Below, piece by piece: positions 1 through 56,831 of a stretch of DNA of 56,831 nt (position 1 is its first letter; each line of letters starts with the position of its first letter). The DNA is taken from positions 1 through 56,831 of the forward strand of contig CANJIM010000008.1 in NCBI GenBank assembly GCA_947474495.1, in the 5' to 3' direction. A program made the position numbers and the translations under genes. The stretch is from Rhodospirillaceae bacterium. GTDB taxonomy: Bacteria; Pseudomonadota; Alphaproteobacteria; SMXQ01. The notes beneath the pieces are model-generated. The model saw nothing but the letters and a program-made list of their open reading frames with translations, ran no database searches and was not told where the DNA came from.

Positions 1-80
1 ACCAACCAGTTCCACAGGTTATGTAGGCTCAGCCGGTGACGCACGGACGAGAATGCCCTGCTTTGCACGATCGTAGCCAT
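1..80 (-). CDS. possible 5' end of a further minus-strand gene (partial)
   Basis: An ATG at position 80 on the minus strand opens a frame that stays open to the window edge (26 complete codons, beginning MATIVQSRAF). A GGAG-like stretch lies upstream of it. It would be the next gene of the leftward cluster after the solute-binding protein. Too little is visible to assign a family, and it could equally be untranslated DNA. Confidence 0.2.
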   Translation of the reverse strand, partial: MATIVQSRAFSSVRHRLSLHNLWNWL

Positions 81-124
81 GACCTAGATCACTCCGGCCA
101 GTGAATGGCGACCAATATGCAATC

Positions 125-1483
125 TCACTCTTTGCACTCCAGTCGCGTGACATCTTGATTGTTACCGGCGTAAGTGATCTCGCAAGTCATCCCCGCCTTA
201 AGATCTTCGGCTTCGCTGGATTCGCCATTAATCGCAATGCGCGTCCGCTCATCGCTGACGCGGGCGTTGTGCACCGCGCCCTTGACATCGAAGCGGACCA
301 CACCCTTGACGATTTGATCGAGCTTGCTGGTAACAACCTGTAGCTTCAAACCCATGCCGCTGTACCACAGCGGATCCCAGAACTTGGCGAGTTTCTCAAG
401 ATCGGTTTCGAGAACTTCCGGATCGAGAAAAGCGATCTGGCGCCCGAGAATTTGCTCGGGAAAGGCAAGGAATTCCTTTGTCTGCAGATCCTTGTGCACG
501 GGCGGAGCCTGATCCGAAGCGAATTGCGACACCTGCCCTTCGCGCGACATGAACCAATTGACGAACATCAAGGATGCATTGGTGTTGCCGCCCTTCATGA
601 CGACCATCTCGGAAATCGTCATCGGCACCGGTTCTGGGCAATGCCAAGCGATCGGCGCCCCCTTGTCCAATAACTGCTTCGTTCTGTATTCGGCGGCCGG
701 CAGCGCGACATCGAATTCGCCGGCGATCGCGAGTTCGATCAGCGCGTTCATGCCCTCCTTGCGAAGCGAAGGCTTGTTCACGGCAAAGAGTTTTTCAGAG
801 TAGTTGTGGGTCCAGGTCTCGCCTTTCATTTCCCACATCGGCAATAGCCACAGATTGGGCCGATTTCCCATGCCGAGCTTCTTGTTGCTTAAGGCCGGAT
901 TGCCGATCAAGTCGTCCCACGTTTTCGGCAGGCTATCCTTGTTCACCTTCTGGGTGTTGTAGGACATGCACCAGTAGCGGAGCCGCTGGCCGATCCACCA
1001 GCCATCCTTTTGTTGCATGGCTGGCGGCACGTTCTGCCAGTTGGGAATCTTCCCGAGATTCTCCAGGGCGTTGAGGTCTTTGAAAACTTGGAATTCCGCC
1101 CCGACGCCCGAAATCACGTCGGATATGACCCGCCCTGTCTTGAACGCCAGCAGCGGCTTGGTAACCCGGTCGAACCGCGTGCCGCGCGAATATTTGACGT
1201 CGATGTATGGATAACGTTCGCGGAACGGCGCGATGAAGGCGAGGAACTGCTCAAGATCCCAGGTGCCGGAGACGCGGAGTTGCTTTTCCTTCTGGGCACC
1301 GGCGAGCCATTCCGCCGGCATCTGCAGTTCCTGGTCCAGCCCCTCAAGCACGCTCGGCGGAAGCTGCGTGTCCTTCATAATTTTCTGTGTCGCCTTGGGC
1401 AAGTCGGCGGCAGCCAACAAACCAGGCGTAAATGCCAGACAAAATCCGGCGAGAGCGATGATCCGATATGCGCGCAGAGTCAT
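125..1483 (-). CDS. ABC transporter periplasmic solute-binding protein with extra C-terminal domain
   Basis: A 452-residue extracellular solute-binding protein of the ferric/polyamine-type class (the family also binds organic anions and phosphonates). Residues 1-25 form a cleavable Sec signal ending AAA. The core contains the usual segments of the family (WDDLIGNPAL, LMFVNWFMSREGQ). After about residue 395 there is an additional domain of about 55 residues, beta-rich by eye and with two cysteines near the end (MTCEI and RLECKE), which family members of normal length (330-370 residues) lack. A purine-rich AGGGAGAGG lies just upstream of the start. It is the second binding protein of this cluster, far from the ATPase and permease genes but on the same strand. 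The ligand cannot be read from the sequence. Confidence 0.85.
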   Translation of the reverse strand: MTLRAYRIIALAGFCLAFTPGLLAAADLPKATQKIMKDTQLPPSVLEGLDQELQMPAEWLAGAQKEKQLRVSGTWDLEQFLAFIAPFRERYPYIDVKYSRGTRFDRVTKPLLAFKTGRVISDVISGVGAEFQVFKDLNALENLGKIPNWQNVPPAMQQKDGWWIGQRLRYWCMSYNTQKVNKDSLPKTWDDLIGNPALSNKKLGMGNRPNLWLLPMWEMKGETWTHNYSEKLFAVNKPSLRKEGMNALIELAIAGEFDVALPAAEYRTKQLLDKGAPIAWHCPEPVPMTISEMVVMKGGNTNASLMFVNWFMSREGQVSQFASDQAPPVHKDLQTKEFLAFPEQILGRQIAFLDPEVLETDLEKLAKFWDPLWYSGMGLKLQVVTSKLDQIVKGVVRFDVKGAVHNARVSDERTRIAINGESSEAEDLKAGMTCEITYAGNNQDVTRLECKE

Positions 1484-1549
1484 GAGCAGCCTCTCCCTGT
1501 TTATCGATCCCGATTGATTCGGGCTTTCTTATCGAACGCGTCTCCGACG

Positions 1550-2788
1550 CTAGCCGGAGATCGCCAAATCATGCGGCCGCGTACCCAGACGGCGGCCTCC
1601 GCGTGGCGTCACCACCACGGTATCGCCCCATGTGCAGATTGAACTGCCGTCCGCCGTGCTGACGGACGGCTTGAAGGTGAACGTCATGTTTTCCTTCAAT
1701 TCATAGGTTAGGTGACGCGGATCACGCGCGGCGCTGGTGATGATCGGGCCATCGTCGCCCGCTCCCTTGCCGTGCATGGTGAGACGCGCCTTGGCACCGG
1801 CCGCCGGACCGCTCTTTGGCATGGCCGCCGCCACGGCACTGTCAGCGATCTGCGACAGCTGGCCGAGCGTGCTTCCTGGCTTGGTTTCGGCGAGAACCTG
1901 ATTAAACACGTCGCGTTGTATTTTGATCAGTTCGACATGGATCGGATTGGCTTCTTCGACGAACACGGGTTGCACGCCCTGAGCCTGGTAGCCGATCCAG
2001 CATGCTTCGAGTTCGTTGATGATCAGGTCGCCGCGCTCCAGCAGCCGGAAAGTCGGACGCGTCAACGTGCGCACCACGTTTGGTCCGGAAATCCAGTTGC
2101 AATGGATCGGCGCTTCCGAGCCATTCTTGAGCAAACCATATTGGGTCGCGGCCCAGACTTCCCAATCGACGGCGCCTGAACGCGCCGCGGCGATCTCGGC
2201 TTCGTAACCCTTTTCAATAATTTGCACCGCCTTGGTCAGGCAGGCGACTTCCTCTTCACTCTTGACGTCGCGCACCGTCATCAGGATATCGGTGGCATCG
2301 ATCAACTCGCTCTCTGGAAAAGCGTCGCGAATCCGCTGCCAGGTGCCATGGATGATCAATCCCTCAGGAGAGCGCGTGCCGCCGATCTCTCCAAGGCCAG
2401 TGATGCCGATACGCGGCTTCTTCAAACCGAGTTCTCGGATTCGCCCGACGATCTGTTTCCCGTAGTCGCGCCGCGCCTCACGGACGTCGGCCGTCCAGTT
2501 CTGCACGCGCGGCGTCCAGCGGGGTACCGCCGATGTCGCAATGGCCGTGACGTCTCCGTCCAACGGGAAAACCGCGGCAATATCGGCATCGCCGCCGCCG
2601 CCGCAATGCGTGAGGTAGCGCGCATCGGCCTGGAAATCCATTGAATGGCCGGTATTCTGCGGTGCCACGATGACGTCGATGCCTCGCGCAGCCATCAACT
2701 TGCGCACCGCTGCCCAGCGACGGTCACGTTCAGCCAGTGAAAAGCGCGGATAGGGATATGGCTCTTGAATGATGGGCGCGTCGCTCAT
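1550..2788 (-). CDS. creatinase/M24-fold protein, paralogue A
   Basis: A 412-residue pita-bread-fold protein of the Xaa-Pro aminopeptidase/creatinase (M24B) superfamily. The N-terminal creatinase-type domain (about residues 15-170) is followed by the catalytic-fold domain (about 180-412). Aligned without gaps to the M24 metal motif, the two Asp ligands are Glu259 and Gln270, the His is kept (His339), and the two Glu ligands are Lys373 and Gly388. The metal centre of true peptidases is therefore absent, as in creatinase, so a C-N hydrolase role is more likely than peptidase. I chose the ATG at 2788 over a longer frame starting at 2953. It overlaps the stop of the upstream VOC gene by 4 nt (ATGA), which suggests translational coupling, and the alignable sequence begins there. 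Three close paralogues lie in the same cluster. Confidence 0.85.
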   Translation of the reverse strand: MSDAPIIQEPYPYPRFSLAERDRRWAAVRKLMAARGIDVIVAPQNTGHSMDFQADARYLTHCGGGGDADIAAVFPLDGDVTAIATSAVPRWTPRVQNWTADVREARRDYGKQIVGRIRELGLKKPRIGITGLGEIGGTRSPEGLIIHGTWQRIRDAFPESELIDATDILMTVRDVKSEEEVACLTKAVQIIEKGYEAEIAAARSGAVDWEVWAATQYGLLKNGSEAPIHCNWISGPNVVRTLTRPTFRLLERGDLIINELEACWIGYQAQGVQPVFVEEANPIHVELIKIQRDVFNQVLAETKPGSTLGQLSQIADSAVAAAMPKSGPAAGAKARLTMHGKGAGDDGPIITSAARDPRHLTYELKENMTFTFKPSVSTADGSSICTWGDTVVVTPRGGRRLGTRPHDLAISG

Positions 2789-3732
2789 GCCGTCTCTTTC
2801 ACACAAAGTTCGATGAAATTTCCGCAAGGATCGCGGAAATAGAGAGACGAACCGATCGGCGATCCCGAGACGTGATGCACCGGCCCCGCCACGGTCGCCC
2901 GCGTTTTGCCAAGCACTGCCACGGCGCGCTCCAACGTCGCACGGTCGGTCCAAAAGCCGATGCGCGGCGTGCCCACTGCGATACGCGGAGGAGACTCCTG
3001 CACATGGACCGGCGACAGATAAATGCCGAGGATGGATTCTCCCGTGTGCAGGAAAATCTGCATGTTCGGACGCGCAAGTCGCCGCCCCTGGCCCGGCTTG
3101 GCACCTGGAATATCGCGATAGCGCTCATCCCAGCGTCGGGTACCGGGAGCCATCTCCTCTTTGCCCTCGCCCCAGGCACGGGCACGAATATAGTCGCCGG
3201 TGTTCCAGCCGACGCGATGCTCAACCACCAACCCCAATAGATCGCAGTAGAACTCCTCAATCCACTCCATGTCCGATGCCAGAACGATCGCGTGATCGAT
3301 TGCCGCGATACCAGGTGCCGAACGCGCCGCATCAGCGATCAGTTGAATCCGATTGCCATCGGGATCGGCGAAATAGCAATTGTCCGCCTGCTCCGCCAGC
3401 CGATCCTCATGATAGCGATGCACGCCAGCCGCACCCACGCTGAGCGATTTCAGAATGCGATCAATGGCTGCCGGTGCAGCGCGATAGGCTTGATGCACGG
3501 CAGATTCCGGCAACGTCCGCGGATTGGCGGAGGGTTTCAGCACCAGGAACTGGCCTGACGGCAATAGCAGCGCCGTCTCGTCCTTCACCGGCCAGGCCGC
3601 AACCCTTGAGGCCGGAGCGCCGATCAAACCGCTGTAGAATTCGAGCGCACGCGGCAGATCGCCGACTTCAATCGTGACATGCGCGATTGAGTGAAGCGTC
3701 AGCATCATCGCTTCCGTTCTGCGGAGGTCCAT
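2785..3732 (-). CDS. two-domain VOC (glyoxalase/extradiol dioxygenase fold) protein
   Basis: A 315-residue protein made of two vicinal-oxygen-chelate modules, about residues 10-135 and 140-312. The first opens with IAHVTIEVGDL and ends DPDGNRIQLI, where Gln takes the place of the usual metal-binding Glu. The second opens with IDHAIVLASDM and ends RDPCGNFIELCV, keeping Glu. Tandem VOC modules are typical of extradiol dioxygenases such as catechol 2,3-dioxygenases, in which only the C-terminal module carries iron, and the ligand pattern here fits that. The gene starts in a TAATG overlap with the upstream VOC gene; an internal ATG at 3708 or 3705 is an alternative start. It overlaps the next gene by 4 nt. 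The substrate is unknown. Confidence 0.8.
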   Translation of the reverse strand: MDLRRTEAMMLTLHSIAHVTIEVGDLPRALEFYSGLIGAPASRVAAWPVKDETALLLPSGQFLVLKPSANPRTLPESAVHQAYRAAPAAIDRILKSLSVGAAGVHRYHEDRLAEQADNCYFADPDGNRIQLIADAARSAPGIAAIDHAIVLASDMEWIEEFYCDLLGLVVEHRVGWNTGDYIRARAWGEGKEEMAPGTRRWDERYRDIPGAKPGQGRRLARPNMQIFLHTGESILGIYLSPVHVQESPPRIAVGTPRIGFWTDRATLERAVAVLGKTRATVAGPVHHVSGSPIGSSLYFRDPCGNFIELCVKETA

Positions 3733-4208
3733 TAGCCGACTCCTCCGTGGCCGAGCGGCAGGACTTCGTTGTAGGACGCGCTCTCATCGCGGCGCCAGAC
3801 GACCTCGAGAAAATTGCCGGTGGGATCGCGAAAATAGATAGATTCGCCGAATGGTCCGGTCTCCGGATGCGTCACCGGCCCTTCCAAGGCGACCTTATGA
3901 TTGCGCAGCGATTGAAGAATCTGCGCAAACTTGTCCTTGGGAACACAGAAGGCATGCCGGATGCGATTCTCCCCACGCAATTGATCAAGCGGCGGAATAT
4001 TCATCCAGTCTTCGCTCAGCATGATGGCAAAGAGATAATCGCTGAGCATGAGAGACGTGTGGACGGAACGACCACGCAACGCATCCTGCGTTTTGAAATT
4101 CACTCGGCTATGGACAGCCGCACCAAGAACGCCGCAATAGAAGCTCTCCGCCTCCTTGAGGTCGTGGACGCAGATACCACTGTGGGACAGGCTTTCGACA
4201 TAGGCCAT
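3732..4208 (-). CDS. single-domain VOC family protein
   Basis: A 158-residue VOC module. The candidate metal ligands are a His in the first strand (SLSHSGICV), a His in the middle (IRHAFCV) and a Glu in the last strand (GNFLEVVW), so the H-H-E set is complete. Such proteins act as dimers as dioxygenases, lyases, isomerases or binding proteins. It starts 2 nt after the stop of the VOC-Rieske gene and ends in a TAATG overlap with the two-domain VOC gene, so it is clearly part of the same transcription unit. No specific reaction can be assigned. Confidence 0.8.
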   Translation of the reverse strand: MAYVESLSHSGICVHDLKEAESFYCGVLGAAVHSRVNFKTQDALRGRSVHTSLMLSDYLFAIMLSEDWMNIPPLDQLRGENRIRHAFCVPKDKFAQILQSLRNHKVALEGPVTHPETGPFGESIYFRDPTGNFLEVVWRRDESASYNEVLPLGHGGVG

Positions 4209-4210
4209 GG

Positions 4211-5056
4211 TCAGCCCTCGCTGCTTGTTGTTGCCGGAACGGCCGCCTTCACGAGCTCCAGGCCGGCCGTGCTGAATTTTGCGCCAGGTTTCGCCGGCAC
4301 CACATGGGCCGGATCATGCTTCGAGCGCGCGAAGAAACGGTTCGTGTCGACGCTGATGTTCCCAGCCTCGTCGATGTCGACCGGATGCAGCCGCATGGGA
4401 GCGCAGCCCATTCGGCCGAAATAAGTGCCGGTGCAGTCGTACTTGGCGCCATGGAACGGACAATAGAAATGCCAACTTTCCTTCTGCCATACCGTGACGC
4501 CGTTCTTATGCGTGCACCAAGCCGAGATGGCGAGATAGCCATCCTCATTGCGTGACAGGAAGAAGCGGCCCTTGCCATTGCGGACAACGTCGCCCACCGC
4601 GTGATCCGCGATATTGCCGCAGCTGACGACCCCAGCGCCCGATGGCAAAATGTCCGTCGCCTCCTCGCCGAAGGCCTGAATCTGGAAACGGTTGCCGTCC
4701 GGATCGATGATATCCATGTTGTATTCGCCAACGGCACGGAATGTCTGGCGCGGATCGATCCCCGAGGCGTATCCCGCAGCTTCCAGGCGATCTCGCGCCT
4801 GAGCGAATTGATCGATCGTCAGAAGCCATCCGTGATGAATCGAACCGCCTGACGCGGGATAGGGCGGCACTTTGGGAACTTCAACAAGCAACAAGCGCTG
4901 CCGCGTATTCATCGCCAGCAGAGCATTCGGCCGATTGTCGGCCACCATATTGTGCCCGAGAAGATCCAAACCTATGACGTCGCGATAGAATTTTTCCGAC
5001 TTATCGAGATCCGAGACCTCGACCACCATATGGCTGAATGCGATATCCTTGGACAT
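4211..5056 (-). CDS. VOC-Rieske [2Fe-2S] fusion protein
   Basis: A 281-residue protein combining an N-terminal VOC module (about 1-130) with a C-terminal Rieske iron-sulfur domain (about 140-245). The Rieske ligands are all present: Cys181-x-His183, 15 residues, then Cys199-x2-His202 (WCTHKN and FYCPFHGAKYD). In the VOC part the expected ligands are His9 (FSHMVVEV) and His74 or His75 (SIHHGW), but the third position is Gln125 (NRFQIQAF) rather than Glu. The Rieske half resembles ferredoxin-type domains that pass single electrons to oxygenases. I know of no standard family with this domain order. The start at 5056 is preferred because GGGG lies 7 nt upstream; an in-frame ATG at 5074 has no spaced ribosome site. 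Neighbours are VOC and M24-fold genes a few bases away. Confidence 0.85.
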   Translation of the reverse strand: MSKDIAFSHMVVEVSDLDKSEKFYRDVIGLDLLGHNMVADNRPNALLAMNTRQRLLLVEVPKVPPYPASGGSIHHGWLLTIDQFAQARDRLEAAGYASGIDPRQTFRAVGEYNMDIIDPDGNRFQIQAFGEEATDILPSGAGVVSCGNIADHAVGDVVRNGKGRFFLSRNEDGYLAISAWCTHKNGVTVWQKESWHFYCPFHGAKYDCTGTYFGRMGCAPMRLHPVDIDEAGNISVDTNRFFARSKHDPAHVVPAKPGAKFSTAGLELVKAAVPATTSSEG

Positions 5057-5077
5057 TCCCTTACCCCATCTCACCAG

Positions 5078-6328
5078 TTAATGCGCCGAAACGGCCAACT
5101 CGTGCGGCCGCCGGCCGAGTCGACGTCCGCCCGATGGCGTCACCACAACGGTATCGCCCCATGTGCAAATATGAGTTTTGTTCGCCGTCTGCGCGGACGG
5201 CTTCATGATGAAGGCCATGTTCTCGGTCAAGCGGGCCGCGAGCTGCTCGGGATCTCGCGCCTGACTCGTCACAATCGGACCGTCATCTCCGGCGCCGCGG
5301 CCGTGCATCGTCATGCTGACAATTGCCCCGGCTGCGGGACCGCTGGCCGGCGCGACGCGCCGCCCCGCCGCTGCCGTGGTTTCGGCCAATTCGCGAACTG
5401 TGATGCCAGGCCTCAGGCTCTCCAGCACACGATCGAAGACTTCTCGCTGCACCTTGAACAATTCCTGGTGCACTGGATCTGCAACCCCGACGAAGACAGG
5501 CTGCACCGCTTGCGAGCGATAACCTATCCAGGAGGCTTCCAACTCGTTGATAATCAGATCACCGCGCTCCAGCACGCGCCAGGACGGACGCGTCAGGGTT
5601 CGCACCGGGTTCTTGCCCGAAATCCAATTGCAATGCACCGGCATTTCCGAACCGCCGTGCATCAAGGCAGACTGGGCAGCCGCCCACACATGCCAATCTA
5701 TCGCGCCCGTGCGCGCCGCCGCGATCTCGGCAGCAATCCCCTGCTCGATTATCTCCATGGATTTTTGCAGAGCGGCCAGCTCCTCTTCGCTTTTCTGAAA
5801 GCGTATTTCCGTCAGGAGGCGGGTCGCATCGACGAGGTCCGCATCGGGAAAGGCCGCACGAATTTGGCGCCAAACTCCGTAATTTACAGTGCCTTCCGGC
5901 GTCCGCGTCCCGGCATCCACGCCGAGTCCGACAATACCGATGCGCCCTCGCTCGACCCCAAGCTCCTTCAAGCGCTCGACAATCACCTTGCCGTACCGCC
6001 GTCGCGCTTCGCGCACGTCCGTCGTCCATTCCTGAACTGTCGGCCAGCGCGGCGCGGCGGAGGTGGCAATGGCCGTCACGTCACCCGAGAGAGGAAAGAC
6101 CACGGCAATGTCGGCGTCGCCGCCACCGCCGACATGGCTCAGATAGCGCGAATTGGCCTGAAAGTCCGTCGAGTTTCCTGTGTTGTTCGGGCATACGATC
6201 ACGTCGATGCCCATTTCGCTCATCTTCTGGCGAACGCACTTCCAGCGCCGATCCCGCTCCTGCAACGAGAAGCGCGGATAGATATGAAGACCGCCAGGGC
6301 CGCAAGGCTGCAACACCGAATTGATCAT
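5078..6328 (-). CDS. creatinase/M24-fold protein, paralogue B
   Basis: A 416-residue paralogue of the other three M24-fold proteins of the cluster, with the same blocks: GGGGDADIAVVFPL, HCNWISGKN, NELEASWIGY, MHGRGAGDDGP and WGDTVVV. The residues at the five M24 metal positions are Glu262, Gln273, His342, Lys376 and Gly391, so only the His survives. It has a slightly longer N terminus (MINSVLQPCGPGG) than its paralogues. The stop lies 21 nt before the chosen start of the VOC-Rieske gene. A metal-independent C-N bond hydrolase of the creatinase type is the best guess; the substrate is unknown. Confidence 0.85.
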   Translation of the reverse strand: MINSVLQPCGPGGLHIYPRFSLQERDRRWKCVRQKMSEMGIDVIVCPNNTGNSTDFQANSRYLSHVGGGGDADIAVVFPLSGDVTAIATSAAPRWPTVQEWTTDVREARRRYGKVIVERLKELGVERGRIGIVGLGVDAGTRTPEGTVNYGVWRQIRAAFPDADLVDATRLLTEIRFQKSEEELAALQKSMEIIEQGIAAEIAAARTGAIDWHVWAAAQSALMHGGSEMPVHCNWISGKNPVRTLTRPSWRVLERGDLIINELEASWIGYRSQAVQPVFVGVADPVHQELFKVQREVFDRVLESLRPGITVRELAETTAAAGRRVAPASGPAAGAIVSMTMHGRGAGDDGPIVTSQARDPEQLAARLTENMAFIMKPSAQTANKTHICTWGDTVVVTPSGGRRLGRRPHELAVSAH

Positions 6329-6376
6329 GTCGCCCGATCCATTTGTCTCGTTCCAGACATCGCGATCACCCTGGAT

Positions 6377-7594
6377 TCAGCCAGCGACTGCGATTTGATG
6401 AGGGCGCTTGCCGAGGCGGCGCGCGCCGTTGGCGCCGATCAGAATCGTATCGCCCCACGTCACGATGCGCTTCTCGACGCCGGCGCCGGTTTCGGCCGAC
6501 GGCTTAAAGATGAAGACCATGTTCTCCTGCAATTCGACCGAGAGCTGCTCCGGATCGCGAGCCGTGCCGGTGATGATGGGGCCGTCGTCTCCGGCGCCGC
6601 GGCCATGCATGGTGAGTTTGCCTGTTGCGTTCGCCGCCAAGCCGCTCGCCGGGGCCGCTTTGCGCGCGATCTCCTCCGTCCATTCGCCGATTTGCCGCAC
6701 GGTGACCCCGGGTTTGAGACGCGAGAGCATCTCATCGAAGATTTCCTTTTGAACCTTGAATAGCTCTTTATGCACCGGGTGGATTTCACCCACGAACACC
6801 GGCTGCACGGCCTGCGCGCGATAGCCGATCCAGGAGGCCTCCAACTCGTTGATGATCAAATCGCCGTGCTGGAGGAGACGCATGGTCGGACGCGTGAGCG
6901 TGCGAATCGGATTCTTGCCAGAGAGCCAGTTGCAATGCAGCGGCGCTTCGGACCCATTGCGCAGCATCGCGTATTGCGCCGCAGCCCAGACTTCCCAATC
7001 CTTGACGCCAGGCCGAGCTGTCGCGATTTCAGCCGCGACGCCCATTTCGACGATTTCCATGGATTTGGTGAGGACCTGGATTTCCTCCGGACTCTTGAGA
7101 TAGCGCACCTGCGTGAGGATCGGCGTCGCGTCGACAAGCTCGGCTTTCGGAAAAGCCTCGCGAATCTGCGTCCAGAAGGCGTGCGAAATGGTGCCTTCGG
7201 GCGTGCGCGTACCGCCCCCGAGGCCGGTTAAACCGATTCGGCTGTTTTCTACGCCCAGCTCCTTCAGGCGCTCCACGACGGCCTTGCCGTAGCGTCGCCG
7301 CGCTTCGCGCACGTCCTTGGTCCATTCCTGGACCAGCGGCCAACGCGGTGCGGCCGACGTCGCAAATGCAGTGACATCGCCTTCAAGTGGAAAGACCACG
7401 GCGATATCAGCGTCACCACCACCGCCGACATGGCTGAGATAACGCGAGTTCGACTGAAAATCCGTCGAATGGCCCGTATTGTTGGGCGTGACGATGACAT
7501 CGAGATTCTCTTGCCGCATCCGCGCGCGGACCGCTCGCCAGCGACGGTCACGTTCAGCGAGGCTGAAGCGAGGATATTCATAAAGCTCGGACAT
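6377..7594 (-). CDS. creatinase/M24-fold protein, paralogue C
   Basis: A 405-residue member of the same four-member set. The N-terminal creatinase domain covers about residues 5-165 and the pita-bread domain about 175-405. Metal-ligand equivalents are Glu250, Gln261, His330, Lys364 and Gly381. The insert GAGVEKR before the WGDT motif differs from paralogues A and B. The gene lies 48 nt upstream of paralogue B and directly downstream of the ABC transporter ATPase gene, so uptake and hydrolysis are probably expressed together. Automatic annotation would probably call it Xaa-Pro peptidase, which the missing ligands argue against. Confidence 0.85.
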   Translation of the reverse strand: MSELYEYPRFSLAERDRRWRAVRARMRQENLDVIVTPNNTGHSTDFQSNSRYLSHVGGGGDADIAVVFPLEGDVTAFATSAAPRWPLVQEWTKDVREARRRYGKAVVERLKELGVENSRIGLTGLGGGTRTPEGTISHAFWTQIREAFPKAELVDATPILTQVRYLKSPEEIQVLTKSMEIVEMGVAAEIATARPGVKDWEVWAAAQYAMLRNGSEAPLHCNWLSGKNPIRTLTRPTMRLLQHGDLIINELEASWIGYRAQAVQPVFVGEIHPVHKELFKVQKEIFDEMLSRLKPGVTVRQIGEWTEEIARKAAPASGLAANATGKLTMHGRGAGDDGPIITGTARDPEQLSVELQENMVFIFKPSAETGAGVEKRIVTWGDTILIGANGARRLGKRPHQIAVAG

Positions 7595-7630
7595 TTACGT
7601 CTTCCTATACAAACGCCAGGGTATTTGTCT

Positions 7631-8719
7631 TTAAGCTGTCAAAAGCGAGAACCGCTCGGGGGCGATATGGAGGTAGACCTCCGCACCATCCTCGAATTGA
7701 TGGAAAGGATTGACTCGTGCGCGCACTTGAAAGTCGCCGCAAGCGATAGTGCAATCAATGAATTCACCGAGAAAAATCGAGGAGATGACCCGTCCCCGCC
7801 ATTCATTCGTTTCGCAGTTGAACGAGGATGAGGAGACACGCACATTCTCCGGCCGCAGAAGGACCATCAGAGAATCTCCCTTGCTATGAGCTTTCGTGGT
7901 CAGCCCTTGGCACAGCAAGGATGTGAACGGCAGATCGACACGAACCGTATCGCCTGCATCGCCGTGGCGTAACTTAGCGGGCATGATATTGGTCAAGCCG
8001 ACGAATTGTGCGGCGAAGCGACTGGTCGGATGTAGGTAAATGTCGCGTGGGGCCCCCACCTCTACGATCTTGCCTTTTTCCATCACCGCGATGAAATCGG
8101 AAATCGACAGTGCTTCGACTTGGTCATGCGTGACGTAGAGGGATGTGATTCCGAGTTTGCGCTGGAGAGCACGAATATGGCCGCGCATCTCTTCGCGCAG
8201 TTTGGCATCCAGATTCGATAAAGGTTCATCGAATAGGAATATGCGTGGATCACTGGCGATCGCCCGCGCGAGGGCGACACGCTGCTGCTGGCCACCTGAA
8301 AGTTTTGGCGCGGGCCGATCCTCGAATCCCTCTAAATCGACCATCCGCAGAGCCTCACGGGCTTTGCTTTCGATTTGCGCGCGCGAGAGTCCCTTGCCCT
8401 TCAGAGGGTAGGCAATATTCTGCAAGACAGTCATGTGGGGCCAGATCGCGTAGGACTGGAACACCATGCCGATCTTGCGCTTGCTGGGATGGAGGGAGAT
8501 TCCCCGCGTCGATGAGAAGACCGTCTCACCGAATAAGTTTATCTCGCCCGCGTCAGGCTGCTCGAGCCCCGCGACCGAACGAAGTGAAGTCGTCTTACCG
8601 CAACCGGAGGGCCCAAGCAGGGTGAATATCTTTCCTGTCTCGACCTGAAAATCGACGCCGTCGATCGCTCTGACGTTGCCGCCTGCGTATGTCTTGGCAA
8701 GTCCTTGGACGCTAATCAT
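7631..8719 (-). CDS. ABC transporter ATP-binding protein (ferric/polyamine/phosphonate importer type)
   Basis: A 362-residue ATPase that energises import with the double permease and binding protein next to it. Visible motifs are Walker A GPSGCGKTT (about residues 35-43), signature LSGGQQQRVALARA, Walker B IFLFDEPLSNLDAKL and the switch His in YVTHDQVEALS. The region after about residue 240 is the TOBE domain typical of the PotA/FbpC/MalK subclass. The start lies 4 nt after the permease stop. The gene is surrounded by the M24-fold, VOC and permease genes of the cluster. Confidence 0.93.
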   Translation of the reverse strand: MISVQGLAKTYAGGNVRAIDGVDFQVETGKIFTLLGPSGCGKTTSLRSVAGLEQPDAGEINLFGETVFSSTRGISLHPSKRKIGMVFQSYAIWPHMTVLQNIAYPLKGKGLSRAQIESKAREALRMVDLEGFEDRPAPKLSGGQQQRVALARAIASDPRIFLFDEPLSNLDAKLREEMRGHIRALQRKLGITSLYVTHDQVEALSISDFIAVMEKGKIVEVGAPRDIYLHPTSRFAAQFVGLTNIMPAKLRHGDAGDTVRVDLPFTSLLCQGLTTKAHSKGDSLMVLLRPENVRVSSSSFNCETNEWRGRVISSIFLGEFIDCTIACGDFQVRARVNPFHQFEDGAEVYLHIAPERFSLLTA

Positions 8720-8723
8720 GTCC

Positions 8724-10484
8724 TTATTCCCCAGCTTTGATCGCGAAGCGGGCCGAAATCAGCCTCGTCAGCCCCGCAACAACGGCGATGAATATCGTGA
8801 GAATGACGCCCATCGCGCACAGCTCGGTAATTCCGCCGCTCTGATACAGACTGAAAATGAGCACCGGCAGCACTTCCGTCCCGACATGCGAAAGCAGAAT
8901 CGGAATCGAAAGAACTTTGAAGGTCAGAGTGAGAATGTAGAGCCAGCCCACCAGCAGCCCCGGCAAGATAAGCGGCACGACAATCGAAAAGAGATTGCGC
9001 AGCCAGGACGAGGAGGAAAGCTCCGCTGCCTCCTCCAATTCCTTATGCACCTGCAACATGCTGGCATGCACCACGCGCAGGCTGATCGGAATGAACTTCG
9101 TCACGAAGGCGATAATCAATATCCAGAGCGTGCCATAGACCGGAAGCGGCACGGTCAGATAGAGCCAGAGCAAGGCCAGGCTAAGCACGACGCCCGGTAA
9201 GGCGATCGGCGTGAAGGCAATGATATCGAGCATCTTACGCCCTGGAATATCGGTGCGAATGACGATCCAGGCGATGCCAACCGACAGCAGGACCGCGATG
9301 GTCGCGGCGGAGACGCCCGTAACCAGATTGTTCCAGAAGGCGCGATAGAACTCATCGAGCTCAAAGACCGCGACGTAATTGGCAAAAGTGGCCATCGAGA
9401 GCATGTGCCATGACGGCTGGGCATAAAACGGCATGAAAGATGCCCAAAGGACGATTGCCAAGGGCAGGAACACGCCGATGAACAAGACAAGCATCGTCAG
9501 GCAAAGAACGCCGTAGCGCCATGTTCCGAGATCAATCACCCGCGGCCGATAGGCCTTGCCAGTGATCGTCGCAAATTTCTCCGCGACGCGCGTCACACGC
9601 AGATACAGCAGCACCCCGATCACGGTAATCAGGAGATAAGCCGTCGAATAAGTTCCGGCGAGATTGTAATCCGTGGGCGCGCGCCGCAACGCGAGGAAGA
9701 TTTCTGTCGCGAAGACAGGTATTCCCGCCGGGATTCCGATGACGGCCGGCGCCTCGAAGGTTTCAATGCCCCTTACAAACAACAGCAGACATGTCGCCAG
9801 GATGCTCGGAAACATAATTTTCAGATTGATTTGATAGAATTGACGCAGCGGCCCCATCGACGAAATGCTCGCCGCTTCTTCCAAAGTCGGATCCATGGAG
9901 CGGAAAGCTGCCGCCATCAGCAGAAACGGCAGGGTGATGTGATCGATCCCGAAGGTCCAGACCATGCCGGCGAAGCTGTAGATATTGAAGGGCGGCTTAT
10001 CCAGGCCGAACAGACTCTCAGCGACCTTGTTGATGAGGCCAATATTGGGCGACAGCAGAAAGACCCAGGATATCGTCGTCAGGATACCGGGCACGAGAAA
10101 CGGCACGAGCACCGCGATGTAAATGACTCCTTTAAACGGCGTATTGGTTCGCTCTGTGACCCAGGCTAAATAGCAACCGATAATGAAGGAGATGATTCCG
10201 GACAATACGGCGAAGCTTACCGAGTTGAATGCCGCCCGAAAAATATCGGGAGAGCCATAGGCGCGCACATAGTTCTGCAGTGTAAAACTAGCGCCCGTAC
10301 CAGGAGGTCCGTCGGTGAGAGTGCCGTAAAGGATCATCCCTAGCGGAACAAGGGTGAGATAGACGACGACGAGCGCGATGATCGCGAGCGCACCATGACG
10401 CCACGTCAGCCGGCGCGACAGGCTCAACAAGCCTGCGCGCCGGACGATCTGTCCTCCGGTAGCTATCTCGGCAATCTGGCTCAT
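8724..10484 (-). CDS. ABC transporter permease, two fused membrane domains
   Basis: An FbpB/ThiP-like permease of 586 residues holding both membrane domains in one chain, about 12 transmembrane helices. Each half has its cytoplasmic EAA loop: LEEAASISSMGPLRQFY in the middle and LEEAAELSSSSWLRNLF near the end. Such fused permeases work as a single chain with two ATPase subunits. I chose the ATG at 10484 (MSQIAEIATGGQ); the frame stays open to 10523 and that longer start cannot be excluded. It lies between the binding-protein gene and the ATPase gene. Confidence 0.9.
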   Translation of the reverse strand: MSQIAEIATGGQIVRRAGLLSLSRRLTWRHGALAIIALVVVYLTLVPLGMILYGTLTDGPPGTGASFTLQNYVRAYGSPDIFRAAFNSVSFAVLSGIISFIIGCYLAWVTERTNTPFKGVIYIAVLVPFLVPGILTTISWVFLLSPNIGLINKVAESLFGLDKPPFNIYSFAGMVWTFGIDHITLPFLLMAAAFRSMDPTLEEAASISSMGPLRQFYQINLKIMFPSILATCLLLFVRGIETFEAPAVIGIPAGIPVFATEIFLALRRAPTDYNLAGTYSTAYLLITVIGVLLYLRVTRVAEKFATITGKAYRPRVIDLGTWRYGVLCLTMLVLFIGVFLPLAIVLWASFMPFYAQPSWHMLSMATFANYVAVFELDEFYRAFWNNLVTGVSAATIAVLLSVGIAWIVIRTDIPGRKMLDIIAFTPIALPGVVLSLALLWLYLTVPLPVYGTLWILIIAFVTKFIPISLRVVHASMLQVHKELEEAAELSSSSWLRNLFSIVVPLILPGLLVGWLYILTLTFKVLSIPILLSHVGTEVLPVLIFSLYQSGGITELCAMGVILTIFIAVVAGLTRLISARFAIKAGE

Positions 10485-10550
10485 ATAACTCTCGTCAACG
10501 CCAAGCCCATACCCGCAGAGCAAAACAAGCTTGGATGAAGAACACGGCTG

Positions 10551-11660
10551 CTATCTCTGAAAGGAACGGCGAAGGATTTTCTCGTCGAGAAGCTTCGTTG
10601 TTTCTTCGAGTGGCGCACCGCCGACGCCCATCTCGTCGAAGGCCACACGCGGATCCTGGACCGCGGCCTTCTCGCGCTCGTTCTTCACCGATGCGTTGGG
10701 ATTTGACGGTGTGCGCCCCATGGCGGCATAGACTTCCTGCCCCTCCTTTGAAAGCAGGTAGTCAAACAGCAGCGCGGCGGCATGGGGATGAGCCGCACGG
10801 CGCGAAATGGAAGTTGGCTGCAGAAGGCCCGGATTCTGGTCCAGCAACGCCCAATCCACTGGCGCGCCCTTGGTCCGCAAGTTCTCGATATCGTAGGGGT
10901 ATACGGTCACAGCGATGGGCGCTTCGCCGGCCGACAACATTTGGGACAAGGTCGTGCGACCAGTCCGAATCTGCAGATTGCCACTGGCCCCAAGCTTTTC
11001 CACATAGGCGGCCGTACGATCCTTGCCCCAGCGCGCATAAAGCACGCCAACTTCCGGCAGTGAGGATTCGTCAAACAGAATTTTGCCTTTCCATTTTGGA
11101 TCGAGCAGGTCATCCCAGCTCTTAGGCAAATCTTCGCTCTTCACCAGCTTGGTGTTGTAACCCATGACGCGAACGAAGGTGAATACGCTGGCCCATTTGT
11201 CTCCCTGCATAGCCGCAGGTATCTCCGACTTGGTCGGCGACTTGTAAGAGGCGAATACATTGGGCGGATACATGTCGTAGGTTTCCGTCGATGTTTTCGC
11301 CAGATCGAACAAGTGCCTGTTCGCCCGAGCCTCCGATGTGATGCGGTCGGCGATCTCACGGCTTTTGCCGCGAATAAACTCGGTCTTCACCCCAGGATAT
11401 TTCTTAGAGAAGGCCCGGAGGATCTGCTGAGTCGGTTGCGGGCCATCGGTCGTGTACCAGACAACCGAGCCCTCCTTTTTAGCACCCTCGAACAGCTTGG
11501 CCTCGCGCTGGGCGGCGGAGAGCGATTCCAGGCTAGCGAAGAAAGTCTCCGCATCCGCGACCGCCTGGGCCGTCACCGGCCGCGAGACGACCGTAAGCGC
11601 GGTCATGAGGGCCAGTCCGCAAGCCGCGAACTTCAGTCTCACTGAAAATATGCTCGTCAT
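10551..11660 (-). CDS. ABC transporter periplasmic solute-binding protein (ferric-type family)
   Basis: A 369-residue binding protein of normal family length with a signal peptide (residues 1-32, ending VTAQA). Core segments include GSVVWYTTDGP, SWDDLLDPKWKGK and HPHAAALLFDYLLSKEGQ. It sits directly upstream of the permease and ATPase genes and is the obvious partner of that transporter. Despite the family name, many members bind organic acids, thiamine, phosphonates or polyamines, so the ligand need not be iron. The catabolic neighbours favour an organic substrate (inference). Confidence 0.9.
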   Translation of the reverse strand: MTSIFSVRLKFAACGLALMTALTVVSRPVTAQAVADAETFFASLESLSAAQREAKLFEGAKKEGSVVWYTTDGPQPTQQILRAFSKKYPGVKTEFIRGKSREIADRITSEARANRHLFDLAKTSTETYDMYPPNVFASYKSPTKSEIPAAMQGDKWASVFTFVRVMGYNTKLVKSEDLPKSWDDLLDPKWKGKILFDESSLPEVGVLYARWGKDRTAAYVEKLGASGNLQIRTGRTTLSQMLSAGEAPIAVTVYPYDIENLRTKGAPVDWALLDQNPGLLQPTSISRRAAHPHAAALLFDYLLSKEGQEVYAAMGRTPSNPNASVKNEREKAAVQDPRVAFDEMGVGGAPLEETTKLLDEKILRRSFQR

Positions 11661-11750
11661 AGGATGTCCTCCCCGTCGATATCGTTTTTATCACCGCCGT
11701 TTTTTTCCACCGATGTCCGGTATGGCGATGCGCTTTTTCTCGTCGCGCCG

Positions 11751-12383
11751 CTATCTGCGGGTGACGTATTTCTTTAACAGCGGCGAATCATAGTCAGCAC
11801 ATTTGACGCCCGAGAATTCGGCATAGTGTTTGCCAAGTGATTTTCCGTTGCTGTCGTATTTCGTCCCCAGATAGAGCAGAGGATCGGAATCGTCCTTGTA
11901 AAGTTCGCCTTCCATGCATCCCTTGCGCATGTAAGCCGCGAGCGCTTCGCCGACGAACAAGTCGGTGGCGTCATCGAAGGGCATCACTTTTTGGACGCGA
12001 TATTCGACGTTGCCGATAGCCTCTGCGATCAAGGGGACAGAAATATGCCTGGGTTTGACGGGGGTCAGTCCCGTCGCCTCCCATTTGTTGGCCTCACGGC
12101 CCGATACCCGCCCGGCCATAACAACAATGTCCATCATGTCGCGCGATGGCGCGCTCATGACAAACTCTCCGGTCTCCATCAGTCGCTCGTGAGTCAGAGT
12201 GCTCTTGGAAACTGCGACAATCATTCGCGACGGCTCGAACCCAATCGGCGTGAACCACATCGCCGTCAAGAAGTTCAACTCTCCGTCTTTGCTCTTTGTC
12301 ACGAGCAGAGCGGGCACACGTAATGCGAAGGGCTTGTTCCCGTGGCCAGCCTCCTCGAACATATCGGCGTCTACCCACTCCAT
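11751..12383 (-). CDS. flavin reductase-like FMN-binding protein
   Basis: A 210-residue protein of the flavoredoxin/flavin reductase-like family (split beta-barrel FMN-binding fold). It begins with the usual entry PFALRVPALLVTKS and has the FMN-phosphate loop region (LTAMWFTPIGFEPSRMIVAVS) and the SAPSRDMM segment. In catabolic clusters such proteins supply reduced flavin to oxygenases or act as flavin-dependent enzymes themselves. The gene starts 6 nt after the stop of the upstream VOC gene. No flavin-dependent monooxygenase is visible in the window, so its electron acceptor is open. Confidence 0.8.
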   Translation of the reverse strand: MEWVDADMFEEAGHGNKPFALRVPALLVTKSKDGELNFLTAMWFTPIGFEPSRMIVAVSKSTLTHERLMETGEFVMSAPSRDMMDIVVMAGRVSGREANKWEATGLTPVKPRHISVPLIAEAIGNVEYRVQKVMPFDDATDLFVGEALAAYMRKGCMEGELYKDDSDPLLYLGTKYDSNGKSLGKHYAEFSGVKCADYDSPLLKKYVTRR

Positions 12384-12388
12384 GGCGA

Positions 12389-12985
12389 CTAAGCCCTCTT
12401 ACGGCGCGCGCGCATGCGCTCGGTCGACTCGGCAAGCAACCGGTCGGCCTCGGCCGCAAGCGAAGCAGGCGGCCAAGCCGTCTCGTGCACCGTGAGTTTT
12501 TTGTCGTAAGGACCGGCCGGCAGACTCGCGTGGTCCGGATAGTGCGAGCAGTGCAGTTCCAGATGGTTTCCGTCGGGATCGTTGAAATAGATCTCCGCGC
12601 CGCCGGTCCCGGCTCGCGTCATAGGCCCGACGAAGGGCACGCCCCATTTTTTCAGATGGGCCGCCCACTGCATCAACGTCTCGGCCGGCACATCGAAAGC
12701 ATGATGCGGATGCGATTGATCCCAATTGGGCTGGCCATAATCTTGTTCGAAGAGATCGATCTCGAGACCGGAACAAAGACGCACGCCCACCTGCAGCGAC
12801 CGCGCCAGGCCCTGCTTCACGCGGTCAGGCGCCGATTCATGGTGCATTTCCCCACCGAGCACCGCCACGTAGAAACGCGCCGCCTTGTAGCGATCGCGTA
12901 CCGGAACCGTCGTATGGTTCAACGCCCGGATATGCAGATTGGCATCCGGATTGAAATCCATGTCACTGGTCGTCGCCTTATTCAT
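12389..12985 (-). CDS. VOC family protein (extradiol dioxygenase-like)
   Basis: A 198-residue VOC protein with the complete metal triad His-His-Glu: ALNHTTVPVRD in the first strand, HPHHAFDVPA in the middle and GNHLELHC in the last strand. A charged, probably helical tail of about 50 residues (Arg/Glu-rich, ending RMRARRKRA) follows the fold. It lies between paralogue D of the M24-fold set and the flavin reductase gene, with only short gaps. A ring-cleaving dioxygenase or an isomerase/lyase is possible; nothing in the sequence fixes the substrate. Confidence 0.82.
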   Translation of the reverse strand: MNKATTSDMDFNPDANLHIRALNHTTVPVRDRYKAARFYVAVLGGEMHHESAPDRVKQGLARSLQVGVRLCSGLEIDLFEQDYGQPNWDQSHPHHAFDVPAETLMQWAAHLKKWGVPFVGPMTRAGTGGAEIYFNDPDGNHLELHCSHYPDHASLPAGPYDKKLTVHETAWPPASLAAEADRLLAESTERMRARRKRA

Positions 12986-13020
12986 GGCAAGTCCTCCTCG
13001 TGAATGAAGCCTTCGATAGG

Positions 13021-14241
13021 TTAAGCGGCCGAAATGGCGAGATCATGCTTCAATGTCCCCAATCGAACGCCGCCCTGCGGCGTCACCACAGCAGTGTCGC
13101 CCCAGCGGCAAATGGTCTTTTCTCCGCCAACCAACGTCTCGACCGACGGCTTGAGAATGCAGACCATGTTCTCTTGCAGCGGCACGTTCAGATCCGGCGA
13201 TTTGAATGGATCATTGACCATGATGGGACCATCGTCCCCGGCGCCACGGCCGTGGAGCGTCATGCGGCCCTCCGCCGTGGCCGCAGGCCCCTTGCTAGGC
13301 CGTGCCTTCTCGCAGCTTTTTACCGTCGTCTCGGCGATCTCTCGGAGAGACACGCCGGGACGGAAGCGCTCGAGCACGGCATTAAAGACCTCGCGCTGGA
13401 CCTTCATCAATTCGACATGTCGCGGATCAGCAACGCTGACGAACACAGGCTGTACGACCTGAGAGCGATAGCCGATCCAGGATGCTTCAAGTTCATTGAT
13501 GATGAGATCGCCCTTCTCAAGGGGCCGCATGGTCGGACGCGTCAGGGTCCGGATGGGGTTTTTACCGGATAGCCAATTGACGTGGACCGGCAACTCAGAG
13601 CCGTGATGCGTCATGCCGGCGATGGCTGCCGACCATACTTGCCAGTCGAGAACCCCTGGACGTGCCGCGGCGATTTTTGCCTCCACGCCCTTTTCGATGA
13701 TCTGGACCGACTTGCGCAGCACACCGACTTCCTCTTCGCTTTTAACGAAGCGGACGCTGCGCATGAGGTCCGTGGCATCGACAAAGTCAGCTTTGGGAAA
13801 GGCACCGGCAAGGGACTGCCAGAACCCATACAGCATGGTGCCTTCCGGCGTGCGTGTGCCCTTCCCCATTCCGGCAATGCCGATGCGGCCGTTATCGACC
13901 TTGAGCTCCTTTAGCCGCTCGACAACCGCCGTGCCATATGAGCGGTTGACCTCGCGGACATCACTCGTCCAATCCTGCACGCAAGGCCAGCGTGCGGCGG
14001 CCGAAGTGGCAAATGCCGTCACCTCGCCATCAAGCGGAAAGACTGCAGCAATATCGGAATCTCCGCCGCCGCCGACATGCGTCAGATAGCGGACGTTGGC
14101 CTGGAAATCCATGGAATGGCCAGTATTGTTTGGCGCGACAATGACGTCGATCCCATCGGCTCGCATCCGCGCGCGCACAGCAGCCCAGCGTCGGTCCCGC
14201 TCGGCCAACGAAAAGCGCGGATACGGCAGTAAGTCCGCCAT
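13021..14241 (-). CDS. creatinase/M24-fold protein, paralogue D
   Basis: A 406-residue fourth paralogue and the first intact gene of the leftward unit. Metal-ligand equivalents are Glu250, Gln261, His330, Lys364 and Gly381, as in the other three. It differs where the others have HCNW: here the block reads HVNWLSGKN, so the Cys is not essential to the set. A purine-rich AGGGAGAGAGA precedes the ATG. Its separation from paralogues B and C by the transporter genes shows that the copies are not a simple recent tandem array. Confidence 0.85.
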   Translation of the reverse strand: MADLLPYPRFSLAERDRRWAAVRARMRADGIDVIVAPNNTGHSMDFQANVRYLTHVGGGGDSDIAAVFPLDGEVTAFATSAAARWPCVQDWTSDVREVNRSYGTAVVERLKELKVDNGRIGIAGMGKGTRTPEGTMLYGFWQSLAGAFPKADFVDATDLMRSVRFVKSEEEVGVLRKSVQIIEKGVEAKIAAARPGVLDWQVWSAAIAGMTHHGSELPVHVNWLSGKNPIRTLTRPTMRPLEKGDLIINELEASWIGYRSQVVQPVFVSVADPRHVELMKVQREVFNAVLERFRPGVSLREIAETTVKSCEKARPSKGPAATAEGRMTLHGRGAGDDGPIMVNDPFKSPDLNVPLQENMVCILKPSVETLVGGEKTICRWGDTAVVTPQGGVRLGTLKHDLAISAA

Positions 14242-14407
14242 CTGTCTCTCTCCCTGTCGTCGTCTTATTCTTTTTATTTATGTCGTCGTCGTGTCGGTAC
14301 CGCACGCTTTGGTGCCTACAGAATGAAGCTTGCCGCCCAGAGTGCCCCCAGTTCTTCCGATGAAAAAACACGACGCGTCTTGATCTTGAGATCGCAGCTG
14401 ATGTTGC

Positions 14408-14797
14408 TCAGAACATAACGCCACGCCCCGACGTAGGTAGAACTGCGTTGGGAACGGCGGAAACGGTGGCAAACGAAATTTGCGGAGACGTGAACCGAAT
14501 CGCGTTACCGATACGCTCGCGGCAGACGACCGAACCACGATGCCGGCAGGTATTGAAGAAGCAGCGAACATCGCCAGCTACCGTGCGGCAGAAAATGACA
14601 GCCCGGCGCGCGACGATCCGCGTCACAAAATCGCCGAGACGCGTGATTTCCGACGCATGCCCGATATAAGTCCGGCACTTGGCAAAGATGCCCGCGCGCT
14701 GCAAGTGGCTCACAGCTTCAGACACACGCACGTCCAGGCTGAGCCGGGACATCTCCCGCTCGCCATCATCGAAAATGTACGGACGGGCCTCGGCCAT
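14408..14797 (-). pseudogene. truncated Rieske non-heme iron oxygenase alpha subunit
   Basis: A 129-codon frame whose first 95 or so residues match the start of ring-hydroxylating oxygenase large subunits: CRTYIGHASEI, a glycine-aspartate-rich turn, then the first half of the Rieske motif, NTCRHRGSVVCRERIGN. The second half should read FTCPYHGW, but here it is FTSPQISF. The second Cys is Ser, the following His is missing, and the remaining 30 residues are unrelated. The whole catalytic domain (about 300 residues) is absent, and I found no trace of it in the other frames between here and the next gene. It is the first gene after the promoter/operator region, so it probably headed the operon before it decayed. 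Confidence 0.75.
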
Positions 14798-14903
14798 ATT
14801 CGGGAATGCATCCTCAGAGGTAGCGGATAACTAACCGTGCGAAACAGGGCCTGAGCTTATTTCCAAAGAGCGCTTTTATTGAACAGGAATTTATATTTTC
14901 AAT

Positions 14904-14918
14904 TCCCATAATATGGGA
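14904..14918. promoter_or_regulatory. palindromic operator candidate 1
   Basis: TCCCATA-A-TATGGGA is a perfect 7-bp inverted repeat around a single central base, within an AT-rich stretch. It lies 6 bp downstream of a leftward TATAAT and so would overlap the leftward transcription start, a position suited to repression. A second near-copy lies 86 bp to the right, centre to centre. IclR- or GntR-type regulators use palindromes of this size, but the regulator is not in the window. Confidence 0.6.
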
Positions 14919-14924
14919 TTTGAT

Positions 14925-14930
14925 ATTATA
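14925..14930 (-). promoter_or_regulatory. candidate leftward -10 box of the catabolic cluster
   Basis: The minus strand reads TATAAT here, about 128 bp upstream of the start codon of the broken Rieske gene. No convincing -35 hexamer is present at 16-18 bp spacing, so the promoter would be weak or activator dependent. The palindrome at 14904-14918 follows it. Confidence 0.4.
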
Positions 14931-14983
14931 TAAGACTAAGATTTCGTTATTTTATAGGCATTTAATTGTGTTTAGAGGTTTTA

Positions 14984-14989
14984 TATAAT
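14984..14989 (+). promoter_or_regulatory. candidate rightward -10 box
   Basis: The plus strand reads TATAAT immediately before the second palindrome. This mirrors the leftward promoter. No intact gene follows on the right before the tRNA, which suggests that a divergent gene, perhaps the regulator, has been lost. Confidence 0.35.
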
Positions 14990-15004
14990 TCCCATTATAT
15001 GGGA
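14990..15004. promoter_or_regulatory. palindromic operator candidate 2
   Basis: TCCCATT-A-TATGGGA is the same palindrome as at 14904-14918 with one mismatch between the arms. The flanks AATT...TT are also shared. It directly follows the rightward TATAAT. Confidence 0.6.
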
Positions 15005-15006
15005 TT

Positions 15007-15246
15007 ATTTGCACTCATTCGCAGGTCGCTGCGAAGATCCTCCATCAGACAACAGGGCGCCCAAGGGAAAGGCCGAGCGACTATCCGCTGCTCGAGGCCA
15101 TAGCCGCCTGCGCCGTCGATCGGAGCGACAGCAGCAGCCCGTCTAGCCTGATCGTCAAACGGGAGATCACCGTTGCAAAGGCTGCGGTCCTGGCCACCGG
15201 CGGGTGCAACAAGGACGGCGCGGACTCCGGCTGGCGACGGCCGATG
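15007..15246 (+). pseudogene. degenerate coding remnant, part resembling an FAD-binding oxidoreductase
   Basis: One plus-strand frame is open from 15007 to a TGA at 15244-15246 without a recognisable start. It includes VAKAAVLATGG, a segment typical of the second dinucleotide-binding block of FAD-dependent (fumarate reductase-type) oxidoreductases. The preceding part (GRPRERPSDYPLLEAIAA) is unassigned. The remnant lies where a gene driven by the rightward promoter would be expected. The frame is short, so chance openness in GC-rich DNA is possible. Confidence 0.3.
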
Positions 15247-15343
15247 GGATGATTATGCCCTGCGATGGCGTGACCAGGACGCCACAAGCCGACCGCGCAC
15301 GGTGACCCAGGTGTGACCAGCAAAATCAGGAAATGAAAAAAAG

Positions 15344-15420
15344 TGGTAGCGGAGGAGGGATTTGAACCCCCGACACGTGGATTATGATTCCACTGCTCTA
15401 ACCAACTGAGCTACTCCGCC
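15344..15420 (-). tRNA. tRNA-Met (CAT anticodon, elongator type)
   Basis: A complete 77-nt cloverleaf on the minus strand. The acceptor stem is GGCGGAG/CTCCGCT with a G-U first pair, the D arm is GCTC/GAGC, the anticodon stem is GTGGA/TCCAC around loop ATCATAA, the T arm is GGGGG-TTCAAAT-CCCTC, and CCA is encoded. Anticodon CAT with this body matches the alphaproteobacterial elongator methionine tRNA. A C34-lysidine tRNA-Ile cannot be fully excluded from sequence alone. Its 3' end faces the accessory cluster. Confidence 0.93.
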
Positions 15421-15428
15421 CCAATCAG

Positions 15429-15455
15429 ATGGCCGCAAGCGACGCTTGCGGCCAT
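15429..15455. terminator. strong inverted repeat between mnmA and tRNA-Met
   Basis: Two 13-nt arms (ATGGCCGCAAGCG and its complement) flank a single base, giving a GC-rich hairpin 8 bp upstream of the tRNA gene. It lies downstream of mnmA on the same strand. A short T run follows it only on the plus strand, so its role as an mnmA terminator is uncertain. Confidence 0.4.
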
Positions 15456-15587
15456 TTTCCTCTTATGGGACCGGCACTTGACCGATCCCCGCCTACCCGG
15501 CTCGAACGCCCGGAGGGCGCGGGGAAACAGGCGTATAAGTCCCCCCTCCCCGACTGTCAAGCAAGGCCGCCGGAAGACCGCCTTATC

Positions 15588-16763
15588 TTACAGTTTGGCC
15601 GATATATCGCGGGCGATCATGCCGCCGCCGAGTACGCGGCTTCCCTGGTAAATGACGCAGGCCTGACCAGGCGCCACAGCCTTTTCCGGCACATCCAGCA
15701 CCACTTCGGCGCCGTCACCGCGGAGGAACAGTGTCGCCGGCGCCGGCGGGCGTGTTGAGCGGATCTTCACCTGCACGGCAAGCCCTTCGGCCGGCACGTC
15801 GCCGGCCAGCCAGTTGAGGTCGCGCAGCGTGACTCGCGCGCGGCCCAAGGCCGCTTCCGGCCCAACGATGACGCGACGCGTTTCCGGCTCCAGCCGCACC
15901 ACGTAAAGCGGCTCGCCGCCGGTCTCCGCATCGCCGATGCCAAGGCCGCGGCGCTGGCCGATGGTGAAATGCAGAATGCCGTCGTGACGGCCGAGCACAC
16001 GGCCGTCGAGATGCACCACCTCGCCCGGTTCGCCGGCCTCGGGACGGAGCTTCTGCACGACGGCGGCGTAGGAGCCATTCGGCACGAAGCAGATGTCCTG
16101 ACTATCGGGCTTATCGGCCACGGCAAGGCCGTGGCTGGCGGCGAGTGCCCGCGTCTCGGCCTTGCTCGCCAGCGTGCCGAGCGGGAACCGCAACAGTTCG
16201 AGCTGCTCGCGCGTCGTGGCATAAAGGAAATAGCTCTGATCGCGCGCCGGATCGGCCGCCATATGCAGCTCCGCCCCATCGGCGCCGTCGCGGCGCTGGA
16301 CGTAATGGCCGGTGGCCAGCGCATCGGCGCCGAGATCGCGGGCGGCGGCGAGCAGGTCGCGGAATTTCACCGTGCGGTTGCAGGCGATGCAGGGGATCGG
16401 CGTCTCACCGCGCGCGTAAGCGTCGGCAAAGGGCTCCATCACGTCCTTGCGGAAGCGGCTTTCGTAATCGAGAACGTAATGCGGGATGCCGAGGCGCTCC
16501 GACACGCGGCGCGCGTCGTGAATATCGTCGCCGGCGCAGCAGGCGCCCTTCTTGGCGACGGCGGCGCCGTGATCGTACAGCTGCAGCGTGATGCCGATCA
16601 CCTCATACCCTTCGGCCGCCAGCATCGCCGCGACGGTCGAGGAATCGACGCCGCCCGACATGGCGACGACGACGCGCGTATCAGCTGGCCGCTTAGCGAA
16701 GCCCAGCGAATTCAGGCCCATCTCGCCGGAAACGGCGGGGGCGATCTGCTGGGCCAGAGTCAT
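15588..16763 (-). CDS. mnmA: tRNA-specific 2-thiouridylase MnmA
   Basis: MnmA makes 2-thiouridine at the wobble position of tRNA-Lys, Glu and Gln, using sulfur relayed from a cysteine desulfurase. The 391-residue protein has the PP-loop [15 protein letters not shown] (residues 34-48), the catalytic Cys128 in [10 protein letters not shown] and Cys225 in SQDICFV, which form the transient disulfide, and the C-terminal beta-barrel region. Length is slightly above the usual 360-380 because of an N-terminal extension of about 25 residues. It follows a ferredoxin and two cysteine desulfurases on the same strand, a context that fits sulfur supply. Confidence 0.96.
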
Positions 16764-16779
16764 GATCTATGCGCTCGAA

Positions 16780-17109
16780 TCACTTCATCATGTTGCGGGT
16801 TTCGGACGGCAGCGAAACTGTGAGGCCGTCCAATTCGTCGCTCATGATGATCTGGCAACCGAGGCGCGAGGTGCGCGTCAGGCCGAAGGCGAGGTCGAGC
16901 ATGTCTTCTTCGTCTTCCGTCGCTTCGCTCAGGCGCTCGTAGTCTTCCGGCTCGACCACCACATGGCAGGTCGAGCAGGCGAGCGAGCCTTCGCAAGCGC
17001 CCTCGAGGGAAATGTCGTTGGCGTGGGCGATCTCCAGCACCGAGAGCCCGACAGGGGCATCCACCTCATGGCGGGTGCCATTGGGCTCGACGAAGGTCAT
17101 CTTGGGCAT
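16780..17109 (-). CDS. fdx: [2Fe-2S] ferredoxin, adrenodoxin/Isc type
   Basis: A 109-residue plant/vertebrate-type ferredoxin. The ligands are Cys-x5-Cys-x2-Cys in [15 protein letters not shown] and the fourth in RLGCQI. The acidic helix [12 protein letters not shown], where partners bind, is present. In Isc systems such ferredoxins give electrons for cluster assembly. The gene ends 16 nt before mnmA and lies just downstream of the cysteine desulfurase. The symbol is given by family and context. Confidence 0.92.
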
Positions 17110-17143
17110 CGGTGCTCTCTCACTACGAAATGGAAATGATTTG

Positions 17144-18340
17144 TTACTGCGCGGCCGACGCCGCGCCAGCCGCTTGGCGCAAATGGCTGACAGCGGTGAC
17201 GATTTGGGCGATAGCGGCCTCGATCTCGGCCTCCGTGTTAAAGCGCCCGATACCGAAACGCAAGGAGGCGCGCGACAGATCGTCCGGCAGACCGATGGCG
17301 CGCAAGACGTAGGACGGCTCGACCGAGGCCGTGCTGCAGGCGGAACCCGACGAAACGGCCAAGCCCTTGAGGCAAGCCATCAAAATCCCGGCATCGACGC
17401 CGCCGAAACTGACATTGAGATTGTTTGGCAAACGCGGCCCGTTCGGCCCCGGACCGTTCACATGGATGTCGTTCAAACCTGCCAGCAGGCCGTCGCGCAG
17501 TCGGTCGCGCAGGCCTTTCAGGCGCGGCGCTTCGACGGCCATCTTAGCCGCCGCGATAGCGGCCGCTTCGCCGAAACCGACGCAGAGCGCCGCCGCCAGG
17601 GTCCCGGAGCGAAGGCCCCGTTCCTGTCCGCCGCCGTCGATCAAAGGCTCCAGACGCACGCGGGGACGGCGGCGCACATAAAGCGCGCCGATTCCTTTCG
17701 GGCCGTAGACCTTGTGGGCCGAAATACTCATAAGGTCGATATTCATCGCCTCTACGTCGAGCGGGATCTTGCCGAAGGCTTGCGCCGCGTCGGTATGAAA
17801 CAGCACGCCCTTCGCGCGGCACAGCGCGCCGATCTCGGCGAGCGGCGCCAGCGTGCCAATCTCGTTGTTGGCCGCCATGACGGAGACGAGCAGCGTCTCG
17901 TCGGTCAACGCCGCTTGCAGTTCGTCGAGATCGATACGCCCGTCGCCGTCAACCCCGAGCCAGGTGACGCGAAAACCTTGGCGTTCCAGGCGGCGCACGC
18001 TTTCGAGCACGCATTTATGCTCGGTGACCGCCGTGACGATATGACGCTTGGCGCCCTGCTCAAGCCGCTCTTGAAAGTAACCGGCGCCCTTGATGGCGAG
18101 ATTGTTCGATTCAGTCGCGCCCGACGTGAAAACGATTTCGCGCGGCTCGGCACCGATCACGCCGGCGATCCGCTCGCGGGCATATTCGACAGCCGCTTCC
18201 GCTTCGAAACCATAGAGATGGTTCGTCGAATGCGGGTTGCCGAACATCTCATTCATGTAAGGCATCATCGCATCGCGGGCCGCCGGGTCGAGCGGCGTCG
18301 TGGCGTGATTGTCGAGATAGATCGGGTGTCTTTGACTCAT
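17144..18340 (-). CDS. iscS: cysteine desulfurase, IscS type
   Basis: A 398-residue PLP enzyme that removes sulfur from cysteine for Fe-S clusters and thio-modifications. Visible are the N-terminal [12 protein letters not shown], the PLP-stacking His in VTEHKCVLE, the Asp/Gln pair in [11 protein letters not shown], the PLP lysine in [16 protein letters not shown] and the catalytic cysteine in [17 protein letters not shown]. All hallmark residues of group I are present. The start at 18340 is chosen because homologous sequence begins there; the frame continues to 18523 but overlaps the upstream paralogue. Next to fdx and mnmA, it is the probable sulfur donor for MnmA. Confidence 0.93.
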
Positions 18341-18362
18341 ACTGAAAGTCTCACATTCATGA

Positions 18363-19496
18363 TTAGGCTGCCGTGCCGCGCTTTGCTTGAGCAACGCGCG
18401 CATAAATGCTGCCCCAGGCCGCAAGGAATGCATCGACATCGCTCTCGGTGCTACGCCAACCAAAACTGACCCGGATCGCCGTTGCCGCCTCGCTGTCGGG
18501 CACGCCCATGGCGCGCAGCACATGCGAGGCCGTGACCTTGCCCGATGAGCAAGCCGCGCCGGCGCTCACCGCGATGCCCGCGAGATCGAGCGCCATCACC
18601 TGCGTCTCGTTGGCAACACCCGGCATGGTCAGGCAGGACGTATTCGCCAGACGCGGCACCGCATTGGCGAAGAGACGTGCAGTCGGCGCCAGCGCCAAAA
18701 CGCCAGTTTCCAACTTGTCACGCAGTACCGCCAGGCGCGTCTGTTCGCTCATGCGCGCCATGGCTTCCGCCGTTGCCGCGCCAAAACCGGCGATGCCCGA
18801 GAGGTTCTCTGTGCCGCCGCGCCGCCGGCGTTCTTGTCCACCGCCGACGATCAAAGGCGCGATATCGACACCGGGGCGCAGCACCAGCGCGCCGACGCCC
18901 AGGGGACCGCCCAGCTTGGCCGACGAGATGCTCATCATATCGACGCCGAGCGTGTCCATGTCGCACGGCATGCGGCCGGCAGCGGCAATCGCGTCGCAAT
19001 GCACGAGTGCGCCACGCGCGCGGGCGAGTTTGGCGATGTCAGCGACGGGCTGAAACGCGCCCGTTTCGTTGTTGGCGAGCATGACGGACACCAGCACGTC
19101 GGATGCGTCGGGGCCGAGCGCCTTGTCGATCGCCTCGACATCGACCACGCCATCGCCGTCAACGGAGATTTCAGCGCACACGGCCGCGCGCTGGGCCGGG
19201 GCGAGAACCGAATCATGTTCGATCGCCGAGACAATAATGCGGCGGCGACGCGCACCGTGCAACGCCAGCGCATTGGCTTCGCCGCCGCTCGATGTGAAGA
19301 TGACACCGGCAGTCGTCGCGCCGGTCGAGACGGCGATCTGCGCGCGGGCATCTTCGATGACCCGTCGCGCCAGACGTCCGAAGCGGTGCACAGACGACGG
19401 ATTGCCGGTCATGCCGAGCGCCGACAGCATGGCTTCGCGCGCCGCAGGACGCAGCGGAGAGGCGGCATTGTCGTCGAGGTAGACGGCGGACGGCAT
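18363..19496 (-). CDS. second cysteine desulfurase-family protein
   Basis: A 377-residue NifS/IscS relative. It keeps VYLDDNAASPLRP, the His of AIEHDSVLA, the PLP lysine in SSAKLGGPLGVGAL and the catalytic cysteine in SAGAACSSGKVTASHVL. Two positions differ from active group I enzymes. The residue before the PLP lysine is Ala instead of His, and HCDAIAAAGR has Ala where the PLP-hydrogen-bonding Gln is expected. It ends 22 nt upstream of iscS and follows iscR. It may be a specialised or weak desulfurase working with its neighbour; only the family is certain. Confidence 0.85.
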   Translation of the reverse strand: MPSAVYLDDNAASPLRPAAREAMLSALGMTGNPSSVHRFGRLARRVIEDARAQIAVSTGATTAGVIFTSSGGEANALALHGARRRRIIVSAIEHDSVLAPAQRAAVCAEISVDGDGVVDVEAIDKALGPDASDVLVSVMLANNETGAFQPVADIAKLARARGALVHCDAIAAAGRMPCDMDTLGVDMMSISSAKLGGPLGVGALVLRPGVDIAPLIVGGGQERRRRGGTENLSGIAGFGAATAEAMARMSEQTRLAVLRDKLETGVLALAPTARLFANAVPRLANTSCLTMPGVANETQVMALDLAGIAVSAGAACSSGKVTASHVLRAMGVPDSEAATAIRVSFGWRSTESDVDAFLAAWGSIYARVAQAKRGTAA

Positions 19497-19514
19497 GGGC
19501 TCGGCTTTCAGAAA

Positions 19515-19988
19515 CTATTCGGCGGCGGTCGCGTTGGCGGACATCGACTTGCGCGTGATTGTGCAAGAGGTGCCGAGCACGCGCCGTTCGCAGACGTCGG
19601 CCAAAGACACAGCGCTGAGAAAAAGATGGATGTGATTGCCGAGTTCTTCCCACAGATCATGGGTGATGCAGCGGCCGTTCAGGCCGGTGCAGCCCTTCGG
19701 CGCACCGGGCAAACAGCGCGTCGCGCGGATCGGCTCGTCGACCGCCTGGATGATGTCGGCGATGCGCGTGTCTTCCATCGGCTGGCCGAGTAGATAACCG
19801 CCGCCGGGGCCGCGCACGCTGCGCACCAAGCCGCGACGGCGCAACCGGGCGAACAGTTGCTCCAGATAGGACAGCGAGATTTCCTGGCGCGTCGCGATGT
19901 CGGCGAGCGGCACCGGCTTTCCGGCGCTGTTCTTCGCCAGATCGGCCATCGCCATCACCGCATAGCGGCCTTTGGTGCTGAGTTTCAT
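19515..19988 (-). CDS. iscR: Rrf2-family Fe-S cluster regulator IscR
   Basis: A 157-residue winged-helix regulator that senses Fe-S status. The DNA-binding part is residues 1-65 (MKLSTKGRYAVMAM, with the recognition helix in ISLSYLEQLFARLRR). The cluster-binding residues Cys92, Cys100, Cys107 and His110 (RCLPGAPKGC, NGRCITH) are all present; the first spacing is two residues longer than in E. coli. It heads the desulfurase genes and probably autoregulates them. RirA is a related alternative, but the Cys-Ile-Thr-His motif favours IscR. Confidence 0.92.
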   Translation of the reverse strand: MKLSTKGRYAVMAMADLAKNSAGKPVPLADIATRQEISLSYLEQLFARLRRRGLVRSVRGPGGGYLLGQPMEDTRIADIIQAVDEPIRATRCLPGAPKGCTGLNGRCITHDLWEELGNHIHLFLSAVSLADVCERRVLGTSCTITRKSMSANATAAE

Positions 19989-19996
19989 GACGCGCC

Positions 19997-20788
19997 TTAC
20001 CGGTGAATAACCTTGTTGCGCTCGCCTCCGTCACGGGCCTCCGCCTCGTTACGGTCCTGGCGCTCGACCTCTTCTAGGCGGCGGCGCAGCGTGGCGACCT
20101 GATCGGCCAAGGCATCGATGGCGCGCGCCACCGGATCGGGCAGGTCGGCGGACGGCGTGCCATAGGCATAAAAGCAGTCCTCGGAAGCTGCCGCATCGAG
20201 CGGCTCGCCCCGCGGCTTCGCCGTGCCGCTGTCATAGGTGGCGCGCTGCGCCAGTTCGATCACCGCGGCATCGCGGTCGATCACGGCCCGGGCGGGAATA
20301 CCGACCATGGTGGCGGCTGCCGGCACGTCTTTCAACACCACGGCATTGGCGCCGACGCGGGCGCCCTCGCCAACCGTGATCGGCCCCAGGACCTGGGCGC
20401 CGGCGCCGACGATGACCTTATTCATGAGGGTTGGGTGGCGCTTGCCACCCTTGAGGGAGGTGCCGCCAAGCGTCACCCCCTGGTACAGGGTCACGTCGTC
20501 GCCGATCACGGCGGTCTCGCCGATCACCACGCCCATGCCATGGTCGATGAAAAAACGACGACCGATCTGTGCCCCAGGGTGGATTTCGATACCGGTCAGG
20601 AAGCGCCCCAGCTGGGTCAGCCAGCGCCCCAGCAGCATAAAACCCCGCGTCCAGGCGGCATGGCCCAGGCGATAAAAGAACAAAGCATGAAAACCGGGAT
20701 AGCAGAGGACCACTTCCAGCCGCGAGCGAGCGGCGGGATCGCGCGCCATCATAGAGTCGATGTCACTGCGAAGATGCTTGAAAAACAT
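19997..20788 (-). CDS. cysE: serine O-acetyltransferase
   Basis: CysE acetylates serine with acetyl-CoA, the first step of cysteine synthesis. The 263-residue protein has an alpha-helical N-terminal half and a left-handed beta-helix of hexapeptide repeats from about residue 95 ([20 protein letters not shown]). The catalytic His is in IDHGMG and the acetyl-CoA loop is [15 protein letters not shown]-terminal tail of about 70 residues is longer than in enteric CysE. It lies 8 nt upstream of iscR on the same strand, linking cysteine synthesis to its use by the desulfurases. Confidence 0.95.
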
Positions 20789-21002
20789 GGGGCCCGCCGT
20801 GGTAATATCCGATTATGACAACTATTCCAGCGCGTTGAGCCGCGCCGCGACCAGGCCGCGTCATTTACGGCGTATTCCTCGGGTCGCAGCGATCAACGCG
20901 CCGCGTCTCCGATGTTCGGCCCTTCACTCCCGACCCGGTGACGACCATATAGAATTCCCCCTCACCGGGGTCAAGTTTAGCTGCCTTAAAAAGGAACAGT
21001 CT

Positions 21003-21062
21003 ATGTCGATTACCCGAGTCCAGAACTCAGCTATCGGCGCCGCTCGCGCCGTGCTGATCTGA
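21003..21062 (+). CDS. possible 19-residue leader peptide
   Basis: An ATG preceded by AAAAAGGAACAGTCT opens a 19-codon frame, MSITRVQNSAIGAARAVLI. Its TGA is followed directly by GGCTGCC and the ATG of the alpha/beta hydrolase, so GAGG in the stop region would be the ribosome site of the next gene. The good spacing suggests translation and possible coupling. Short frames of this length also occur by chance. Confidence 0.3.
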   Translation: MSITRVQNSAIGAARAVLI

Positions 21063-21069
21063 GGCTGCC

Positions 21070-21747
21070 ATGCCGGACGTGATTTTCAACGGCCCCGATG
21101 GCCGCATCGAAGGCCGCTATCAACATAGCAAAGAGCCGAACGCGCCTGTCGTGTTGCTGCTGCATCCCCATCCGATGCACGGCGGCACGATGAACAACAA
21201 GGTCGTCTACACCCTGTTTCATACCTTCGCGAAGCGCGGCTTCTCAGCTTTGCGATTCAACTTCCGCGGTGTCGGCCGCTCGCAGGGCGGTTTTGATCAG
21301 GGCATCGGCGAACTCTCCGATGCCGCCGCCGCGCTCGACTGGGTGCAATCGCACAATCCCGACGCGTCGCGCTGCTGGGTCGCCGGATTCTCGTTCGGCG
21401 CCTGGATCGGCATGCAATTGTTGATGCGCCGACCGGAGATCGAAGGCTTCATCTCGATCTCGCCGCCGGCCGACCGCTACGACTTCACCTTCCTCGCGCC
21501 CTGCCCGTCCTCTGGTTTAATCGTTCAGGGCGACAAGGACGAGACGGTGCCGGAAGCCGATGTCGCCAAGCTGGCGCATAAGCTCGCCAACCAGCGCGAT
21601 ATCACGGTCGACTACAAGCTGGTCAAAGGCGCCAATCACTTCTTCACCGACAAGCTTCCGGAGATGGAAAGCCTGGTCGACAAATATCTCGACAAGGCCC
21701 TGGCGCCAGCCGCCGAGAAGCCGGCCAAGGTCGCCAAGGCGAGCTGA
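21070..21747 (+). CDS. alpha/beta hydrolase (COG2945-like)
   Basis: A 225-residue small alpha/beta hydrolase. The oxyanion strand is VLLLHPHPMHGGTMNN and the nucleophile elbow is GFSFGAWIG (Ser about residue 116). The acid is probably Asp in QGDKDETVP and the His is in GANHFFTDK. Members are cytosolic esterase/dienelactone-hydrolase-like proteins of unsettled substrate. A Lys/Ala-rich tail (APAAEKPAKVAKAS) ends the protein. It has a strong terminator downstream and is transcribed alone, possibly with the short leader frame before it. Confidence 0.88.
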   Translation: MPDVIFNGPDGRIEGRYQHSKEPNAPVVLLLHPHPMHGGTMNNKVVYTLFHTFAKRGFSALRFNFRGVGRSQGGFDQGIGELSDAAAALDWVQSHNPDASRCWVAGFSFGAWIGMQLLMRRPEIEGFISISPPADRYDFTFLAPCPSSGLIVQGDKDETVPEADVAKLAHKLANQRDITVDYKLVKGANHFFTDKLPEMESLVDKYLDKALAPAAEKPAKVAKAS

Positions 21748-21767
21748 GCCCCGGCGATACGAGAATC

Positions 21768-21805
21768 AAACAGGCGGCGAAAGTGATTTCGCCGCCTGTT
21801 TTTTT
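21768..21805 (+). terminator. Rho-independent terminator of the hydrolase gene
   Basis: Fifteen-base arms AAACAGGCGGCGAAA and TTTCGCCGCCTGTTT surround a GTGA loop, followed by an uninterrupted T run. It lies 20 bp after the hydrolase stop and between convergent genes, so it may also help end the chemoreceptor transcript. Confidence 0.9.
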
Positions 21806-21847
21806 GCGCTCCGCCGTTTTATACGGAACGCATTTATCTAGTCGCCA

Positions 21848-23521
21848 TCATGCCGCACGCACCCGCGCGATGAACTCGACGACGTTGCTTTGCAACGATC
21901 CGGATTGGCGCGCCAGCTCGCTGGCGGCGGATAGGACCTGGCTCGCAGCAGCACCCGTTTCGTCTGCCGCTTGGGTGACCTCAACGATGTTGGTCGTCAC
22001 TTCCTGGGTGCCCGCCGCCGCCTGCTGGACATTATTGGCAATCTCTCCAGTCGCCGCCAATTGCTCGCCGACGGCCATGGAAATGCTGGCCGCGATATCA
22101 TTCAGGGTGGCAATAGTCCGGCCGATCGCACCGATCGCCTCCACCGAGCCATTGGTCACAGCCTGCATCTCCGCAATCTTGCTGGAGATTTCTTCAGTTG
22201 CCTTGGCCGTTTGCATCGCCAGATTTTTCACTTCGGATGCCACGACCGCGAAGCCCTTGCCGGCCTCGCCGGCGCGCGCCGCCTCGATCGTGGCGTTGAG
22301 CGCCAGCAGATTTGTCTGGCTGGCGATGTCACTGATCAGCTTGACGACGTCGCCAATGCGCTGAGCGGCCTCCGACAATTCATGCATCTGAGCATTGGTG
22401 CGTTCGGCCTCCTGCACTGCACCGCTAGCGATTTTCGAAGATTCATCGACCTGCCGGCCGATCTCGCTGACTGACGCCGAAAGCTCCTCCGTCGCTGCTG
22501 CAACGGTCTGCACATTGCTCGACGCCTCTTCCGACGCGGCGGCCACCGCAGTCGTCCGCACGCTGGTTGCATCCGCCGTGCCGGCCATCGACTGCGCCGT
22601 CGCCTGCAACTGGTTGGCTGCGGATGAAACGGTCTCGACGATTTCCTTCACGGTCGATTCGAATTCATCGGCCAGACCATTCAAGGCGGACTTCTTATCG
22701 ATTTCGGCCTGACGTTTCATCTCTTCCTGTTCGCCGCGCAAGCGTTCGGCGTCAATCATGCTGTCCTTGAAGACTTGCACGGCCTTGGCCATGGCGCCGA
22801 TCTCGTCACCACGGTTCAGCGCAGGAATCTGGCTCGACGTGTCGCCGTCCGCCAGCCGGCTCATCGCCTCCGTCATGCCGGTCAGATTGCGGGTCACGGC
22901 TACCACCACGAACACGCCGACAAGCACAATGACGCTGCCGATGACTATCAAGGCGATGAAGATCATGGTCGACCTCGCCGCCACCACCTGGGTCTCCTCG
23001 TAGTGAGCCTTCACTTCCTTGATGGTGAAATCGATCAGATAACCAACTTCTTCGCTGATCGGATCGATCGCGCCATAGAGACGGTTGATCACGATATCGT
23101 CGAGCGCGGCATGGTCGCGGGCGATGAAGTCCTTGCGCAGCTCCAACGTCAAGGCATCCGCCGCAGCGAACAGCTTGACCGATGTCTGCAGTCTTTGACG
23201 CTCTTCGGGGGAATGATCGATGGCGAAATAAGTTGCCCAACGATCCTTGATCGTCGCCGAAGCCTTATCCAGAGAAATGACGCCCTCATCCCAGGCCAGA
23301 CCGCCATTGCGAACCTTATGCGCGGTATCGACGATGTTGACCGCATACATATCGGCGATGATCTTGAGATGCTCGATCGGCACGACGCCGTCATCATGGA
23401 TATCGACGATATTATCGTTGCTAAACGAAAGCTGGGTATAGCCAAAGGCGGCTATGACGAGAACGGCCAGAGACAGGCCGGCGAGCACGGAAATTAAGCG
23501 AGCTTTGACGTTAAACGACAT
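21848..23521 (-). CDS. methyl-accepting chemotaxis protein
   Basis: A 557-residue chemoreceptor. The first membrane helix is about residues 9-31 and the second about 189-212 ([20 protein letters not shown]). Between them is a periplasmic four-helix-bundle sensor of about 155 residues containing [19 protein letters not shown] domain (213-266) and a signalling domain follow. The conserved hairpin tip reads [20 protein letters not shown]. No C-terminal CheR-binding pentapeptide is visible (the protein ends [11 protein letters not shown]). The ligand is unknown. No other chemotaxis gene is nearby. Confidence 0.95.
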
Positions 23522-23727
23522 GACTAGCCTCGATACATTCGGGGATTAGTGAATGACGAGACCCTATCCAATCCGGAGGGAATGCAAAGCTATCGAAAAT
23601 CGTTCTCAAAAGCTGAATACCGACTTTCGTCGAGGATGATCGACCCGTGAACGGCATGCCGCTCGGCAATCCCGGCAGTTTTCTTTACGGGAAATTAATC
23701 TTCGACGCGTGCGGGCGGTTGAGCCTG

Positions 23728-24861
23728 TCAGGCCTTCGTCGGGAGGACGAGCCTGCCGCCCGTGGTCGCAATGGCGACCCCGGTGGTGCGCGGCAAGCTG
23801 AGCGGCAGGCCGCGCAGGCTACGCACGGCGAGAAATCCGAAGGCCTGCGCTTCGAGCGCATCACCGTCCCAACCGAGATCGTCGACTGTCTGCACCGGCG
23901 CGGAGAGCGCTACGCGCAAGGCCGCCATCAGCGCCGCGTTGTGGCGACCGCCGCCGGCGACCAACCAGCGTTTCGGCGCCGCCGGCAGATGCTCTTCGGC
24001 GCGCGCCACGGCGGCAGCTGTGAAGGCGGCCAGCGTCGCCGCGCCATCCGCCACCGACAGGCCGGCAATCGCCGCCGTCATGAAATGATTGCGGTCGAGC
24101 GATTTGGGGGGCCGTCGCGTGAAGAACGCATTGTCGAGCAATGCCGCTAGCCGCGCCGCATCGACGCGGCCCGACGCTGCCAGCTTGCCGCCATCGTCAT
24201 AGGCCGCGCCCGTGTGATGGCGCACCCAATCATCAAGCGGTGCATTGCCGGGGCCGGTGTCGAATGCGAGCAGGTCGTCATCGTCACCGATCCAGGTGAC
24301 GTTGGCGACGCCGCCGAGGTTGAGCACGGCGAGCGGCAATTCGAGATCGGCGACCAGCGCGCGATGGAAGAGCGGCACGAGGGGGGCGCCCTCGCCGCCC
24401 GCCGCCACATCGGCTGAGCGGAAATCGTTCACCACCGGGATCCCGGTGAGCCCCGCGAGCCAGGCACCGTCGCCGATCTGTCGCGTGATGCCATCCTTTG
24501 GACGGTGCAGAATAGTATGACCGTGAAACCCGACAACATCGACGCTGGAAGGCGTGCGGCCGGCCTCGGCCAACAACTGCCGCACGGCCTCGGCGTGGGC
24601 TTCGGTCAACTGACGGGCGACGGCGTCCTCCTCGGCCGCCGAGCCCTCGCCGCCGAGCAAGCCGCGTAAGCGCTCGCGGAGCTCGGTGCCGTAGGGGAGC
24701 GTCAAGGCGGCGCCGGTCTCCTGCACGGCGACGCCGTCGCTCTGGATCAGCGCCGCGTCAATGCCGTCAAGCGACGTGCCGCTCATCAGCCCTAAAGCCC
24801 AGATCGGCTGGCTGGCGCGGGCGCGCAGCATGGCAGCCGGATCGGCATCGGACGGGGACAT
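23728..24861 (-). CDS. anmK: anhydro-N-acetylmuramic acid kinase
   Basis: AnmK phosphorylates and opens 1,6-anhydro-MurNAc, returning cell-wall material to metabolism. The 377-residue protein shows the phosphate-1 loop [16 protein letters not shown], the catalytic region [18 protein letters not shown], and [15 protein letters not shown]. The start at 24861 (MSPSDADP) is favoured over a frame extending to 25020, which would overlap the divergent tyrS start; an ATG at 24831 is also possible. It is divergent from tyrS, an arrangement that I recall from other alphaproteobacteria. Confidence 0.94.
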
Positions 24862-25034
24862 TTTGGGGGCGGTCAGGGCGATGGCGGCGAATCCTATGGA
24901 AAAGGCTCGAAAGCCGTTCCGTTGTCGTTTCCCGGCGGATTGTGCTAAATCCACCCGCCGTCTGCAAACGGAACCGCGCGCCGACGGCCCCTTTTCAGTC
25001 CCGCCCCTTTCAATATCCACCCACCGGCGCCGTC

Positions 25035-26306
25035 ATGACCAGCTTCCAGCCCCGCTCCGATTTCCTGCGCGTCATCATCGAGCGCGGCTATCTGCACCAA
25101 TGCACCGACCTGGAAGCGCTCGACAAGCGCCTGACCAGCGGCGTCGTCACCGCCTATAACGGTTTTGACGCCACGGGCGATTCGCTGCATATCGGCCATC
25201 TCGTGCCGATCATGATGCTGCGCTGGCTGCAGAAGACCGGCCACCGGCCGATTGCGCTCATGGGCGGCGGCACCACCAAGGTGGGCGATCCGTCCGGCAA
25301 AGACGAGACGCGCAAGATGCTGAGCGACGCCGACATCGCCGCCAACATCGCCAGCATCAAGCGGCCCTTCGCCAAGCTGGTGAATTTCGGTGCCGATGAT
25401 GGCAAGGGGGGCCCGACCGACGCCTTCATGGTGAACAACGCCGATTGGCTCGACGAGCTGAAATACATCCCGTTCCTGCGTGACGTCGGCAAGCATTTCA
25501 CCATCAATCGCATGTTGACCTTCGACAGCGTGAAGCTCCGCCTCGAGCGCGAGCAGCCGCTGACCTTCCTCGAATTCAACTACATGATCCTGCAGGCCTA
25601 CGACTTCGTGGAGCTGGCGCGCCGCCACAACTGCTCGCTGCAGATGGGCGGCTCCGACCAATGGGGCAATATCGTCAGCGGTGTCGACCTTGGCCGGCGC
25701 GTGGCCAACGTCGATCTGTTCGGCCTGACCTGCCCGCTGATTACCACGGCGTCGGGCGCCAAAATGGGCAAGACCGTGGCAGGCGCGGTGTGGCTCAACC
25801 CCGACCGCTTCTCGCCCTATCAATATTATCAATTCTGGCGCAACACCGAGGATGCCGACGTCGGCCGCTTCCTCAAGCTGTTCACCGACCTGCCGCTCGC
25901 CGAGATCGCCAAGCTCGAGGCGCTGCAGGGCGCCGAGATCAATGAGGCGAAGAAGGTGCTGGCGCTCGAAGCGACGGCGCTTTGCCACGGCCGCGAAGCT
26001 GCCGACGACGCTGCCGAGACGGCGCGCAAGACCTTTGAAGAAGGCGTGACGGGCGACGCCCTGCCGACCGTCGAGATCGCGCGCGGCGAATTGGAAGGCG
26101 GCATCGCCGCTTTTGCGCTCTTCGCCCGCGCCGGCCTCGCCGCCAGCAACGGCGAAGCCCGCCGGCTCATCAAGGGCGGCGGCGCCCGCCTGAACGATAC
26201 GGCGGTGTCTGACGAAGCGCAGAAAGTGACCGCGGCAGATGCCACCGACGGCGTCATCAAGCTGTCCGCCGGCAAGAAACGCCACGCGCTGGTCAAGCTG
26301 GTTTAG
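25035..26306 (+). CDS. tyrS: tyrosyl-tRNA synthetase
   Basis: A 423-residue class I synthetase charging tRNA-Tyr. The HIGH motif is in LHIGHLVP and the KMSKS loop is GAKMGKT. The tyrosine-binding segments GFDATGDS and [11 protein letters not shown] are present, as is a C-terminal S4-like RNA-binding domain ([17 protein letters not shown]). The ATG at 25035 is chosen because the conserved sequence starts there. The 3' end overlaps the convergent AsmA-like gene by 4 bp. Confidence 0.96.
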
Positions 26307-29300
26307 TTCTGCGCCTCGATCGGGGCTTTCGGCGGCGGCGCTTCGCGCTCGGCCGGATCGGCGCCCGGCGCCGGCATGTCGCTCTCGAAAATGCCGAACA
26401 AGCCGCGCAAGAAGCCTGGCGTCAAGGTGGCCAGCGGATTGACCGACACGTCGGGATCGGCAAGCTTGCCGGTCATGCGATAGGTCGCGGCGAACACGCC
26501 CGAGCCGTCGCCGCCAGTCAATAAGCGGCCGAGAAGCGGGATATTGCCCAGCACCGAATTGATCGTGTAGGCCGGCACCACGGTGCCGCGCAGCGCCAGC
26601 GTGTCATCGCGGAAACTCACCCAACCCTCGGCGGTGAAGCCGAGCGACGGCCCGTTCATCTTTGTCGCCTTGGTCACCAGCACGTCGTCCTTCAGAACGA
26701 AGGGCGCATCGAAGCGGTCGAAGCTGATGCCGTCGCCGCGCAGGATGTTGAGGATGCCGGTGAGCGAGGCGACCGACAGCAGCTTGGCGAGGCCGGGCGC
26801 GTTGATCAGATGGAAATTCTCGATCTGCGCGTGGCCGGTGAGCGGCGGATCGCCTTTGGCCGCCTGCGAATCGTCGTAACGCCCTTCAATGCTCAGCTTG
26901 CCGCCGACGAAGTCCTCGCTCACGTCGAGCGCCTTGAGCACGCTGCCGGCATCATCCGATTGCACGACGACGCGTCGGTTGGCGCCATCGGGCAGCAAGC
27001 GAAAGGTGAAACTCTTGCCAGGCGCCGGATAGCCGTCGACGGCGATATTGCGCCAGAGCTTGCCCTCGCGGCGCAGGGTGCCATTGGCGGCGCTCAACCC
27101 TCCGCCATTGCCGAGCCGCAGCGTATCGACTGCCAACGTGATCGATAGCGGCGGCGGCTCCTCCACCGGCAGGGCATTCGGGTCCGCTGCCTCTTCGCCC
27201 TTGAGCGTGAAGAATGGCTCGACGTCGAGCGTCTTGCCCTTGAGCGCGACATCAAAACCGCCGGCCGAATGCAAGACGACATCCGCCGTCAGATCGCTGT
27301 TGCCGTAAATCATGCGATCAAGGCGCACCGATGCCAACTTGCCGTCACCAGAAAACTTCGCCGACCCTGCGGCGCGCAAGTCGGCCGCATCAACGGCAAA
27401 GGAACGGATCGCCGTCAGTTTCTCTCCGGCGAGCGCGATATCGGCCTTGAATGTGCCTGGCACGCCGGCGACCTTGCTCCAGCCGATCGGCGACAGCGCC
27501 AGAACGACGCTTGCCAAATCGCCAGTCACCGCCAGGCTTTTGACCTTCTGCGGCGTTTCGGTCAAGGTCGCGTGGACGCCGACCGGGCCGGTGACCATGT
27601 CGCCGAATTCGAGACCGATGGCTGTACGCGCCGCATCGTCGAGATCGGCCTGCACCACCAGTTTGCGCTGTACGTCACGCGCGTTGAAAGTCTCATTCCA
27701 CGTGATCGTCGCCGGTGTGCCGCCGAGCTTGGCAGTACCGGTCACATCCATGCCCTTGCCGTCGAGTTGCAAGTTGAACGCGCCCTCGGTCAAATCCTGG
27801 CCAAGCGCGATTTGCGGTAAAGAAAGGTCCCGCGATGTCGCCGAGGCTGCAATCTCGACCTGCTTGAACGTCAAGCTGTGGAGCAACGGCAGCCGGATCG
27901 CGAGACGCACCGCCGCATTGCCGCCCGCATCGCGCGGGTTGACGCCAAGCTCCTTGGCATAACCGAGACGCGGCCGATCGAGAATTTCGAGAATTTGCCG
28001 CATACCGCCGCGCGCCGTCGCCTCGACTGCGATGCGTTCGTTGTCGCCGTCCAAGCCGAGGATGTCGACCTTGCCCGAATCGAGCTGCACGCCGTTCGTT
28101 TCGCCGCCGGTCACCGCAAAACTCAAACCAGAGAGTCCGACCGTCGCGGTACCGCGCCCCTTGGTCAGAATCGGCAGCGGCTCAAAGTAACGCAGAGCGA
28201 TATCGGTATAATTGAAGGTGCCGACTAGACTATCGGGCTTAAAACTCTCGATGCCCTCTTCACCGGCGGCGCCGCTCAGCGTCACCCGCGCCTGACCGAC
28301 GCGGCCCTCGATCATGTTCGCCATGACCCATTCGCGACCGTTTTTCGCGACGTCAGGCGACCAATAGCGCTTGAGATCGGCGAGCGGCAGCGCCTTCAAC
28401 GCCACGTCCGCGTTAAGCTTGAACGCGCCGCCGACAATGCCGGGCTGCTCACCGTCGGCCGTGAGTCGCGCGTCAATGACCGTTCCCTGCTCTTCCGGTC
28501 CGATCGCCAGTGTGAACTGATCGAGATCGGCGACGGAAAGATTGTCCGTAAAGGTGCCGCGCAGCACGAGCGATCGCACCGACATGCCGGGCCCTTGCGG
28601 TTCCCAGGGCAGGTCGATACTGCCGGCGCCGCCGACGATGTCGATCTCGGCACGGCTGATAGTGCCGTCGAGATCGGCGTTGATGCGAAGGCTACCGCTG
28701 ATCGGCAGCTTCGCGCCGGCCAACGGCGCGAGCAAGGGGACCCGCGCGGCGAACAGCGACGGCGCGATTTCCTTGAGCTCGAGCTTGGCCGCGATATTCC
28801 CGCGATCGATATCGTAGGTTCCATCGATGGCGAAATTGGCCGTCTCGCCGCCCATATCGAGGCCGAAGCTGCCGCGCAGGCGAATATTCGCGGCGCCCCG
28901 CAAGGCCACGAAGGTTGCCGACGGCGCCCGCCAAGTGAGGTCAAGTTTGCGGTCCACCAGGGTGATGTCCGCATCAAGGAGCGTAAAGCTCGTCAGATAG
29001 CCAAGATTGGCATGCGGATCAGGTGGCGCCAGAATATCCTTGACGATTTTGCTGAAGACATCGGCGCCGCCCTGTCCCAAAGCCTCCTGCTCCGGCGTGG
29101 TGGCGACGTCCGGCATAGCCTCGGTCAACTGGATCTCGCCATCGGCATCGCGTGTCAAGACCAAGTGCAGCCCGACGACCTCCAAGCTGGTCGGCTCGAG
29201 ACGCCCCCGCAGCAGCGCCCGCGCGCTCAGTCCTACGGTGAGTTCCGGCAACTGAGCTTTCACCTGGCCGTTGGCATCGGCGATGCGCACGCCCACGGCG

Positions 29301-29527
29301 CGCAATTGCAAGGCGCGGCCGCGGCCGTCCCAGGTCAGAATCGTATCTTGCAGTTCGACTGAGAGCGAGCCGTCGTCGGGTTCTAGCGCCTGAACGATAT
29401 AAGGCGTGAAGAAGCTGACCGACACGGGCCCGCTGGCTAAGCGGATCGTCAGGAAAACGCCGAGAATGGCCATCCCGGCCGCGAGCAGGGCGATGGCCTC
29501 GAGCAGAAACTTAGCGGTGCGACGCAT
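26303..29527 (-). CDS. AsmA/YhdP-like envelope protein (DUF3971, AsmA-like C-terminal)
   Basis: A 1074-residue protein with one N-terminal membrane anchor (about residues 7-30, [19 protein letters not shown]) and a very long beta-rich periplasmic body. The C-terminal part (about 830-1030) contains the AsmA-2-type region with [19 protein letters not shown] and [20 protein letters not shown]. AsmA-family proteins form hydrophobic grooves thought to carry phospholipids from the inner to the outer membrane. It ends with a Pro/Ala-rich stretch. It is divergent from glnE. Confidence 0.88.
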
Positions 29528-29653
29528 CGTGAAGAAGGGGCTTCCCTGAGCCTAGAGGTGATCGGCCGGTACGTTGAGATAGGCGGTCATATGGGCCCGC
29601 CTTGACCCTGCGGGAAACTTACCGCAGTCTGCGCCAAATTGCGGCGACAGGAA

Positions 29654-32600
29654 ATGGAACAGTTGGCTTTTTTACCCGATCCCGCTTCCTTGCCGCAGGC
29701 TGCCGACAATCAGGCTGCCGCCCGCGGACGCAATCAACTGCGCGACGCCGTGGCGCCTAGTGGCGATGGGGCCGAAGATGCCTCCCTCAAAAGCTTTGTC
29801 GACGATCTTATCGCAAATCCGTCCGGCGCCGCGCTCTGCGATGCGCTATTCGGCAATAGCCCCTTTCTGACCCAAGCGATTCTCGCCGATCCGGACGATT
29901 TTCGTCGCCTGCTCGCCGAGGGCCCCGACACGCGCTGCGCAGCCGCCCTTGCCGATGCCACCGCCGCGGCGAACGGCAGCGCCGACGAGCTCATGGCGGC
30001 CTTACGCCGCGCCAAACGCCGTAGCGCCCTCGCCATCGCCGTCGCCGACATTGCAGGAACTTGGCCGCTGGAACGCGTCACCGGCGCCCTCAGCGAGTTG
30101 GCCGAACGAACGCTGTCGCTCGCCGTCAGCCATCTCCTGCGAAACGCCGCCGCGCGCGGTGAAATTGGGCTGAAGAACCCCGACGCGCCTGAACAAGGCT
30201 CGGGCTTCACGGTGCTCGGCCTCGGCAAGCTCGGTGCGCGCGAACTGAATTATTCGAGCGACGTCGATCTTTTCGTGCTGTTCGACGAGGAGACGATGGA
30301 CTATCGCGGCACGCAAAGCCCGCAGCAGTTTGCCGTCAAGCTCGCGCGCGACATGGTGCGTATGATGGAAGAGCGCACGCAGCATGGCTACGTGTTCCGC
30401 ACCGATCTGCGCCTGCGCCCCGATCCCGGCGCGACGCCGCTTGCCGTCTCCATGCTCGCCGCCGAAATTTATTACGAGAGCATGGGCCAGAACTGGGAAC
30501 GCGCCGCCATGATCAAGGCCCGCACCGTGGCAGGCGACCGCGCTGTGGGTGACGCCTTCATCGCCAGCCTGCGCCCCTTCATTTGGCGCAAAAATCTCGA
30601 CTTTGCGGCGATCCAGGACATTCATTCGATCAAACGCCAGATCAATGCCCATCGCGGCGGCGAGAAAATCGCGGTCGCCGGTCACAACGTGAAGCTCGGA
30701 CGCGGCGGCATCCGCGAGATCGAGTTCTTCGCGCAGACGCAGCAGCTTATCTGGGGTGGCCGCGATCCGCGCCTGCGCGCGCGCCCGACTTGCGAGACAC
30801 TCGACGGTCTCGTCGCCGTCGGCCGCGTGCAGCCGGCAGCGGCGGAAGAGTTGAAGGACTCCTACGTCTTCCTCCGCCGCGTCGAACACCGCCTGCAAAT
30901 GATCGAGGATCACCAGACCCATACCCTGCCCGAGAATGACGAGGCCTTGCGCCATGTCGCCGTCTTCCTCGGCTACGACGGCACGGAGGCTTTCGCCGCC
31001 GACCTGACCCGGCATCTCACGCGCGTCGAGAAGCATTACGGCGAGTTGTTCGAAGAGGCCCCCGACCTGTCAGGCGACACCGGCGGCAGCCTCGTCTTCA
31101 CCGGCACCGAGGACGACCCAGACACTTTAAAAACCCTCGCCGAGATGGGATTCAAGGACGGCTCGGCCATCTCTACCGTGGTGCGCGCCTGGCATCACGG
31201 GCGCTACCGGGCGACGCGCAGCGCCCGCGCCCGCGAGTTGCTCACCGAATTGATGCCGCGCCTGCTCGGCGCGCTCGGCAAAACCGCCAATCCGGATGCC
31301 GCATTTCTCCATTTCGACGAATTTCTCAAAAATCTGCCCGCTGGGGTCCAGCTCTTCTCGCTGTTCCATGCCAATCCGAACCTACTCGGGCTGCTGGCCG
31401 AGATCATGGGGAGCGCGCCGCGTCTTGCCGCCTATCTCAGCGGCAATCCCTCCTTGCTCGATGGCGTTCTGACCGAAGGATTCGAGGACGCCATTCCCGG
31501 CATCGAAGCCCTGACCGCCGATCTCGATTCGCGGCTGGAACAAGCCCGCGATTTCGAGGACGTGCTGGAGATTTCCCGGCGCTTCGCCAATGACAACAAA
31601 TTCCGGGTCGGCGTGCAGACCTTGCGCGCCCGCATCGATGCCGACATCCAGGGCGCCGCGCTCGCCGACATCGCCGATACGCTCATCGCCCGGCTTTACC
31701 GCGAGGTGTCGCGCGATTTCGCCCGCGTCCACGGCACGCTGCCCGGCGGCGAGATGGCGGTGATCGCCATGGGTAAGCTCGGCGGCCGGGCCTTGGCGGA
31801 AAACTCCGACCTCGACCTCGTCTTCGTTTACGAAGCGTCCGACATGGAAGCACGCTCCACCGGCGACAAACCGCTCGGCGCCAGCCTCTATTACCTGCGG
31901 CTCGGCCAGCGGCTGCTCAGCGCCCTGTCGGTGCCCACGTCTGAGGGCAAACTTTACGAGGTCGACATGCGCCTGCGGCCATCGGGCACATCCGGCCCGC
32001 TCGCCACCAGCCTGACGGCGTTCTCGCAATATCACGCCGAGGCGGCCTGGACCTGGGAACAGATGGCTCTGACGCGCGCTCGGCTTATCGGGGGCGAGCC
32101 GGCTTTGCGCCAGCGTCTTGAGCGCGAAATCCGCGACATCCTGACCCGGCCGCGCGATCCCGAACGGCTGCTGACCGACGTCGACGATATGCGCCAACGC
32201 CTGCACCGCGCTCGCCCCGCCGCCTCGATCTGGGACGTGAAGGACCGTCGCGGCGGACTGATCGACGTCGAATTTACCGCGCAATATCTCCAATTGCGTC
32301 ACGGCCATGACCGCCCCGAGGTCTTGTCCGTTTCGACCGGCGCCGCCCTCGCCTTCGCGGCGCAGATCGGCGCGCTGGGTCCGGCGCAGGCCGAGATTCT
32401 CATCCAAGCCGACAAACTGTGGCGCACCATCCTCGGCATGCTGCGCCTGACCGTCGCCGGCAACTTCATCGAAATTCAGGCGCCTGCCGGATTGAAGGCG
32501 GCGCTCGCCGCGGCCGCCGGCGCGGCGGATTTCGACGCGCTCAAGCGACGGATGGCCGAGACGGCGACAAATGTTCAGGCTATCTTTCGCGACGTCATTG

Positions 32601-32665
32601 AAGATCCGGCGCAGCGGGCCCTAGGCGTGCCGCCGCGAGCACCGGAAACAGACAGCTTCTCTTAA
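29654..32665 (+). CDS. glnE: bifunctional glutamine synthetase adenylyltransferase/adenylyl-removing enzyme
   Basis: GlnE adds or removes AMP on glutamine synthetase in response to PII, setting nitrogen assimilation. The 1003-residue protein carries two nucleotidyltransferase domains. The removase half has LGLGKLGARELNYSSDVDL and the transferase half MGKLGGRALAENSDLDLVF, each with its metal-binding Asp pair. Helical linker regions lie between and after. An ATG at 29654 is used as start; a TTG 15 nt upstream in the same frame is an alternative, and neither has a well-spaced ribosome site. Confidence 0.95.
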   Translation: MEQLAFLPDPASLPQAADNQAAARGRNQLRDAVAPSGDGAEDASLKSFVDDLIANPSGAALCDALFGNSPFLTQAILADPDDFRRLLAEGPDTRCAAALADATAAANGSADELMAALRRAKRRSALAIAVADIAGTWPLERVTGALSELAERTLSLAVSHLLRNAAARGEIGLKNPDAPEQGSGFTVLGLGKLGARELNYSSDVDLFVLFDEETMDYRGTQSPQQFAVKLARDMVRMMEERTQHGYVFRTDLRLRPDPGATPLAVSMLAAEIYYESMGQNWERAAMIKARTVAGDRAVGDAFIASLRPFIWRKNLDFAAIQDIHSIKRQINAHRGGEKIAVAGHNVKLGRGGIREIEFFAQTQQLIWGGRDPRLRARPTCETLDGLVAVGRVQPAAAEELKDSYVFLRRVEHRLQMIEDHQTHTLPENDEALRHVAVFLGYDGTEAFAADLTRHLTRVEKHYGELFEEAPDLSGDTGGSLVFTGTEDDPDTLKTLAEMGFKDGSAISTVVRAWHHGRYRATRSARARELLTELMPRLLGALGKTANPDAAFLHFDEFLKNLPAGVQLFSLFHANPNLLGLLAEIMGSAPRLAAYLSGNPSLLDGVLTEGFEDAIPGIEALTADLDSRLEQARDFEDVLEISRRFANDNKFRVGVQTLRARIDADIQGAALADIADTLIARLYREVSRDFARVHGTLPGGEMAVIAMGKLGGRALAENSDLDLVFVYEASDMEARSTGDKPLGASLYYLRLGQRLLSALSVPTSEGKLYEVDMRLRPSGTSGPLATSLTAFSQYHAEAAWTWEQMALTRARLIGGEPALRQRLEREIRDILTRPRDPERLLTDVDDMRQRLHRARPAASIWDVKDRRGGLIDVEFTAQYLQLRHGHDRPEVLSVSTGAALAFAAQIGALGPAQAEILIQADKLWRTILGMLRLTVAGNFIEIQAPAGLKAALAAAAGAADFDALKRRMAETATNVQAIFRDVIEDPAQRALGVPPRAPETDSFS

Positions 32666-32697
32666 ATACCGCAACACACTTACAAGGAGATCTCCTC

Positions 32698-33444
32698 ATG
32701 GCTTTGCAGGTTGGCGACACCGCCCCCGACTTTGAAATGCCCACGGACGACGGCAGCAGCATTTGGCTATCGGCCCTGCGCGGCAAGAAGGTCGTGCTGT
32801 ATTTCTATCCCAAGGACGACACGCCGGGCTGCACGGTCGAGGCCTGCTCGTTCCGCGACAATCTGCCGGACTTCAAGGGCATCAACGCCGAAATCATTGG
32901 CGTGTCGCGCGATGACGGCGCCAGCCACCAGCGCTTCCGCAACAAGTTCGGCTTGAACTTCACGCTCGCCTCCGACACCACGGGCAAGGTCACCGAGGAC
33001 TACGGCGTGTGGACCGAGAAGAGCATGTACGGCAAAACCTTCATGGGCATCCAGCGCGCCACCTTCCTGATCGACGAGAAGGGCAAGATCATGCACATCT
33101 TCCCGAAGGTCTCGGTCGATGGCCATACCGCCGAAGTGCTCGCCGCCCTGAAGGGCGAACTGCCGCTCGCTGCGCCGGCCGCTGCCAAGCCGGCCGCGAA
33201 GAAGAAGGCCAAGCCCGCCGCCAAACCTGCCGCCGCCAAGAAGCCCGCGAGCAAGAAGGCCACGCCGAAGAAGGCCGTGAAGAAAGCCCCGGCCAAGAAG
33301 AAGGCCGCGAAAAAGACGGTGAAGAAAACCGTGAAGAAGCTCGCGAAGAAGTCCGCCAAGAAGGCGTCGAAGAAAGTCGCGAAGAAAGCTGCCAAGAAGA
33401 CAGTCGGCAAGAAGGCCAAAAAGAAGGCCGCGAATAAGAAGTAA
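32698..33444 (+). CDS. bcp: Bcp/PrxQ peroxiredoxin with histone-H1-like lysine-rich tail
   Basis: A thiol peroxidase that reduces peroxides with thioredoxin. The peroxidatic Cys45 and resolving Cys50 sit in DTPGCTVEACSF, the 4-residue spacing of PrxQ, and the fold ends about residue 157. A further 90 residues follow, made almost only of Lys, Ala, Pro, Ser, Thr and Val. I count 40 Lys in residues 161-248 and no acidic residue (for example KKTVKKTVKKLAKK). Such tails resemble histone H1 or AlgP C termini and would bind DNA or other polyanions. AAGGAGA precedes the ATG. A strong terminator follows. Confidence 0.92.
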   Translation: MALQVGDTAPDFEMPTDDGSSIWLSALRGKKVVLYFYPKDDTPGCTVEACSFRDNLPDFKGINAEIIGVSRDDGASHQRFRNKFGLNFTLASDTTGKVTEDYGVWTEKSMYGKTFMGIQRATFLIDEKGKIMHIFPKVSVDGHTAEVLAALKGELPLAAPAAAKPAAKKKAKPAAKPAAAKKPASKKATPKKAVKKAPAKKKAAKKTVKKTVKKLAKKSAKKASKKVAKKAAKKTVGKKAKKKAANKK

Positions 33445-33467
33445 GCGCCGCGGCGCATCGACAAGGA

Positions 33468-33499
33468 AAAGGGCCGGGATCACTCCCGGCCCTTTTTTT
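33468..33499 (+). terminator. Rho-independent terminator after the peroxiredoxin gene
   Basis: Arms AAAGGGCCGGGA and TCCCGGCCCTTT with a TCAC loop, then a T run. A 28-nt copy with one loop change recurs at 34166-34193, on the other side of the next gene. Confidence 0.9.
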
Positions 33500-33513
33500 G
33501 CCTTAAACCCCAG

Positions 33514-33519
33514 TATAAT
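33514..33519 (+). promoter_or_regulatory. candidate -10 box for the orphan secreted protein
   Basis: A perfect TATAAT lies 37 bp before the ATG at 33556, just after the peroxiredoxin terminator. No good -35 hexamer is found at the right distance. The position fits an independent promoter for the inserted gene. Confidence 0.35.
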
Positions 33520-33555
33520 CTTTGTCAGGTGAGACGAACGACAAACCGGGGGGTT

Positions 33556-34161
33556 ATGCGCGCCGCAATTTTTTTAGCTTTAGCTATGTCCGCCGTTGCC
33601 TGGGCGCCAGCATCTTCTCAAGAGGAAGATGAGTGGAGACTAATTCTCGCCATACCCGGCGCCGTCGAGACCAGCCATACAGACATTTTCGGACATCGCG
33701 TTTACAACATCCATTTTCCGAGTGGCGTCCATTTTCAACGAGACGACTACCAACGACGCATCGTAGGCATAGATGAGAGTAAAAGTGGCCCTGTGCTATG
33801 CGCGCGTATGTTCATGATAGCGTCTATCTCTGCTCTTCAGCTTTGCCCAGTCAACAACAGAGATGCCTTGATGGCTGAATTGGATAGCGCTCTTGACCGC
33901 GTCGATGAGTTCATCGCTGCCAATGGGTGGAAGCCAACTTCAAAGGAACAAGAGCGCAAAAAGCGGATGGAGGAAATCAAGAGCACCATGAGTCCATGGG
34001 TTTCCGCCACTCCGGAACAGACCGAAATAATGTGCCGCGATCCGCAATCAATCGCTTTATTGATCAATCAAGCTAATCAATTGACAGTCGAAAACGTACG
34101 CGCATGGACCGACGGCCTCCTTTCCGTCCCTCGCCCACCCGTTAGTAACTGGTGTCTTTAA
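33556..34161 (+). CDS. small secreted protein of unknown function
   Basis: A 201-residue protein with a signal peptide (MRAAIFLALAMSAVAWAPA) and a mature part with several cysteines, ending PPVSNWCL. I recognise no domain. There is a mixed, charged helical middle (SKEQERKKRMEEIKSTM). The ATG at 33556 with CGGGGGG in front is preferred to a GTG at 33529. The reading frame is visibly less GC-rich than neighbouring genes, and it sits between two nearly identical hairpins. This suggests that it was gained as a unit. Confidence 0.7.
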   Translation: MRAAIFLALAMSAVAWAPASSQEEDEWRLILAIPGAVETSHTDIFGHRVYNIHFPSGVHFQRDDYQRRIVGIDESKSGPVLCARMFMIASISALQLCPVNNRDALMAELDSALDRVDEFIAANGWKPTSKEQERKKRMEEIKSTMSPWVSATPEQTEIMCRDPQSIALLINQANQLTVENVRAWTDGLLSVPRPPVSNWCL

Positions 34162-34197
34162 AAGCAAAGGGCCGGGATTACTCCCGGCCCTTTGCTT
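34162..34197. terminator. bidirectional terminator between the orphan gene and prfB
   Basis: Sixteen-base arms AAGCAAAGGGCCGGGA and complement around a TTAC loop. T residues follow on both strands. It starts at the stop codon of the orphan gene and lies about 20 bp past the prfB stop. Its core 28 nt match the hairpin at 33468-33495. Confidence 0.8.
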
Positions 34198-34219
34198 ATG
34201 CGCAGTCATACCGCGCCCG

Positions 34220-35357
34220 TCAGTCGATATCGGCGACAGCGCCCTTCTTGGGTTTCTCGCCGGTCACGCGCTGGGCCAAGGCCGCCTGCATGAAGGGATC
34301 GAGATCGCCATCGAGCACGCCGCCCGAGTTGCTGGTCTCGACGCCGGTGCGCAGGTCCTTCACCATCTGATAGGGCTGCAGCACGTAGGAGCGGATCTGG
34401 TGGCCCCAGCCGATGTCGGTCTTCTGGTCCTCGATCGCCTGGGCGGCCGCTTCGCGGATCGCCAATTCACGCTCGTAAAGACGCGCCTTCAGCATATCGA
34501 ACGCATAGGCGCGGTTGCGGTGCTGCGAGCGGTCGGTCTGGCAGGACACGACGATGTTGGTCGGCAGGTGGGTGATGCGGATCGCGCTATCGGTCTTGTT
34601 GATGTGCTGGCCGCCGGCGCCCGATGCGCGGTAGGTATCGATGCGCAGGTCCTTGTCGAGAATCTCGACCTCGATGCTGTCGTCGATCTCGGGATAGACA
34701 TAGATCGAGGAAAAGCTGGTATGGCGGCGGCCCGCCGAATCGTAGGGCGAGATACGCACCAAGCGGTGCACACCGGTCTCGGTCTTGAGCCAGCCGAAGG
34801 CGTTGGGGCCGATGATCTTGACGGTCGCGGACTTGAGCCCGGCTTCTTCGCCCTGGCTTTCTTCCATCCATTCGACCTTATAGCCGTGCTGCTCGGCCCA
34901 GCGCGTGTACATGCGCAGCAGAATCTCCGCCCAATCCTGCGACTCGGTGCCGCCGGCGCCGGCATGGACTTCGAGGAAGGCATTGTTGAGGTCGGCTTCG
35001 CCCGACAGCAGGCTTTCGAACTGGCGCTTTTTCGATTCGTCGCGCAACACGGTCAGGGCCGCCTGCACCTCGTCGAGCGTCGCCTGGTCGCCCTCGGCAT
35101 CGGCCATCTCGGCCAGCTCGACGTTGTCTTTATATTCCTGCTCTGTTTTGCGCACACCTTCGACCAGCGTCGAGAGCTGGGTGCGCTCGCGCATGATCTT
35201 CTGCGCGGCTTGGGCGTTGTTCCACAGAGCGGGGTCTTCGGCCTTGGCGTCAAGTTCGCTCAGGCGGCGTAGCGCGTTGTCCCAGTCAAAGATACCTCCT
35301 CAGCAGCGCAAGCGACTGCTGGGTCTCGGCGGTGAGTTTTTCGATCTCGGCGCGCAT
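34220..35357 (-). CDS. prfB: peptide chain release factor 2 (programmed +1 frameshift)
   Basis: RF2 ends translation at UGA and UAA. The first frame runs from the ATG at 35357 for 23 codons (MRAEIEKLTAETQQ...) to an in-frame UGA at 35288-35286. A +1 shift at CTT TGA C continues as DWDNALRRL through to 34220, giving 378 residues. An AGGAGG Shine-Dalgarno-like site lies at 35300-35295, 3 nt before the CTT, as in the classic autoregulatory site. The peptidyl-hydrolysis motif GGQ is in ASGAGGQHINKTD. The stop-recognition tripeptide reads SPY (ISPYDSAGRRHTSF) instead of SPF. A short AGGAC lies before the ATG. Confidence 0.95.
35285..35300 (-). promoter_or_regulatory. prfB programmed frameshift site
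   Basis: The minus strand reads AGGAGGTATCTTTGAC: a Shine-Dalgarno-like hexamer, the slippery CTT, the UGA stop and the following C. This matches the known RF2 autoregulation site almost letter for letter. When RF2 is scarce the ribosome pauses at UGA and shifts +1. Confidence 0.95.
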
Positions 35358-35429
35358 GGGATGTCCTAAAGCAACGCGAACGGCGGTTGCCGCGCGTTAT
35401 GGCGGAAAATGCCAGATCAGTAAAGGCGA

Positions 35430-37865
35430 TCAGTAAAGGCCGCCGGCCCCGCCGCCCGAACCGCCGGTCAAACTGCGCAGGGGACCCGTCGACGCCGCCA
35501 AAGGATCGGCGCCGCTGCCGTCGAGCACATTGTCACGGCCTGTCGGTTCGGTGCCCGGCTTGAAGGCTTCGAGAATGCTGCCGCGCTCGCTCGCCGAGGC
35601 CAGCTGGCCATTGTTCGGGTTCACGCGCACCAGGCGGATGCCCGGCGGCACGCGGAATGGAATGGCCGGTTGGTCCTTCAGCGCTGCTTCCATGAAATCG
35701 CGGAAGATCGGCACGGCGATGGACGAGCCGGTCTCGTCCTTGCCGAGCGTCTTGGGATTATCGAAGCCGATATAGGTGCCGACCACGAGGTCGGGCGAAA
35801 AGCCGACGAACCAGGCGTCGGTATAATCGTTGGTCGTGCCGGTCTTGCCCGCCAGCGTCTTGTTCAATGAGGCGATGCGAATGCCGGTGCCGCGCTGCAC
35901 GACTCCCTGCAGCATCGAAACCATCTGGTAGGCCGTGCGGGGATCCTCGACCTGCTCGCGCGTATCAGGCAGCATCGGCAGACGCTTCACGTCCGCCAGG
36001 CCTTCGGTGCAGCCGTCGCAGGCGCGCGCGTCATGGCGGTAAATCGTCTTGCCGTGGCGGTCCTGGATGCGGTCGATCAAGCTCGGCGTGATGCGCTTGC
36101 CACCGTTGACGAACATGGCGTAGCCGGTGGTCATGCGCAGCAGCGTCGTCTCGCCGGCGCCGAGCGACATCGCCAGCACCGGATCAAGGCGATCAATGAT
36201 GCCGAATTTCTTAGCGTAGGCAGCGACCTTGTCCATGCCGATGGTCTGCGCCAAACGCACGGTCATCAAATTGCGCGATTTCTCGATGCCGGTTCGCAGC
36301 GTGCTCGGCCCCAGGAAATCGTTGGCGTAGTTGCCCGGCTTCCACAGGCCGAGACCCGGCCCCTGGTCCATGACGAAGGGCGCATCGAGCACCAGGCTCG
36401 ACGGCGTGAAGCCCGAGTCGAGCGCGGCGGTATAGACGAACGGCTTGAACGACGAGCCGGTCTGGCGCATCGCCTGAGTCGCGCGGTTGAACTGGCTGGC
36501 GGCGTAGGAGAAGCCACCGCTCATGGCGAGCACGCGCCCGGTGTGCGGATCAAGCGCCAACAGTCCGCCGTTCACATCGGGAATTTGCACCAGCGCGTAG
36601 TTGGCCTTGCCTTCAGCCTCGACGGCAACGACATCACCAACGGCGAGGACATCGGACGGCGATTTCGGCACGGCGCCGACATGCTGCTCTTTCTGCCAAG
36701 GACGCGCCCAGCGCATCAGCTCGAACGGGATCGTGCCTTCATCGGCGCCATCAACACCGATCCGCGCATGATCGCCGGCCAGCTGCAAAACCACCGCGAG
36801 CTTCCAAGGCGCCAGCGCCGGCGGCAAGGCGACGCCCCGCAGCTTGCTTTGCCAATCACTGCCGTCATCCAGCTTCACGCGGGCTATGGGCCCGCGATAG
36901 CCGTGGCGGCGGTCGTAGCGGATCATGCCATCGCGCAACGCTTTGTCGGCGATGGCCTGCAACTTGGTGTCGAGCGTGGACCGCACGGAGAGACCGCCGC
37001 GATAGAGGCCCTTTTCGCCATAACGGTCATAAAGCTGACGGCGCACTTCCTCGGCGAAGAAGCCCGCTTCGATGATGCGCGGCTCGCTCGCCGGACGCAC
37101 GCCGAGCGGCTGCGTTTGCGACGCCATCGCCTGTTCGTCGGTGATGAAATGCTCTTCCGCCATGCGGTCGAGCACCCAATCGCGGCGCGCCTTGGCGGCG
37201 GCGGCCAACCGGTACGGGTTATAGTTGTTCGGCGCTTTCGGCAACGCGGCGAGATAGGCCGCTTCGCCCACCGTCAGCTCGTCGAGCGACTTGTTGAAAT
37301 AGTTGAGCGCCGCAGCGCCGACGCCGTAGGAGCCGAAGCCGAGATAAATCTCGTTGAGATACAGTTCGAGAATGCGGTCCTTCGACAGCACGCGCTCGAT
37401 GCGCAGGGAGATCAACGCTTCCTTGATCTTGCGCTCGATCGACACTTCGTTGGTGAGCAGAAAGTTCTTCGCGACCTGCTGGGTGATCGTCGAAGCGCCG
37501 ACCGGGCGCCGATTCTGGCCGACCTGCGACAAATTCTGTAGCGAGGCGCGGGCGATACCGAAAATGTCGATGCCGGGGTGCCGATAGAAGTTCTTGTCCT
37601 CGGCGGCGAGGAACGCCTCCTTCACCAAGGTCGGGATTGCGTCGATCGGCACGAAGACGCGCTTCTCGGTGGCATATTCGGCGATCAGGCTACCGTCGCC
37701 GGCGTGCACGCGGGTCACCACCGGGGGCTCGTAAGTCGCGAGTTGCTGGTAGTCCGGCAGGCCGCGGCCGTAATGATAAAACACAGCCAGCACGCCGCCG
37801 ATGCCGACGAGGATCAGCAGCGCGAGGCCCGCCAAGAGGGCTGCGAAAGACCTTAAGATACGCAT
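35430..37865 (-). CDS. penicillin-binding protein 1A (class A)
   Basis: An 811-residue bifunctional murein synthase. It has an N-terminal anchor (residues 6-28), a transglycosylase domain with the catalytic EDKNFYRHPGID block, and a transpeptidase domain with SxxK in GSSFKPF, SxN in KSRNLM and KTG in GKTGTTNDYTDAW. A large insert of about 120 residues between the domains corresponds to the OB-like region of PBP1a. The tail is Gly-rich (GGSGGGAGGLY). The ATG at 37865 (MRILRSFAALL) is used because it opens the membrane anchor; the frame extends to 37925. It lies next to the amidase, another peptidoglycan enzyme. Confidence 0.95.
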   Translation of the reverse strand: MRILRSFAALLAGLALLILVGIGGVLAVFYHYGRGLPDYQQLATYEPPVVTRVHAGDGSLIAEYATEKRVFVPIDAIPTLVKEAFLAAEDKNFYRHPGIDIFGIARASLQNLSQVGQNRRPVGASTITQQVAKNFLLTNEVSIERKIKEALISLRIERVLSKDRILELYLNEIYLGFGSYGVGAAALNYFNKSLDELTVGEAAYLAALPKAPNNYNPYRLAAAAKARRDWVLDRMAEEHFITDEQAMASQTQPLGVRPASEPRIIEAGFFAEEVRRQLYDRYGEKGLYRGGLSVRSTLDTKLQAIADKALRDGMIRYDRRHGYRGPIARVKLDDGSDWQSKLRGVALPPALAPWKLAVVLQLAGDHARIGVDGADEGTIPFELMRWARPWQKEQHVGAVPKSPSDVLAVGDVVAVEAEGKANYALVQIPDVNGGLLALDPHTGRVLAMSGGFSYAASQFNRATQAMRQTGSSFKPFVYTAALDSGFTPSSLVLDAPFVMDQGPGLGLWKPGNYANDFLGPSTLRTGIEKSRNLMTVRLAQTIGMDKVAAYAKKFGIIDRLDPVLAMSLGAGETTLLRMTTGYAMFVNGGKRITPSLIDRIQDRHGKTIYRHDARACDGCTEGLADVKRLPMLPDTREQVEDPRTAYQMVSMLQGVVQRGTGIRIASLNKTLAGKTGTTNDYTDAWFVGFSPDLVVGTYIGFDNPKTLGKDETGSSIAVPIFRDFMEAALKDQPAIPFRVPPGIRLVRVNPNNGQLASASERGSILEAFKPGTEPTGRDNVLDGSGADPLAASTGPLRSLTGGSGGGAGGLY

Positions 37866-38064
37866 GTAACCCTGAGACCCATCGTGGGGGCCGCTCCTTG
37901 CCGTGACGCCCCCCGGCTGCCGCAACGGCAGAATAACGCAGACATATGGGCGCGGTTAAGCAACGTCAATGGCGGCGAAACACTCCCGTGACGGGGGGTT
38001 TTTACCGTGGCCATCCGGCCACGCCTGGAAATCACGGTTAAAACTGCCGGCGTCCCGGAAAACC

Positions 38065-39369
38065 TTAGAGATTGGGCCGTTCGCGGAAGAATTGGTCGGC
38101 GGCGCGGACGATGCCATCGGCCATTTTGCGGCGATATTCCGGCTTCAACAGCTCCCGTTCTTCCGCAGCGTTCGACAGATAGCCCATCTCAAACAGCACA
38201 GAGGGCACATCCGGCGCCTTAAGCACGGCAAAGCCAGCAAATCGGTGCGAATTGCTGAGCAGTTGCACCGATTTGCCCAGCTCGCTCACCATGATAGCGG
38301 CGAAGCGCGCCGAATAATTCATCGTCTCGCGCTGGGCGAGATCGAGCAGGATGCTGGCGACTTCGCGGCTTTCATGGCTGAGATCCATGCCGGCGATCAG
38401 GTCGGCCTTATTTTCCTTGGCCGCCAGCGATTCGGCCTCTTTGTCGGAGGCCACTTCCGACAGGGTATAGATCGAGCCGCCGCGCGTATTGCGGTTGGCA
38501 ATCGCATCGGCATGCAACGAAATGAACATCTCCGCGCCCGCCGTACGCGAGATTGCAACGCGCTCGCGCAACGGAATGAAGATGTCCGCATCGCGCGTCA
38601 GCACCACTTTGTAGCGCCCCGTCCCCTCCATGCGCGCCTTCAGTTCGCGCGCCATGGCCAAGGTCACATTCTTCTCATAAGTGCCCCCGGGGCCGATGGT
38701 CCCGGGATCGACACCGCCATGGCCGGCATCCACCACCACGATGCGGCGGCTATCGCGGCGATCGCGCGGACGCGGCTGGGGCTGCGGCGCTGGCGGGCGC
38801 GGCGCAATGGCGGCCTGGGGTGCCGCGGCCGATGGCACCGGTTGGGCTTGCGGACGCGGCGCGGCCGGATTGTGGTCCTGGAAAGCCGCCGCGGCGACAC
38901 GCTCGATGTCGAGCACCAGGCGATAGCGATGGCCTTCGCGCGGCTCGATGACGAACGCCCCCTTCACGGTGACCGGCGCGTTGACGTCGATCACCAGGCG
39001 CGAGCGGCCAGCTTCAAATAGACCGAAACGGAAGCCCTGGACCAAACCGCCCTTGGCGCCGATGTCGTTGGGCGGCAGGCTCCAGCCCACCTCCGGGAGA
39101 TCGACGACGACGCGGTAAGGCGAGCCGAGGGTATAGACCTCCGGTTTGACCGAGTTGGTCATTTCCAAGACGAAACGGGTGGAGGCAGTTGTGCCGCCGA
39201 TCCGGACCCCGAGGACGGTCGTGCCGGCCTGTCCCGAGGCCGGCAGGGTCAAAATCGCCGTTTGGAGCCCAAAAATGCCGAAAGCGGCAATAAGAGTGAC
39301 GTAGGCGTGGTGCAGCCATGACGGCAATCGCCCCCATTTCCACCCCATTTCCCGCATAAACTCAGGCAT
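38065..39369 (-). CDS. N-acetylmuramoyl-L-alanine amidase with AMIN domain (AmiC type)
   Basis: Zinc amidase that splits septal peptidoglycan. About 434 residues. There is an N-terminal hydrophobic segment, then an AMIN domain (about 45-150), which targets the septum. A Pro/Ala-rich linker (AAPRPQAQPVPSAAAPQ) leads into the Amidase_3 domain from about 205. Zinc ligands and catalytic residues appear in VVDAGHGGVDPG (His), TYEKNVTLAM (Glu), SLHADAIANR (His) and FEMGYLSN (Glu). Possible starts are 39390, 39369 and 39357; the first methionine adjacent to the signal region cannot be fixed. Confidence 0.92.
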   Translation of the reverse strand: MPEFMREMGWKWGRLPSWLHHAYVTLIAAFGIFGLQTAILTLPASGQAGTTVLGVRIGGTTASTRFVLEMTNSVKPEVYTLGSPYRVVVDLPEVGWSLPPNDIGAKGGLVQGFRFGLFEAGRSRLVIDVNAPVTVKGAFVIEPREGHRYRLVLDIERVAAAAFQDHNPAAPRPQAQPVPSAAAPQAAIAPRPPAPQPQPRPRDRRDSRRIVVVDAGHGGVDPGTIGPGGTYEKNVTLAMARELKARMEGTGRYKVVLTRDADIFIPLRERVAISRTAGAEMFISLHADAIANRNTRGGSIYTLSEVASDKEAESLAAKENKADLIAGMDLSHESREVASILLDLAQRETMNYSARFAAIMVSELGKSVQLLSNSHRFAGFAVLKAPDVPSVLFEMGYLSNAAEERELLKPEYRRKMADGIVRAADQFFRERPNL

Positions 39370-39390
39370 ATATCGACATCCGGTTTCCAC

Positions 39391-39896
39391 AGGCCGCTAC
39401 ATATAGCGTCGGCAGGGCGCCAGCGGCAACCCGAAAGCCCCCGGAGCGGCCTCGGGCATGTCCCATTAACCGATTGTGGAAAATCACTTATGAGATTATT
39501 TTGACTGCGGAATAACTCCGGTCGGCCTTTCCTGACCGCCCTACGCTTCGGAAAATCGCGAAAAAAACCGGGCGTCGGCTGGGAATAGGCGGCGCGGCGT
39601 GGTTCAGGGGACGGCAGACCATGAGCGCCGTCGGATGAACCAAGGCGCGCTCAGACAGTCAGGAGTCGTATGAACCCTGAAGCTGCCCTACGGCAACCCC
39701 GGCTTTAAAGAGCCAGCGCCGCAGGGATCGCGGTCCCCTCCGCCCTCCCCGTCTCCCGATTCCCACCAATAGGGTTTCCAGGTCACGCGGGTCGAGACGA
39801 GACACCGCCAGCTTCGCAGATATGACGACGCTACCGCCGGCGCGCGCCCCGAATATGGCGCGCAGCCTGTAGAGGCGTCGCGGAGCATAAGGATAA
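39391..39896 (+). other. long non-coding leader upstream of rne
   Basis: About 500 bp between the divergent amidase and rne genes. It has no credible coding frame (a 117-codon minus-strand frame is not protein-like). RNase E mRNAs usually carry long structured leaders by which the enzyme controls its own message, and this stretch would fit. I could not identify a defined structure by eye. The A-rich GGATAA precedes the rne ATG closely. Confidence 0.35.
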
Positions 39897-42722
39897 ATGG
39901 TTAAGCGCATGCTGATCGATGCGACCCACCTCGAGGAAACTCGGGTGGTCATCGCAAACGGGACCCGCCTCGACGAATTCGATTTCGAAAGTTCAACAAA
40001 GAAGCAGCTCAAGGGAAATATCTACCTCGCGAAAGTCACGCGCGTAGAGCCCTCGCTGCAAGCCGCCTTCGTCGACTTCGGCGGCAATCGCCACGGCTTC
40101 CTGCCGTTCAGCGAAATCCACCCGGACTACTATCAAATCCCGGCGGCCGACCGCGCCGCACTGCTCGAAGAGCAGCGGCGCTCCGGCGGCTTCGGCGGCG
40201 GCGACGACGCCGACTTCGGCCCCGAGCCCGACGAAGAGCCGGTCCCTGAACAAGAACAACCCGATCACGACCATGTCGCCCAAGGCGATCATGGCCATGA
40301 TCACGGCGATCATGATCATGGCGACCACGAGAACGGCCAGGCTCAGGCCGCGCATGATCACGACGATCACGGCCAGAACAATTATGGCCATGACGGTGCC
40401 CCCGCAGAAACGGCGTCCAGCGATGCCGCCCCGAGCGAGCCGGTGGCGGAAGTTCAGCCGGCGTTCGTGGCCGATGCCCCGGCCGTCGTGACGGACAGCG
40501 AAAGCCCTGCTGAACCGGCCGCTCAGGCCCTCGACAATCTGCCCGCCGATGGTGAAGTGCTCGCCAGCGCCGAAATTCCCGCCCCTGAGGGCGAGGCTCC
40601 AGCCAGCGAGCCGACCGGCGACAATATCGCCGAGGTGGCCGACGCCGCCGCGCAAAAGCCGGTCGAGATCGTCGGCGGCGCCGACGAAGTCGAAGCGGAG
40701 GTCGAAAGCGCCGCCGCCGAGCGCCGCCGCGGCCGCAGCCGCAGCCGCCATCACTACAAGATTCAAGACGTCATCAAGCGCCGGCAGATTCTGCTCGTGC
40801 AGGTCGTCAAGGAAGAGCGTGGCAACAAGGGCGCTGCGTTGACCACCTATCTGTCGCTCGCCGGCCGCTTCTGCGTGCTGATGCCCAACACCGCGCGCGG
40901 CGGCGGCATCTCCCGCAAAATCAGCAACCCGGCCGACCGCAAGCGCCTCAAGTCCCATCTCGACGAGTTGGAGATTCCCGAGGGTATGGCGGTCATCCTG
41001 CGCACCGCCGCCGTCGAACGCACCAAGCCGGAATTGCGCCGCGACTACGACTATCTCGTCCGCCAATGGGACGAAGTGCGCGAACTCACGCTGAAGTCCA
41101 TCGCGCCCGCTCCGGTCTACGAAGAAGCGACGCTGATCAAGCGCTCGATCCGCGACCATTACAGCAAGGACATCGACGAGGTTCTCGTCGAGGGCGACGA
41201 AGGCTACCGCAACGCCAAAGAATTCATGCGGATGCTGATGCCGAGCCACGCGCGCAAGGTGCAGCAGTACCGCGACCCAGAAATTCCGCTGTTCCACCGC
41301 TACCAGATCGAGACCCAGCTCGACGCGATGCATAATCCCGTCGTCACGCTGAAGTCCGGCGGCTACATCGTCATCAATCCGACCGAAGCGCTCGTCTCGA
41401 TCGACGTGAATTCGGGCCGCGCCACGCGCGAACGCAACATCGAAGACACCGCCTACAAGACGAACCTGGAAGCGGCCGAGGAAATCGCCCGTCAGCTCCG
41501 TCTGCGCGATCTCGCCGGCTTGATCGTGATCGACTTCATCGACATGGAAGAGTCGCGCAATCAGCACACCGTCGAGAAACGCCTGAAGGAAGCCATGCGG
41601 GTCGACCGCGCGCGCATCCAGATCGGCAAGATCAGCGCCTTCGGCCTGCTCGAACTATCACGCCAACGTCTGCGTCCGAGCTTCCTCGAAGCTTCGACCG
41701 AGATCTGCAAGTATTGCGCCGGCAGCGGCGTGACCCGCTCGACCGAGTCGGCCGCACTTCATGTGATTCGCGCCGTCGAGGAAGAAGGCATCCGCCGCCG
41801 CGCCAGCGAGGTCAAGCTGACCGTGCCGACGACGGTCGCCATCTACCTGATGAACCACAAGCGCGCCGCCATCGCCTCGCTCGAAGCCCGCTACGATTTC
41901 CGCATCTTCGTCGGCACCGACGACGCGCTCATCCCGCCGGATTTCAAGATCGACCGGCTGAAGGCGCAGACCAATCCGCCACCGGTGCGCACTATCGAGC
42001 CGGTCCTGCCCGATCCCGAAGACGACCTCATCGACGAAGAACTCGAAGAGGACGAGGTCGAAGAGACGGCCGCCGAACCGCAGGTCGAGGGCGAAGAGCG
42101 CAAGGAACGCAGCAGCGAAGACGGCGAACGCCGCGGCACGCGCCGCCGCCGCCGCCGCCGCCGTGGCGACGAGCGTGAGCCACGCGCCGCGCAGGGCGAA
42201 GTTTCCGCCGAAGGCGAACAAGCGGCGTTCGCCGGCGAAGAGACCGGCGATGTCGCCTCCGAAGACGGCGAAACCGGCCGCGAACCGGCTGAAGCCGGCA
42301 CTGACAGCGCGCGTGGCGAAGATGGCGAGCGCAAGCGCCGCCGTCGCGGCAAGCGCGGTGGCCGTCGCCGGCGTCGCGATGGCGACCGCCCCGAAGGCGA
42401 ACGGCTAAATGGCGAGCGTCCCAGTGACGAACGTCCGGCGCGCAGCGAGAACGGCGGCTTCGCGCAGGCCGCGCAAGACGCCAACGGCCGCGTCGAGCAT
42501 AGCGATGAAGCCATGGCGCAACCGACGTCGTGGCGGTCCGAAACCACACCGCATACGATCGCCGATCCCACGGCAGAGGCGGTCGCTGCGCCGCGCAACG
42601 ATTACGGCGCGCAGACCAGCTATGCCCCGCCCCCGGTTGCACAACCGGCGCCCGCGCCGGAACAGTCCGAAGACCCCAACGCGCCGAAGCGCAAGGGTTG
42701 GTGGCAGCGCCTGACTGAATAG
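39897..42722 (+). CDS. rne: ribonuclease E
   Basis: Essential endoribonuclease and degradosome scaffold, 941 residues. The S1 domain starts at about residue 36 (LKGNIYLAKVTRVEPSLQAA) but is split by a long acidic insert, about residues 95-285. The insert includes a His/Asp-rich part at 121-166 with 12 histidines. The S1 part resumes at YKIQDVIKRRQ. The catalytic Asp residues lie in SIDVNSGRATRERN and GLIVIDFIDM, and the Zn-link in EICKYCAGSG. The C-terminal half is disordered, with Arg-rich RNA-binding patches (RRRRRRRRGDERE) and an alphaproteobacterial-type C terminus (PKRKGWWQRLTE). Confidence 0.95.
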   Translation: MVKRMLIDATHLEETRVVIANGTRLDEFDFESSTKKQLKGNIYLAKVTRVEPSLQAAFVDFGGNRHGFLPFSEIHPDYYQIPAADRAALLEEQRRSGGFGGGDDADFGPEPDEEPVPEQEQPDHDHVAQGDHGHDHGDHDHGDHENGQAQAAHDHDDHGQNNYGHDGAPAETASSDAAPSEPVAEVQPAFVADAPAVVTDSESPAEPAAQALDNLPADGEVLASAEIPAPEGEAPASEPTGDNIAEVADAAAQKPVEIVGGADEVEAEVESAAAERRRGRSRSRHHYKIQDVIKRRQILLVQVVKEERGNKGAALTTYLSLAGRFCVLMPNTARGGGISRKISNPADRKRLKSHLDELEIPEGMAVILRTAAVERTKPELRRDYDYLVRQWDEVRELTLKSIAPAPVYEEATLIKRSIRDHYSKDIDEVLVEGDEGYRNAKEFMRMLMPSHARKVQQYRDPEIPLFHRYQIETQLDAMHNPVVTLKSGGYIVINPTEALVSIDVNSGRATRERNIEDTAYKTNLEAAEEIARQLRLRDLAGLIVIDFIDMEESRNQHTVEKRLKEAMRVDRARIQIGKISAFGLLELSRQRLRPSFLEASTEICKYCAGSGVTRSTESAALHVIRAVEEEGIRRRASEVKLTVPTTVAIYLMNHKRAAIASLEARYDFRIFVGTDDALIPPDFKIDRLKAQTNPPPVRTIEPVLPDPEDDLIDEELEEDEVEETAAEPQVEGEERKERSSEDGERRGTRRRRRRRRGDEREPRAAQGEVSAEGEQAAFAGEETGDVASEDGETGREPAEAGTDSARGEDGERKRRRRGKRGGRRRRRDGDRPEGERLNGERPSDERPARSENGGFAQAAQDANGRVEHSDEAMAQPTSWRSETTPHTIADPTAEAVAAPRNDYGAQTSYAPPPVAQPAPAPEQSEDPNAPKRKGWWQRLTE

Positions 42723-42748
42723 GCAGGCTGCCGCTCATAAAAAGATAT

Positions 42749-42785
42749 AAAAGCCGCGCCTCTCACGAGACGCGGCTTTTTCTTT
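42749..42785. terminator. terminator between rne and the aminotransferase gene
   Basis: A hairpin with outer arms AAAAGCCGCG and CGCGGCTTTT, a small inner TCTC/GAGA extension, and T/A runs on both sides. It lies between convergent genes and probably serves both. Confidence 0.85.
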
Positions 42786-42799
42786 GTCGACTGATTTCC

Positions 42800-43957
42800 T
42801 TACGGCTTGAGCCAGGCCTTGAGCCGGCGTGAGCTGTCACGCATCTCGTCTTCACTGCCGGCGAAACAGAAGCGGACGAAACGCTCGCCCTGCCGCTCGT
42901 CGAAATCGACCCCCGGCGTCGCGGCGATGCCGGTCTCGGCCAGCATCCGCGCGCAGAACTCCGTGCTGCTCGCGGCGATGCCGCCGAGATCGGCATAGAG
43001 ATAGAACGCGCCGTCGGCCGGGGCGAGACGATCCAACCCCGCTGCGGCCAAACCCTCCATCAAGATCGCGCGGTTGCGGGCATAGCGTGCGACATTGCCG
43101 CGCAATTCGTCATGGGCGTCGAACGCCGCGATGCCGGCGACCTGGGCCAAGGTCGGCGGCGAGATAAACAGATTCTGCGCCAGACATTCGACAGCGCGGG
43201 TTAAATCCGGCGGCACGATCATCCAACCGAGCCGCCAGCCGGTCATCGAAAAGTATTTCGAGAAGCTGTTGATGACGATGGCGTCCGGATCGAAGGCGAG
43301 CGCCGTTTCGGCGCGTGGTCCGTAGACGATGCCGTGATAAATTTCGTCAGAGATCAACCGCACGCCGTGGGCGCGACACCAGGCGCAGACATCGGCCAGC
43401 GCTTGCGGCGTCATCATGCTGCCCGTCGGGTTGGCCGGCGAGGCGATAATGAGACCGCCGAGCGGCGACTGCGTCTGCGCTTGATCCAACAAGGCTGGCG
43501 TCGGCTGAAAGGCATCCGCCAGCGTCGACGGCAAACCGACCGGCGTCACGTCGACAGCACGCAGAATGTTGCGATAGGCGGGATAACCCGGCTCGGCCAA
43601 TGCGACCCGATCGCCGGCATCGAAGGCCGCCAAGAAGGCGAGCAAGAAGGCGCCGGACGATCCCGTCGTGACGACCACGCGCGCCGGATCGACCGCGACA
43701 TCGTAAGCCTCGCGATAATGCTGGGCAATGCGGGCCCGGAGGTTCGGCAAGCCGAGCGCCTCGGTATAGCCGAGCCGGTCGCGCGACAGGGCCGCTTGCG
43801 CCGCGGCGATCACGGTCTGCGGCGCGCCCGTCGAGGGCTGGCCGACTTCGAGATGGATGACGTCGCCACCCGCCGCCGCCCGCGCATGGGCGGCGCGCAT
43901 GACTTCCATCACGATGAAGGGCGAGATACGGCCGCGTTCGGAGACCTTAATAGCCAT
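42800..43957 (-). CDS. PLP-dependent aminotransferase, class I/II
   Basis: A 385-residue fold-type I aminotransferase. The substrate/PLP segments are HLEVGQPSTGAP, TTGSSGAFLLAFLAAF and SPANPTGSMM. The PLP lysine is in NSFSKYFSMTGWRLGW and the C-terminal Arg in GERFVRFCFA. It belongs to the aspartate/aromatic aminotransferase branch (many are annotated as aminotransferases of unknown specificity). It starts 5 nt after the stop of the GGT-like lipoprotein gene, so the two may be cotranscribed. Confidence 0.9.
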   Translation of the reverse strand: MAIKVSERGRISPFIVMEVMRAAHARAAAGGDVIHLEVGQPSTGAPQTVIAAAQAALSRDRLGYTEALGLPNLRARIAQHYREAYDVAVDPARVVVTTGSSGAFLLAFLAAFDAGDRVALAEPGYPAYRNILRAVDVTPVGLPSTLADAFQPTPALLDQAQTQSPLGGLIIASPANPTGSMMTPQALADVCAWCRAHGVRLISDEIYHGIVYGPRAETALAFDPDAIVINSFSKYFSMTGWRLGWMIVPPDLTRAVECLAQNLFISPPTLAQVAGIAAFDAHDELRGNVARYARNRAILMEGLAAAGLDRLAPADGAFYLYADLGGIAASSTEFCARMLAETGIAATPGVDFDERQGERFVRFCFAGSEDEMRDSSRRLKAWLKP

Positions 43958-43962
43958 GAGAC

Positions 43963-45456
43963 TCAGCGCGTGGCGAGGCCGAAGCCGCGCTTATCCGCTT
44001 CGACGCTGCAGACGCTGATGGGCTTCTCCGCGCCCGGCGACACGAGTCCCTCGGGACAATAGAAGGCATTCACAAAACCTAGGGGTATCTGCGGCTCGCT
44101 CACGGCTCGCCCAGCAGAAACCCAATGGCTGCGCGGTGCGGCGAGCGCCGCTGCCAACGGCTTGCCCTCGATCATCGTCCCCAGCCCTGTCAGCACTTCG
44201 GCGGCCGGCGCGGGCGCACCTCCCGAACCGGCGGCAGCGAAGAACATCTTATTGACGCGCGGGTTGATCGTCAGCATCGGCGCGATGGCAAGCGCGTCGC
44301 TGGCCGTCGGCGGCACGGCCATGACGATGCCGGTATCGCCGGCCGGCTTGGCGCTGCCGAACATGCGGCCCATGCTGAAGGCGCAGGCCACCGTGTTGCT
44401 GTCCTGATCGGCAATGACGAAGCTCGCGCCGCTCTGCGACGCGCCGAGCGGCATCTCATTCATCCCGGACACCGATTGCGCCACCGCTTTGGCTTGCGTG
44501 TCGGCCAACAAGGCCGGACGCGCCTGGGCCGCAGCGCCGCGATACTTGCCGTCAGTGGCGAGCCCCGTCCACATCCCGGCAGCCACCGCACCGCCTGGCG
44601 TCGGCGCGAAGTGGCTAATAAGAAGATCTTGCGTCACCTGGATCGTTTCCCGGAACTGCGGCGCATAACCGCGCATAGCTTCGACCGTCACATCGCTGCC
44701 GGTAGCGCGCGCCGCAGCGACATAGCTCTGCAAGAATGCCCCGTTGTAGAAATCACCCGGTGAACGACGAATCACGCCGAGTGTCGCCGCCAAAGCCAAT
44801 TGGCTGATGCGCTCGCCTTCGAGCGGTAGGCGGCCGCCTGAGCCGGCATAGAGCCGCGCCAAAGCCGGATTATCGGCGAGGAGGGCGCTCGACGCCGCCA
44901 AATCGCGGGCGAAGCCGCGCGACACCAGAAAGCCGAAGCGGGCCATATCTTCGGCTGGCTTAACCATTTGCTCCCAACGCAGCTTGCCGTATTTGGCATG
45001 TAGCGCGTACATCCCACGCGGCGCGCCGGGTACGCCCGGCGGACCAGCGAAATCGAGCGCCTCGACGCGTTTGACCTTTTCGCTGAAAAGCACGCATTGA
45101 CCGCTGCTGGCGAGGCCGGCGATTGACGGGCGCGTGACCGTCATGGTGAAGAACACCGCCACAGCCGCGTCCATCGCGTTGCCGCCGGCCGAAAGGATTT
45201 CACGGCCAATAACCGCCGCGCGCGGTTCGTCCGCCGCGACGCCGCCAAGGAACCCTGGCACAAAGCCCAGGTCCCTCTCCTTCGGGTTGCCGGCGCTCGG
45301 GCTGCAAGCGCCGAGGCCAATTGCGGCAATTAGAAGGCAACCCCAGAGCCGGACGGCAGATTGACGCCGGTGAGCGGCATACCTACCTTGGGGGGGAAGT
45401 TCAGGAGCCAATTGCGTGCGCAAAGCTTTCAAATCCTTATGCGTCGGTCTGACCAC
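43963..45456 (-). CDS. gamma-glutamyltransferase-like lipoprotein, catalytically doubtful
   Basis: A 497-codon frame of the GGT (Ntn-hydrolase) superfamily. A lipoprotein signal precedes the lipobox LGAC (Cys51). Family features include EILSAGGNAMDAAVA near residue 88 and the late GVVRR...DFYNGA-type region. The region of the nucleophile, normally TTH-S-V-D, reads QSGASFVIADQD (341-352), so the Thr is not present. The Arg that binds the glutamate carboxylate (normally LDFRETAP) is missing from LDFAGPPG. Processing and transferase activity are therefore doubtful. The true start is uncertain; the listed one overlaps the divergent M48 protease gene by 41 bp, and a later TTG could be used. Confidence 0.72.
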   Translation of the reverse strand: MVRPTHKDLKALRTQLAPELPPQGRYAAHRRQSAVRLWGCLLIAAIGLGACSPSAGNPKERDLGFVPGFLGGVAADEPRAAVIGREILSAGGNAMDAAVAVFFTMTVTRPSIAGLASSGQCVLFSEKVKRVEALDFAGPPGVPGAPRGMYALHAKYGKLRWEQMVKPAEDMARFGFLVSRGFARDLAASSALLADNPALARLYAGSGGRLPLEGERISQLALAATLGVIRRSPGDFYNGAFLQSYVAAARATGSDVTVEAMRGYAPQFRETIQVTQDLLISHFAPTPGGAVAAGMWTGLATDGKYRGAAAQARPALLADTQAKAVAQSVSGMNEMPLGASQSGASFVIADQDSNTVACAFSMGRMFGSAKPAGDTGIVMAVPPTASDALAIAPMLTINPRVNKMFFAAAGSGGAPAPAAEVLTGLGTMIEGKPLAAALAAPRSHWVSAGRAVSEPQIPLGFVNAFYCPEGLVSPGAEKPISVCSVEADKRGFGLATR

Positions 45457-46822
45457 CGCATCCGTCGCCTTGACGCCGCTCGGCCTGAATTGGAATGGGC
45501 TTCGCTCGGGCTTGCCGGTGATCGAGCTGACCTCCGGGGCCGCTTACGCCGCCGCGGCGCCGCGCTTGATCCGCGATGCCGAAATCGAAAATACCATTCG
45601 CGCTTGGGCGTCGCCAGTCTTTGAGGCTGCCGGGCTGAATCCCGCCGACGTCGATATCTACCTGGTCAACGACAACTCAATCAACGCCTTCGTCGCCGGT
45701 GGCATGAACCTGTTCATCCATACCGGCCTCTTGATGCGCAGCAAGACGCCAAACCAGGTGATCGGCGTGATCGCCCACGAAACCGGTCATATCTCCGGCG
45801 GCCACCTGGCGCGCTTTCAGGACAAGATCAAGGACGCCTCGCTGACCGCTATCCTCGCTATGGTGATCGGCGCGGGCGCGGCCGTGGCGGGGGCCGGGGG
45901 CGCCGGCATCGCCGTGATGGGCGGCGGCATGGGCGTGGCGCAAAACAGCATCCTCGCCTTTAGCCGGACCCAGGAAGCCTCGGCCGACCAAGCCGGCATG
46001 CGCTTTCTTGAAGAGACCGGTCAATCGGCGCGGGGCATGGCGGAATTCTTTCACGTCCTCTCCGGCCAAGAGCTGCTCAACAGCAGCCAGCAAGACCCCT
46101 ACGTCCGCACCCACCCGCTGACCCGTGACCGTATCGAGGCAGTGGATGCCCAGGTCGCCAAATCGAAGTTCGCCGACGCATCGGATAAGCCCGAATTCAT
46201 CGAGATGCACAAACGGATGATCGCCAAGCTTTCTGGCTTCATCCTGTCGCCGCCAACCACACTCTCGCGCTTCAAGGAAGACGACAAAAGCGTGCCCGCG
46301 CGCTACGCCCGCGCCGTCGCCTATTACCGCCTGCCCGACATGGCGAAGGCGCTCCCGCTGATCGACCAGCTGATCGCCGAAGAGCCGAACAATGCCTATT
46401 TCTATGAATTGAAGGGCCAGATGCTGTTCGAGAACGGCCGCGGCAAGGAAGCCCTCACGCCCTATCAGAAATCTGTCGATCTTATGCCCAACGAGGCGAC
46501 CCTGCGGGTCGGCCTCGCCCAAGCCATGATCGAGCGAAACGATCCCGCCTTGAATAAGGAAGCCATCAACAACCTGCGGCGCGCGACGCAACGCGAGCCA
46601 CTCAACGCCTTCGCCTGGTCGCAGCTCGCCATCGCCTATGGGCGCGACGAGCAGCTCGGGATGAGCGCACTAGCGTCGGCCGAAGCGGCGCTGGCGCGCG
46701 GCAACAAGCGCGAAGCCCGCCTGCAGGGCGCCCGCGCGGAAAAGCTGCTGCCGCGCGGCTCGCCCGGCTGGATTCGCCTGCAGGACATCCAAACCGCCGC
46801 GCGCAAGAGCGACGACGATTAG
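45416..46822 (+). CDS. M48 family metalloprotease with TPR region (BepA/YfgC-like)
   Basis: A 468-residue periplasmic zinc protease/chaperone. The signal peptide ends around AYAAAA (residue 45). The HExxH motif is VIAHETGHISGGH and the third zinc ligand is the Glu of EASADQAGMRFL. The glycine-rich membrane-associated loop AGAGGAGIAVMGGGMG lies between them. From about residue 300, TPR repeats follow. Such proteins mature or degrade outer-membrane LptD/BamA substrates. The start is a GTG at 45416 with AGGAG 9 nt upstream. Confidence 0.92.
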   Translation: MRKAFKSLCVGLTTASVALTPLGLNWNGLRSGLPVIELTSGAAYAAAAPRLIRDAEIENTIRAWASPVFEAAGLNPADVDIYLVNDNSINAFVAGGMNLFIHTGLLMRSKTPNQVIGVIAHETGHISGGHLARFQDKIKDASLTAILAMVIGAGAAVAGAGGAGIAVMGGGMGVAQNSILAFSRTQEASADQAGMRFLEETGQSARGMAEFFHVLSGQELLNSSQQDPYVRTHPLTRDRIEAVDAQVAKSKFADASDKPEFIEMHKRMIAKLSGFILSPPTTLSRFKEDDKSVPARYARAVAYYRLPDMAKALPLIDQLIAEEPNNAYFYELKGQMLFENGRGKEALTPYQKSVDLMPNEATLRVGLAQAMIERNDPALNKEAINNLRRATQREPLNAFAWSQLAIAYGRDEQLGMSALASAEAALARGNKREARLQGARAEKLLPRGSPGWIRLQDIQTAARKSDDD

Positions 46823-46827
46823 TTTGA

Positions 46828-47478
46828 CTAAGCCGCGTCAGGCTGACGGGAAGGCTGGGCCGCAGCGAAGGCCGGCAGCTTTTCGCAGGTCTCGTAAATC
46901 CGCATGATCGTCGGATAATCGCCGAGCGGGCAGTCGAAGCGCTTGGCGTTGAACACCTGCGGCACCAGGCAAATATCCGCGACGGTCGGTGCGTCGCCCT
47001 GGCAGAACAAGCCGGTTTCGGCGTTGTCGGCCAGCATCGGCTCCAGCGCGTCGAAGCCGAGCTTGATCCAATGACGATACCAGGCGAGTTTGGCGTCTTC
47101 CGAAGCGCCCAGCGTGCCTGTCAGGTAATTGAGCACGCGCAAGTTGTTCAGCGGATGCATCTCGCAGGCGATCATCAGCGCGATGCCGCGCGCTCGGGCG
47201 CGTGCCGCCGGGCCCTGCGGCAGGATCGGCGGCGTCGGGTGGGTCTCTTCGAGATATTCGAGAATGGCCAGCGACTGCACCAGAGCATGGCCGTCGTCTT
47301 CCAACACAGGCACCAAGAGCTGCGGATTGAGCTTGCGGAACGCCGGCAAGAATTGGTCGCCGCCGCCTGGCCGCGAGATATGCACGGACAGTTGCTCGGC
47401 GGCGATGCCCTTGAGCGCCAACGCGATGCGCAAGCGATAGCTCGCGGACGAGCGGAAAAATCCGTGCAGCTTCATCAC
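46828..47478 (-). CDS. maiA: zeta-class glutathione S-transferase / maleylacetoacetate isomerase
   Basis: A 216-residue GST. The N-terminal thioredoxin-like domain begins KLHGFFRSSASYRLRIALAL, the SSxSxRxRIAL signature of the zeta class, whose members isomerise maleylacetoacetate in tyrosine breakdown. LVPVLEDDGHALVQSLAILEYLEE is the glutathione-binding segment, and the C-terminal domain contains GDAPTVADICLVPQVFNA. No other tyrosine-catabolism gene is in the window, so the exact substrate is inferred from class. Confidence 0.88.
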   Translation of the reverse strand: MMKLHGFFRSSASYRLRIALALKGIAAEQLSVHISRPGGGDQFLPAFRKLNPQLLVPVLEDDGHALVQSLAILEYLEETHPTPPILPQGPAARARARGIALMIACEMHPLNNLRVLNYLTGTLGASEDAKLAWYRHWIKLGFDALEPMLADNAETGLFCQGDAPTVADICLVPQVFNAKRFDCPLGDYPTIMRIYETCEKLPAFAAAQPSRQPDAA

Positions 47479-47496
47479 TGAATCCTTTTTTGCTTT

Positions 47497-48489
47497 TTAG
47501 ATGAGGCCGGCGAGCGGCGACGATGGATCGGCATAACGCTTCTTCGGCATACGGCCCGCAAGATAGGCGAGACGACCGGCCTCAATCGCGAGCTTCATGG
47601 CGCGCGCCATCTTGATCGGATCCTTCGCCTCGGCGATGGCGGTGTTCATCAGCACGCCGTCGCAGCCGAGCTCCATGGCAATGGCGGCGTCCGACGCGGT
47701 GCCGACGCCGGCATCGACCAGCACCGGCACCTTGGCCTGCTCGATGATCAGGCGGATGCCGACCGGGTTCTGCACGCCGAGGCCGGAGCCGATCGGCGCC
47801 GCGAGCGGCATGATGGCGACGCAGCCCATCTCTTCCAGCCGCTTGGCTTGAATCGGATCGTCGGCGCAATAGACCATGACCTTGAAGCCCTCTTTGACGA
47901 GGGTTTCGGCGGCGCGCACGGTTTCCGGCATGTTGGGATAGAGCGTCTTGTGATCGCCGAGCACTTCGAGCTTCACCAAGTCCCAGCCACCTGCTTCACG
48001 CGCCAGGCGCAACGTCCGCACGGCCTCTTCCGCCGTGTAGCAGCCGGCAGTGTTGGGCAGATAGGTGTAGGTCTTCGGGCTGACGTAATCGACCAGCATC
48101 GGCTTGCCGGGATCGGTCACATTGACGCGCCGCACGGCAACGGTGACGATCTCGGCTCCCGACGCGGCGATGGCGCGCGCCGTCTCCTCGAAGTCCTTAT
48201 ACTTGCCGGTGCCGACGAGCAGACGCGACGTGTAACGTTTGCCCGCGACAGTGAAGCCGTCATCCCCCGCACTGGCGGTGCCGTCGGGCGCACCACCGCC
48301 TATGAAATGCACGATCTCCATCTTGTCGCCGTCGCCGACCTGCGTCACGCCATAGGCCGAACGTGGCACGATCTCGAGGTTCAGTTCGACCGCGACCTTG
48401 CGCGTGTCGAGACCGAGCGTATCGAGCAGTGCTTGGACGCTTTGCGGGGCCGCAAGAGGACGCGGCTCGCCGTTGATGGTGACTTGCAT
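47497..48489 (-). CDS. thiG: ThiS-ThiG fusion: sulfur carrier plus thiazole synthase
   Basis: A 330-residue fusion. Residues 1-66 are the ubiquitin-like sulfur carrier ThiS, ending HFIGGG at 61-66. After a linker of about 12 residues comes ThiG (about 78-330), the TIM-barrel thiazole synthase, with [11 protein letters not shown], the Schiff-base lysine in [15 protein letters not shown] and [14 protein letters not shown]. Free ThiS normally needs a C-terminal Gly-Gly to carry thiocarboxylate, which is internal here. No other thiamine gene is adjacent, and I found no TPP riboswitch in the 200 bp upstream. It starts 19 nt upstream of maiA's start side on the same strand. Confidence 0.93.
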
Positions 48490-48689
48490 GAACTGTCCCT
48501 GGCTGAGCGCGCCTGACCCGAAGGGCCGGGCGCATGAGATCGTCTGACGGGCGGAAGGTTCCCGCCGCAGCGTGTTTTGCCAGGATTATGGCCGATTCAG
48601 CCCCCGGTTCAAGACTCCGGGTTCAATGCGGGGAAAGCCCCAGAAACAGGGCAAAAGGCGGCTTGGGCGACAGCGCCCGGACTGCGCGT

Positions 48690-49085
48690 TTAGCCCGCCA
48701 GGCTATGCAGCGCGTACATGATGCCCATTCCGGCCATGACGATGGCGCCGAGCGTCAGGCAGGCCATGATCATCATGCTCGTGAAACTTGCCTTGGCCTT
48801 TTTCGGAATCGGTTTCTTCGGTGGCGCCGCGATTGTCGACGGCGCCTTCCTGCGCTCCGCCGATTCAGTGTTGACGCGATCGACCTTGGTCGAGCGGTAG
48901 ACCGTGCGCGTATTGCCCTTCTCGGTCACCTCGTCGTAGGTCTCCTCGACGACGCGGATCGCCGAATAGCGGCCGGCGCGCTCCATGCGCTGCGCCTCGT
49001 TGACAGCAAGGTCCTTATCGTCGAGGACCGAATCGATCTTCCATACGCCTTCGCGGAACGTATGAATCTCGAAAACGACCATCAT
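48690..49085 (-). CDS. conserved membrane-anchored protein of unknown function
   Basis: A 131-residue protein. The N-terminal 75 residues look soluble and mixed alpha/beta (VVFEIHTFREGVWKIDSV), followed by a basic Pro/Lys-rich linker (APPKKPIPKKAKA) and one C-terminal membrane helix, about residues 102-128. No known domain is recognised. The start codon overlaps the stop of the upstream PAS_5 gene by 4 nt (ATGA), so the two are probably translated together. Confidence 0.75.
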   Translation of the reverse strand: MMVVFEIHTFREGVWKIDSVLDDKDLAVNEAQRMERAGRYSAIRVVEETYDEVTEKGNTRTVYRSTKVDRVNTESAERRKAPSTIAAPPKKPIPKKAKASFTSMMIMACLTLGAIVMAGMGIMYALHSLAG

Positions 49086-49590
49086 GGCTGCGGGTTCTCA
49101 ATGACTTCGTCATGGCCGAGAATGCGGCAATTGGCGCCGCCAAGCACCACGCTGATGGTTTTGCCGTCGGCGCTAAGCGGCAGCAGGATGCTGCGATAAA
49201 GCAGGCCACGTCCCTGGAAATCAACGAACTGATTGCCGTAGGTCACCGGCACGCCCTTGGCGAGAACATCGCCGAGATAAAAGACATCGAGCGGCCGATC
49301 AGCGTGTCCTTCTGGACCTCGTGAAACGCGAGGCCGGTCGGATCGCTGCCGTACATTTCCTTGTGATAGTCGCCGACATAGCTGAGGCGCGGCGCCCGCT
49401 TCGGATCGTCGACCATGAAGCAGAAGGTCCACATGTCGGGAATCGCCGTCGGATCGACCGCTTCGGGCTGCGGCCAGTCGCGCTCGTCCGCCATCTGCCG
49501 CCAATAGTCGAGCAAACGCAGGACCAGGCGTCGTTCGCGCGGGTGGGGCTCGGTCACGGGATACTCCCAATTCAGGACAATTCTATTCAA
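49082..49590 (-). pseudogene. PAS_5 (DUF1457) protein gene with a frameshift
   Basis: The first frame, from the ATG at 49590, encodes about 100 residues of a PAS_5-type protein (LLDYWRQMADERDWP, DMWTFCFMVDDPKRAP, DTLIGR) and then hits a stop. The continuation (LDVFYLGDVLAKGVPVTYG, then FVDFQGRGLLYRSILLPLS) is in a second frame ending at 49082. The break is at about 49288-49295; restoring one missing base after GGC CG would join the two. The protein would be about 168 residues. Either the gene is inactivated or there is a sequencing error. PAS_5 proteins are common in alphaproteobacteria and of mostly unknown role. Confidence 0.75.
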
Positions 49591-49757
49591 AATAAATAAG
49601 GTAAAATGGTTAACGGGTTGTAAAACGCCTGGGTTACGCCGTCCATACCCCTTGCCCGATCAGGCACTTGTCCGGGGATTCTGCCATTGGCCGGTTGCGC
49701 CCCGTAAAGGCATGGGATAAAGCTCGCCAACCGCCTCTCGAAGGAAATTTGCTGCCG

Positions 49758-50243
49758 ATGCCACAATCTGTGCTGGTCCTGAACGGTCCCAACCTCAACC
49801 TGTTGGGGATCCGCGAGCCCGAGATTTATGGGCGGGAGACCCTGGCCGATATCGCCGCGCTGTGCAAAGACGCCGGCAAGCGGCTCGGCCTCGCCATCGA
49901 TTTTCGCCAAAGCAACAGCGAGGCCGAACTGGTCGGCTGGATTCAGGAGGCGCGCGGCAAGAAAGCCGGCATCCTGATCAATGCTGGCGCCCTCACCCAC
50001 ACCTCAATCTCGCTGCTCGACGCCTTGCTGGCGAGCGAGCTGCCGGTGATAGAAGTTCACCTGTCGAACCTGTTTCGCCGCGAGGAATTCCGGCATCACT
50101 CCTACATCTCGCGCGCCGCGCGCGGGCTGATCTGCGGCCTCGGCTCGCAGGGCTACGTGCTGGCCCTCGAAGCGATGGCGCGCATCGTCGGCGACGACGC
50201 CGCGACTGGCAAAAACGCCCCTAAGGCTAAGAGGACGAAATAA
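49758..50243 (+). CDS. aroQ: 3-dehydroquinate dehydratase, type II
   Basis: Third step of the shikimate pathway. The 161-residue protein has the type II landmarks: [21 protein letters not shown] with the catalytic Tyr, the Arg-bearing [14 protein letters not shown], the [17 protein letters not shown] strand, and the His in [17 protein letters not shown]. The ATG at 49758 is used; an upstream frame to 49668 is not protein-like. The stop overlaps the accB start (TAATG), so aroQ, accB and accC form one unit. Confidence 0.96.
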
Positions 50244-50698
50244 TGGCGAAGCCCAATGTCGAAGAAGACTTGGTCCGAAAGCTGGCCAAGCTACTCGAAG
50301 AGACCGGACTGACCGAAATCGAAGTTGCCGACGGCAGCTGGAAAGTGCGCGTGTCGAAGGCCTCCGGCAATGCCGGCATGGTCCCGGCGGCGGTCGCTGC
50401 GGCGACCACGGCGGCCGTGAACGCCGCGACCCATCCGGCCGCGGTCGAGGACATCTCGCGCCACCCCGGCGCCGTGACCTCGCCGATGGTCGGCACTGTC
50501 TATGCCGCCCCCGAGCCGAATGCGCCGGCCTTCGTCAAGGTCGGCGATCACGTCACCCAGGGCCAGACCCTTCTGCTCATCGAAGCGATGAAGACGATGA
50601 ACCCGATCCGCGCGACGCGCGCCGGCAAGGTCAGCCAGATCCTTGTCGTCAATGCCGCGCCGGTCGAGTACGGCGAAGTGCTGTTGATTATCGAGTGA
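50243..50698 (+). CDS. accB: biotin carboxyl carrier protein of acetyl-CoA carboxylase
   Basis: A 151-residue carrier for the first step of fatty acid synthesis. The N-terminal region is followed by an Ala-rich flexible linker ([17 protein letters not shown]), then the biotinyl domain from about residue 75. The biotinylated lysine is in [10 protein letters not shown], a common alphaproteobacterial form of the AMKM motif. The gene overlaps aroQ and accC by one to a few bases. Confidence 0.96.
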
Positions 50699-52041
50699 TG
50701 TTCGACAAGGTCCTCATCGCCAACCGCGGCGAGATCGCGCTTCGTATCCATCGCGCTTGTCGCGAGATGGGCATTTCAACAGTGGCCGTGCATTCGACTG
50801 CCGACGCCGATGCCATGCATGTGCGCCTAGCAGACGAAAGCGTCTGCATCGGCCCCCCAGCGCCCAAGGACAGCTATTTGAGCATGCCGGCAATCCTGTC
50901 GGCGGCGATCATCACCAATGCCGACGCGATTCACCCCGGCTATGGCCTGTTATCGGAGAACGCCACCTTCGCCGCCATGGTCGAAGAACATGGCTTCACC
51001 TTTATCGGCCCGTCGTCGGAACATATCCGCATGATGGGCGACAAGATCGTCGCCAAGGAAACCATGATTGCGGCGGGCGTGCCCTGCGTGCCCGGTTCGG
51101 CAGGATCGCTCGAAGATCCAGAGACCGTGCGCGCCACGGCGAAGCGCATCGGCTATCCGGTGCTGATCAAGGCATCGGGCGGCGGCGGCGGTCGCGGCAT
51201 GAAAGTGGCCGAAGACGATTCTCAAGTGGTCGAGGCTTACATGAGCGCCCGCGCCGAAGCCAAGTCGGCCTTCGGCAACGACCAAGTCTACATGGAGAAG
51301 TATCTTTCCCATCCGCGCCATATCGAGGTGCAGATCCTCGGCGACGCGCATGGCAACGTGGTTCATCTCGGCGAGCGCGACTGCTCACTGCAGCGTCGCC
51401 ATCAGAAACTGCTCGAAGAGGCGCCGTCGCCGGCACTCAATCCCGAAGCCCGCGCCCGCATCGGCAAGATCGCGGTCAATGCGATCAAAAAGCTCGGCTA
51501 TCTCGGCGCCGGCACGCTGGAGTTCCTCTACCAGGACGGCGAGTTCTACTTCATCGAGATGAACACCCGCCTGCAGGTCGAGCATCCTATTAGCGAGATG
51601 ATCAGCGGCGTCGACATCGTGCGCGAGCAGCTGCGCATCGCCGCCGGCTCGCCCCTCAGCTTCAAGCAAGAAGATATCAAGTTCAGCGGCCATGCGATCG
51701 AGTGCCGCATCAATGCCGAAACGTCGGACACCTTCACGCCAGCGCCGGGCAAGGTGCGTGACTACCACCCGCCAGGCGGCCTCGGGGTGCGCGTCGATTC
51801 GGCGCTTTATGCCGGCTATACCGTGCCGCCCTACTACGACAGCCTGATCTCAAAGCTGATCGTGCATGGCGCGACGCGCAACGAATGCCTGATGCGCCTG
51901 CGCCGTTCGCTCGAGGAATATGTCATCGCCGGCATCGAGACGACGATTCCGTTGCATCGCCGCCTCGTGAACGCGCCGGACTTCGTCAACGGCGAGTACG
52001 ACATCCATTGGCTCGAACGGTTCGTTGGTCTTAAGAAATAA
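50698..52041 (+). CDS. accC: biotin carboxylase of acetyl-CoA carboxylase
   Basis: A 447-residue ATP-grasp enzyme that carboxylates biotin on AccB. Visible are [20 protein letters not shown], the glycine-rich ATP loop [23 protein letters not shown], the catalytic [19 protein letters not shown] and the active-site [16 protein letters not shown]. The ATG at 50698 shares bases with the accB stop (TGATG); a GTG one codon earlier is also possible. Confidence 0.96.
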
Positions 52042-52061
52042 CGGGCCTTAAGAAATAACGG
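52030..52061 (+). repeat. 15-bp tandem duplication at the end of accC
   Basis: CTTAAGAAATAACGG occurs at 52030-52044 and again at 52047-52061. The first copy holds the accC stop codon. It looks like a small slippage duplication in the accC-aat gap. Confidence 0.8.
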
Positions 52062-52103
52062 CGGCGCACAGGGCAATCTTATTCCATGAGCAGGACGGGA
52101 TAG

Positions 52104-52775
52104 ATGAGCGCGCGGGACGGACAGATGTCGGAGCTGACGCCGGACATCCTGATCCGGACCTACGCCGCGGGAATCTTCCCGATGGCGGAAAGCGCCGACG
52201 ACCCGACCCTGTTCTGGGTCGACCCCGACAAGCGCGGCGTGCTGCCGATCGACGCCTTCCACATCACGCGAAAGCTGCAAAAAAAACTGCGGCACAACCC
52301 CTTCGAGATTCGCTGCGATACCGCCTATGAGGCGGTGATCCGCGCCTGCGGTGCTTACCGCCCAGAGCGGCCAAAAACTTGGATCAACAGCGAGATCATT
52401 CGACTCTATTCGGGGCTTTTTGCCATGGGCCATGCCCATTCGGTCGAGACCTGGCTGGGCGACCGCCTGGTCGGCGGGCTTTACGGCGTGTCGATCGCAG
52501 GCGCCTTCTTCGGCGAGAGCATGTTCAGCATCGAGACAGACGCCAGCAAGATCGCGCTCTGCCATCTGATCGCGCGGCTGCGCCGCAGCGGCTACAAGCT
52601 GCTCGACACCCAGTTCACGACGACGCATTTGATTGGCTTCGGCGCCATCGAAATCGACCGCGCCGACTATCGCCGTCAGCTGACGGCGGCGCTGCAGGTG
52701 CCGGCAAATTTCTATCTGGGGCCGCTGGAGCCGTCGGATTTGACGTTCAGGCAGTCTTTGACCCAAACGTCGTAG
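52104..52775 (+). CDS. aat: leucyl/phenylalanyl-tRNA-protein transferase
   Basis: Aat adds Leu or Phe to proteins with basic N termini, marking them for ClpS/ClpAP. The 223-residue protein shows the family start TPDILIRTYAAGIFPMAE, WVDPDKRGVLPID, the central GGLYGVSIAGAFFGESMFS and LLDTQFTTTHLIGFGA. A start at 52104 is used, though a second ATG at residue 8 is also possible. The last 64 bp overlap the convergent DUF2155 gene. Confidence 0.95.
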   Translation: MSARDGQMSELTPDILIRTYAAGIFPMAESADDPTLFWVDPDKRGVLPIDAFHITRKLQKKLRHNPFEIRCDTAYEAVIRACGAYRPERPKTWINSEIIRLYSGLFAMGHAHSVETWLGDRLVGGLYGVSIAGAFFGESMFSIETDASKIALCHLIARLRRSGYKLLDTQFTTTHLIGFGAIEIDRADYRRQLTAALQVPANFYLGPLEPSDLTFRQSLTQTS

Positions 52776-53104
52776 ACCGGGTGCTCGAGCGCCGACAGCG
52801 CCGGCGAGGATCCGAACATCCAGCCCGAGAACAGCACGCGCGGCTCTTCCTCCGGCCGCACTTCCTTGATCTCGAGGAAGGCCGCGCTTTCAGGTGAGTC
52901 TTCCGGCGGCGCCTTGACGCAGCGCTTCACGATAATGTCGAGCGTGCCGAAGCGCACGTCGGCGCCAATCGGCGCCTCGAAGCTGGAGGTCCGCGCGGTG
53001 ACCTTGTCGAGACCCTGCAACAGCGCGCCGCCGCCTTCGAGCGCCCGCGCCGGCGTGGCAGCAAGCAGCGCAGCAGCCACGCAGAATGCGATCAAACGGG
53101 TCAT
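52712..53104 (-). CDS. DUF2155 domain-containing exported protein
   Basis: A 130-residue protein with a signal peptide ending TPARA (residue 21). The DUF2155 core includes LDKVTARTSSFEAPIGADVRF, two cysteines (VKRCVKAPPED and VKDCLN), and VLFSGWMFGSSPALSALEHP with the conserved GWMF-SSPA pattern. The function of this alphaproteobacterial family is unknown. The 3' end lies inside the aat reading frame on the other strand. Confidence 0.88.
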   Translation of the reverse strand: MTRLIAFCVAAALLAATPARALEGGGALLQGLDKVTARTSSFEAPIGADVRFGTLDIIVKRCVKAPPEDSPESAAFLEIKEVRPEEEPRVLFSGWMFGSSPALSALEHPVYDVWVKDCLNVKSDGSSGPR

Positions 53105-53120
53105 CAGCTTTTGCCGCCCA

Positions 53121-53351
53121 TCAACTTTTGCGATAGGGGTTTTCGAGGGCTTCGACGAGGCGGCGCAGCACGTCGCGCACCTGGGCCTCGTCGCAGCCCA
53201 TCAACACGGCGTCCTCGAAGGCGTCCTGTACCATACCGTGAATCTCGCCGAGGTTCTCGTTCAGCAGCTTGATCTTCTCGGTGCAGGACACAGCCGCGCC
53301 TTCAGGCGTTTTCCACACCGCCGGGATGAGAGCTTTGTCGCTCTCGGCCAT
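53121..53351 (-). CDS. small conserved protein of unknown function
   Basis: A 76-residue, probably helical protein (IKLLNENLGEIHGMVQDAFEDAVLMG, shown here only as a helix-rich stretch by composition) without signal or membrane segment. It is packed between the MlaD gene (3 nt upstream) and the DUF2155 gene, all on the minus strand. The tight spacing supports it as a real gene. No domain is recognised. Confidence 0.7.
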   Translation of the reverse strand: MAESDKALIPAVWKTPEGAAVSCTEKIKLLNENLGEIHGMVQDAFEDAVLMGCDEAQVRDVLRRLVEALENPYRKS

Positions 53352-53354
53352 GAT

Positions 53355-53855
53355 CTAGAGCGTGCCGCCCGGCACGCCATCCGGAGCCGGCGCGGCCTTG
53401 TCGCCATCACCGCTCTTCTGGTTGCTGAACAGCAACTGGCCGATGAGCGATTCGAGGTTGATCGGCGACTGGGTGAATTTGATCTCGCTGCCGGCTTCGA
53501 GCAGCTTTGTGTCGGCGCCTGGCACCAGCGACAGATATTTGCCGCCGAGCAGGCCATCGCTCACCACTTCCGCCGCTGAGTCTGCCGGCAACTTGATGCG
53601 CGGATCGACCGACAGATGCACCACCGCGAGGTAGCTCTTGGGGTCGAGGTCCTGGCCGGTGATGGTGCCGACCTTGATGCCGCTCATCTTCACGTCGCTA
53701 CCGGTGTTCAAACCGTCGACACGGTCGAACTTGGCGACCAGCGTATAGCCGCTCACTGTGCGCAGGCTGGCGTTGCTATAGGCGAAGATGACGAATAGGG
53801 CGGCCACCAACAGGACGACGGCGCCCAGGACGGTTTCGATGACATTACGGCGCAT
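53355..53855 (-). CDS. mlaD: MlaD-type MCE protein of the outer-membrane lipid asymmetry system
   Basis: A 166-residue protein anchored by one N-terminal membrane helix (about residues 8-29) with one MCE domain in the periplasm (about 38-115). The domain reads YTLVAKFDRVDGLNTGSDV, KMSGIKVGTITG and LLGGKYLSLVPG, the usual MlaD pattern. MlaD hexamers form the channel for phospholipids between inner membrane and MlaC. The other mla genes are not in the window, so the assignment is by domain. Confidence 0.9.
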   Translation of the reverse strand: MRRNVIETVLGAVVLLVAALFVIFAYSNASLRTVSGYTLVAKFDRVDGLNTGSDVKMSGIKVGTITGQDLDPKSYLAVVHLSVDPRIKLPADSAAEVVSDGLLGGKYLSLVPGADTKLLEAGSEIKFTQSPINLESLIGQLLFSNQKSGDGDKAAPAPDGVPGGTL

Positions 53856-53904
53856 GGCGCGGACTTTCTGTAGCTACGCTGGGGATGAAGTTAGGCGGCC
53901 GCGC

Positions 53905-54288
53905 TTAAGACGGACGCCAGGGCTCGTAATCGCCGGTCGCCGGGGCTCGCTGGCCGCCGGCCAACAGGGAGCCGGGCGGGCGGTAGGCTTCGGCAGTACC
54001 GGTCAGATTGGGTAAATGTTCCTTCTGCCAGCCGTAGATGCGCGCCGGATCCTCGGCGCCCTCTGCCGGCGGCTGCTGGACGCTGTAATGCAGCCAGGCG
54101 TGCCACATCGGCGGCACCTTGGACGCTTCGGCCTCGCCATCATACAGCACCCAGCGGCGTTCCTGGGACAGGCCGGCGCCGACCTTGGCCTTCACGCCGC
54201 GCTTGTCGCGGTAATAGCGGTTGCCGAAGCGATCCGTGCCCACCTGCTCGCCATGGAGCCACGTGAACAGGCGGGTACCGAGGGACAT
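53905..54288 (-). CDS. NDUFA12-family complex I accessory subunit
   Basis: A 127-residue homologue of the mitochondrial complex I accessory subunit NDUFA12 (B17.2), found in alphaproteobacteria. Hallmark segments are GEQVGTDRFGNRYYRDK, ERRWVLYDGEAEASKVPP and MWHAWLHYSVQQPP. The start at 54288 (MSLGTRLFTWLHG) is favoured over a frame extending to 54336. It is soluble and binds the matrix/cytosolic side of the enzyme. It lies upstream of mlaD on the same strand. Confidence 0.93.
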   Translation of the reverse strand: MSLGTRLFTWLHGEQVGTDRFGNRYYRDKRGVKAKVGAGLSQERRWVLYDGEAEASKVPPMWHAWLHYSVQQPPAEGAEDPARIYGWQKEHLPNLTGTAEAYRPPGSLLAGGQRAPATGDYEPWRPS

Positions 54289-54655
54289 CGCAAACTCCAG
54301 ACTGATCGCGGCGGCAAAGCCCAAGCCAAGCCCCAAGCCAAACTCAGGCCCCGCGCGGAAAATTCGGCGGGACTATCGCATTGTGCCCCGACTTCGACAA
54401 GCCGTGCGCCCGGACGCGCAAACCGCCCGAGGCCTGACGTTGCACGACTGTCGCCGGTCGCCATGAGCCATATTTAGTACTACTAAAGCATTGTAACACA
54501 AAATACGGTTGACCGAACTACATCTAGTGGCATACTCGCGATTCCATTCCGCATGTTGCGCCTTAAACGGCTGCACAGACGGAGCGGAGGACCGGTATCG
54601 GTCCGGGGGCGAGCCTAATTTCAAATCAAAATTCAGTCTTCGTGTTGGGGGGACC
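54289..54655. other. intergenic region upstream of nrdJ with candidate regulatory signals
   Basis: About 370 bp between divergent genes. The part from 54470 to 54550 is AT-rich. Two sites at 54496-54509 and 54517-54530 (ACACAAAATACGGT and ACTACATCTAGTGG) partly match the NrdR box. A perfect GGACCG/CGGTCC hairpin with loop GTAT lies at 54589-54604. The nrdJ ribosome site GGGGGGA is at 54647-54653. No coding frame is convincing. Confidence 0.4.
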
Positions 54656-56831
54656 ATGCGTATCGCACGTCATTTCACTAAAAGCGGTCAGTCGCCCTAC
54701 GCGGATCTGGTGTTCCGCCCGGCAACCAGCGAAATCCGCAATCCGGATGGCTCGGTGGTGTTTCGCCTCGAGGGCATCGAAGTGCCCGAGGAATGGTCGC
54801 AGGTCGCCTGCGACATCATCGCGCAGAAATATTTCCGCAAAGCCGGCGTGCCGACGGCGCTGAAGCCCGTCGAGGAAGCCGACGTTCCGGCTTGGCTGTG
54901 GCGCCAGACCGCCGACGAGGACAAGCTCGCGGGCACAGAAAAGGCCAAGCGCACCGGCGGTGAAACGCAGGCGACGCAGGTCTTCAACCGCCTCGCCGGC
55001 ACCTGGACATACTGGGGCTGGAAGGGCGGTTATTTCGATTCCGACGAGGATGCCCGCGCCTTCTACGACGAGCTGTGCTTCATGCTCGCCAAGCAGATGG
55101 CCGCGCCCAATTCGCCGCAGTGGTTCAACACCGGCCTGCATTGGGCCTATGGCATCGACGGTCCGTCGCAGGGCCACTACTACGTCGACTACAAAACCGG
55201 CGAACTGACCAAGTCCAACTCGTCCTACGAGCATCCGCAGCCGCATGCCTGCTTCATCCAGGGCGTCGCCGACGACCTGGTGAACGAAGGCGGCATCATG
55301 GACCTGTGGGTCCGCGAAGCGCGTCTGTTCAAGTACGGCTCGGGCACCGGCAGCAACTTCTCCAAGCTGCGCGGCGAGACCGAAAAACTGTCGGGCGGCG
55401 GCAAGTCGTCGGGCCTGATGAGCTTCCTCAAGATCGGCGATCGCGCCGCCGGCGCCATCAAGTCGGGCGGCACCACGCGCCGCGCCGCCAAAATGGTCAC
55501 GGTCGATCTCGACCATCCGGACATCGAGCAGTACATCGATTGGAAGGTCGTCGAAGAGCAGAAGGTGGCCGCGCTGGTCGCTGGCTCCAAGCTGGCCAAC
55601 CAGCATCTCAACGCCGTCATCAAGGCCTGCCACACGGCGGCGCAAGACATCGTCGGCGCCGAGAAGTTCGACCCGAAAAAGAACCCCGCGCTCAAGAAGG
55701 CCATCATCGCCGCCCGCAAGGTGATGATCTCCGAAAACTACATCCAGCGCGTGATCCAGTTCGCCCAGCAGGGCTACACGGAAATCGACTTCAAGGTCTA
55801 CGACACCGACTGGGACAGCGAGGCCTACCTCACCGTCTCGGGCCAGAATTCGAACAACTCGGTGCGCGTCACCAATAAATTCCTGCAGGCCGTGCTCGAC
55901 AACGGCGAGTGGGAATTGATCCGCCGCACCGACGGCAAGGTCCACAAGAAGATCAAGGCGCGCGACCTGTGGGAACAGATCGGCCATGCCGCCTGGGCCT
56001 CCGCCGATCCCGGCGTGCAGTTCGACACCACGATCAACGAGTGGCACACCTGCCCCGAATCTGGCCGCATCAACGCGTCCAACCCCTGCTCCGAATACAT
56101 GTTCCTCGACGATACCGCCTGCAATCTGGCGTCGATGAACCTGCTCGCGTTCCGCCGGGACGACGGCAGCTTCGACATCGCCGGCTTCGAACACGCCACG
56201 CGCTTGTGGACCGTCGTACTCGAAATCTCCGTGCTGATGGCGCAGTTCCCGTCCAAGGAAATCGCCGACCTGTCCTACGTGTTCCGCACGCTCGGCCTCG
56301 GCTATGCCAACGTCGGTGGCCTGTTGATGGCCAACGGCCTCGGCTACGACTCGGCCGATGGCCGCGCCATGATCGGCGCCATCACCGCCGTGCTGACCGG
56401 CATCTCCTACGCGACCTCGGCCGAAATGGCCGGCGAGCTCGGCCCGTTCTCCGGCTTTGCCAAGAACCGCGAGGCCATGCTGCGCGTCATCCGCAACCAT
56501 CGCCGCGCCGCCTATGGCGAAACCGAAGGCTATGAAGGCCTGACGGTCCCGCCGGTGCCGCTCGACATCGACAACTGCCCGGATGTGAACCTGGCGGTCG
56601 CCGCAGCGCGCGCCTGGGACAAGGCCCTCGAGCTCGGCGAACAGCATGGTTATCGCAACGCCCAAGCCAGCGTCGTTGCCCCCACCGGGACCATTGGCCT
56701 GGTGATGGATTGCGACACCACCGGCATCGAACCCGACTTCGCCCTGGTGAAGTTCAAGAAGCTCGCCGGTGGCGGCTACTTCAAGATCATCAACCGCGTC
56801 GTCCCGGTCGGCCTCAAGACCCTCGGCTACA
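54656..56831 (+). CDS. nrdJ: vitamin B12-dependent (class II) ribonucleoside-diphosphate reductase, 5' part
   Basis: The frame from the ATG at 54656 stays open to the window end (725 codons; full family length is about 1200). Class II reductases make deoxyribonucleotides with adenosylcobalamin and need no oxygen. Visible are PNSPQWFNTGLHWAYG, PHACFIQGV, SGTGSNFSKLRG, the thiyl-radical site SNPCSEYMFLDDTACNLAS and the late APTGTIGLVMDCDTTGIEPD. The N-terminal 60 residues (IARHFTKSG...) are typical of the alphaproteobacterial long form. A strong GGGGGGA ribosome site lies upstream. Only minus-strand shadow frames compete here. Confidence 0.96.
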   Translation, partial: MRIARHFTKSGQSPYADLVFRPATSEIRNPDGSVVFRLEGIEVPEEWSQVACDIIAQKYFRKAGVPTALKPVEEADVPAWLWRQTADEDKLAGTEKAKRTGGETQATQVFNRLAGTWTYWGWKGGYFDSDEDARAFYDELCFMLAKQMAAPNSPQWFNTGLHWAYGIDGPSQGHYYVDYKTGELTKSNSSYEHPQPHACFIQGVADDLVNEGGIMDLWVREARLFKYGSGTGSNFSKLRGETEKLSGGGKSSGLMSFLKIGDRAAGAIKSGGTTRRAAKMVTVDLDHPDIEQYIDWKVVEEQKVAALVAGSKLANQHLNAVIKACHTAAQDIVGAEKFDPKKNPALKKAIIAARKVMISENYIQRVIQFAQQGYTEIDFKVYDTDWDSEAYLTVSGQNSNNSVRVTNKFLQAVLDNGEWELIRRTDGKVHKKIKARDLWEQIGHAAWASADPGVQFDTTINEWHTCPESGRINASNPCSEYMFLDDTACNLASMNLLAFRRDDGSFDIAGFEHATRLWTVVLEISVLMAQFPSKEIADLSYVFRTLGLGYANVGGLLMANGLGYDSADGRAMIGAITAVLTGISYATSAEMAGELGPFSGFAKNREAMLRVIRNHRRAAYGETEGYEGLTVPPVPLDIDNCPDVNLAVAAARAWDKALELGEQHGYRNAQASVVAPTGTIGLVMDCDTTGIEPDFALVKFKKLAGGGYFKIINRVVPVGLKTLGY

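Follow-up and report, generated by a model that had tools for sequence, protein, structure and literature searches.

A VOC–Rieske fusion protein as a candidate component of a two-component oxygenase in an order of Alphaproteobacteria

Rieske oxygenases are a major route of attack on aromatic rings, and in those described the Rieske cluster is, to our knowledge, wired to one catalytic fold. The VOC fold is the fold of extradiol dioxygenases. Here, we describe a protein of a Rhodospirillaceae bacterium in which a VOC (glyoxalase-fold) domain and a complete Rieske domain are joined in a single chain, and a genome search that recovered 18 full-length copies of this fusion in 8 of the 11 genomes of the order. 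Every copy is accompanied by a separate single-domain VOC protein, VOC1, and we tentatively propose that the two act together as an oxygenase.

The window, by which we mean the whole 56,831-nucleotide stretch of DNA that was analysed, carries the fusion gene at 4211–5056 on the minus strand, the strand of all window features given below. The reading frame is uninterrupted, extending over 4211–5074 if counted from an upstream GTG, although homologues favour the ATG at 5056 as the start, and it encodes 281 amino acids beginning MSKDIAFSH. Pfam matches Glyoxalase (PF00903) to residues 7–126 (4679–5038, E 7.3e-13) and Rieske (PF00355) to residues 162–212 (E 2.1e-6, exceeding the curated cut-off) within a Rieske domain of about residues 143–238 (4343–4630), the two domains being joined in frame. 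No further Pfam family reaches its cut-off in the fusion. The C-terminal catalytic domain with 2-His-1-carboxylate iron that marks the alpha subunit of ring-hydroxylating oxygenases (RHOs) is absent, and the fusion is therefore not a member of the RHO family but a new architecture made from two known domain families.

An AlphaFold2 model built from the 18 sequences (mean pLDDT 83.5, pTM 0.68) contains both folds. By Foldseek, the Rieske protein 9rk4 matches the model with a TM by target of 0.79 and FosA with a TM by target of 0.63 (E 5e-7), the latter agreeing with the Pfam match in placing the protein in the VOC superfamily; the antibiotic-binding VOC protein TnmS1 is also among the fold matches. 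No single PDB chain among the matches listed covers both parts. The domain organization read from the sequence in a preliminary description, a VOC domain fused to a complete Rieske domain, is thus borne out by the reading frame, Pfam, AlphaFold2 and Foldseek. The same description knew of no enzyme with this architecture, and we likewise found no VOC–Rieske chain, and no characterized copy, in the PDB, plasmid records or the part of the literature that was searchable. The fusion is apparently undescribed, and uncharacterized chains of this kind may exist outside the searched data.

An assembly join between two genes, which the preliminary description had named as one of two findings that would undo its reading (the other being a characterized copy elsewhere), or a chance open reading frame, is ruled out by the 18 homologous fusions in eight independent genomes and by selection on both halves. 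The other copies are 42–70% identical to the copy in the window, and the genome of the window holds three (contigs 8, 50 and 34). Purifying selection acts on both halves: in close pairs dN/dS is 0.09–0.19 for the VOC half and 0.10–0.20 for the Rieske half, and in most of these pairs the linker exceeds both. Between the halves, the distance matrices show a correlation of r 0.91, a value reached by 0 of 5,000 permutations. Selection on both halves together with the correlated matrices indicates that the fusion is old and has been kept as one unit, which is consistent with a single origin. The Rieske half bears a weak similarity to the stand-alone Rieske ferredoxins encoded in the same genomes, and we therefore reject a recent derivation from them. 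No fusion was found outside the order among the genomes sampled from the class (n = 385) and the phylum (n = 398; the samples may overlap), nor in a plasmid search. A scan of 84,980 species genomes for exact short peptides, which is insensitive to diverged copies, returned three close loci only.

The putative metal ligands of the VOC half are H9 (5030–5032), H74 (4835–4837) and Q125 (4682–4684), all invariant in the 18 fusions, including copies as diverged as 42% identity. H9 and H74 align with the His positions of FosA (1npb) and Q125 with its Glu, the three residues that bind the metal in FosA; this alignment confirms as Q125 the Gln previously noted at the third metal position. Compared with FosA-type and other single-domain VOC metalloproteins (1npb, 1lqk and the L-DOPA dioxygenase 6on1), the fusion has the same fold and two conserved His, but Gln in place of Glu in 18 of 18 copies and an attached Rieske domain. 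We compared triads among the VOC homologues in the fetched loci, in which several triads were not resolvable. All 18 fusions are H-H-Q. VOC2, a two-domain VOC protein of the same loci, has H-H-Q or x-H-Q in its N-terminal domain, whereas the remaining homologues with a resolved triad are H-H-E (n = 9) or H-D-E (n = 1). The unfused relatives in G002 and G006, which lie in unrelated surroundings, carry H-H-E. The Gln thus belongs to the gene block as a whole instead of being an isolated mutation. Invariant Arg residues of the fusions include R90, R103, R107 and R123, which would suit an anionic substrate.

In the Rieske half, the cluster ligands C181, H183, C199 and H202 are invariant in 18 of 18 fusions and retain the spacing originally reported (C-x-H, 15 residues, C-x2-H), and together with the fold of the model they identify a Rieske protein. 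Both the fold and the four ligands at their usual spacing are common to Kuste4569 of Kuenenia (9rk4) and to dioxygenase ferredoxins such as CarAc (1vck), although in the fusion the Rieske domain sits behind a VOC domain, unlike in CarAc. Disulphide cysteines and a Ser hydrogen-bond donor raise the potential in bc1-type Rieske proteins (PMC12954380). Neither feature occurs in any of the 18 copies, in which Ala204 occupies the position of the Ser of high-potential Rieske proteins; this sets the fusion apart from the bc1/b6f type and from Kuste4569. We infer a cluster of low potential, as in dioxygenase ferredoxins.

VOC1 (3732–4208, 158 amino acids, with H9, H85 and E135) adjoins the fusion directly downstream in every case, giving 18 fusions and 18 VOC1 in the same eight genomes. 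It is absent from the other three genomes of the order and from 287 further genomes of the class. All aligned copies have H9 and E135, and H85 is missing from a single one (G000:C34). Such strict one-to-one pairing with a His-His-Glu protein argues no less for a system of two components than for an enzyme acting by itself.

VOC2 (2785–3708, 307 amino acids) is also downstream in 16 of the 18 fusion loci and is missing from a single locus in G005 and another in G008. Its invariant residues are H72, Q122, H139 and E300, with R249 replacing the second His. The VOC2 model has MhqO (3oaj) and PcpA (4huz) among its best fold matches (TM 0.62–0.64), compared with a TM of about 0.34 and an rmsd of about 20 against C23O or HPCD. 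VOC2 therefore differs from type I extradiol dioxygenases in module pairing and in the C-terminal His-His-Glu set, whose second His is Arg249. It has the two-domain fold of the PcpA/MhqO-type hydroquinone dioxygenases, but with Arg249 at an expected ligand His and with H72, Q122 and H139 as its own invariant set. In an MhqO/PcpA-like pairing, H139, H72 and Q122 might come together as a single H-H-Q site; Arg249 lies together with Glu300 in the other.

The remaining gene run of the window includes four paralogous proteins of the M24/creatinase fold, in each of which other residues take the place of the canonical metal ligands: M24a (1550–2794), which overlaps the end of VOC2, M24b (5078–6328), 21 bases upstream of the fusion gene, M24c (6377–7594) and M24d (13021–14241). 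In fusion loci an M24 protein is usually the next gene after the VOC genes, and at E 1e-60 the M24 family is confined within the order to the same eight genomes as the fusion and absent from the other sampled genomes of the class. Aligned to the prolidase 1pv9, the M24 protein lacks the metallopeptidase ligands D, D, H, E and E, having E262 for the first D, Q273 for the second and replacements of the His and both Glu; the creatinase 1chm also matches. Given these replacements, the M24 proteins are probably non-metal hydrolases like creatinase, or not hydrolases at all. The same run encodes an ABC importer (7631–11660), with an ATPase (7631–8719) and a permease (8724–10523) read from the sequence and a solute-binding protein (10551–11660) recognized by Pfam, a second solute-binding protein at its downstream end (125–1483), a flavin reductase-like protein (PF01613; 11751–12383) and a further single-domain VOC protein, VOC3 (12389–12985). 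At 14319–14815 lies an RHO remnant composed of an N-terminal part of alpha (14489–14815) and a C-terminal part of beta (14319–14495). Its alpha residues 36–144 (58% identical to the protein of G000:C50) run directly into beta residues 153–212 (65%), an internal deletion having removed most of both genes.

Individual genomes of the order carry as many as three copies of the gene block, and ABC importers with solute-binding proteins flank the fusion blocks. At two loci, G000:C50 and G010:C370, the genes immediately upstream of the fusion are intact and encode the alpha and beta subunits of a benzoate-dioxygenase-like RHO. Neighbours seen in single clusters are a gentisate 1,2-dioxygenase (456 bits, exceeding the cut-off), a muconate-cycloisomerase-like protein, a LigXa-like Rieske oxygenase, UbiD decarboxylases, Amidohydro_2 proteins and cupins. 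In several clusters these gene assignments indicate aromatic-acid catabolism as the common theme. A haem-oxygenase-like/TENA-type putative iron redox protein is encoded near two of the blocks (L029 14433–15182, in G007:C20). No dedicated Rieske reductase gene was recognized beside the fusion clusters. Genomes of the order have 7 to 33 Rieske-domain matches each; three of them (G000, G008 and G010), with sizes of 3.0 to 4.1 Mb, reach 30 to 33, which shows that oxygenase genes have expanded in the order.

We suggest that the fusion supplies the redox half of an oxygenase with two components built on the VOC fold, and that this oxygenase probably works in aromatic-acid catabolism. FosA-type VOC proteins pair with themselves by swapping modules and form their metal sites as homodimers. 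By analogy of fold, the VOC half of the fusion would pair with VOC1, or with itself, and metal sites would arise at the common interface. The low-potential Rieske cluster would take electrons from a cellular reductase and pass them to a mononuclear metal, probably iron, in the fusion/VOC1 assembly, where they would either drive O2 activation or return inactive Fe(III) to Fe(II). The idea resembles that of XylT-type ferredoxins, which re-reduce catechol 2,3-dioxygenase. XylT is likewise a dedicated [2Fe-2S] protein serving a VOC-fold dioxygenase encoded alongside, but it is a separate plant-type ferredoxin, whereas the fusion joins a Rieske domain to the VOC domain. In RHOs, too, a Rieske cluster and a mononuclear metal (presumed in the fusion) share one chain, but the fusion has a VOC domain instead of the RHO catalytic domain. 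The identity of the metal, the heteromer, the direction of electron flow and the redox function are what we infer for the fusion/VOC1 system.

An oxygenase of VOC–Rieske and VOC1, with the Rieske cluster feeding a VOC-bound metal for catalysis or keeping its iron ferrous, is the reading that we favour, at somewhat less than even confidence, because VOC1 is constant, the VOC ligands are kept and the Rieske cluster is present. Against it, Gln is a weak metal ligand, so that the site may hold a metal different from iron or none at all, one VOC1 (G000:C34) is without H85, and the genes nearby include no recognized Rieske reductase. The main rival, which we regard as rather unlikely, is that the Rieske half acts as ferredoxin to a conventional RHO, with the VOC half only docking it or binding substrate or product. 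It draws on the intact alpha and beta genes upstream of the two copies named above, the deleted RHO remnant in the window, the resemblance of the Rieske part to the low-potential type and the many Rieske-domain matches per genome. However, intact RHO genes directly adjoin only 2 of the 18 fusions, which weakens the possibility, raised in the preliminary description, that the Rieske part serves a partner oxygenase, and most copies, those of G003, G004, G005 and G007 among them, lack an immediately neighbouring RHO. Moreover, the nearest RHO in the window is broken yet the fusion is intact, ordinary stand-alone Rieske ferredoxins are present in the genomes examined, and the VOC ligands are invariant although mere docking would not need them.

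We consider it improbable that the fusion is instead a self-contained homodimer in which Rieske electrons reach an H-H-Q iron of the same protein. Such an enzyme, close to the self-contained oxygenase suggested in the preliminary description, would reproduce Rieske oxygenase chemistry convergently on another fold. One chain carries both sites, complete and without variation, both folds are present in the model and FosA-like VOC homodimers form such sites, but this leaves the constant, separate VOC1 unexplained, and Gln for a carboxylate is unusual in O2-activating non-haem iron. We give little credence to a non-catalytic VOC half that binds an aromatic substrate or product, with the Rieske domain sensing redox state or carrying electrons in a general way. 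VOC proteins can be ligand-binding helpers of an oxygenase, as with DnrV, which binds doxorubicin and frees DoxA from product inhibition (PMC12979805), and antibiotic-binding TnmS1 is among the fold matches; yet His, His and Gln are invariant in 18 diverged copies, more than would be expected without a metal.

A bolder proposal, and a doubtful one at present, is that the fusion, with VOC1 or by itself, belongs to a separate, new class of oxygenases that depend on a Rieske cluster. A 2-His-1-Gln VOC site would stand in for the RHO catalytic domain, and the coupling of a Rieske cluster to a mononuclear iron would have evolved independently. If true, a Rieske cluster wired to the VOC fold would mean that the same electron-delivery logic evolved twice. 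The system also offers a compact means to ask what role a neutral Gln ligand plays at a non-haem metal. Given as many as three copies of the block in a genome, alongside up to about 30 Rieske-domain genes, its substrate may matter ecologically to this order of alphaproteobacteria.
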